This document shows, piece after piece, positions 1 to 32,403 of a stretch of DNA of 32,403 nt (its first letter is position 1; each line of letters opens with the position of its first letter). Made by a program: the position numbers and the translations under genes. This DNA is from Sphingopyxis sp. (lineage in GTDB: Bacteria; Pseudomonadota; Alphaproteobacteria; Sphingomonadales; Sphingomonadaceae). Where the stretch lies: NCBI GenBank assembly GCA_030655355.1, contig JAURVS010000131.1, positions 1-32,403 on the forward strand, in the 5' to 3' direction. Under the pieces are notes generated by a model. That model ran no database searches and was not told the origin of the DNA. It saw nothing but the letters and a program-made list of their open reading frames with translations.

Positions 1-74
1 GGCCACCAGAGGAAAAGCAGAATGGGCACCGCCAGGATGCGCGATAATGTCAGGATGTTCGGAAGTCTCAGCAT
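1..74 (-). CDS. pgsA: CDP-diacylglycerol--glycerol-3-phosphate 3-phosphatidyltransferase, N-terminal fragment
   Basis: Only the first 24 codons are in the window; the gene runs off the left edge. The translation begins MLRLPNILTLSRILAVPILL, the typical start of PgsA: a short cytoplasmic N-terminus with the LPN-LTLSR motif leading into the first membrane helix. The family makes phosphatidylglycerol phosphate from CDP-diacylglycerol in the inner membrane. The ATG is preceded on the minus strand by an AGGGAT ribosome-binding-like stretch. It is divergent from the MFS carrier at 222. The catalytic CDP-alcohol phosphotransferase motif lies outside the window, so the call rests on the N-terminus alone. 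Confidence 0.75.
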   Translation of the reverse strand, partial: MLRLPNILTLSRILAVPILLFLWW

Positions 75-221
75 GATCCCTGTCGGCGTATCCGTTCCAA
101 TGAGGGACCCAAAATCGGCTTTGACCCCGCAAGCCCTAACCGATAAGTCGCCCGGGCGACCACAATATTGCCTCATCGCTCCGGCACTGGCCGGATGTCG
201 GGTTACAAAAGTGGATTTTCA

Positions 222-1493
222 ATGACCGGTTCCTGTGCGCTGATGAAGCAACGCCGGTTCCTTCCCCTGTTCACGACGCAGTTCCTCAACGCGTTCAACG
301 ACAATTTCTACAAAATGTCGGTGGTCGTGCTCGCGACCTACGCGATCTACACCAAGCCCGCCGAAGTCGCATGGTTCAATGCCTTGGTCGGCGGACTGTT
401 CATCCTGCCGTTCTTCCTCTTCTCAGCGCTCGCCGGCCAGCTTGCCGACAGCACCGACAAGACGAAAATGATCCGGATCATCAAGACGGCAGAAATCGCC
501 ATCATGGTGGTCGGCGGCGCCGGCATATGGATGCACAATGTGCCCCTGATGCTGCTCGCATTGTTCGCGATGGGGACGCATTCGACCTTTTTCGGCCCGA
601 TCAAATATGCGATTCTCCCGCAGCACCTGGAGGATGACGAGGTTCTCGCTGGCACCGGCTGGGTCGAGGCTGGAACCTACATCGCCATTCTGGGCGGAAC
701 GATTGCGGGCGGTTTGATCTCCCCGCACATCGCCGTGCTTGGCATTATTGCCGTCGCGATCATTGGCCGCTTGACCGCCAGTTTCGTTCCGGCAGCGCCG
801 CCCGAGACCGACGCCGCAGGACTGGTCATCGACCATAATGTATTCCGGTCGTCATGGCGCCTCGTCAATTCGACGATGCATATCCCGCGGCTGTTTCTGG
901 CCATTGTGTCGATCAGTTTTTTCTGGGCGATCGCAGCGATTTTGGCGGCGCAGTTTCCGCCGCTCGTCAAGGATACGCTCGGCGCCGACAAGACCGTCGC
1001 CACCTTGTTCACCGCGATTTTCTCGGTCGGCGTTGCCGTCGGCTCGATCATCGTCAACCGCTTGCTCAAGGGCCATGTTTCGGCGCGTTATTCGCCCGGC
1101 TCGGTCATCGTCATGGGGCTGTTCGTGCTCGACCTCTGGTGGGTCGTCGGCGGCTGGAAGCATCTCGACGGCAGCTTGATGGACTGGCGCGAATTTCTTT
1201 CGCTCGGCACCGGCGACCGCATCATCGTCGATCTTTTCGGAATCGCCGTCGCAGGCGGGATGTTCGTCGTTCCGCTCTACGCCTTCCTGACGACGACTGT
1301 CGCCAAGTCGCAGACCGCACGCACGGTCGCTGCGAACAATATCGTCAATTCGGGTTTCATGGTTGCAGCGACGCTGTTGCTGAGCGTGCTGATTGGCCTC
1401 GGCCTGACCATCGACGACACGCTGCTGATGGTCGCCGCAATGTGCCTCGGGTCAGCGGTGCTTGCGTGGCGCCTGCATAAAGCCTGCGATTAG
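222..1493 (+). CDS. MFS transporter, LplT-like (lysophospholipid transporter family)
   Basis: A polytopic inner-membrane protein of about 423 residues with roughly 12 hydrophobic helices. It opens with RFLPLFTTQFLNAFNDNFYK, which closely matches the first helix of LplT and of the transporter half of Aas-type proteins; those flip lysophospholipids across the inner membrane for re-acylation. No acyltransferase or AMP-ligase domain follows, so it is a stand-alone carrier. The start is uncertain: ATG at 222 leaves a short N-terminal tail, ATG at 243 begins MKQRRF, and neither has a strong Shine-Dalgarno. An in-frame ATG at 168 would add residues unlike the family. Its last codons overlap the end of the convergent small gene by 4 bases. 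Substrate is inferred from family only. Confidence 0.8.
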   Translation: MTGSCALMKQRRFLPLFTTQFLNAFNDNFYKMSVVVLATYAIYTKPAEVAWFNALVGGLFILPFFLFSALAGQLADSTDKTKMIRIIKTAEIAIMVVGGAGIWMHNVPLMLLALFAMGTHSTFFGPIKYAILPQHLEDDEVLAGTGWVEAGTYIAILGGTIAGGLISPHIAVLGIIAVAIIGRLTASFVPAAPPETDAAGLVIDHNVFRSSWRLVNSTMHIPRLFLAIVSISFFWAIAAILAAQFPPLVKDTLGADKTVATLFTAIFSVGVAVGSIIVNRLLKGHVSARYSPGSVIVMGLFVLDLWWVVGGWKHLDGSLMDWREFLSLGTGDRIIVDLFGIAVAGGMFVVPLYAFLTTTVAKSQTARTVAANNIVNSGFMVAATLLLSVLIGLGLTIDDTLLMVAAMCLGSAVLAWRLHKACD

Positions 1494-1714
1494 ATCAGGA
1501 ACATCACCGTCGCGGTAAAGAAGACCGCGAAACTCTGAAGAAACAGCCGAAGGTCGCTGCCCGAGAATATTGTCACGGGTTGACGATGCGCCGCGAGCGC
1601 GGTCCGCAATTCACCTTGCCAGTCGGCGGGGGCGCGCAACCGCGCGATGACCAACTGCCGTGCGCCATAGGCGCGGATACGGCTGCGAATGTCGATATGA
1701 TCGTTCGAGTCCAT
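1490..1714 (-). CDS. Small hypothetical protein with C-terminal membrane segment
   Basis: A 74-residue protein of unrecognised family. The first ~50 residues are soluble and Arg/Ala-rich; the last ~20 (LRLFLQSFAVFFTATVMFLI) are strongly hydrophobic and end the protein, so it looks like a C-tail-anchored inner-membrane protein. It is convergent with the MFS gene, overlapping it by 4 bases at the stop codons. A TTAA-N7-TTAAC element resembling a CtrA box lies 39 bases upstream of the start. The ribosome-binding site is weak. It is accepted as a gene because it fills the gap on the minus strand, has a coherent domain split and has a plausible promoter-region element. Confidence 0.6.
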   Translation of the reverse strand: MDSNDHIDIRSRIRAYGARQLVIARLRAPADWQGELRTALAAHRQPVTIFSGSDLRLFLQSFAVFFTATVMFLI

Positions 1715-1752
1715 AAACCCGAAGCTAGGACGGCCTTAACGAGTCGATAAGG

Positions 1753-1768
1753 TTAAAAGAGTGTTAAC
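1753..1768 (-). promoter_or_regulatory. CtrA-type box (TTAA-N7-TTAAC)
   Basis: TTAA at 1753-1756 and TTAAC at 1764-1768 are separated by exactly 7 bases, the consensus spacing of full CtrA sites in Alphaproteobacteria. A third TTAA lies at 1736-1739. The box sits about 40-55 bases upstream of the start of the 74-residue membrane protein gene. The motif is short, so chance occurrence is possible. Confidence 0.4.
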
Positions 1769-1775
1769 GCGGCGG

Positions 1776-1796
1776 CGTCCCGCGACGGGACGTTTT
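1776..1796 (+). terminator. Hairpin with short T run between small gene and RNase T2 gene
   Basis: Arms CGTCCCG (1776-1782) and CGGGACG (1786-1792) flank a 3-base loop and are followed on the plus strand by TTTT. It lies just past the RNase T2 stop codon at 1809, but on that (minus) strand no T run follows, so its direction and role are uncertain. Confidence 0.35.
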
Positions 1797-1808
1797 GCGG
1801 CGCAGAGC

Positions 1809-2627
1809 TTAACTCGGCGGGATCGGCGCAATTCGTACAGTGCGGCCGTCTCTGGTTCCGGTCTGGAACGGCTTGCACTGTGCGGGTTTCATCCGCGCGC
1901 CGAGGCATAGGCGCACTTCGCTCAGCCATCCCTGCTTGTCGACCGACACCGCAATCATTGTCGGCTTAACCCCCGGATTGACCGCCGCAAAAGCGCGGCG
2001 AATAGTCGCAGCGGTCTGCGGCTTTCGCGCCAGCGTCTTCATGTCGGGAAAACGCACCGCCCGGAACAAGATTTCGGCCGACCGAAAATAGGCGGCTGGG
2101 TTCGGGCTCATGCAGGTGCCATGCTTTGCCCATTCGTGCTGGAGCAACTGCGCCGATGGCGTCATGCACAAATGCTGGCGCAGCACGGGCTGCGGGACAA
2201 TCTTCGCCGGGCGGCACCATTGCGGATAGCCGGGATTGTCAGTTTCGGGCCAAAGGCCGTGGAGCACCCAGCCGAAACGGCCATTTTCTCCCGAACATTG
2301 GAAACGGTCACGCGGATCGCGGGGGTTGCGACCACCGGCACAATGCTGAGGCGACCAGCTCATGCTCAGCAAATAACCGGTCGTGGCGGGCTTGCGGACG
2401 GCTTCGTCGCGGCGCGGCTGTTCAAGGCGCGGGACCGCGATGCGATCGGGAATCTTGCAGGCGGACGCCTGTGCCTGCGCTGCAACAGGAGCCAATATTG
2501 CGGCCCCCATTATGCCCAACCGCAACCGTTTCCCCAGCGACTGGCAACCTTGCGCTACGCCCACAACGGCCCCCGCCTTCGTGGACGCGACGGATTGACC
2601 CTCAGACCAGCGCAAAATCGAGCCCAA
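1809..2627 (-). CDS. Secreted ribonuclease T2 family protein
   Basis: A protein of up to 272 residues carrying both RNase T2 signatures. CAS I is GWVLHGLWPE with H123; CAS II is HEWAKHGTC with E165 and H169. These residues cleave single-stranded RNA through a 2',3'-cyclic phosphate. Several cysteines (C96, C111, C138, C154, C172) suggest disulfides, fitting a periplasmic or secreted enzyme. A hydrophobic stretch ending APVAAQAQA (about residues 36-54) looks like a signal peptide, so the true start may be the GTG at 2564 (residue 22), which gives a compact leader; the ATG at 2627 overlaps nadC by 26 bases. It lies directly behind nadC on the same strand and is probably cotranscribed. RNA scavenging is an inference. 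Confidence 0.88.
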   Translation of the reverse strand: MGSILRWSEGQSVASTKAGAVVGVAQGCQSLGKRLRLGIMGAAILAPVAAQAQASACKIPDRIAVPRLEQPRRDEAVRKPATTGYLLSMSWSPQHCAGGRNPRDPRDRFQCSGENGRFGWVLHGLWPETDNPGYPQWCRPAKIVPQPVLRQHLCMTPSAQLLQHEWAKHGTCMSPNPAAYFRSAEILFRAVRFPDMKTLARKPQTAATIRRAFAAVNPGVKPTMIAVSVDKQGWLSEVRLCLGARMKPAQCKPFQTGTRDGRTVRIAPIPPS

Positions 2628-3450
2628 TGTCGGCCGCGGGGGCCGATTGGGTCAAGCGTCCAACCGACACATAGGTGACGCCCGTCCCGCCGATCGCGCG
2701 GATCGTGTCGAGCCTCACGCCCCCCGACGCCTCGGTGGGAACTGTGCCGCCAACGATCGCGACCGAGGCGCGCAGGTCGTCCAGGTCCATATTGTCGAGG
2801 AGCAAGTGGGTGGCACCCGCCTTCAGCGCGGGTTCGATCTGCGCCACCCGGTCGACTTCGACGATGACGCTCGCGATTCCTGCATCGACCGCACGCCGCA
2901 CCGCTTCCTCGACCGAGCCGGCGACTGCGACATGATTATCCTTGATCATCGCTGCGTCCCACAGGCCCATGCGGTGGTTCGTCGCGCCGCCCATGCGCGT
3001 CGCATATTTCTCCAGCACGCGCAGGCCGGGAATCGTCTTGCGCGTATCCAGCAACGTCGCGCCCGTCCCGGCAAGCGCGTCGACATATTGCCGCGTCATC
3101 GTCGCGATTCCCGACAGATGCTGCACCGTGTTGAGAGCCGATCGTTCCGCCGTCAGCATGGCGCGCGCATTGCCTGACAGACGCAACAGGTCGCTTCCGG
3201 ACGCAACCTTTGCGCCCTCCTCGATAAGAATCTCGATCTCCATGGCAGGTTCGAGCGCACGAAAGAAACGTTCGGCGATCGGCAGCCCGGCGACGATGAT
3301 CGCATCGCGGCTGTCCATTACGCCGCCAAAGCGCGCGTCGGCGGGAATGGTCGCCATTGACGTGATATCCCCGCCCGCCCCCAGATCCTCGGCCAAAGTG
3401 GCGCGAACGAAGGCATCAAGGTCGAAGTTGGGCAATGTGAAAATGGTCAT
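2602..3450 (-). CDS. nadC: Nicotinate-nucleotide pyrophosphorylase (carboxylating)
   Basis: A 282-residue protein of normal NadC length. It converts quinolinate and PRPP to nicotinate mononucleotide, CO2 and pyrophosphate in de novo NAD synthesis. Recognisable blocks are LAEDLGAGGDIT near the N-terminus, ERSALNTVQHLSGIAT, the substrate-binding LDTRKTIPGLR, the KYATRMGGATNHRMGLWD block, KDNH, and the C-terminal EASGGV strand. The ATG at 3450 (MTIFTLPNFDLDAF) is preferred over one 30 bases upstream because it matches the family start. nadA and nadB are not in the window. It is divergent from the nitronate monooxygenase gene, with a perfect 16-base palindrome between the two starts. Confidence 0.95.
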   Translation of the reverse strand: MTIFTLPNFDLDAFVRATLAEDLGAGGDITSMATIPADARFGGVMDSRDAIIVAGLPIAERFFRALEPAMEIEILIEEGAKVASGSDLLRLSGNARAMLTAERSALNTVQHLSGIATMTRQYVDALAGTGATLLDTRKTIPGLRVLEKYATRMGGATNHRMGLWDAAMIKDNHVAVAGSVEEAVRRAVDAGIASVIVEVDRVAQIEPALKAGATHLLLDNMDLDDLRASVAIVGGTVPTEASGGVRLDTIRAIGGTGVTYVSVGRLTQSAPAADIGLDFALV

Positions 3451-3486
3451 GCGAACCGCGATAATCCGCCCGCCCAGCAAATCAAC

Positions 3487-3502
3487 TTGACGTTTACGTC
3501 AA
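3487..3502. promoter_or_regulatory. Perfect palindrome, putative operator
   Basis: TTGACGT (3487-3493), a TT spacer, and ACGTCAA (3496-3502) form perfect 7-base inverted arms in the divergent nadC/nitronate monooxygenase promoter region, 44 bases before the plus-strand start. The shape resembles operators of TetR- or MerR-type regulators of acyl-CoA and branched-chain catabolism, such as LiuR-like sites. No regulator gene is adjacent, so the binding protein is unknown. Confidence 0.5.
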
Positions 3503-3545
3503 CTACCGCTGACATGGGTGCAAATAACGAAATGGAGAGGTACCA

Positions 3546-4682
3546 ATGCAATCGCCCATCTGCGCCATGCTCGGCATCGAATTCCCCCTGCTCGCCTTTT
3601 CGCACTGCCGCGACGTCGTCGTTGCCGTATCGAAAGCGGGCGGAATGGGCGTGTTTGGCGCCGCGTCCCTCCCCCCCGAACGGCTGGAGGAAGAGCTGGC
3701 GTGGATCGACGAGCAAATTGGCGGTCGCCCCTATGGCGTCGATCTGATCGTACCCAATAGCTTTGTCGGCAAGGGCGAAGCGCCCTCGTCGAACAGCGCG
3801 AAGGTTTCCGACACCCATCTGAACTTCGCCGCGGACCTGCTGGAAAAACATGGCGTCGATTCAACCGGCCTGTCCGAGGCGATGGAGGGTCGACAGAGCT
3901 TCGGGGATAATATGCACGCCGAGGGCGCCGCCAAGCTGCTCGAAGTGGCTTTCCGTCACCCGATCGCGCTGATCGCCAACGCGCTCGGCGTTCCGCCGCC
4001 GTTGATGCTCGAACTCGGCAAGCGCCACAATGTGCCCGTCGCGGCGCTGGTCGGAACGCGCGATCACGCGCTGACGCAGGTCCGCGCAGGAGTCGATATC
4101 CTTGTCGTTGCAGGCGGCGAAGCTGGCGGCCATTGCGGCGAGGTCGCGACGATGGTGCTCGTCCCCGAGGTTGCGGCAGCCGTCGAAGCCGTCGGCGCGA
4201 CCACGCCGATCCTCGCGGCGGGCGGCATTGTCACGGGCCGTCAAATGGCCGCAGCGATGGCGATGGGCGCGCACGGCGCCTGGACCGGATCGGTCTGGTT
4301 GACCACGTCCGAAGCCGAAACCAATCCGGTGGTGAAGGAAAAAATGCTCGCGGCGACGTCGCGCGACACGGTCCGTTCGAAAAGCCGCACTGGCAAACCG
4401 TCACGCCAGCTTCGCTCGCCATGGACCGATGCATGGGAAGCCGAGGGCGCGCCAAAGCCGCTCCCGATGCCGCTCCAGTCACTGGTCAGCGAACCCGCGC
4501 TGCGCAAGGTCGATAAATTGTCCGAGGGCGGCCACGAAGGCGCAAAGGCGCTCGCAACTTATTGGGTCGGTCAGGGCGTCGGCCTCATGAACGAGGCGAT
4601 GGGCGCCGGGCAGGTCGTGCAGGAGTTCAAGCAGGACTGGATCGCCGCCTGCGAACGACTCAACGGCTTCATCGGCGAATAG
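3546..4682 (+). CDS. Nitronate monooxygenase / 2-nitropropane dioxygenase family flavoprotein
   Basis: A 378-residue FMN-dependent TIM-barrel protein. Visible features are the N-terminal CAMLGIEFPLLAF, the GGEAGGHCGE loop near residue 190, and the FMN-phosphate region AAGGIVTGRQMAAAMAMGAHGAWTGS, all characteristic of the NMO/FabK superfamily. The C-terminal ~100 residues (AMGAGQVVQEF near the end) are of the longer NMO-like type. The family oxidises alkyl nitronates, but many members act on unknown substrates, so the reaction is not certain. Start ATG 3546 has a good GGAGAGG site 7-8 bases upstream. The promoter region contains the palindrome at 3487-3502, suggesting regulated catabolic expression. 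Confidence 0.85.
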   Translation: MQSPICAMLGIEFPLLAFSHCRDVVVAVSKAGGMGVFGAASLPPERLEEELAWIDEQIGGRPYGVDLIVPNSFVGKGEAPSSNSAKVSDTHLNFAADLLEKHGVDSTGLSEAMEGRQSFGDNMHAEGAAKLLEVAFRHPIALIANALGVPPPLMLELGKRHNVPVAALVGTRDHALTQVRAGVDILVVAGGEAGGHCGEVATMVLVPEVAAAVEAVGATTPILAAGGIVTGRQMAAAMAMGAHGAWTGSVWLTTSEAETNPVVKEKMLAATSRDTVRSKSRTGKPSRQLRSPWTDAWEAEGAPKPLPMPLQSLVSEPALRKVDKLSEGGHEGAKALATYWVGQGVGLMNEAMGAGQVVQEFKQDWIAACERLNGFIGE

Positions 4683-4685
4683 GTC

Positions 4686-4710
4686 AAAAAAAATCCCCGC
4701 CGAAGCGGGG
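4686..4710 (-). terminator. Rho-independent terminator of the cyclophilin gene
   Basis: Stem CCCCGC (4695-4700) and GCGGGG (4705-4710) with a CGAA loop. Read on the minus strand it is followed by eight Ts (As at 4686-4693 on the plus strand). It sits between the convergent NMO and cyclophilin stops. On the plus strand only ACTTT follows, so termination of the NMO gene would be weaker. Confidence 0.85.
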
Positions 4711-4721
4711 ACTTTCCTGGG

Positions 4722-5168
4722 TCAGCCAACCGTCGCTTTGACGATCTTGCCGGGTTCGCGCGGCGGCTCGCCCTTGGGCAGCGCGTCGACATTTTCCATG
4801 CCTTCGATCACTTCGCCCCAGACGGTGTATTGCTTATCGAGGAAGCCCGCGTCGTCGAAGCAGATGAAGAACTGGCTGTTCGCGCTGTTCGGGTTCTGCG
4901 AGCGCGCCATCGAGCAGACGCCGCGAACATGCGGCTCGCTGTTGAATTCCTGCGGCAAGTCGGGAAGCTGGCTGCCGCCCATGCCGGTACCCGTCGGATC
5001 ACCGCCCTGCGCCATGAAGCCCGGGATCACACGGTGGAAAACGACACCGTCGTAAAAGCCTTCGCCTGCGAGGCTCTTGATGCGCTCGACATGCAGCGGT
5101 GCAAGGTCGGGACGCAGACGGATGACAACGTCGCCGGTCGACAGCGAAAGCGTGAGAGTATCGGACAT
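4722..5168 (-). CDS. Peptidyl-prolyl cis-trans isomerase, cyclophilin type
   Basis: A 148-residue single-domain cyclophilin without a signal peptide, so probably cytoplasmic. Key blocks: FHRVIPGFMAQGGDPTGTG with the catalytic Arg, the substrate-pocket SQFFICFDD segment, and VWGEVIEGM with Trp. It catalyses cis-trans isomerisation of Xaa-Pro bonds. ATG at 5168 (MSDTLTLSL) is chosen because AGGAG lies 7 bases upstream; a longer in-frame start at 5228 would add 20 residues unlike the family. Bacterial genes of this form are called ppiA or ppiB; I leave the symbol open. It is followed by a strong terminator. Confidence 0.93.
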   Translation of the reverse strand: MSDTLTLSLSTGDVVIRLRPDLAPLHVERIKSLAGEGFYDGVVFHRVIPGFMAQGGDPTGTGMGGSQLPDLPQEFNSEPHVRGVCSMARSQNPNSANSQFFICFDDAGFLDKQYTVWGEVIEGMENVDALPKGEPPREPGKIVKATVG

Positions 5169-5341
5169 AAGAGGACTCCTGCCTATTAAAGTTGGCGGTC
5201 CCATAGCCGGACGCGCCGCCAAAGCCACGCATTAAATGCGCCAGTCGGCCTCCCCGGCGTTGCCATCTTGCAGCGTCGGCACTAGGGCAAGAACCGGCCC
5301 GCCGGCGACCAGCGCCGCACAATTGAAGGGAGGACCGCGCG

Positions 5342-6793
5342 ATGGATAAACGCGAAGATTCCCTCCCGCCCGAGGACATCACGATCGTCGACGATCGCGA
5401 CCGCGAACCGCCGATTCGAGAAACCGAGACCGAGCTCGACGAGGATGACCGGCTGAGGCCGCAGTTCGTCCGCGACGTTCTCGAGCTTGCCGAAGCCGGC
5501 GAAGGGGAAGCCGCGCGCGAGCGGATCGGCCGCCTTCATCCTGCCGATATCGCCGATTTGTTCGAGCTGGCGCGCAGCGATGAGCGCCCGATGCTTGCGG
5601 CCGTGCTGGGCGACATGCTGTCCGCCGACGTTCTGGCGGAAATGAACGATTATGTTCGCGAAGAACTGATTGATCTTCTCGCGCCCGAACAGGTCGCCGA
5701 ACTCGCAGCCGAACTCGATACCGACGATGCCGTCGCGATCATCGAGGATATGGAAGCCGACGAGCAGCAAGCCGTGCTCGACGCGATGGAGCCCGAAGAT
5801 CGCGCCGCGATCGAGGACGCTCTCTCCTTCCCCGAGGAATCCGCCGGTCGCCTGATGCAGCGCGACCTTGTCGCGGTTCCCGAACATGTGACCGTCGGCG
5901 ACGTCATCGACCGGCTGCGCGAAGACGTCAACATGACGACCGATTTCTGGGAAATCTATGTCGTCGATCCGATGCACCGCCCCGTCGGCACCTGCCAGCT
6001 GAGCTGGATCCTCCGTACCCCACGCGATATCCCGATCAGCGACGTGATGAAGCGCGAACAGACGCTGATCCCGGTCGACATGGATCAGGAAGAAGTGGCG
6101 CTGCGTTTCCAGAAATATGCGCTGATATCGGCCGCGGTCATCGACCGGTCGGGCCGTCTCGTTGGGATGATCACCGTCGATGACGTCGTGCATATCATTC
6201 AGGAAGAGGCAGGCGAAGATATCCTCCGCCTTTCAGGCGCGGGCGACGGCGACATCAACGAGCCCATCCGCGAAACCTACAGCGCGCGGGTCCGCTGGCT
6301 GATCGCCAATCTCGGCACAGCATTGCTCGCGTCATCCATCGTCGGATTCTTCGGCGGCGCGATCGAGCATATGGTCGCGCTCGCCGCGCTGATGCCGATC
6401 GTTGCAGGCGTCGGCGGCAACGCCGGGACGCAGACGCTGGCGGTCACGGTGCGCGCGCTTGCAATGAACCAGCTGACAGATTCGAACAGTTGGCGCGCCA
6501 TAATGCGCGAGATGAAGATCGCGCTGCTCAACGGCGGGACCATCGCGCTGATTGCTGGTACCGCTACGGCGCTTTGGTTCAGCAATCCGCTGCTCGGCGT
6601 CGTTATTGCCGCGGCGATGGTCGTAAACATCTTTGTTGCGGGTGTCGCGGGTGTCGCCATCCCTCTTCTTCTCGATCGGCTCGATCAGGACCCCGCGGTC
6701 GCGAGTTCGATTTTCGTGACGATGACGACCGATTCCATGGGCTTTCTGGCCTTTCTTGGCCTCGCGGTGCTCAGCGGGCTCACAATCCTCTAA
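5342..6793 (+). CDS. mgtE: Magnesium transporter MgtE
   Basis: A 483-residue inner-membrane Mg2+ channel of the MgtE family with the standard order. An acidic N-terminal tail (about residues 1-40) leads into the helical MgtE N domain, rich in ADIADLFE- and LAAELDTDDA-type repeats. Two CBS domains follow (about 165-285, GRLVGMITVDDVV near the end), then a five-helix membrane domain with the pore signature VGGNAGTQTLAV and a late TTDSMGF segment whose Asp corresponds to the pore-lining acidic residue of the family. The N and CBS domains sense cytosolic Mg2+ and close the pore. GGGAGG is 11 bases upstream of the ATG. It stands alone between the cyclophilin gene and an A8/T8 inverted repeat. Confidence 0.95.
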   Translation: MDKREDSLPPEDITIVDDRDREPPIRETETELDEDDRLRPQFVRDVLELAEAGEGEAARERIGRLHPADIADLFELARSDERPMLAAVLGDMLSADVLAEMNDYVREELIDLLAPEQVAELAAELDTDDAVAIIEDMEADEQQAVLDAMEPEDRAAIEDALSFPEESAGRLMQRDLVAVPEHVTVGDVIDRLREDVNMTTDFWEIYVVDPMHRPVGTCQLSWILRTPRDIPISDVMKREQTLIPVDMDQEEVALRFQKYALISAAVIDRSGRLVGMITVDDVVHIIQEEAGEDILRLSGAGDGDINEPIRETYSARVRWLIANLGTALLASSIVGFFGGAIEHMVALAALMPIVAGVGGNAGTQTLAVTVRALAMNQLTDSNSWRAIMREMKIALLNGGTIALIAGTATALWFSNPLLGVVIAAAMVVNIFVAGVAGVAIPLLLDRLDQDPAVASSIFVTMTTDSMGFLAFLGLAVLSGLTIL

Positions 6794-6831
6794 GATAAGT
6801 ATCTGAAATCAAATCGATTCAAAAAACTTCC

Positions 6832-6860
6832 AAAAAAAATGCATTGAAGCGATTTTTTTT
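6832..6860 (+). terminator. A8...T8 inverted repeat, possible mgtE terminator
   Basis: AAAAAAAAT (6832-6840) pairs with ATTTTTTTT (6852-6860) around an 11-base centre that contains a short GC/GC pairing. The uninterrupted eight Ts at the end fit transcription termination after mgtE, though the stem is A/T-rich and weak. It abuts the GGAAC element of the next promoter. Confidence 0.45.
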
Positions 6861-6861
6861 G

Positions 6862-6887
6862 GGAACTTATCGAACATTTCGGTCGTT
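6862..6887 (+). promoter_or_regulatory. EcfG (general stress response) promoter motif
   Basis: GGAAC at 6862-6866 and CGTT at 6884-6887 are separated by 17 bases, matching the alphaproteobacterial EcfG consensus GGAAC-N16/17-CGTT. The predicted transcript start (about 6893-6896) coincides with the first base of a perfect hairpin. The next coding sequence is the entericidin lipoprotein, a gene class often linked to stress and stationary phase. Confidence 0.7.
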
Positions 6888-6893
6888 TTCCAT

Positions 6894-6988
6894 TCGAGCA
6901 GCGGTCATCGCCCCCCCGCAGCGCTGCTCAGCAACATTGGCCCGGCCCGCATTCCCTCCCCCCCCTCGAAGCGTGCCGGGCCATTTTG
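6894..6988 (+). ncRNA. Candidate small RNA or structured 5' leader with two C-rich loops
   Basis: Two perfect stems follow the EcfG motif. Stem 1: GAGCAGCG (6896-6903) with CGCTGCTC (6922-6929); its 18-base loop contains seven Cs. Stem 2: TGGCCCGGC (6938-6946) with GCCGGGCCA (6975-6983); its 28-base loop contains a CCCTCC tract and further Cs, then ATTTT follows. Stem-loops exposing C-rich, anti-Shine-Dalgarno-like loops are typical of alphaproteobacterial trans-acting RNAs such as Caulobacter GsrN (EcfG-dependent) and the suhB/MmgR family. Termination after stem 2 is weak (only four Ts), so it may be the entericidin leader, a processed sRNA, or both. Ends are approximate. Confidence 0.5.
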
Positions 6989-7012
6989 CAACTTATCCTG
7001 AGAGGTAGAATT

Positions 7013-7141
7013 ATGACGAGTTACCGCGCAATCCTTCTCGCCCTGATGGCAAGCTTTCTGGTCGCTGGCTGCAACACGGTAAAGGGTGCCGGTCGCGACA
7101 TCGAATCTGTCGGCCAAGCCGGCAGCGATGCTATCGACTAA
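7013..7141 (+). CDS. Entericidin A/B family lipoprotein
   Basis: A 42-residue protein with a lipoprotein signal peptide: MTSYR, a hydrophobic core, and lipobox LVAGC with the acylated Cys at residue 20. The mature ~23 residues begin CNTVKGAGRDIESVG, the hallmark entericidin sequence. Entericidins are tiny membrane lipoproteins associated with stationary phase and programmed lysis (EcnB toxin, EcnA antidote in enteric bacteria); the role in sphingomonads is not established. AGAGG lies 7 bases before the ATG. It is preceded by an EcfG-like promoter and structured leader and followed by a terminator inside the convergent tatC gene. Only one entericidin gene is present here, so no toxin-antidote pair is visible. 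Confidence 0.88.
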   Translation: MTSYRAILLALMASFLVAGCNTVKGAGRDIESVGQAGSDAID

Positions 7142-7163
7142 TCGGGACTGAGATTAACTTACC

Positions 7164-7973
7164 CTAGGCCTCTTCGAGAGGCTCGACAGGCGCCTCTTCG
7201 GCGCCTGTTTTGCGTCGGCGCTGCGTAAACCAGATCGCAAGCAGCGACATTTCATACAGGAACACCAGCGGCACCGCGAGCAGGAGCTGGCTCAAGATAT
7301 CGGGCGGCGTGAACACCGCGGCGATCGCAAAAGCGGCGACGATCATATAGCGTCGCGCAGAAACCAGCTGCTCGCGCGTCACCAGGCCCGACCGCTCAAT
7401 GAGCATCAGCAGGATCGGCAGCAAAAACGCGATGCCGAACGCCATGATGAACTGCATCGTGAAGCTCAGATAATTGCCGACGGTGGGCAGTGCCTCTTGC
7501 GTGATCCCGCCGACATTACCCTGATAACCGAGCAGGAATTTGAGCGCGATCGGGATGGTGATGAAATAGGCGAAGCTGGCGCCGATCGTGAACAGGATCG
7601 GCGTCGCAAGCAAAAAGGGCAGAAGCGCACGCTTTTCCTGTTTGAACAGGCCCGGCGCGACGAATTTCCACAGTTGGTTCGCGATCACCGGAAAGGCGAT
7701 CATCATTGCCGCGAACAGCGCGACTTTGATCTCGACGAAAAACGCTTCGAACAGCTGCGTATAGATCAGCTTCCCCTGCCCTGCTCGAACGAGCGGCTGG
7801 ACGAGAATCCCGAAAATCGGCTTCGCATAATAAAGGCAGACGCCAAACGCCAAGCCGATCGCGAGCAGTGATTTAAGCAGGCGCGATCGCAATTCGATCA
7901 GATGATCGAGCATCGGCATCTTGCCGCCAGCGCCATCTTCGTCGCCATTGGCCACCGGAATCTCTGCGCTCAT
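7164..7973 (-). CDS. tatC: Twin-arginine translocase subunit TatC
   Basis: A 269-residue inner-membrane protein with about six hydrophobic helices. It has the TatC signature MLDHLIELRSRLLKS near the N-terminus (after a ~20-residue acidic/Gly tail) and the FVAPGLFKQEKR loop of the family. TatC recognises the twin-arginine signal peptide and, with TatB, forms the substrate receptor for export of folded proteins. Its ATG overlaps the tatB stop by 4 bases (ATGA), so translation is coupled. The last codons (EEAPVEPLEEA) encode, on the opposite strand, a hairpin that looks like the entericidin terminator. It is the last gene of the argS-to-tatC operon. Confidence 0.96.
   Translation of the reverse strand: MSAEIPVANGDEDGAGGKMPMLDHLIELRSRLLKSLLAIGLAFGVCLYYAKPIFGILVQPLVRAGQGKLIYTQLFEAFFVEIKVALFAAMMIAFPVIANQLWKFVAPGLFKQEKRALLPFLLATPILFTIGASFAYFITIPIALKFLLGYQGNVGGITQEALPTVGNYLSFTMQFIMAFGIAFLLPILLMLIERSGLVTREQLVSARRYMIVAAFAIAAVFTPPDILSQLLLAVPLVFLYEMSLLAIWFTQRRRKTGAEEAPVEPLEEA
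7186..7211 (+). terminator. Intrinsic terminator for entericidin, embedded in the tatC 3' end
   Basis: ACAGGCGCC (7186-7194) and GGCGCCTGT (7200-7208) form a perfect 9-bp stem with a TCTTC loop; the T run spans 7208-7211. It lies 45 bases past the entericidin stop, within the antisense of the tatC C-terminal codons. A second smaller hairpin (7168-7182) precedes it. Confidence 0.65.
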
Positions 7974-8353
7974 GGCAGCGGACCGTCCTTTGGCGGAATC
8001 GCATGCGTTTCGGACGGCGTCGCAGCGGCTGCTTCGTCAACCTCGGCGTCGGTCGCAGGCTCAGTCTTTTGCGCAGGCGTCGACGATGCCGCGTTTGACG
8101 TGCCGATATCGTCGATGCGCGGGAACTCGCGCATGATCGCGTCATTCTGCTCGCGCCACTGCTTTTCGAGTTCTTCGAGTTCGGCTTCGCGCATCATCGT
8201 GTCGAGCCCCGACCGGAAATGGCGCGCCATACCGCGCGCCTTGGCCATCCATTTCCCGACAAAGCGCATCGCCTTGGGAAGGTCCTTGGGGCCGATAACC
8301 ACAAGGGCCACCACCACGACGAGCAGCAACTCGGTGGGCGCGACGTCAAACAT
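7970..8353 (-). CDS. tatB: Sec-independent protein translocase subunit TatB
   Basis: A 127-residue single-span protein: N-terminal helix MFDVAPTELLLVVVVALVVIGPKDLP, with the family E in the membrane segment and the GPKDLP hinge, then a long amphipathic helix (about residues 27-75) and an Ala/Pro/Thr-rich acidic tail. TatB partners TatC in binding Tat signal peptides. The order tatA-tatB-tatC and the 4-base overlap with tatC confirm the assignment over a TatA paralogue. The C-terminal tail is low-complexity, as usual for the family. Confidence 0.94.
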   Translation of the reverse strand: MFDVAPTELLLVVVVALVVIGPKDLPKAMRFVGKWMAKARGMARHFRSGLDTMMREAELEELEKQWREQNDAIMREFPRIDDIGTSNAASSTPAQKTEPATDAEVDEAAAATPSETHAIPPKDGPLP

Positions 8354-8385
8354 GACCTAAAACTTCCCCCGCAATCGGACGGCGA

Positions 8386-8622
8386 TCAGAGCTTGTCGTG
8401 CTCGGCGGTCGGGGTCGGGATCGGAGCAGCAGCATCGGGCGCGCGCTGGCCCTCGATATGCTTGGGAGCGGGCGTCGGCGCGTCGTCTTCCGACATGCCC
8501 TTCTTGAAGCTTTTGATGCCCTTGGCGACATCGCCCATCATGTCCGAAAAACGGCCCTTGCCGAACAGCAGCAGGACGAGAATCCCGACCACGAGCCAGT
8601 GCCAGATGCTGAAGCTACCCAT
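8386..8622 (-). CDS. tatA: Sec-independent protein translocase subunit TatA
   Basis: A 78-residue protein: one membrane helix ([20 protein letters not shown]) with the conserved FGKGR hinge, then an amphipathic helix ([20 protein letters not shown]) and a Pro/Ala-rich tail. TatA oligomerises to form the protein-conducting element of the Tat system. GGAGAA lies just upstream of the ATG on the minus strand. It sits 32 bases before tatB and 25 bases after scpB. A candidate Tat substrate is encoded at 26794-27207. Confidence 0.95.
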
Positions 8623-8647
8623 CTTAAATTCTCCTTGAGGCCGTCAT

Positions 8648-9241
8648 CTAAGCCTCTTCGCCATCTTTTACTAGGTCCTGCTCGTCCATTGCCTCTTCAA
8701 AAGCGAGGTCGACCGGATCGAGCAGCCCTGCCGCGCGCAAATCATCGACGCCCGGCAAGTCCTTGCGGCTCGTGAGGCCGAAATGTTGCAGGAAAACGTC
8801 GGTCGTCTTGTAAATTAGCGGGCGCCCCGGAACCTCCCGCCGCCCGGCGGGAGCGACCCATTCGGCTTCCATCAGCACATCAAGCGTGCCCTTTGAAGTC
8901 TGGACCCCGCGGATCGCCTCGATCTCGGCGCGACTCACGGGCTCATGATAGGCTATGATCGCGAGGACCTCGGCGGCTGCACGCGACAGTTTGCGCGGAT
9001 CATCGCGTTCGCGGCGCAGCAAATGCGCCAGATCGGCGGGTGTCTGAAAATGCCAATGCCCGCCGCGCTCGACGAGCTCGATACCGCTTCCGTCATGCCG
9101 CGCCGCTATTGCGGCAATAATCGCGCGAACTTCGCCCGGCGTCATTTCGCCGCCGAGCCTACCGGCAACTTGCCGCGGATCGAGCGGCTCGTCACTCGCA
9201 AATAGCATGGCCTCGATGGCGCGTTCCAGATCGTCGATCAT
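8648..9241 (-). CDS. scpB: Segregation and condensation protein B
   Basis: A 197-residue protein with two winged-helix domains. Blocks such as LERAIEAMLFASDEPL at the N-terminus, LSRAAAEVLAIIAYHEPVSRAEIEAIRGV in the middle and GRPLIYKTTDVFLQHFGL are diagnostic of ScpB. Together with ScpA (kleisin) and SMC it forms the bacterial condensin that compacts and segregates the chromosome. The start codon overlaps the scpA stop by 4 bases, fitting stoichiometric coupled translation. The acidic C-terminal tail (FEEAMDEQDLVKDGEEA) is short. smc itself is not in the window. Confidence 0.95.
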   Translation of the reverse strand: MIDDLERAIEAMLFASDEPLDPRQVAGRLGGEMTPGEVRAIIAAIAARHDGSGIELVERGGHWHFQTPADLAHLLRRERDDPRKLSRAAAEVLAIIAYHEPVSRAEIEAIRGVQTSKGTLDVLMEAEWVAPAGRREVPGRPLIYKTTDVFLQHFGLTSRKDLPGVDDLRAAGLLDPVDLAFEEAMDEQDLVKDGEEA

Positions 9242-10026
9242 GCGGGTCGGTGTCCCATTTGAGCGGCCTTCAGATAAAGAGGTTCGAACGCCCCTTCCTG
9301 CTTCAAATCGATGCGGCCTTGTCGTGCCAGTTCAAGCGCCGCCACAAAACTCGACGCGATAGCCGAGCGGCGGAGCGGACCGACATAGTCCGATGGCAGA
9401 AAATCGGCCAATTCGGCCCAGTCGAGTTTGACCCCGATCATCCGCTGGAGATGTTGAAGCGCAGCGTCGAGGGTAACCACAGGGCGCCGCGACACCATAT
9501 GAACTACCGGCTCGCTACGCAGCTTGACCTGCCCATAAGCCGCGAGAAGATCGTAGAGGCTGGCGTCCCATCGGCGCACTTTGATATCGCGCAGCCCCTC
9601 GGGTTTTGCGCGGAGGAACACGTCGCGGCCTACTCGATCGCGCGCAAGCAAGCGCGCGGCGGCTTCGCGCATCGCGGCCAGACGCTGCAAGCGCAGTTGC
9701 AGACGCAGCGCAAGTTCGTCGGGTGACGGGTCCTCGAACGGATCCTTGGGCAGCAGCAGCGCCGATTTCAGATAAGCGAGCCACGCCGCCATCACGAGAT
9801 AATCGGCCGCGACCTCCAGCTTCAGTTCGCGCGCCTCGGCGATGAAGGTCAGATATTGTTCGACGAGCGCGAGAATGGAAATCTGCTTGAGGTCGACCTT
9901 CTGATTGCGCGCGAGCGCAAGCAACAGATCGAGCGGTCCTTCCCAGCTTTCTAGCGAGAGCTGAAATGCATCGTCGCGTTCGGGCGCTGCCGGTACAATC
10001 TCGAAGTCGAGCGGCAGCTCTTCCAT
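9238..10026 (-). CDS. scpA: Segregation and condensation protein A (kleisin)
   Basis: A 262-residue kleisin. After a short acidic lead (MEELPLDFEIVPAAPERDD) the typical LSLESWEGPLDLLLALARNQKVDLKQISILALVEQYL block begins, followed by the helical core YLVMAAWLAYLKSALLLP; the C-terminal winged helix includes FVAALELARQGRIDLKQ. ScpA bridges the SMC heads and binds ScpB. The ATG at 10026 is preferred: it is 7 bases past the nagZ stop with GAGCAGG just upstream, whereas the longer open frame to 10179 lies inside nagZ and adds Arg/Ser-rich sequence unlike the family. Confidence 0.94.
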   Translation of the reverse strand: MEELPLDFEIVPAAPERDDAFQLSLESWEGPLDLLLALARNQKVDLKQISILALVEQYLTFIAEARELKLEVAADYLVMAAWLAYLKSALLLPKDPFEDPSPDELALRLQLRLQRLAAMREAAARLLARDRVGRDVFLRAKPEGLRDIKVRRWDASLYDLLAAYGQVKLRSEPVVHMVSRRPVVTLDAALQHLQRMIGVKLDWAELADFLPSDYVGPLRRSAIASSFVAALELARQGRIDLKQEGAFEPLYLKAAQMGHRPA

Positions 10027-10033
10027 CGCCTGC

Positions 10034-11041
10034 TCAGGCGATCGCGAGCAGCGCGTCGCGCTGATCGACGAGCGTTGCGAAGGGGCGATCGTCGCCATGT
10101 CCCGATATTCGGTCCATCGCACCTTCGAGGCGCGCACGCGAAACCGTGCTGATCGGATCGAGCGAGTTGGCGATGCCAATCATGTCGTCCATCTTGCCCC
10201 AGCAGTTGAGTGCAATGTCGCACCCGGCGGCAACGGCGGCGGCGGCACGCGAGGGAACATCGCCCGACAAAGCTTCCATATCGAGGTCGTCGCTCATCAA
10301 CAGGCCATGGAAACCAATGCGCTGGCGGATGACGCTATCGATGATGATCGGCGAAAGCGTTGCCGGGCGTTCGGCGTCCCAAGCGGTAAAGACGACATGG
10401 CAGGTCATCGCCATCGCTGCGTCGCGCAGCGCTGCAAAAGGCGCTAGATCAGTCTGGAGATCGCGGTCGAGCGCATCGACGACGGGCAATTCCTTATGCG
10501 AATCGAGCAAGGCGCGCCCGTGCCCGGGGATATGCTTGACGATCCCGACGACGCCGCCGTCTTGCAACCCGCTGAGGATCGCGCGACCGAGTGCAGCAAC
10601 GCGCATCGGCTCGCTACCCAGCGCGCGATCGCCGATGATGTCGCTTGCACCGGGCTGACGGACATCGAGCAACGGCAGACAATCGACGTTGATACCGACT
10701 TCGGACAGCATTGCGGCAAGCGCCATCGCATTGAGGCGAGCCGCCTCGATCGCACTCGCTGGCGCGCGTTCATACAGATCATCAAACGCCGCACCGCTGG
10801 GAAAATTGGGCCATTCGGGCGATTTCATCCGCGCGACCCTCCCGCCTTCCTGATCGATCAAGATCGGGAGCGTTTCGCGTCCATCGAGGCTGCGTAGCTC
10901 GTCGGTCAGGCGCCGCACCTGCTCGCGATTTTCAACGTTTCGGCCGAACAATATATAACCCGCCGGATCGCTGTCGCGAAAGAAGGCACGCTCATCGGCG
11001 GTGAGGGTGAGGCCCGACAGGCCGAAAATCGCAGGTATCAT
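10034..11041 (-). CDS. nagZ: Beta-N-acetylhexosaminidase (GH3)
   Basis: A 335-residue cytoplasmic glycoside hydrolase family 3 enzyme of standard length. Signatures: GYILFGRNVENREQ, LIDQEGGRVARMK (about 61-73), the flexible catalytic loop KHIPGHGRALLDSHKELP (169-186), and MSDDLDMEALSG (249-260) carrying the nucleophilic Asp. NagZ removes N-acetylglucosamine from anhydromuropeptides during peptidoglycan recycling; in some bacteria its product feeds AmpR-controlled beta-lactamase induction. No signal peptide is seen, as expected. It lies between the SPOR-protein gene and scpA, a common alphaproteobacterial arrangement. Confidence 0.95.
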   Translation of the reverse strand: MIPAIFGLSGLTLTADERAFFRDSDPAGYILFGRNVENREQVRRLTDELRSLDGRETLPILIDQEGGRVARMKSPEWPNFPSGAAFDDLYERAPASAIEAARLNAMALAAMLSEVGINVDCLPLLDVRQPGASDIIGDRALGSEPMRVAALGRAILSGLQDGGVVGIVKHIPGHGRALLDSHKELPVVDALDRDLQTDLAPFAALRDAAMAMTCHVVFTAWDAERPATLSPIIIDSVIRQRIGFHGLLMSDDLDMEALSGDVPSRAAAAVAAGCDIALNCWGKMDDMIGIANSLDPISTVSRARLEGAMDRISGHGDDRPFATLVDQRDALLAIA

Positions 11042-11149
11042 CGTGCGTCAATCTCCATCGGCTGCCGCTCCCTCACGCGGCAGGTAGGGCGAGCATCATG
11101 CCATAGCGACAGGATTGCACCAACGGAGTCTGCGGCCAAGCGGGGCGAA

Positions 11150-11938
11150 TCAGCGAACGACGACGCAATTTTCACCGGCGACGCGCAATTTACCGCACAA
11201 ATTTACGGCGTTGGCAGCTGTTCCTGTCGAAACGCGCAAGCGATATACCGTTCCGTTGCCTACTTTTGCGGGCGAAACCGATTTGTTGAGGTCGGCCAGA
11301 TAGGCAAAACGCTTCGACATATTGGTCCACGCCTTCGCTGCCGCGGCGTCGCTACTAAACGCGCCGAGCTGGATCATTGCCGACCCCGAAGTGGGCGGTG
11401 CCGCCTTATCTTCCGTTTCGGCAACCTTCACCACTGGCACGACGGGCTTGGATTTTGCCTTGTCGCCGGGTGCAGTCTGCGCAGCAGCAGCTCTCGCATT
11501 GGCCGCTGCGGCCTTGTCGGCTGCCGCCTTGGCAGTTGCAGCTTCGCGTTCCTGCGGGGTCACAGCGGGCTCTTCGGGCATGCGGCTCGGATCGACCTTG
11601 CCCTCAGGCTCGGCGCCCTCGCTAGCCGAGAAGCTTGCATCGCCTTCACCCTCGAACATCTTTGCCCCGTCATTCTTGGGCGGAACCTTGTAATTGCCTT
11701 CCTGAGCAGCGATCAGTTCGCCATTACCGCGCGATCCGCCGTTCTGGATCCACCACAGGCCGCCAAGCGCGGCGGCGATCAGCAGCAGGCCGCCGAACAC
11801 CATCATCAACAAGCGAGCCGGAGAAACCTCACCATCTTCCTCGAAACCATCTGCGGCTTCGAGCCAGGGCAGACGATCTTCTTCGCCAAGCCCAAAACCG
11901 GCGTCGGCCTGCTCGATGTTCTTGTCCCCCGCCATCAA
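11150..11938 (-). CDS. SPOR domain-containing membrane protein
   Basis: A 262-residue bitopic inner-membrane protein. The cytoplasmic N-terminus (about 1-42) is acidic. One membrane helix (LLMMVFGGLLLIAAALGGLWW, about 43-64) is followed by a periplasmic linker rich in Ala/Lys/Glu (about 100-175). The C-terminal SPOR domain (about 185-262) contains MIQLGAFSSDAAAAKAW and YRLRVSTGTAANAVNLCGKL. SPOR domains bind denuded glycan strands at the septum, so a role in division or cell-wall remodelling is likely. The start ATGATGG overlaps the argS stop: ATG at 11938 gives a 4-base ATGA overlap, while ATG at 11935 is one codon later. Next to nagZ, it gives the operon a peptidoglycan theme. Confidence 0.9.
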   Translation of the reverse strand: MMAGDKNIEQADAGFGLGEEDRLPWLEAADGFEEDGEVSPARLLMMVFGGLLLIAAALGGLWWIQNGGSRGNGELIAAQEGNYKVPPKNDGAKMFEGEGDASFSASEGAEPEGKVDPSRMPEEPAVTPQEREAATAKAAADKAAAANARAAAAQTAPGDKAKSKPVVPVVKVAETEDKAAPPTSGSAMIQLGAFSSDAAAAKAWTNMSKRFAYLADLNKSVSPAKVGNGTVYRLRVSTGTAANAVNLCGKLRVAGENCVVVR

Positions 11939-13662
11939 ACCATCTCCTCGAGCGCCTCAACCCCCATCAGGTGCAGCCCGTTGCGGATAACCTGCCCGAT
12001 TCCGTCGGCCAAATAAAGGCGCGTCGCGGTCATTTCGGGGTCATTGTCGAGAACGATGCGTAAGCTGGGATCATCGTTGCCGAGATTATACCAAGCATGG
12101 AAAGCCGCCGCGACGTCGGCAAGGTAAAAGGCAATGCGGTGCGGCTCGCGTGCTGATGCCGCCGATTCGACGATCCGGGGGAACTGCGCGAGCAATTTGA
12201 CCAGTCCGAGTTCGTGCGCGTTGAGCCGCTGCGGCGCGGGCGCTGGCAGATCGATCCCAGCATCGGCCGCTTTTTTGCGCAGCCGCGAGATCCGCGCATT
12301 GGCATATTGAAGATACCATACAGGATTATCGCGCGAAGCTTCGACGACTTTCGCAAAATCGAAGTCCATCTGGGCATCAGCTTTCCGCGTCAGCATGGTG
12401 AAGCGGACGGCATCCTTGCCGACCTCGTCGACCACATCGGCGAGCGTGACGAAATTGCCCGCGCGCTTCGACATTTTGAACGGCTCGCCATTTTTGAGCA
12501 GACGGACCATCTGGACCAGCTTGACGTCGAAGCGCGTCGTGCCGCCGGTCAGCGCCGCGACAGCGGCCTTGATCCGCTTGACCGTGCCGGCATGGTCGGC
12601 GCCCCAGATGTCGATCAGTTCGTCGGCATTCTGGCTCTTCTGGAAATGATAAGCGAGATCGGCGCCGAAATATGTCCAGCTCCCGTCCGACTTCTTGATC
12701 GGGCGGTCTTGATCGTCGCCGAACCGCGTCGAACGGAACAGCGGCAGCTCGACGGGTTCCCAATCTTCGGGGGTTTCGCCCTTGGGCGCTTCGAGTACGC
12801 CGTCATAGACAAGGTCATTGTCGCGAAGCCATTTTTCGGCCGCAGCGGGTTTGCCTTCGGCCTGCAATTCGGCTTCCGACGAGAAAAGGTCATGATGAAT
12901 GCCAAGCTTGGCGAGGTCGGCACGGATCATGTCCATCATCGCGCTGACCGCCTCGGCGCGGAACAAGCCGAGCCACGCGCTTTCAGGCGCGCCGACAAAG
13001 CGGTCACCATATTCGACCGCCAACTTGTCCGCGACCGGCATCAGATAGTCGCCCGGATAAAGCCCCTCTGGGATCGCGCCGATATCTTCGCCAAGCGCTT
13101 CGCGATACCGCATATGCACCGAGCGGGCGAGCACATCGACTTGTCCGCCCGCGTCGTTGACATAATATTCGCGGATGACTTCGTGCCCGGCAAATTCGAG
13201 CAGCGCCGCAAGTGCGTCGCCGACGACCGCGCCACGGCAATGGCCGACGTGCATCGGGCCGGTCGGGTTCGCCGACACATATTCGACATTGACGCGGCGT
13301 CCCTGCCCCATCGTGGAGCGACCATAATCGCCGCTCTCGCTGAAGATCAGCTCCAGTTCGTCGCGCCAGCTGTCATCGACAAGCCGCAGATTGATAAAGC
13401 CCGGACCGGCAACGCTCGCTTCCGTCACTTCATCAAGAGCACCCAGTTCGACCACCAACAGGTCGGCGAGCGCGCGCGGGTTCATCCCCGCAGGCTTGGC
13501 AAGCACCATTGCGGCGTTGGTGGCGACATCACCATGCGCGGGGTCGCGCGGCGGCTCGACGCTGATCGCGCTGCGGTCGAGGCCACCGGGCAGAGCGTCG
13601 CGGGCGGCGAGCGCATCGAGTGCGGCGCCGATATGGTCGGAAAAACGGCTGAATAAGGTCAC
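11935..13662 (-). CDS. argS: Arginyl-tRNA synthetase
   Basis: A 575-residue class I aminoacyl-tRNA synthetase. Visible are the N-terminal additional domain, the HIGH-type motif ANPTGPMHVGH (H138-H141), the YVNDAGGQ block (167-174), the KMSKS-type motif FKMSKRAGN (396-400 core) and the helical anticodon-binding domain ending in MGVEALEEMV. It charges tRNA-Arg. The start codon is GTG at 13662, with no strong Shine-Dalgarno. It is the first gene of the operon that runs through SPOR, nagZ, scpA, scpB and tatABC. The upstream lipoprotein gene is on the same strand but separated by a terminator-like hairpin. Confidence 0.97.
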   Translation of the reverse strand: MTLFSRFSDHIGAALDALAARDALPGGLDRSAISVEPPRDPAHGDVATNAAMVLAKPAGMNPRALADLLVVELGALDEVTEASVAGPGFINLRLVDDSWRDELELIFSESGDYGRSTMGQGRRVNVEYVSANPTGPMHVGHCRGAVVGDALAALLEFAGHEVIREYYVNDAGGQVDVLARSVHMRYREALGEDIGAIPEGLYPGDYLMPVADKLAVEYGDRFVGAPESAWLGLFRAEAVSAMMDMIRADLAKLGIHHDLFSSEAELQAEGKPAAAEKWLRDNDLVYDGVLEAPKGETPEDWEPVELPLFRSTRFGDDQDRPIKKSDGSWTYFGADLAYHFQKSQNADELIDIWGADHAGTVKRIKAAVAALTGGTTRFDVKLVQMVRLLKNGEPFKMSKRAGNFVTLADVVDEVGKDAVRFTMLTRKADAQMDFDFAKVVEASRDNPVWYLQYANARISRLRKKAADAGIDLPAPAPQRLNAHELGLVKLLAQFPRIVESAASAREPHRIAFYLADVAAAFHAWYNLGNDDPSLRIVLDNDPEMTATRLYLADGIGQVIRNGLHLMGVEALEEMV

Positions 13663-13726
13663 GGGCTGGGCCTATCTTCGATCAGGAAAAGTCTTGCGCG
13701 CGCCCTATAGCAGCTTGGCGCACGCG

Positions 13727-13759
13727 AAAAGCCCTGCGTCACCGGTCGGCGCGCAGGGC
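13727..13759 (-). terminator. Intrinsic terminator of the lipoprotein gene
   Basis: GCCCTGCG (13731-13738) pairs with CGCAGGGC (13752-13759) around a 13-base loop. Read on the minus strand it is followed by TTTT (As at 13727-13730). It lies 38 bases past the lipoprotein stop and before argS, separating the two transcription units. Confidence 0.6.
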
Positions 13760-13796
13760 GTGAAGAGGCGAACGGCGCCGCAGCGCCGCCGCGATC

Positions 13797-14468
13797 CTAT
13801 CGTCGGACGTTATATTCGAGCTGTTCTTGCGTCAGCTGGAAGCCGATAAGCAGTTCAAAGCTTGCGCGCTGCACGGCGGCGCGAACTTCGGGAAGGCTCA
13901 ACGGATCAACTGCTGCATCCTGATCGCCCGCCTTCCGCTTGCGAGTGATGCGCTCCTGGATATCGGCAGGCAGCGTAGCCGCGGCGCGATCAACATAAGC
14001 CGAAGCCTGCCCACGTCCCGTGCCGCGCACCTGGCCTTCGGCGAAGTTCACGGTCACAGTGCCAAGCCGCTTGGCGATAACGGCGGTCCCGCCCTGCAGC
14101 ACGGTGCCATAATAGGGCAAGGTCACAGTGCGCGCCGGCCCAGCATCGCGGCGCGTCGCCACGACGTCGAAGCTTGCAAGCTGATAGACTTTCTCACCGG
14201 TATCGTTGCACTGCGGGGTCACATTGGTGATCGCGGCAACAACATCTACAGCGCGGGCATCACGGCTCGTCGCGGGATCGAACAGGGTGACGTCGCCGGT
14301 GTGCAGCGGCACGGCGACCGCCGGGCAGGTGCTGCGCGTCGACGTGATGCCGACACCGCCAGCGAGGTCGATTTCATTGTCCTTCGCACAGCCCGCGACC
14401 GTCGCCATGGCCGCCGTGCCGCAGAGCACGGTCAGAAACTTACGCGACGGAAACGATATGGACATCAT
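13797..14468 (-). CDS. Hypothetical lipoprotein
   Basis: A 223-residue protein of unrecognised family. A basic N-terminus (PSRKF) and hydrophobic stretch lead to lipobox VAGC with Cys27, so it is predicted to be a lipoprotein. The mature part contains short beta-like segments (TVTLPYYGTVLQGG, GTVTVNFAEGQVRGTGRGQASAY) and a helical C-terminus (LPEVRAAVQRASFELLIGFQLTQEQLEYNVRR). ATG at 14468 is chosen; a second ATG follows immediately at 14465, and a TTG 18 bases further upstream is less likely. It is divergent from ispH. Function unknown; it could be part of an envelope complex. Confidence 0.75.
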   Translation of the reverse strand: MMSISFPSRKFLTVLCGTAAMATVAGCAKDNEIDLAGGVGITSTRSTCPAVAVPLHTGDVTLFDPATSRDARAVDVVAAITNVTPQCNDTGEKVYQLASFDVVATRRDAGPARTVTLPYYGTVLQGGTAVIAKRLGTVTVNFAEGQVRGTGRGQASAYVDRAAATLPADIQERITRKRKAGDQDAAVDPLSLPEVRAAVQRASFELLIGFQLTQEQLEYNVRR

Positions 14469-14592
14469 GATAAACGGGCTTTCCAAACAGGCGCACAGAC
14501 ATGCGTCGGGACAGTTGATCCCGCTTCATGCGCGCCGCTTCTTATCGGCGCGATGAACAAGGCGCAACGGTGCGAAGTGGCTTTACCGCATG

Positions 14593-14617
14593 GTGGGCGC
14601 TGCGCTAGAGCGCCCAC
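14593..14617 (+). promoter_or_regulatory. 9-bp stem-loop immediately before the ispH start codon
   Basis: GTGGGCGCT (14593-14601) and AGCGCCCAC (14609-14617) form a perfect stem with a 7-base loop, ending 3 bases before the ispH ATG. No clear Shine-Dalgarno is left outside it, so it could limit translation initiation. Confidence 0.45.
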
Positions 14618-14620
14618 GAG

Positions 14621-15607
14621 ATGAATGTACCCCATCATATCGGCTCCGCAAGCGGAAGCGAAGCGGCAGAACTCAGGGTTTTGGTCGCGGCCCCGCGCGG
14701 TTTTTGCGCCGGAGTCGACCGCGCGATCCGTATCGTCGAACTCGCGCTTCAGAAATATGGCGCACCCGTCTTTGTCCGGCATGAAATCGTCCATAACCGC
14801 TATGTCGTGGACTCACTGAAGGAACTGGGCGCGATTTTCGTCGAATCGCTCGATCAGGTTCCCGACGGCGTTCCAGTCGTTTTCAGCGCCCACGGCGTGC
14901 CCAAAGCAGTCCCGGCGAAAGCCGAGATGCGCGGCCTTGATTATATCGATGCGACCTGTCCTCTCGTGTCGAAAGTGCACCGTCAGGCCGAACGAGCGTA
15001 TGAAGTCGGACGCCACATCGTCTTTGTCGGGCACGCCGGGCACCCCGAAGTGATCGGGACGCTGGGCCAACTGCCCGAGGGCGCAATGACATTGGTCGAA
15101 TCGGTCGACGACGTCGCCGCCCTCTCGCCTGCCGATCCCGAGATGCTGACGTTCCTGACGCAGACGACGCTGTCGGTCGACGACACACGCGACATCATCG
15201 CGGCACTTCAGCATCGCTTCCCGGCGATCACCGGCCCGCGCGGCGAGGATATCTGTTACGCGACATCGAACCGACAGGAAGCGGTGAAAGCGATCGCGGG
15301 CGAATGCGATCGCCTGATCGTAATCGGCGCGCCAAACAGTTCGAACAGCCTGCGCCTTGTCGAGGTCGCCGAGCGGCTCGGAACCCCGGCCCATCTCGTC
15401 CAGCGCGGCACCGACGTCGATCCCGCTTGGCTGGATGGTATTTCCACGCTTGGCGTAACCGCGGGCGCCAGCGCTCCCGAGAAGCTGGTCCGCGAAGTGA
15501 TCGACGCCATCGCGTCGGTGCGTCCGATCGTCGAGGATGTCGTCGTCACGGCGGAGGAGAATATGGTCTTCAAGCTGCCGCGCGGACTCGAGCCGGCTTC
15601 GGCCTGA
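14621..15607 (+). CDS. ispH: 4-hydroxy-3-methylbut-2-enyl diphosphate reductase
   Basis: A 328-residue [4Fe-4S] enzyme, the last step of the MEP isoprenoid pathway, yielding IPP and DMAPP. The three cluster cysteines lie in [11 protein letters not shown] (C29), DATCPLV (C113) and [12 protein letters not shown] (near 212). Other conserved sites are [20 protein letters not shown] and the substrate-binding NSSNSLRL. The N-terminus is about 17 residues longer than minimal homologues, and no intervening ATG or GTG is available. The start lies directly behind a 9-bp hairpin. It overlaps thrB by one base (TGATG), so ispH-thrB-rnhA form a coupled operon. Confidence 0.96.
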
Positions 15608-16566
15608 TGGCAGTTTATACACACGTCGAACCTGACGATCTTGCCGCACTAGTCGCCGGCTACGACATCGGCACCGTGGTGTCCTGCAAGGGCATTGCCG
15701 AGGGTGTCGAGAACAGCAATTTCCTGCTCGAAACAACCGACGGCCGTTTCATCCTGACGCTTTACGAAAAGCGGGTGCGCGAAGGCGACCTCCCCTTCTT
15801 CGTTGATCTTCTGAATCACCTTGCCAGCCGGAACTGCCCCGTACCTGCAATGATCCGCGACCGGACGGGTGCTGCCATCCAGCAGGTTTCGGGTCGCGCG
15901 GCCTGTGTCATCCAGTTCCTTCCCGGCATTTCGCTAACGCACCCGACGCCCGCTCAGTGCGAGGCGGCAGGCGCGGCACTCGGGGCAATGCACAAGGCGC
16001 TGGAAGGATATTCCGGCGCCCGCGAGAATAGCATGGGGCACGATCATTGGCGTTCCGTTGCCGAGGCGACGGGCAATCTCGACGTCGTGCTGCCCGGATT
16101 GCAGGCGATCGTCGATAACGAACTCGACTATCTCGACGCGCGTTGGCCGACAGACTTGCCCGCCCATGTCATCCATGCCGATCTGTTCCCTGACAATGTG
16201 CTCATGCTCGGCGACCGGGTTACGGGGCTCATCGATTTCTATTTCGCTGCCAGCGATTTCCGAGCTTATGATCTTGTCATCACGCACGCATCGTGGGCCT
16301 TTTCGGCGGACGGCAAGCATTGCGACCCTGCGTTGGCCAAGGCATTGATGCGCGGATACGCTAGCCAGATCACATTGGTGGATGCGGAAATTTCGGCCCT
16401 GCCGCTCCTTGCACGCGGCGCCTCGCTGCGCTTTCTGCTGACACGCGCGCATGATTGGGTCCACACCCCGGCCGATGCACTTGTGACTCGCAAGGACCCC
16501 TCACCGTTCCTCGCGCGCCTGCTACGTTATAGCGCGGCCGACGCGGCCGGCCTGTTCGCTCTATGA
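15607..16566 (+). CDS. thrB: Homoserine kinase (APH-fold type)
   Basis: A 319-residue protein of the aminoglycoside-phosphotransferase fold: [24 protein letters not shown] and the [13 protein letters not shown] segment are typical of the proteobacterial homoserine kinase class that differs from GHMP-type ThrB. The catalytic loop [10 protein letters not shown] with Asp and Asn, and the metal-binding LIDFYFA Asp, are present. It phosphorylates homoserine in threonine synthesis. The ATG at 15607 shares one base with the ispH stop and is much shorter than the open frame that extends upstream; it matches the family start. The stop overlaps the rnhA start by 4 bases. Confidence 0.93.
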
Positions 16567-17021
16567 ACGAAGCCACCGCGAAGACCGTAATTGTCGCCAC
16601 CGACGGCGCATGCAAGGGCAACCCCGGCCCCGGTGGATGGGGCGCAGTCCTTCGCTGGGGCGATGTCGTAAAGAAGCTGTCGGGCGGCGAACCCGATACG
16701 ACGAACAATCGTATGGAATTATTGGCCGCGATCGAAGCGCTCGCCGCCCTAAAGCGTAGCTGCAATGTCGAACTGTCGACTGATAGCGTCTACGTCCGCG
16801 ACGGCATCACCAAGTGGATTTTCGGCTGGCAGAAGAATGGCTGGAAAACGGCAGCGAAAAAACCAGTCGCCAACGCCGATCTGTGGCAGCGCCTGCTCAA
16901 GGAAAATGCCCGGCACAAGGTCGAATGGCTGTGGGTCAAAGGCCATGCCGGGCATGGCGACAATGAAATTGCCGATCAGCTTGCCAGCGACGCGGCATTG
17001 GAAATCGCGCGGGCGCGCTGA
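16563..17021 (+). CDS. rnhA: Ribonuclease HI
   Basis: A 152-residue RNase H1 of standard length that cleaves the RNA strand of RNA-DNA hybrids. The catalytic carboxylates are seen in [16 protein letters not shown] (D), [13 protein letters not shown] (E), [11 protein letters not shown] (D) and [12 protein letters not shown] (D), and the basic handle region [17 protein letters not shown] is present. Start ATG 16563 overlaps the thrB stop (ATGA). An 8-bp inverted repeat (CGCGCGGG 17006-17013 with CCCGCGCG 17025-17032) spans the stop codon and may end the operon, though it lacks a T run. Confidence 0.96.
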
Positions 17022-17039
17022 GCACCCGCGCGCAACCCG

Positions 17040-17216
17040 TCATTCGGCTTCGCGGACTTCCGCGCCCGGGCCGTTCTTCAAAATTGAATCGATGGCGTTT
17101 TTGGCGGAGGCCTTGCTCGAATAGCCTTCGGTCCAGAAGATCGGTTCGCTGTTATATTTGAAATAGGCAACGAACTCGCCGGCCTTGTTCTTCTTGATCT
17201 CGAAATAATGGGCCAT
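17040..17216 (-). CDS. YegP/DUF1508 family small protein
   Basis: A 58-residue protein beginning MAHYFEIKKNKAGEFVAYFKYNSEPIFWTEGYSSKASAKNAIDSI, a clear single DUF1508 (YegP-like) repeat: a beta hairpin with an F-x-W aromatic core followed by a helix with the S-K-A-x-A-x-N-x-I pattern. The molecular function of this family is not established. Start ATG 17216 has GGAGG seven bases upstream; an in-frame GTG 12 bases earlier overlaps that site and is rejected. It is convergent with rnhA, whose stop is 18 bases away. Confidence 0.88.
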   Translation of the reverse strand: MAHYFEIKKNKAGEFVAYFKYNSEPIFWTEGYSSKASAKNAIDSILKNGPGAEVREAE

Positions 17217-17304
17217 GAAATCCTCCACTTGTCATGCCCGCGCCAAGGTGGCGCGACAGGCCCATGTTAAGCAGGACCGGTGCCGGTGCAACCCGCTAGA
17301 TCGC

Positions 17305-18447
17305 TCAACCGAAACGCGACGGCGCGAAAGGCGTGGGGTCGACGCACCCGATCGGCCCATCGGGCTGCGGCGCACCAAGCTGCGCTGCGAGCAACGCCGA
17401 AATCGCGGGTGACGTCTGGATTCCAAATCCGCCCTGCCCCGCGCACCAGACAAAGGCCGGCTCGTTGGGATCGGCGCCAAAGACGGGCGCCCGGTCGGGA
17501 GCGAAACTGCGCAGCCCCGCCCATTTTCGCTCAACCGCTTCGATCGGCCAGTCGACCACCGACTGCAGCCGGTCAATGGCGATCGCGACGTCGATCTCCT
17601 CGGGCACCGCATCGTGCGGCGCGGTCGGTGTTTCGTCATGCGGGCTCAGCCACACCCGCCCCTCGCTTTCGCCCTTGAAGTAGAATTTGCCGCCAATGTG
17701 GACGACAAGCGGAAGCTCGGCCGGAACCGGCACGCCCAGTCGCAACTGGATGACCGTCCTGCGATAGGGTTGAATTCCCAACGGCGCGATACCGCACGCC
17801 GCCGCGACCTGATCCGCCCATGCGCCCGCCGCATTGACAATCAGCCCGGCATGAACATTCTGCCCCACGAGTTGGACGTCCCATCCATCGCTGGTCCGGC
17901 GCGCGGACTGAAGCAACGTTCGATTGACGAGCACAGCGCCAGCGCGTTGGGCTGAGCGAAGATAAGCTGCGTGCAGACGCCCGACGTCGATATCGCTGCA
18001 CGCGGCTTCAAAAGCGGCCTCGCTCCATGTCGATCGTAGGCCGGGGATCTTCTCGGCGATTGCTGTACCGCCCATGCGCGAGACAGCGACACCTTGTGCG
18101 GCGAATTGGGACGTGAAGGCATCGACCGCAGCGGCGTCCGATCGCTGCCCCAGCGTCAGCGCAGTACGCGGCGACAGAAAACCACGCTCGGAGAATTCCG
18201 GCACCGGATTGTCCAGCGTCGCGAATGACGCGATTGAAAGTGGCTGCACTGCGGCGCCGCCATAGGTTTCATGCCAGAATGCTGCTGACCGGCCCGTCGC
18301 ATGATAGCCGGGAGCGTCCTCGGCTTCGATCAGCATCACGCGGCGCCAAGGCGCGAGCGCGGCGGCCAGGCTGGCACCTGCAATCCCGGCGCCAACAATC
18401 AGCACGTCGATGGCGGAAGGCGGCGCGGTGGTCATGCCCCGCCGCAT
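17305..18447 (-). CDS. FAD-dependent oxidoreductase, DAO family (DauA-like)
   Basis: A 380-residue flavoprotein of the D-amino-acid oxidase superfamily. The N-terminal Rossmann motif is VLIVGAGIAGASLAAALAP, followed by EAEDAPGYHATGRSAAFWHE; the C-terminal FAD contact is CAGQGGFGIQTSPA, very like D-arginine dehydrogenase (DauA) of Pseudomonas. It probably oxidises an amine or D-amino acid to an imine, passing electrons to the respiratory chain, but the substrate cannot be read from sequence. The start may be ATG 18447 or ATG 18435; both sit in a GGCGGGG context. It is divergent from the pilus operon at 18531. No signal peptide is evident. Confidence 0.82.
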   Translation of the reverse strand: MRRGMTTAPPSAIDVLIVGAGIAGASLAAALAPWRRVMLIEAEDAPGYHATGRSAAFWHETYGGAAVQPLSIASFATLDNPVPEFSERGFLSPRTALTLGQRSDAAAVDAFTSQFAAQGVAVSRMGGTAIAEKIPGLRSTWSEAAFEAACSDIDVGRLHAAYLRSAQRAGAVLVNRTLLQSARRTSDGWDVQLVGQNVHAGLIVNAAGAWADQVAAACGIAPLGIQPYRRTVIQLRLGVPVPAELPLVVHIGGKFYFKGESEGRVWLSPHDETPTAPHDAVPEEIDVAIAIDRLQSVVDWPIEAVERKWAGLRSFAPDRAPVFGADPNEPAFVWCAGQGGFGIQTSPAISALLAAQLGAPQPDGPIGCVDPTPFAPSRFG

Positions 18448-18486
18448 ATCCTCTGGACTACGGAATGCAAGCAGAGCGTTCCCTCG

Positions 18487-18513
18487 ACATGGTTACTCTT
18501 TGGTAAGCCATGT
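18487..18513. promoter_or_regulatory. Imperfect inverted repeat upstream of cpaA
   Basis: ACATGGTTAC (18487-18496) pairs with GTAAGCCATGT (18503-18513) around 6 bases, with one bulged G at 18507. It lies between the divergent FAD oxidoreductase and cpaA starts, 17 bases before the cpaA ATG, and could be an operator or a leader hairpin. Confidence 0.35.
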
Positions 18514-18530
18514 TGCGTAGGAGAACCGCG

Positions 18531-19019
18531 ATGGATACCGGCACGATCTCCTTATTCCTCGTGGCACTTCTCGGCGTGCTGATGATAGCGGCCGCGATCA
18601 GCGACATCAGGTCGCGGACCATCTCCAACGAACTCAACGCGGCGATGGCGCTGCTTGCAATCCCCTTCTGGATTGCCGGCGGCCTTGCCCTGTGGCCCGA
18701 TGTCGCGATCCAGTTTGGTGCCGCCTTCGCGGTCTTTCTGGTCTTTGCCGGTTTGTTCGCCATTGGCGCTATGGGCGGCGGCGACGTCAAAATGATAGGC
18801 GCGGTGATGCTCTGGATCCCGCTTCCCTTGTTCATGCCAATGCTCACGATCATGGCAGTAGGCGGCGGCATCCTGTCGGCGATCATGCTCGTACACATGA
18901 AATTGCGTCCTTCTGACAAGCCGGTAGAGGTCCCCTATGGGGTCGCTATCGCCGCCGCAGGCCTTTGGGCGCTTCACCAACAATATTTTAACCAGTTTCA
19001 GGCTATCGGTTCAACCTGA
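18531..19019 (+). CDS. cpaA: Prepilin peptidase CpaA/TadV
   Basis: A 162-residue polytopic A24 aspartic peptidase of the short type, without the N-methylation domain of PilD. The two catalytic aspartates lie in ISDIRSRTI (near residue 26) and GAMGGGDVKM (near residue 86), the GxGD-type active site. It cleaves the leader of Flp-type pilins. Several hydrophobic helices span the protein. The ATG at 18531 is chosen because GTAGGAG lies about 9 bases upstream; an in-frame start 21 bases earlier is less likely. It is the first gene of the Tad operon, 47 bases before cpaB. Confidence 0.93.
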   Translation: MDTGTISLFLVALLGVLMIAAAISDIRSRTISNELNAAMALLAIPFWIAGGLALWPDVAIQFGAAFAVFLVFAGLFAIGAMGGGDVKMIGAVMLWIPLPLFMPMLTIMAVGGGILSAIMLVHMKLRPSDKPVEVPYGVAIAAAGLWALHQQYFNQFQAIGST

Positions 19020-19066
19020 GGGCAAGCACCGCCGTGTCTGGTTGGTGCAGGAGGCGAAAAATCGTC

Positions 19067-20101
19067 ATGGATACGCGAAAGATTATGCTGATCGTCGGCG
19101 CACTGGTGATTGCCATTGGCGCAGCGTTCGGGGTCAACCAGATGATGCGTGGGGCAGCGGCTCCGCAGGCACGGGCAGCAGCGGCACCGGAAATCACCGG
19201 CCCGATGATCCTTGTTGCGACGCGGCAGTTGCCCGTCGGCACGATCGTCGGCCCGGACAGTTTCCGGTTTCAGCCATGGCCGAAGGAATTGGTCGAAAAG
19301 GCATATTTCCTGAAGGACAAGACCGACGTGAACACGCTGGTCGGCACCGTAGTGCGTTATCCGATCACCGCGGGCCAACCGCTGACGCAGGGCGCGCTCG
19401 TCCACCCCGATGATCGTGGCTTCCTTGCCGCGGCGCTGGGTGCGGGCATGCGTGCCGTAACCGTCAAGGTTTCGCAGGAACAGGGCGTCGCCGGCTTCGT
19501 ATTCCCGGGCGACCGCGTCGATGTCGTGCTGGCCCAGACGATCGCCGTCGAGGAAGGCAGCTCCTATCCCGACAAGCAGATCTTCACGGCCGAAACGATC
19601 GTTCGCAACGTTCGCGTTCTCGCAACCGACCAACGTTACGATGCAGAGGACGAAACGGGCAAAACCCCCGTTCGCACCTTTGGCTCGGTGACGCTCGAAG
19701 CAACGCCAGAAATCGCCGAAAAGATCGCGGTCGCACAGGATATGGGCAAATTGTCGCTCGCGCTGCGCCCGCTCGCCGAAAGCGCAGGCGATCTCGATGC
19801 TGCCATCGCCTCTGGCGACGTCAACGTCCCGAGCAAGGGCGGCAGTGCGGCAGAAAAGAAGATGCTGGCCGAAGTGGCCGCGCGTCCGACCTCAAGCCGC
19901 TCTTCAGTGACGACAGGGGGCGACGTGTCGCGCTTCTGGATCCCGGTGAGCGGCCGCGTGTCGTCGCCGCGCCAGCAGCCTGCCTACAACGGTGGTTCGG
20001 CACCATCGCAGACCTATCGTTCGGCGTCAGTTCCGTCCGGCCCGGTCGTTCGTGTGACCCGTGGCGACAAAGTGACCGAAATTTCGGTTGGGGGTAAATA
20101 A
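19067..20101 (+). CDS. cpaB: Flp pilus assembly protein CpaB (RcpC)
   Basis: A 344-residue periplasmic pilus protein anchored by an N-terminal helix (RKIMLIVGALVIAIGAAFGVN). A SAF domain follows (about residues 45-110, ILVATRQLPVGTIVGPDSF), then the RcpC/CpaB core with VKVSQEQGVAGFVFPGDRVDVVL. The C-terminus is low-complexity Ser/Pro/Gly. CpaB is thought to support the secretin CpaC and to span toward peptidoglycan. Start ATG 19067 follows a GGAGG about 12 bases upstream; the frame opens 33 bases earlier at another ATG. The stop is one base before the cpaC ATG. Confidence 0.93.
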   Translation: MDTRKIMLIVGALVIAIGAAFGVNQMMRGAAAPQARAAAAPEITGPMILVATRQLPVGTIVGPDSFRFQPWPKELVEKAYFLKDKTDVNTLVGTVVRYPITAGQPLTQGALVHPDDRGFLAAALGAGMRAVTVKVSQEQGVAGFVFPGDRVDVVLAQTIAVEEGSSYPDKQIFTAETIVRNVRVLATDQRYDAEDETGKTPVRTFGSVTLEATPEIAEKIAVAQDMGKLSLALRPLAESAGDLDAAIASGDVNVPSKGGSAAEKKMLAEVAARPTSSRSSVTTGGDVSRFWIPVSGRVSSPRQQPAYNGGSAPSQTYRSASVPSGPVVRVTRGDKVTEISVGGK

Positions 20102-20102
20102 G

Positions 20103-21659
20103 ATGAACAGCAAAGCCAATTTTAAGGCGACCGCACTGGCCCGCACTCTGGCCGTTGGCCTCATCGCAGCCACTCTGGTAGGCGCACCGTCGCAGCCCGC
20201 TATCGCGCAGGCCGTACAAAACGCCAGCAGCAGCATCGACCTTTCAGTGGGCCGTGGTCGACTGGTCAGCCTTCCCGCCTCGATGTCCGACGTCTTCGTC
20301 GCCGACGACGCTGTCGCTGACGTCCAGGTCCGGTCGAATCGTCAGCTCTATATCTTTGGCAAGAAGCCGGGTGAAACCAGCATCTACGCCACTGATGCCA
20401 GCGGCCGCGTAGTCTTTTCCACGGTCGCCCGCGTGGGTAACAATATCGAGACGATCGACCAGATGCTCTCGCTTGCGATGCCGGAAGCCAGCATCTCGGC
20501 GAATACGATGAACGGCTTCGTGCTGCTCACCGGAACGGTTCAGTCGCCCGACGACGCAGCAGAAGCCGAACGCCTAGTGCAGGCGTTTGTCGGAGAGCAG
20601 ACCAAGGTCATGTCGCGTCTTCGCACGGCAACGCCGCTGCAGGTCAACTTGCAGGTTCGCATTGCTGAAGTTAACCGCACGCTGGTCAAGGAAATCAGCG
20701 GCAATCTGTTGACCCGCGACAAAGACGGTGGATTGGGCAACGGTTTTCTGGGTGGCATTTTCGGAGGTCGCAGTGCGGGTACGATAACCGACATTCCCGC
20801 TCCGACCGCAATATTTCCCGGGAGCCCGGTTCCCCGTCCGTATGACCCAGTGACCGGCCTGCCAATCAATAGTACGACGACCGGCACCACCTATCAATTC
20901 AATACTCCTGCAGGTAAGCGGAGCCTCGCGGGCGCTGGCCGCCTCTTCGGGCTCGATTTGATGGCATCGCTCGATATCGGCGAACGTTCGGGCTTGGTAG
21001 CAACGCTTGCGCAGCCGAACCTGACCGCGATTTCGGGCGAAACGGCCGACTTCCTTGCCGGCGGTGAATTCCCGGTCCCGATCCCTGGCAATCTGGCCAG
21101 CACGACGATCGAATATCGCAAATATGGCGTCAGCCTCGCCTATACTCCGACGGTCTTGTCGAACGGCCGGATCAGTCTCCGCGTTCGTCCGGAAGTATCC
21201 GAGCTGTCGACCGAAGGCGCAATCGAGATGCAGGGCTTCCAGATCCCCGCTCTGACGATCCGCCGTGCCGAAACAACTGTCGAACTTGGTTCAGGCGAAA
21301 GCTTCATGATCGCCGGTTTGATCAACAATCGCTCGATCGGCGCCATCGACAAGATGCCTGGCCTCGGTGACGTTCCGCTGCTCGGTACGTTATTCAAATC
21401 GGACAGCTTCCGCCGCGGCGAAACGGAACTGGTCATCGTTGTGACACCCTATCTGGTCCAGCCAGTGTCGGCCAACGACATCAAGCTGCCCACCGACGCC
21501 TTTCAGGACGCCAACGACCTGCAGCGGATTTTGCTCAACCAGACGAGCAACGGTGTAACCGGCGGCGATCGACCGAAGCCGCGGCTTGATACGAGCGTTG
21601 GCGACGCCGACCGTCCGCGAGCCAGCGGCGACGCGTCGCCGGGCTTTAACATCAAGTGA
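20103..21659 (+). CDS. cpaC: Flp pilus outer-membrane secretin CpaC (RcpA)
   Basis: A 518-residue type II/III secretin. A signal peptide (ALARTLAVGLIAATLVGAPSQPAIAQA) is followed by a pilus-specific N-domain (IDLSVGRGRLVSLPASMSDVFVADD) and a BON-like region (NTMNGFVLLTGTVQSPDDAAEAERLV). The C-terminal secretin beta domain includes LAQPNLTAISGETADFLAGGEFPVP and GLGDVPLLGTLFKSDSF. It forms the outer-membrane channel for the pilus. The predicted mature N-terminus is soluble. Start ATG 20103 is adjacent to the cpaB stop. The tail (residues ~485-518) is Pro/Arg/Asp-rich and probably disordered. Confidence 0.95.
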   Translation: MNSKANFKATALARTLAVGLIAATLVGAPSQPAIAQAVQNASSSIDLSVGRGRLVSLPASMSDVFVADDAVADVQVRSNRQLYIFGKKPGETSIYATDASGRVVFSTVARVGNNIETIDQMLSLAMPEASISANTMNGFVLLTGTVQSPDDAAEAERLVQAFVGEQTKVMSRLRTATPLQVNLQVRIAEVNRTLVKEISGNLLTRDKDGGLGNGFLGGIFGGRSAGTITDIPAPTAIFPGSPVPRPYDPVTGLPINSTTTGTTYQFNTPAGKRSLAGAGRLFGLDLMASLDIGERSGLVATLAQPNLTAISGETADFLAGGEFPVPIPGNLASTTIEYRKYGVSLAYTPTVLSNGRISLRVRPEVSELSTEGAIEMQGFQIPALTIRRAETTVELGSGESFMIAGLINNRSIGAIDKMPGLGDVPLLGTLFKSDSFRRGETELVIVVTPYLVQPVSANDIKLPTDAFQDANDLQRILLNQTSNGVTGGDRPKPRLDTSVGDADRPRASGDASPGFNIK

Positions 21660-21684
21660 CGTATTGGGTTTCAGGAGCAAAGTG

Positions 21685-22326
21685 ATGAAAAAAATCGCAA
21701 CTTGGACAGTCCTGGCTCTGGCCACGTCGCTCGCAGGGTGCACCGGCGCCGCCGTCGGCAACCGTAGCTTGGACTCGGTGCACCAGCCGGTGGTTCGCAA
21801 CAGCATCTATCAGTTTGATGTGGCGGCTTCGAACGGGGAATTGCCGCCCAGTGAGCAGGGCCGCCTGCAAGGCTGGTTCGATGCGATGGGCGTCCGCTAC
21901 GGCGATCGCATCGCAATCGAGGATCCCTCAACTTACGGAGCCAGTTCGGCGCAAGCGACCGTCCGGTCGATGGTCGGACGCCGCGGGCTGCTTCTTAGCC
22001 CGGACGTTCCGGTGACGACGGGCGTTGTGCCCGAAGGATATCTGCGCATCGTCGTGACGCGTGCGTCAGCTTCCGTCCCAGGCTGCCCCAATTGGGATAG
22101 CAAATCATCGATCAACCCGGTCAACGCGACGTCGTCAAATTATGGTTGCGCCGTGAACAGCAATCTCGCGTCGATGGTTGCCGACCCCAATGACCTCATC
22201 AAGGGGGCTCGCGACAATGGTCATGATCCGTCGGCGGCAACCCGCGCCATCAAAACCTATCGTACAAAACCCCAAACCGGCGCCGGCGAACTGAACGGCG
22301 CGACAACCAGCGGAGGCGGCAAGTGA
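21685..22326 (+). CDS. cpaD: Flp pilus lipoprotein CpaD
   Basis: A 213-residue lipoprotein: signal MKKIATWTVLALATSLAGC with lipobox LAGC and Cys19. The mature protein contains a domain with YQFDVAASNGELPPSEQGRL, weakly related to peptidoglycan-binding OmpA-like folds, and the CpaD signature GCPNWDSKSS plus SNYGCAVNSNLASMVADPNDLIKG. CpaD is thought to help place or stabilise the secretin. AGGAG lies 8 bases before the ATG. Its stop overlaps the GTG start of cpaE (GTGA), indicating translational coupling. Confidence 0.93.
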   Translation: MKKIATWTVLALATSLAGCTGAAVGNRSLDSVHQPVVRNSIYQFDVAASNGELPPSEQGRLQGWFDAMGVRYGDRIAIEDPSTYGASSAQATVRSMVGRRGLLLSPDVPVTTGVVPEGYLRIVVTRASASVPGCPNWDSKSSINPVNATSSNYGCAVNSNLASMVADPNDLIKGARDNGHDPSAATRAIKTYRTKPQTGAGELNGATTSGGGK

Positions 22327-23591
22327 ACGCTCCTTTCAAATCTGCAGGACTCCGCGATTCCTTCAACGCCTTCGTCTGTGATGACGATACGCTGGAGTTG
22401 ATCCGCGCCGCCGCCAACGACATGGGTTGGCCGATCGAAAAATGTAACAAGGGTGGCCTGCGCAACGCTGTGCAGTCGCTGTCGGTTTCGGCCAGCCCGA
22501 ATATCCTGTTCGTCGACATGTCGGAATCAGGCGACCCGATAAACGACATCAATGCGCTGGCCGAAGTCTGCGAACCCGGCACAGTTGTTATCGCTGCTGG
22601 ACAGGTGAACGACGTTCGCCTGTACCGCGACCTTCTGTCGAGCGGGATCCAGGACTATTTGCTGAAGCCGCTTTCGCTTGAGCAAGTGCGTGAATCGCTC
22701 ACCATGGCGCAGGCGATGTTATCGGCACCGAAACATTCGGATATGCACGATGACAAGCCGCATCATATGATGGGCGTCGTGGGCGTGCGTGGCGGTGTCG
22801 GCGCGTCGATGGTGGCGACCTCACTCGCTTGGGCAATCAGCGAACAGGCAGGACGCCAAACGGCGCTTCTGGACCTTGATGTCCATTTTGGCACTGGCGC
22901 TCTGACTCTCGACCTCGAACCGGGTCGCGGGCTGATCGACGCGATCGATAACCCCAGCCGTATCGACGGGCTGTTTATCGAGCGAGCGATGGTACGCGCG
23001 TCCGACAAGCTTAGTCTTTTGTCGGCTGAAGCGCCGATCCATCAGCCCGTGATGACGGACGGTTCAGCCTTTTTCCAATTGGAAGAAGAGCTTCGCAATG
23101 CGTTCGAAATGACGATCGTCGATCTCCCGCGCCAGGTCTTGATCCCCTTCCCGCACCTTGTGTCGGAAGCGGGCACGATTCTGCTCGTCAGCGATGTGAC
23201 TCTCGCCGCAGCGCGTGACACAATTCGGCTTTTGTCCTGGTTCAAACAGCATATTCCAGGTTCGCGCGTCGTACTTGTCGCGAACAAATTCCAGAATGCG
23301 ATCGGAGAATTGTCGCGCAAGGAATTTGAATCGTCGATCGAGCGCCACATCGACATCTTGATCCCATTCGACCCGAAGCTGGTCAGCCAGGCGGCGAAGC
23401 TCGGCAAATCCTATGCCGAAATCTGCAAGGGCACCAAATCGGCTCAGATGTGGAATAATCTGATGCGCCTTGTCCTCGACGGTGCCGATATCGAAGCCGA
23501 AGAAGCCCAGATTGCAGCGGCAAAAAGCAAATCGAGCAGTTCGCTACTCGGGAAGCTGGGCTTGAAGAAGGGCGCGAAACAGGCGGCGTGA
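22323..23591 (+). CDS. cpaE: Pilus localisation ATPase CpaE/TadZ
   Basis: A 422-residue protein with an N-terminal receiver-like domain (about 1-125; VLFVDMSESGDPINDI-type segment and LLKPLSLEQVRESL) and a C-terminal MinD/ParA-type ATPase domain. The Walker A is atypical: GVRGGVGASMVATSLAW, lacking the usual P-loop Lys, as is common in CpaE/TadZ. LLDLDVHFGTGALTLDLEPG and IVDLPRQ correspond to switch segments. CpaE directs the pilus machine to a cell pole. The start codon is GTG at 22323. It is followed not by cpaF but, after 57 bases, by tadB. Confidence 0.93.
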   Translation: MNAPFKSAGLRDSFNAFVCDDDTLELIRAAANDMGWPIEKCNKGGLRNAVQSLSVSASPNILFVDMSESGDPINDINALAEVCEPGTVVIAAGQVNDVRLYRDLLSSGIQDYLLKPLSLEQVRESLTMAQAMLSAPKHSDMHDDKPHHMMGVVGVRGGVGASMVATSLAWAISEQAGRQTALLDLDVHFGTGALTLDLEPGRGLIDAIDNPSRIDGLFIERAMVRASDKLSLLSAEAPIHQPVMTDGSAFFQLEEELRNAFEMTIVDLPRQVLIPFPHLVSEAGTILLVSDVTLAAARDTIRLLSWFKQHIPGSRVVLVANKFQNAIGELSRKEFESSIERHIDILIPFDPKLVSQAAKLGKSYAEICKGTKSAQMWNNLMRLVLDGADIEAEEAQIAAAKSKSSSSLLGKLGLKKGAKQAA

Positions 23592-23648
23592 CGGCGCGCC
23601 TGACGTGCCGTCCCCAACTCCAGCGATAGAATCGGACATCAGCTGACC

Positions 23649-24620
23649 ATGAATCTGCCAGTCATCCTTATCATCGCGGGGGCCTTTTTGGCCTTCACCT
23701 TGCTCGTCATTCTGCTCGGCGGACCGTCGGTCGGCAAGGCGAAGACGCGGCGGTTGGCTATGGTCAGGGACCGTCACGCGGCCTCCACCGAAGCGGTTGT
23801 GGCCGCGCAAATGCGGAAAACGATCCAGGCATCAGGAGGTCGAAACAACTCATCTTTCACCAACCTGATGCCGCGCCGCGAAGAACTGGAAAAGCGCATT
23901 CGTCGAAGTGGTAAGGGCTGGAGCCTGACCCAGTACCTTTTCGCATCGATGGCATTGTTTGTCGCTGTTACGGGCGCGATGCTGGTCATCCGGGCACCGT
24001 TTCTTTTGGCTGCTCTGCTCGGAACGATGATCGGCCTCGGCTTGCCCTATATGATCGTAGGCATGGCGATAAAAAAGCGGGTGAAACAGTTCAATGCCCG
24101 CTTTCCCGACGCGATTGACCTTCTAGTCCGTGGCCTGAGGTCAGGTTTGCCCGTTACGGAGACCTTTCAGGTCGTGAGCCAGGAACTTCCTGGGCCCGTC
24201 GGGGAAGAATTCAAAGGCGTCATCGAACGTATCCGCATTGGTAACACAATGGAGGCAGCGCTTCTGGAAACCGCCGAAATGATCGGCACTCCCGAATTCC
24301 AGTTCTTTTGCATCACGATCCAGATCCAGCGCGAAACCGGGGGGAATTTGGCGGAGACTTTGGCGAATCTCTCAGATGTTCTCCGTAAACGTGCGCAAAT
24401 GAAGCTCAAAATCCGCGCGATGTCGTCGGAAGCCAAGGCGTCCGCATATATCGTCGGCGCGCTTCCCTTCTTCGTGTTTGGTATCGTTTGGTCGATGAAT
24501 CCCGAATATCTGGCAGGCTTTTTCTATGAGGAGCGCCTGATCATCACTGGGCTGGGCGGTCTGGTCTGGATGAGTATCGGTGTCGGCATCATGGCCAAAA
24601 TGATCAGCTTCGAAATCTGA
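23649..24620 (+). CDS. tadB: Type II secretion F-domain protein TadB
   Basis: A 323-residue inner-membrane platform protein. An N-terminal helix (LPVILIIAGAFLAFTLLVILLGG) precedes a cytoplasmic segment. A pair of helices near residue 100 is followed by the T2SF domain with ARFPDAIDLLVRGLRSGLPVTETF and QIQRETGGNLAETLANLSDVLRKR. Two C-terminal helices end the protein. TadB and TadC form the pilus assembly platform driven by the CpaF/TadA ATPase. The ribosome-binding site is weak. The upstream 57-base gap is where cpaF would be expected. Confidence 0.94.
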   Translation: MNLPVILIIAGAFLAFTLLVILLGGPSVGKAKTRRLAMVRDRHAASTEAVVAAQMRKTIQASGGRNNSSFTNLMPRREELEKRIRRSGKGWSLTQYLFASMALFVAVTGAMLVIRAPFLLAALLGTMIGLGLPYMIVGMAIKKRVKQFNARFPDAIDLLVRGLRSGLPVTETFQVVSQELPGPVGEEFKGVIERIRIGNTMEAALLETAEMIGTPEFQFFCITIQIQRETGGNLAETLANLSDVLRKRAQMKLKIRAMSSEAKASAYIVGALPFFVFGIVWSMNPEYLAGFFYEERLIITGLGGLVWMSIGVGIMAKMISFEI

Positions 24621-24633
24621 AGGGGCAAAATAA

Positions 24634-25677
24634 GTGAACAGTAGCCTCTTTCTCACTTCAGCCTTTACGGGCGCACAAAGCGGCCCGACGTTGCTTGGAG
24701 TCGACATCGTCTGGGCTGGCACAATGCTGGCAGCGGTCGGCGTTTTTGCGGTCCTGTTCGCCATCTATGGCGCTTTGACGGTCCGCAACCCGATGACCAA
24801 GCGCGTGAAGGCGCTCAATGAACGCCGCGAGCAGTTGAAGGCGGGCATTACGGCTTCGACCGCAAAACGCCGCGCCAAGCTCGTCCGCAAAAACCATACG
24901 GCGGACAAGATGCGTACCGTGCTCGGCAGGCTCCAGGTCCTCCAGGAGACGCAGATCACTGACGTCCAGCAAAAGCTGGCTCAGGCAGGGATCCGCTCGA
25001 AAGATCTTGCCGTCGCCGTGATCTTTGGCCGCATGGTTTTGCCGGTCGTATTCGGCGGGCTCGCCGCATTCATGATCTATGCCTTGGATATGTGGCCCGA
25101 CCTGACGCCGTTCAAACGGTCGGCCTTCACGATGGTCGCGTTGATTCTCGGCTACAAGGCGCCCGACCTGTTCGTGCAAAACAAGCGCGCTAAGCGCACC
25201 GACGCGATCCGCAAAGGCCTCCCCGATGCACTCGATCTGCTCGTCATTTGCGCCGAGGCCGGTCTGACGGTCGACTCCGCTTTCTCGCGTGTGTCGAAAG
25301 AATTAGGCCGTGCTTATCCCGAACTTGGCGAAGAATTCGCGCTGACTTCGATCGAGCTGGGCTTCCTGACGGAGCGCCGCAAGGCATTTGAAAACTTCGC
25401 CTATCGCGTCAATCTGGAGTCAGTGAAGGGCGTGGTCACCACCATGATCCAGACCGAGAAATATGGTACGCCGCTCGCCAGCGCGCTGCGTGTGCTGTCG
25501 GCCGAATTCCGTAACGAACGTATGATGCGTGCTGAGGAAAAAGCGGCGCGGCTACCCGCGATCATGACCGTCCCGCTGATTCTGTTCATTCTGCCGGTGC
25601 TTTTCATCGTCATTCTGGGCCCGGCGGCGTGTTCGCTGAGCGACGCAATGGCGGGCGGCAGCTTCGGCGGCACCTGA
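24634..25677 (+). CDS. tadC: Type II secretion F-domain protein TadC
   Basis: A 347-residue partner of TadB with the same fold: an N-terminal hydrophobic helix, a basic coiled stretch (VKALNERREQLKAGITASTAKRRAKLVRK), membrane helices, and the T2SF core KGLPDALDLLVICAEAGLTVDSAFSRVSKEL and TTMIQTEKYGTPLASALRVLSAEFRNERM. C-terminal helices (LPAIMTVPLILFILPVLFIVI) end it. The start is GTG at 24634 with AGGGG 9 bases upstream. It is the last gene of the operon, closed by a strong bidirectional terminator. No TPR gene (tadD) follows. Confidence 0.94.
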   Translation: MNSSLFLTSAFTGAQSGPTLLGVDIVWAGTMLAAVGVFAVLFAIYGALTVRNPMTKRVKALNERREQLKAGITASTAKRRAKLVRKNHTADKMRTVLGRLQVLQETQITDVQQKLAQAGIRSKDLAVAVIFGRMVLPVVFGGLAAFMIYALDMWPDLTPFKRSAFTMVALILGYKAPDLFVQNKRAKRTDAIRKGLPDALDLLVICAEAGLTVDSAFSRVSKELGRAYPELGEEFALTSIELGFLTERRKAFENFAYRVNLESVKGVVTTMIQTEKYGTPLASALRVLSAEFRNERMMRAEEKAARLPAIMTVPLILFILPVLFIVILGPAACSLSDAMAGGSFGGT

Positions 25678-25701
25678 CGCCGAACGGACGCAATATGAAA
25701 C

Positions 25702-25731
25702 AAAGGGGCGGGAGCAATCCCGCCCCTTTTT
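25702..25731. terminator. Strong bidirectional intrinsic terminator
   Basis: A perfect 12-bp stem (25702-25713 with 25718-25729), core GGGGCGGGA/TCCCGCCCC, with a GCAA loop. It is followed by TTTTT on the plus strand (25727-25731) and by TTTG on the minus strand. It serves the convergent tadC and FAH-family genes. Confidence 0.9.
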
Positions 25732-25734
25732 CGT

Positions 25735-26736
25735 TCAGCCGACCTGCTGTTCGATCGCACCGAAAATGCTGTGGTGCCGGTCGTCGTCCATCCAGATGCG
25801 GACCATATCGCCCTTTTGCAGGAACGGCGTCTTCGGTTCGCCCTGCTGGATTGTTTCGACCGTCCGCACCTCGGCAAGGCAGCTGTAGCCGAGCCCGCCT
25901 TCGCTGACCGGCTTGCCCGGACCGCCGTCGACACCACGGTTCGACACTGTTCCCGACCCGATGATTGTTCCCGCACCCAAGTCACGGGTCTTTGCCGCGT
26001 GCGCGATCAGCGCGCCGAAATCGAACGTCATGTCGACGCCGGCATCGGCGCGGCCAAGCGCTTCTCCGTTGAGATCGACGCTGAGCGCACCGTGTAGCTT
26101 GCCCTCCGACCAGCGCTGCCCCAGCGCGTCGGGCGTCACGAACACCGGCGACATGGCGCTCGACGGCTTCGACTGGAAAAAGCCGAAGCCTTTCGCGAGT
26201 TCAGCCGGGATAAGCCCGCGCAGCGACACGTCGTTGGTGAGGCCGATCAGCAGAATCTTGTCACGCGCCGCAACCGCATCGATCCCCGACGGCACGTCGC
26301 CCGTCACCACGACCACTTCAGCTTCCATATCGCAGCCCCACGCGGGATCGCCGAGAGGGATCGGGTCGCGCGGGCCCAGAAAGGCGTCACTGCCGCCCTG
26401 ATACATCAGCGGATCGTGCCAGAAGCTGTCGGGCATTTCGGCACCGCGCGCCTGTCGCACCAGCGCAACATGGTTCACATAAGCGCTTCCATCCGCCCAC
26501 TGATACGCCCGTGGCAACGGCGAAGCCGCCTCGCGCTCGTGAAAACGCTCTTTCGGAATCGCATCATGATTCAAGTCTTCGGCCAGCGCCGCGAGCCGCG
26601 GTGCTGCGTAGGCCCAATTGTCGAGCGCCGCCTGCATCGTCGAAACGATCTGCCCGGCGTCAGCGTACCAGGCAAGATCGTCCGAGACGACGACCAAGCG
26701 CCCATCGCGGCCATGTTTAAGCGAAGCTAGTTTCAT
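25735..26736 (-). CDS. Fumarylacetoacetate hydrolase family protein
   Basis: A 333-residue FAH-fold enzyme. Recognisable features are the GSDAFLGPRDPI segment, metal-binding DMEAEVVVVTGDVP (Glu ligands), the IGLTNDVSLR block, and GAGTIIGSGTVSNRG near the C-terminus. Its length and the N-terminal MKLASLKHGRDGRLVVVSDD fit the bacterial ~330-residue fumarylacetoacetase form, which cleaves fumarylacetoacetate in tyrosine/homogentisate catabolism. No hmgA or maiA gene is adjacent, so the exact substrate is uncertain. It is convergent with tadC. The small Tat-signal protein gene lies 57 bases upstream on the same strand. Confidence 0.88.
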   Translation of the reverse strand: MKLASLKHGRDGRLVVVSDDLAWYADAGQIVSTMQAALDNWAYAAPRLAALAEDLNHDAIPKERFHEREAASPLPRAYQWADGSAYVNHVALVRQARGAEMPDSFWHDPLMYQGGSDAFLGPRDPIPLGDPAWGCDMEAEVVVVTGDVPSGIDAVAARDKILLIGLTNDVSLRGLIPAELAKGFGFFQSKPSSAMSPVFVTPDALGQRWSEGKLHGALSVDLNGEALGRADAGVDMTFDFGALIAHAAKTRDLGAGTIIGSGTVSNRGVDGGPGKPVSEGGLGYSCLAEVRTVETIQQGEPKTPFLQKGDMVRIWMDDDRHHSIFGAIEQQVG

Positions 26737-26793
26737 GAATACTCCTGTGTCTGACGATGCGGTTGAACCGACATCGCTACAAGGGAGCGAAAA

Positions 26794-27207
26794 TCAGCGC
26801 GACGTCGTGATCGATGCGAAACAGGTAAAGCCGCTCTGCCCCGCCTGCAAGCGCCGGATATATTGCAGATAGGCCTGCGACTGATTGTAGGTCGTGCCGG
26901 GCAACGTTTGCCCACGGAAGGCGCGCTTGACCTCTTCGCCTGTAAACGGGCGGGGGAAGCCGGCAAACGCGCCCTTCGTGCCCGGCGGGACAAGCTTGCC
27001 TGCAGTATCGATGTATTGACCGGCGCCCGTCGGACCGGGGACCGGGATCTGGCAATTCATCACCGACACCGCGGTCTGAGCAAAGGCAGGACGGATCGTC
27101 AAAGCGGCCGACACGCCCACCGCGCCGAGCGCGAGCATCTTGCGCCGCGAAGGCGTGGCTTCGCCGGTTTCAGCGGGCTTGCCGTCGGGAATGTCGCGAT
27201 TTTCCAT
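26794..27207 (-). CDS. Small exported protein with Tat-type signal
   Basis: A 137-residue protein of unrecognised family. Residues ~20-42 (SRRKMLALGAVGVSAALTIRPAFA) form a twin-arginine-like signal peptide: SRRKML, a moderately hydrophobic Ala-rich core and an AFA cleavage site. The mature ~95 residues contain two cysteines, Pro/Gly-rich segments and SQAYLQYIRRLQAGQSGFTC, and no recognisable catalytic motif. ATG at 27207 is chosen, as the signal begins soon after; the open frame extends far upstream without signal-like sequence. A tatABC operon is in the same window. It is divergent from the PhoR-type kinase gene. Confidence 0.72.
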   Translation of the reverse strand: MENRDIPDGKPAETGEATPSRRKMLALGAVGVSAALTIRPAFAQTAVSVMNCQIPVPGPTGAGQYIDTAGKLVPPGTKGAFAGFPRPFTGEEVKRAFRGQTLPGTTYNQSQAYLQYIRRLQAGQSGFTCFASITTSR

Positions 27208-27355
27208 CAGCAGCGCATAACCGAATGACGACGCGAGGAAAAGGAAAAGACGGCAGCAGGCATCGGCCTTCCCTCTTTGGCACATTGCCCCGTAAAGCGT
27301 TAACGGCTGCAATCGGTCTTGCGCTCGCCCCTCCGTCATGCGAGGCGCAGCGGCG

Positions 27356-28588
27356 ATGTTCGATCGCCTGTCCAGCTTGGTCATCGCCCTGACACTGGTC
27401 GCCATCGCGGCCATTTTCGCCACGCTGTCGGGAGGCGATGCGCTGTCGATCGCCATCATGCTTCTCGCTGGCTTCATCGCCGCCGCCACCGTTTACAGCG
27501 CGCTTCCTACCGCGCTACCCGACGCCCACGGTGCGGCTCTGTCACCTGCCGAAGCGCTTCCTCTTTCATTGCTCCGCCACCCCGATTTTGCGCATTGGGT
27601 CGATCAGGAAAAGGAACCGCTGATCGGCACGGCGGACAATATCGTCACCATTGCCAACGATGCCGCAATCCGTCTGCTCGGCCGCCATATTGTCGGCGCC
27701 GACATTCGCACCGCCATTCGCCATCCCGCCGCAACCGACTGGCTGTCGCGCATCGATGAAAATGCTGCGCTCGAAGCAGTCGATCTCGTCGATTATCCCC
27801 GCCCCGGCCAGCGCTGGACGATGCGGATCGCTGCTCTGTCGGGTAGCGAGCGTATCATTTTCCTGTCCGACCGCTCGGCGATCGACGCCGCCGATCGGAT
27901 GCGCTCTGATTTCGTGGCCAATGCCAGCCACGAATTGCGCACGCCGCTGGCGGCGATCCTTGGCTATGTGGAAACATTGCAGGAAATGAACGGCGAAGCC
28001 GACGCGCCGACGCGCGATCGGTTTCTTTCGATCATCGAGCGCGAAGCCGGTCGGATGCAGCAGCTCGTCATCGACCTTTTGTCGATCTCGCGCGTCGAGG
28101 CTGACCGTTTTCGCCGCCCGACCACAGCGGTCGACCTGACCGCCACCGTCCGGACCACGATCGCGCAATTACGCGACAGCGAACAGGCGCGCGCGAAAGA
28201 TATTGTCGCCGAGCTTGGCGATGACCCGCTGGTGATATTGGGCGATGAAGCGCAGTTGAAGCAGCTCGCACACAACATCATCTTCAACGCCATGAAATAT
28301 GGGTACGCCGACACGCCAGTGACTGTCGAGCTAGTCCGCGAGGGAAAGCGCGTGCGGCTGTCCGTCCGTGACGAGGGCGACGGGATCGCGCCCGATCATT
28401 TGCCCCGCCTTACCGAGCGCTTTTATCGCGTCGATGAGGCGCGAAGCCGCTCGGTCGGCGGTACGGGCCTAGGCCTCGCCATCGTCAAGCATATCAGCGA
28501 GCGGCACCAGGGCCAGCTCGATATCCAGAGCGAAGTCGGTAAGGGAACGCACGTTTCGGTCACTTTCCCGCTAGCGATCGCGAGCTGA
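27356..28588 (+). CDS. phoR: PhoR-type sensor histidine kinase
   Basis: A 410-residue membrane kinase. Two N-terminal helices (about residues 5-50) are followed by a PAS-like cytoplasmic segment (about 75-175). The HisKA domain has FVANASHELRTPLAAI with phospho-acceptor His192. The HATPase domain shows the N box NIIFNAMKYG, G1 DEGDGIAP, F box RFYRVDEARSR and G2 GGTGLGLAIVKHISERH. This is the PhoR class that phosphorylates PhoB in phosphate limitation. phoB, pst and phoU genes are absent here, so it might lie away from its partner or head a pst operon elsewhere. ATG 27356 is preferred over 27338 because GAGG lies just upstream. Confidence 0.82.
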   Translation: MFDRLSSLVIALTLVAIAAIFATLSGGDALSIAIMLLAGFIAAATVYSALPTALPDAHGAALSPAEALPLSLLRHPDFAHWVDQEKEPLIGTADNIVTIANDAAIRLLGRHIVGADIRTAIRHPAATDWLSRIDENAALEAVDLVDYPRPGQRWTMRIAALSGSERIIFLSDRSAIDAADRMRSDFVANASHELRTPLAAILGYVETLQEMNGEADAPTRDRFLSIIEREAGRMQQLVIDLLSISRVEADRFRRPTTAVDLTATVRTTIAQLRDSEQARAKDIVAELGDDPLVILGDEAQLKQLAHNIIFNAMKYGYADTPVTVELVREGKRVRLSVRDEGDGIAPDHLPRLTERFYRVDEARSRSVGGTGLGLAIVKHISERHQGQLDIQSEVGKGTHVSVTFPLAIAS

Positions 28589-28663
28589 TCACGGTCGCGC
28601 TAGACGGCAAAACCCGGCCTAACCTTGACTTTTTGCTTGTGAACGCCCATCTCCAGGAGGCTA

Positions 28664-28687
28664 TCGTCGCTTACGACGGATTTTTTT
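28664..28687 (+). terminator. Intrinsic terminator or csp leader attenuator
   Basis: CGTCG (28665-28669) pairs with CGACG (28674-28678), with a CTTA loop and a T-G closing pair, then seven Ts at 28681-28687. It lies 76 bases past the phoR stop and 90 before the csp start. It may end phoR transcripts or sit in the csp leader. Confidence 0.6.
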
Positions 28688-28726
28688 GCCTGATCGGTGG
28701 ACACTTCCCTCCTCACGCTTCCTGGC

Positions 28727-28789
28727 GCCATCGGCATTAGCCGATGGCAACACCGTTTCCGTGAAAGGAACAACTCCATGCCCATCGGC
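28727..28789 (+). promoter_or_regulatory. csp leader with two mutually exclusive hairpins
   Basis: GCCATCGGC (28727-28735) and GCCGATGGC (28740-28748) form a perfect 9-bp stem with an ATTA loop. The same GCCGATGG arm (28740-28747) can instead pair 8 bp with CCATCGGC at 28782-28789, inside csp codons 2-4, looping out the AAAGGAA site and start codon. The two structures cannot coexist, so they could form an RNA switch, for example temperature-sensitive. Confidence 0.45.
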
Positions 28790-28984
28790 ACCGTAAAATT
28801 CTTCAACACCGACAAAGGCTATGGCTTCATTGCCAACGAGGACGGCTCGGGCGACAATTTCGTCCACATCACTGCCCTCGAACGCGCCGGTATGACGACG
28901 CTGAACAAAGATCAGCGCGTTTCCTACGATGTGGAAACCGACCAGCGCGGCAAGGTCTCTGCCGTCAACATCCAATCGGCCTGA
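28778..28984 (+). CDS. Cold-shock protein (CspA family)
   Basis: A 68-residue single cold-shock domain. RNA-binding motifs RNP1 (KGYGFIAN) and RNP2 (NFVHI, a variant of VFVHxS) are present. The protein starts MPIGTVKFFNTDKGYGF and ends VSAVNIQSA. Members bind single-stranded RNA/DNA and act as RNA chaperones. ATG 28778 has AAAGGAA nine bases upstream; the frame is open from 28697 but that adds non-family sequence. It is followed after three bases by an IF-1-like gene, so both are probably translated from one transcript. The leader contains alternative hairpins. Confidence 0.94.
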   Translation: MPIGTVKFFNTDKGYGFIANEDGSGDNFVHITALERAGMTTLNKDQRVSYDVETDQRGKVSAVNIQSA

Positions 28985-28987
28985 TCT

Positions 28988-29251
28988 TTGGCCAAAGAGG
29001 AACTGCTAACCCTCGACGGCCAGATCGATGAAATTCTCCCCGACGGACGCTTTGGCGTCATTCTGGAGAATGACCATCGGATCATCGCTTATACAGCAGG
29101 CCGGATGCGACGCTTTCGCATCCGGTCGGTTGTTGGCGATGCCGTTCGCGTCGAGATGACGCCGTACGACCTGACCAAAGGCCGCATCATCTATCGTGAT
29201 CGCGGCGCGGGTCCGGCTGGCGGTGGTCCCCGCAAGGGCAATCGACGCTGA
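28988..29251 (+). CDS. infA: IF-1-like translation initiation factor paralogue
   Basis: An 87-residue protein with the S1/OB fold of IF-1: MAKEELLTL at the start, [60 protein letters not shown] as the core. Canonical IF-1 is about 72 residues; this one has a ~15-residue Gly/Pro/Arg tail ([15 protein letters not shown]). It also differs at normally fixed positions (MRRFRIR where MRKNRIR is usual), so it looks like a second, divergent copy rather than the housekeeping infA. The start codon is TTG at 28988, three bases past the csp stop; MAKEELL makes this start very likely. Pairing with csp suggests a role in cold- or stress-related translation (inference). Confidence 0.85.
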
Positions 29252-29289
29252 CTTCAACCAACAGCAAAACAGAATAATTACAGGATAAT

Positions 29290-29430
29290 ATGAACTTTAC
29301 ATTGAATGCATTTCCCTCCCTCCTTCGGCCCTATTCCGCAATTGATGCACGGGCCGACAAAGCAGCACGGCGATCGCCGACGCTGTCACGGCGCGAACTG
29401 CGCCGTCTGATCGCTCAAATGGTCGACTGA
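29290..29430 (+). CDS. Small hypothetical protein
   Basis: A 46-residue basic ORF, beginning MNFTLNAFPSLLRPYSAIDARADKAAR and ending SRRELRRLIAQMVD. AGGA lies 4-7 bases before the ATG. It has no membrane segment and no family I recognise; the C-terminus is a likely amphipathic Arg-rich helix. It lies 38 bases past the IF-1-like gene on the same strand and 49 bases before the next small gene, filling an otherwise empty stretch. Could be a non-coding stretch that is open by chance. Confidence 0.5.
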   Translation: MNFTLNAFPSLLRPYSAIDARADKAARRSPTLSRRELRRLIAQMVD

Positions 29431-29479
29431 TCCTTAATCAGCCCGACCCTTCAACCACCTAGCTCCAAGGATTTCCGCC

Positions 29480-29704
29480 ATGTCAAACACCAGCGATTTC
29501 TACCTGATTCAGGCAGACAAATGCGCATCGGACGCGGCGGAAAGCAGCTTGTCGCAGGTTCGCGACCGAAATCTGCGCGCCGAACAGGCGTGGCGCACGA
29601 TGGCCGAACGTCTGATTCAGACCGAAGCCACGCGTGCGCGGCAGGTTGCCGTCGCAGCCGCCAAGGCCGAAGCAAGCGCCGAAGCGAACGCGATCGCCGA
29701 CTGA
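29480..29704 (+). CDS. Small hypothetical protein, alpha-helical
   Basis: A 74-residue protein, MSNTSDFYLIQADKCASDAAES at the start, then an Ala/Arg/Glu-rich stretch (RAEQAWRTMAERLIQTEATRARQVAVAAAKAEASAEANAIAD) likely to be one long helix. No membrane segment or known domain is visible. AAGGA is 9 bases upstream of the ATG. The stop codon lies inside a 10-bp palindrome shared with the convergent aminotransferase gene. It belongs to the csp-infA-small protein group by position, but no function can be assigned. Confidence 0.72.
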   Translation: MSNTSDFYLIQADKCASDAAESSLSQVRDRNLRAEQAWRTMAERLIQTEATRARQVAVAAAKAEASAEANAIAD

Positions 29705-29722
29705 CGGGTCTCCCCGTCAGTC
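29699..29722. terminator. Palindrome covering two convergent stop codons
   Basis: GACTGACGGG (29699-29708) and CCCGTCAGTC (29713-29722) form a perfect 10-bp stem with a TCTC loop. Both TGA stops (29702-29704 plus, 29717-29719 minus) are inside the arms, so both proteins end in Asp. No T run follows on either side; it may act as a bidirectional hairpin or barrier. Confidence 0.55.
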
Positions 29723-31039
29723 GATCCGGTCGAGCAAGCCCGCGATCCTTCCAAACATCTCGTCGATCTGCGCTTTCTCGACGATCAGCGGCGGCGACAG
29801 CGCAATGATGTCGCCCGTCGCCCGAACGAGCAGTCCATTGTCGAAACAGGCGTGGAACAACTCCATCGCACGCGCGGTCGGCGCGCCGGCACGCGGCTCC
29901 AGTTCAATTCCAGCAACCAGCCCGATCGTGCGGATATCGATGATATGGCGCCGCCCTTTCAGGCTGTGCGCAGCCTCTTCCCAATAGGGCGCCAGTTCGT
30001 TCGCGCGATCAAACAGCCCATCGCGTGCGTAAAGATCGAGCGTCGCGAGACCCGCGGCGCTGGCAAGCGGATGCCCCGAATAAGTGTAGCCATGGAACAG
30101 CTCGATTCCGCCCGCGACACTGTCGATCACGGCATCATGCAATTCGCGCTTCACCGCTACCGCCCCCATCGGCACTGCGGCGTTGGTCAGCCCTTTTGCC
30201 ATCGTGATGATGTCGGGCGTCACGCCCCACTGCCCCGCTGCGGTCGCTCCGCCGACGCGGCCAAAGGCGGTGATCACCTCGTCAAAAATCAATATGATGC
30301 CATGCTTGTCGCATAGCTCGCGGAGGCGCTGAAGATAGCCGACTGGCGGCACCAGCACGCCGGTCGAACCCGCCATCGGCTCGACGATCACCGCCGCGAT
30401 CGTATCGGCACCGTGCAAGTCGACGAGACGCTGCAGATCGTCGGCCAATTCGGCGCCATGCGCCGGGAAGCCGCGTGTATAGGCGTTACGTTCGATATCA
30501 TGCGTGTGGCGGATGTGATCGACGCCAGGCAATCCGCCGCCAAAGGTGCGGCGATTGTTGACGAGCCCGCCGATGCTGATCCCGCCAAAGCCGGTGCCAT
30601 GATAGCCCCGCTCACGCCCGATCAGCCGGGTCCGCGTTCCCTGCCCCTTCGCCCGCTGGATATTGATCGCAATTTTCAGGGCAGTATCGACCGATTCCGA
30701 CCCGCTGTTTGTAAAGAATATCCGGTCGAGCCCTGCGGGCATGAGAGCGGCCACGCGCTGTGCCAGTTCGAACGGCAGCGGATGGCCCAACTGGAACGTA
30801 GGCGCAAAATCGAGCGTCGCCGCGGCTTTGGCAATCGCGTCGCTGATTTCGGGTGGACAATGCCCGGCATTGCAGCACCACAACCCTGCTGTGCCATCGA
30901 GGATCGTGCGCCCGTCGCTGCTTTTATAATACATCCCGCTCGCCGAAACGAGTTGGCGCGGGTTCGCCTTGTACGACCGGTTGGCGGTGAAAGGCATCCA
31001 GAAGGACGCCAGTTGGTCATTGTCACCCTGCATCGCCAT
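29717..31039 (-). CDS. Class III aminotransferase, omega-amino acid:pyruvate type
   Basis: A 440-residue PLP enzyme. It opens with FWMPFTANRSYKANPR and has LDGTAGLWCCNAGH, both typical of beta-alanine/omega-amino acid:pyruvate transaminases (BauA-like). Cofactor sites include TNSGSES (110-116), the GYHGTG loop, FDEVITAFGR with Asp253, and the Schiff-base Lys282 in TMAKGLTN. It moves amino groups from omega-amino acids or amines to pyruvate. The start may be ATG 31039 or ATG 31033, with AAAGGAAA upstream favouring the latter on spacing. Divergent from a PuuA-like glutamine synthetase gene, it could act on polyamine-derived substrates (inference). Confidence 0.88.
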   Translation of the reverse strand: MAMQGDNDQLASFWMPFTANRSYKANPRQLVSASGMYYKSSDGRTILDGTAGLWCCNAGHCPPEISDAIAKAAATLDFAPTFQLGHPLPFELAQRVAALMPAGLDRIFFTNSGSESVDTALKIAINIQRAKGQGTRTRLIGRERGYHGTGFGGISIGGLVNNRRTFGGGLPGVDHIRHTHDIERNAYTRGFPAHGAELADDLQRLVDLHGADTIAAVIVEPMAGSTGVLVPPVGYLQRLRELCDKHGIILIFDEVITAFGRVGGATAAGQWGVTPDIITMAKGLTNAAVPMGAVAVKRELHDAVIDSVAGGIELFHGYTYSGHPLASAAGLATLDLYARDGLFDRANELAPYWEEAAHSLKGRRHIIDIRTIGLVAGIELEPRAGAPTARAMELFHACFDNGLLVRATGDIIALSPPLIVEKAQIDEMFGRIAGLLDRID

Positions 31040-31052
31040 TTTCCTTTATCGG

Positions 31053-31130
31053 TCATCGTCGCCCGGACCCGATCCGGGGCATGCCTCTCTTGAAGAATGC
31101 GCGGGCACCGGGTCAAGCCTGCTTTGACAC
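31053..31130. repeat. REP-like imperfect palindromic element
   Basis: In the gap between the divergent aminotransferase and glutamine synthetase genes, CCCGGA (31062-31067) and TCCGGG (31073-31078) form a compact hairpin. Its GACCCG (31066-31071) also pairs with CGGGTC at 31109-31114. The sequence resembles the dispersed 'cccgga...tccggg' palindromes common in alphaproteobacterial intergenic regions. Only one copy is in the window, so repetition cannot be shown here. Confidence 0.4.
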
Positions 31131-31282
31131 AGATGAAGTGTTGCCGAATTCACGCAACCAAAGAAATGCGCATACAACCATGCCAAAAGTGGCAGAATAG
31201 CGGTCCCTCTGGCGTATCGCCGAAGCTTGCGATAGGCTGCTTCCGCACAACAGGGCCGGCTCCTCGGCCCAATCGGGGGCTC

Positions 31283-32403
31283 ATGTCTGTCAATCTGGAA
31301 CAATGGATCAGCGACCATAAAATCGACGAAGTCGAATGTATCGTCCCCGACATCAACGGGGTGCAGCGCGGCAAGGTGCTCCCTGCCAAGAAGTTCCTGT
31401 CATCGGTGAAGGACAAGTCGCTGCGCATTCCGGGCAGCGTCTTCATCTGCACGATCGATGGCCATTACCCCGAAGACATCGACGATATCTGGGACAAGGA
31501 CCCCGACAAGATACTGATCGCCGACCCCAGCACCATCTGCGTCGCACCCGGCTTCAAATCGCCCACAGCGTTTGTCATTGCCGACGCCTTCAATGGCGAC
31601 GGCAGCGAAGTCGATATCGCCCCGCGTACAATCCTGAAGAAGGTGCTCGCACTGTACGCCGAAAAGGGTTGGAAACCGATTATTGCGCCCGAGGTGGAAT
31701 TCTATCTGGTGTCGCAAAACACCGATCCCGATTTCCCGCTGACCCCGCCCACCGGACAGTCAGGACGGAGCGAGACCGCGAGCCAGCCTTACGGGCTCGA
31801 GGCGATGAACGAATATGAGGATATCATCGACCATATCTACGACGATTGCGAGCTGATGGGGCTCGATATCGACACGATGATTCACGAAATGGGCGCCGCA
31901 CAGCTTGAGGTCAATTTCGAGCATGGCGACCCGCTGCGACTTGCCGACGAAGTGTTTCTCTTCAAGCGCGTCGTGCGCAATGTCGCGAAGCAGCATGACG
32001 TCTATGCGACGTTCATGGCGAATCCGATGGCGGGCCAACCGGGCAGCGCAATGCACATTCACCAGTCGGTGGTCGACGCCAATACCGGCAAAAATCTGTT
32101 CTCGACCGCCAACGGCCGCGATAGCGCGATGTTCCGCAGCTATATCGCCGGGCTGGTGCGTTACATGCCGCAAATCTCGCCTTTGTGGGCCCCCAATGTA
32201 AACAGCTTTCGCCGTATGCGCCCCGACAGCGCGGCGCCGATCAACGTTCAATGGGGCGAGGACAACCGGTCGTGCGGTTTCCGCGTGCCGATATCCGACA
32301 AGGCGAACCGCCGCGTTGAAAACCGCCTGCCCGGCGCCGACAGCAATCCCTATCTCGCGATCGCCGCCTCGCTCATCTGCGGCTATATCGGCGTCGTCGA
32401 CCG
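31283..32403 (+). CDS. Glutamine synthetase family protein, PuuA-like (3' end beyond window)
   Basis: The first 373 residues are present; the gene runs off the right edge. Type I glutamine synthetase motifs: VDPDINGVQRGK-like VPDINGVQRGKVLPAKKF at the N-terminus, the metal/catalytic APEVEFYL, MIHEMGAAQLEVNFEHGDPL, AMHIHQSV with the ammonium/glutamate-binding His, and APNVNSFRRMRPDSAAPINVQWGEDNRSCGFRVP. This lineage (gamma-glutamylputrescine synthetase or related GlnA-like enzymes) joins glutamate to amines such as putrescine rather than to ammonia. GGGG lies 5 bases before the ATG. The first ~70 residues are of the PuuA-type rather than GlnA-type. The divergent aminotransferase supports an amine-catabolic role. 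Confidence 0.87.
   Translation, partial: MSVNLEQWISDHKIDEVECIVPDINGVQRGKVLPAKKFLSSVKDKSLRIPGSVFICTIDGHYPEDIDDIWDKDPDKILIADPSTICVAPGFKSPTAFVIADAFNGDGSEVDIAPRTILKKVLALYAEKGWKPIIAPEVEFYLVSQNTDPDFPLTPPTGQSGRSETASQPYGLEAMNEYEDIIDHIYDDCELMGLDIDTMIHEMGAAQLEVNFEHGDPLRLADEVFLFKRVVRNVAKQHDVYATFMANPMAGQPGSAMHIHQSVVDANTGKNLFSTANGRDSAMFRSYIAGLVRYMPQISPLWAPNVNSFRRMRPDSAAPINVQWGEDNRSCGFRVPISDKANRRVENRLPGADSNPYLAIAASLICGYIGVVD

Follow-up and report, generated by a model that had tools for sequence, protein, structure and literature searches.

A conserved RNA element with two C-rich hairpin loops and a sigma-EcfG-type promoter in the Sphingomonadaceae

GsrN of Caulobacter, as described in PMC5869019, is a small RNA (sRNA) that is activated by an EcfG-type sigma factor and has an exposed C-rich 5' loop and a 3' intrinsic-terminator hairpin. 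Its C-rich loop pairs with katG mRNA, it co-purifies with other mRNAs, and it is processed to a stable 5' isoform, with the full-length form stabilised by Hfq (PMC5869019). Most gsrN homologues lie near ecfG, nepR or phyR, with C. crescentus as an exception, and the same paper names no apparent gsrN-like gene for the outgroup Erythrobacter litoralis (PMC5869019). The actinobacterial 6C/B11 family (RF01066) has two loops rich in C, of which one belongs to the terminator; the terminator loop of B11 pairs with G-tracts near ribosome-binding sites and is the only loop shown to be active (PMC12395582). CcsR/cuckoo RNAs are stress-related alphaproteobacterial RNAs transcribed together with a small protein gene, with an RpoHI/RpoHII promoter and a DUF1127 gene ahead (PMC10253847). 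SuhB of Sphingopyxis granuli TFA is a trans-encoded RNA of 61 nt that is conserved in Sphingopyxis and linked to growth rate and catabolite repression (PMC6563040).

Here we describe an RNA element in the window, the whole 32,403-nt stretch of Sphingopyxis DNA that was analysed, together with its relatives in other genomes. The element probably encodes a ~95-nt sigma-EcfG-driven sRNA whose C-rich loops pair in trans with G-rich stretches of mRNAs. A preliminary description of this DNA had proposed an unannotated C-loop sRNA of GsrN-like design, which now looks likely given conserved stems and loops and an EcfG-type promoter; the original observation is confirmed and is larger than first reported. 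We class the RNA apart from GsrN, as a new sRNA family whose functional kind is already known.

The element and its comparison with known RNAs

The element combines a promoter motif, two hairpins and a short T-rich tail ahead of an entericidin gene (Table 1), whose product passes the Pfam gathering cut-off for PF08085 (26.6 bits against 23.3). The two perfect hairpins with C-rich loops were rightly reported. Their loops carry the C-runs GCCCCCCCG and CCCUCCCCCCCC, and they are the only hairpins on either strand of the window that combine a perfect 8-bp stem with six or more consecutive loop Cs. Dinucleotide shuffles of the window (n = 100) yielded 0.1 such hairpins on average, and no shuffle placed two of them within 120 nt of each other. 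Folding of 6894–6989 gives −44.3 kcal/mol (z −5.2; none of 200 shuffles as good), and folding with flanks (6892–7030) gives z −3.1 (1 of 200 shuffles as good). In the predicted fold of 6894–6989, UUGC of the tail can pair with the GCAA that precedes hairpin 2.

Table 1. Coordinates of the element and its neighbours in the window.
Feature	Position	Strand	Description
mgtE	5342–6793		Ahead of the element
Sigma-EcfG-type promoter	6862–6887	+	GGAAC-N17-CGTT, from sequence; GGAAC 6862–6866, CGTT 6884–6887
Hairpin 1	6896–6929	+	8-bp perfect stem GAGCAGCG/CGCTGCTC (6896–6903 with 6922–6929); loop GTCATCG-C7-GCAG, C7 at 6911–6917
Hairpin 2	6938–6983	+	9-bp outer stem TGGCCCGGC/GCCGGGCCA (6938–6946 with 6975–6983) and inner CGC/GCG; loop with CCCTCC (6954–6959) and C8 (6958–6965)
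TTTTGC tail	6984–6989	+	Probable leaky intrinsic-terminator end of the putative sRNA
SD-like GAGAGG	7000–7005		Ahead of entericidin
Entericidin EcnA/B family small lipoprotein gene	7013–7141	+	Pfam PF08085; read-through from 6862 probable, co-transcription putative
tatC	7164–7973		Opposite strand to entericidin

The promoter motif fits the sigma-EcfG consensus GGAAC-N16/17-CGTT and its variants GGTT, TGTT and CATT (PMC7083833). The pattern GGAAC-N15–17-CGTT occurs three times in the window against 1.02 times per shuffle, and by itself is weak evidence. Judged from promoter spacing, transcription would start near 6893–6896. A coding reading was also considered. Among genus loci the C-run of loop 1 varies between 6, 7 and 8 Cs, and hairpin 2 between 29 and 33 in inner length; because this length variation keeps no frame, the coding reading, including a 54-aa TTG frame over the element, was set aside.

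Like GsrN, the window RNA combines an EcfG-type promoter with an exposed C-rich 5' loop, and GsrN target sites include CGGGGGGC and GGGGGCG (PMC5869019), which are complementary to the G-C6–8-G core of loop 1 here. Unlike GsrN, it lies beside entericidin and tatC, and both of its loops are C-rich; in the window it is directly flanked by mgtE, entericidin and tatC rather than by ecfG, nepR or phyR. The likeness is one of design, with homology unproven. Erythrobacter litoralis, the outgroup mentioned above, is a member of the Sphingomonadales.

No Rfam family reached its gathering score in the window or in 20 relatives, so the suggested suhB/MmgR membership was not borne out, and no match of any family appeared up to E 0.1 in six relatives. 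The sub-threshold matches in the window were to ar14, Scr3202, 6C and six others. The alphaproteobacterial sRNA model ar14 (RF02344) also has a terminator hairpin besides one with a C-rich loop, but the window scores 31.0 bits against a gathering score of 58.8 (E 0.00017 in a 171-base search) and the model's first hairpin falls on the promoter. The 6C family, which shares the two C-rich loops, belongs to a different phylum, and the window reaches only 18.7 bits where the gathering score is 47. The CcsR/cuckoo RNAs resemble the element in their stress-related setting and small protein gene, whereas here the promoter is EcfG-type, mgtE lies ahead and entericidin behind. Loops of cuckoo RNAs carry CUCCUCCC, which is absent from both loops of the window RNA. 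TFA SuhB is likewise conserved in Sphingopyxis, but the window RNA falls below the Rfam thresholds. Searches of an open-access library turned up no description of the RNA; a dRNA-seq study of TFA (Garcia-Romero 2018) may list it. The terms sRNA, small RNA and ncRNA are absent from the main texts of two papers on the sphingomonad general stress response (PMC7083833, PMC6599016).

Conservation of the fold, the loops and the promoter

Window DNA was matched in 76 of 80 Sphingopyxis genomes; the alignment covers 70 of these and omits six whose matches were split or marginal. Identity, measured over these 70 loci as the mean share of the commonest letter per column, is 0.987 in hairpin 1, 0.996 in the linker, 0.969 in hairpin 2 (6937–6982) and 0.996 in the tail (6983–6989). 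In the promoter region it is 0.926 at 6862–6871, 0.590 at 6872–6882 and 0.941 at 6883–6890. It is 0.570 between the RNA and entericidin (6990–7012) and 0.859 in the entericidin coding region. The RNA, loops included, is thus better kept than the gene behind it, which indicates strong selection. Stem 1 is invariant in the genus and therefore uninformative for covariation there. Stem 2, in 46 of 47 distinct genus sequences (set A1, without the inverted-loop locus L069), has three pairs with two-sided changes, and 38 of the 46 leave one inner pair open.

Several features of single loci or of the flanks stand beside this pattern. One of the 70 genus loci, L069 (1126–1224, minus strand), carries the loop of hairpin 2 in inverted orientation, such that its C-tract reads as a G-tract between intact stem arms; this is either a template-switch mutation or an assembly artefact. 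In four genomes (G029, G038, G041, G042) the match to the region is split across contigs that end in or near the C-rich element; short-read genomes may under-report RNAs of this kind. A T-run directly 5' of GGAAC (6853–6861) is strongly kept in the genus, and 49 of 93 matches outside it have a run of at least four Ts within 22 nt upstream; this T-run is possibly an UP-like element.

Conservation among relatives, raised in the preliminary description, was found well beyond the genus. Three covariance models were run on 298 genomes of the family. R1, built from the genus, found a match in 19 of them; R2, built from 18 loci (five of the genus and 13 others), in 128; and R3, built from 100 matches, in 132, which represent 43 of 91 genera and mostly carry a single match each. 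The weakest R3 matches may have arisen by chance. When named genomes were searched by pattern, at least 120 stretches matched, and the genera among the matches listed are Sphingopyxis, Sphingomonas, Stakelama, Hephaestia, Sphingomicrobium and Sphingosinicella, besides unclassified records. R2 gave three matches in 241 genomes of the class, with few candidates scored per genome; one of them lies outside the family (G476) and has no GGAAC. In 119 genomes of the order, R3 gave 23 matches, of which one, a weak one, lies outside the family. Absences are soft because the genome searches score few candidates per genome. The tatC loci of 30 match-free genomes (29 from other genera and G059 of Sphingopyxis) gave only one R3 match, at E 0.43, and three of the 30 have the entericidin pattern behind tatC; for two of the match-free genera, g7 and g18, another genome has a weaker R3 match. 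Three loci from ~2 Mb genomes of g21 (L195, L198, L199) have a weak match with GGAAC at −31/−32, a T-run of seven and a lower G+C content of 0.44–0.48.

Across 100 aligned matches (98 distinct), all 21 modelled base pairs show two-sided changes, eight of eight in hairpin 1 and 13 of 13 in hairpin 2. The matches are related sequences, so these counts are not independent; six loci come from the genus, and L072–L076, L078, L080 and L106 were left out. In this alignment, which was fitted to the model and so favours the structure, 98.0% of paired cells can pair against 80.3% after shuffling, a level that none of 500 shuffles reached; the covariation score of 0.538 compares with 0.197 for shuffled columns and at most 0.100 for slid partners. 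A smaller alignment of 18 sequences, likewise model-fitted, gave 99.2% against 81.7%, and RNAalifold run on it returned the same 21 pairs. Single-sequence folds of four relatives gave z-scores of −6.7 to −7.7.

The loops are kept in a different manner from the stems. A C-run of at least five is present in loop 1 of 99 and loop 2 of all 100 matches. Six columns of the loop-1 run are 0.97–1.00 identical, and 87 of 100 loop-1 sequences hold the G-C6–8-G core; the loop-2 columns are less fixed (mean 0.62). Stems that vary by compensation around fixed loop bases are the pattern of base-pairing sRNAs. Near the position of the tail, 79 of 100 matches have a run of at least three Ts and 58 a run of at least four; the other 42 lack the longer run, and the T-run in Sphingopyxis is itself short (TTTT).

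Because the models start downstream of the promoter, the position of GGAAC tests them independently. Measured from the model start, the motif begins at −33 to −30 in 98 of the 100 aligned matches, in line with the EcfG-type promoter first noticed in the window, and on the opposite strand of the same stretches it occurs in four. The −10 box, 16–17 nt after GGAAC, is CGTT in 71, GGTT in 17, TGTT in seven and AGTT in three, with none of these in two; the frequent EcfG −10 boxes listed for Sphingopyxis granuli TFA are CGTT, TGTT, CATT and GGTT (PMC7083833). Among 32 weaker matches (set A6, counted after three antisense matches were dropped), 21 have GGAAC at the same place and 11 do not; those without it may be false.

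Entericidin, other neighbours and alternative readings

Entericidin is a frequent but not a constant neighbour. An entericidin-like protein is encoded within 600 nt behind the RNA in 87 of 132 loci, and tatC lies nearby on the other strand in 95; mgtE lies ahead in only five. The remaining 45 loci lack the entericidin pattern, an upper bound because the pattern is strict and some stretches are cut. In 12 loci from five genera (g59, g70, g73, g77, g85), tatC begins 28–105 nt behind the RNA and leaves no space for entericidin. Among the g73 loci (L081, L083, L092, L093, L094), tatC follows 32–53 nt after the RNA with no entericidin pattern, and the RNA persists without that neighbour.

Where entericidin is present, the gap that separates it from the RNA falls into two kinds. 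The gap is at least 60 nt in 75 loci, and 67 of these contain a second GGAAC with an EcfG-like −10 box, which is CATT in 55 of the 67. Controls gave one in 75 on the opposite strand and 0.63 per 75 in letter shuffles. The 12 loci with gaps below 60 nt have no second GGAAC in them, nor does the 22-nt gap of the window. Six of the 12 are Sphingopyxis and six come from g16, g47 and g82 (L183, L186, L188, L190, L191, L192; gaps 19–49 nt); the idea that the second promoter was lost only in Sphingopyxis was dropped on this count. In 69 genus loci, the distance from the hairpin-2 stem to the entericidin ATG is 13–36 nt; three of these gaps contain GGAAC, and they are too short for a whole promoter. 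Read from sequence, the sRNA and entericidin mostly appear as two adjacent EcfG-type units, and in Sphingopyxis and the six other short-gap loci entericidin is probably transcribed from the sRNA promoter. Expression of TFA ecnAB (SGRAN_1922) is given as 0.00 of wild type in a double ecfG mutant (PMC7083833), which fits this picture if SGRAN_1922 is orthologous to the window entericidin.

These arrangements bear directly on whether the element is a structured 5' leader of the entericidin mRNA, as the preliminary description had also considered. Such a leader would stabilise the mRNA or switch its translation and would not act in trans. The short distance to the ATG in the genus and the 12 promoterless gaps, half of them outside Sphingopyxis, favour a leader, and the reading may stand at most for such short-gap loci. 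Elsewhere entericidin mostly has its own EcfG-like promoter or was not found, and in the 12 tatC-close loci it has no room. A run of at least three Ts behind hairpin 2 in 79 of 100 matches also counts against a leader, as does the contrast between a variable ribosome-binding region before the ATG and fixed loops. The RNA is therefore most likely not simply an entericidin leader, and a leader with no trans action is rather unlikely. Pairing of the loop Cs with the AGAGG ahead of entericidin, suggested earlier, does not appear in the predicted fold and is unlikely as a conserved function because entericidin elsewhere mostly has its own promoter or was not found.

Two further readings do without both entericidin and mRNA targets. 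The two like loops with their persistent C-runs would suit a decoy for an RNA-binding protein or another G-rich RNA, although we know of no C-binding partner here. The precedents argue for mRNAs, with which both GsrN (PMC5869019) and B11 (PMC12395582) are described as pairing, and we regard a decoy as improbable. The hairpins might also be no more than a pair of intrinsic terminators, or be conserved as DNA, for instance as a terminator that serves convergent genes in both directions. They are GC-rich, GCAA and UUGC lie symmetrically around hairpin 2, and tatC stands behind on the other strand in 95 of 132 loci; the fixed C-runs, the spacing of the promoter motif and the presence of hairpin 1 would all be left unexplained, and this reading is very improbable.

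Proposed role in the general stress response

In the reading we favour, a trans-acting sRNA, sigma-EcfG would transcribe an RNA of about 6894–6989 in the general stress response, and its two GC-rich hairpins would expose the C-rich loops, with hairpin 2 doubling as the transcription terminator. The loop Cs would act in trans on mRNAs by pairing with G-rich stretches at or close to their ribosome-binding sites, and pairing would alter the translation or stability of these mRNAs, as with GsrN and mycobacterial B11. In Sphingopyxis, leaky termination would additionally give a combined sRNA–entericidin mRNA.

We searched the window's own genome for loop 1 in reverse complement, allowing up to three mismatches, and obtained 55 forward and 83 reverse matches; the loop-1 pattern read backwards, a control that is not composition-matched, gave 25 and 20. 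No convincing target and no clear match at a start site emerged from nine loop-1-complement sites (of 30 loci and 100 places listed), most of which lie in long open frames. Because G-tracts are too common in such genomes, this search cannot decide the matter.

More tentatively, the RNA might form a multi-target post-transcriptional arm of the stress response in much of the Sphingomonadaceae. As a two-headed anti-Shine-Dalgarno RNA sharing no ancestry with GsrN, it could reshape translation during stress, and in Sphingopyxis one promoter might yield the riboregulator and also, through transcription past the terminator, the entericidin mRNA. As a conserved and usually single-copy RNA, it is a candidate riboregulator for sphingomonads that is open to deletion tests, and its more than 100 sequences offer material for tracing how an sRNA and a neighbouring stress gene do or do not share one promoter.
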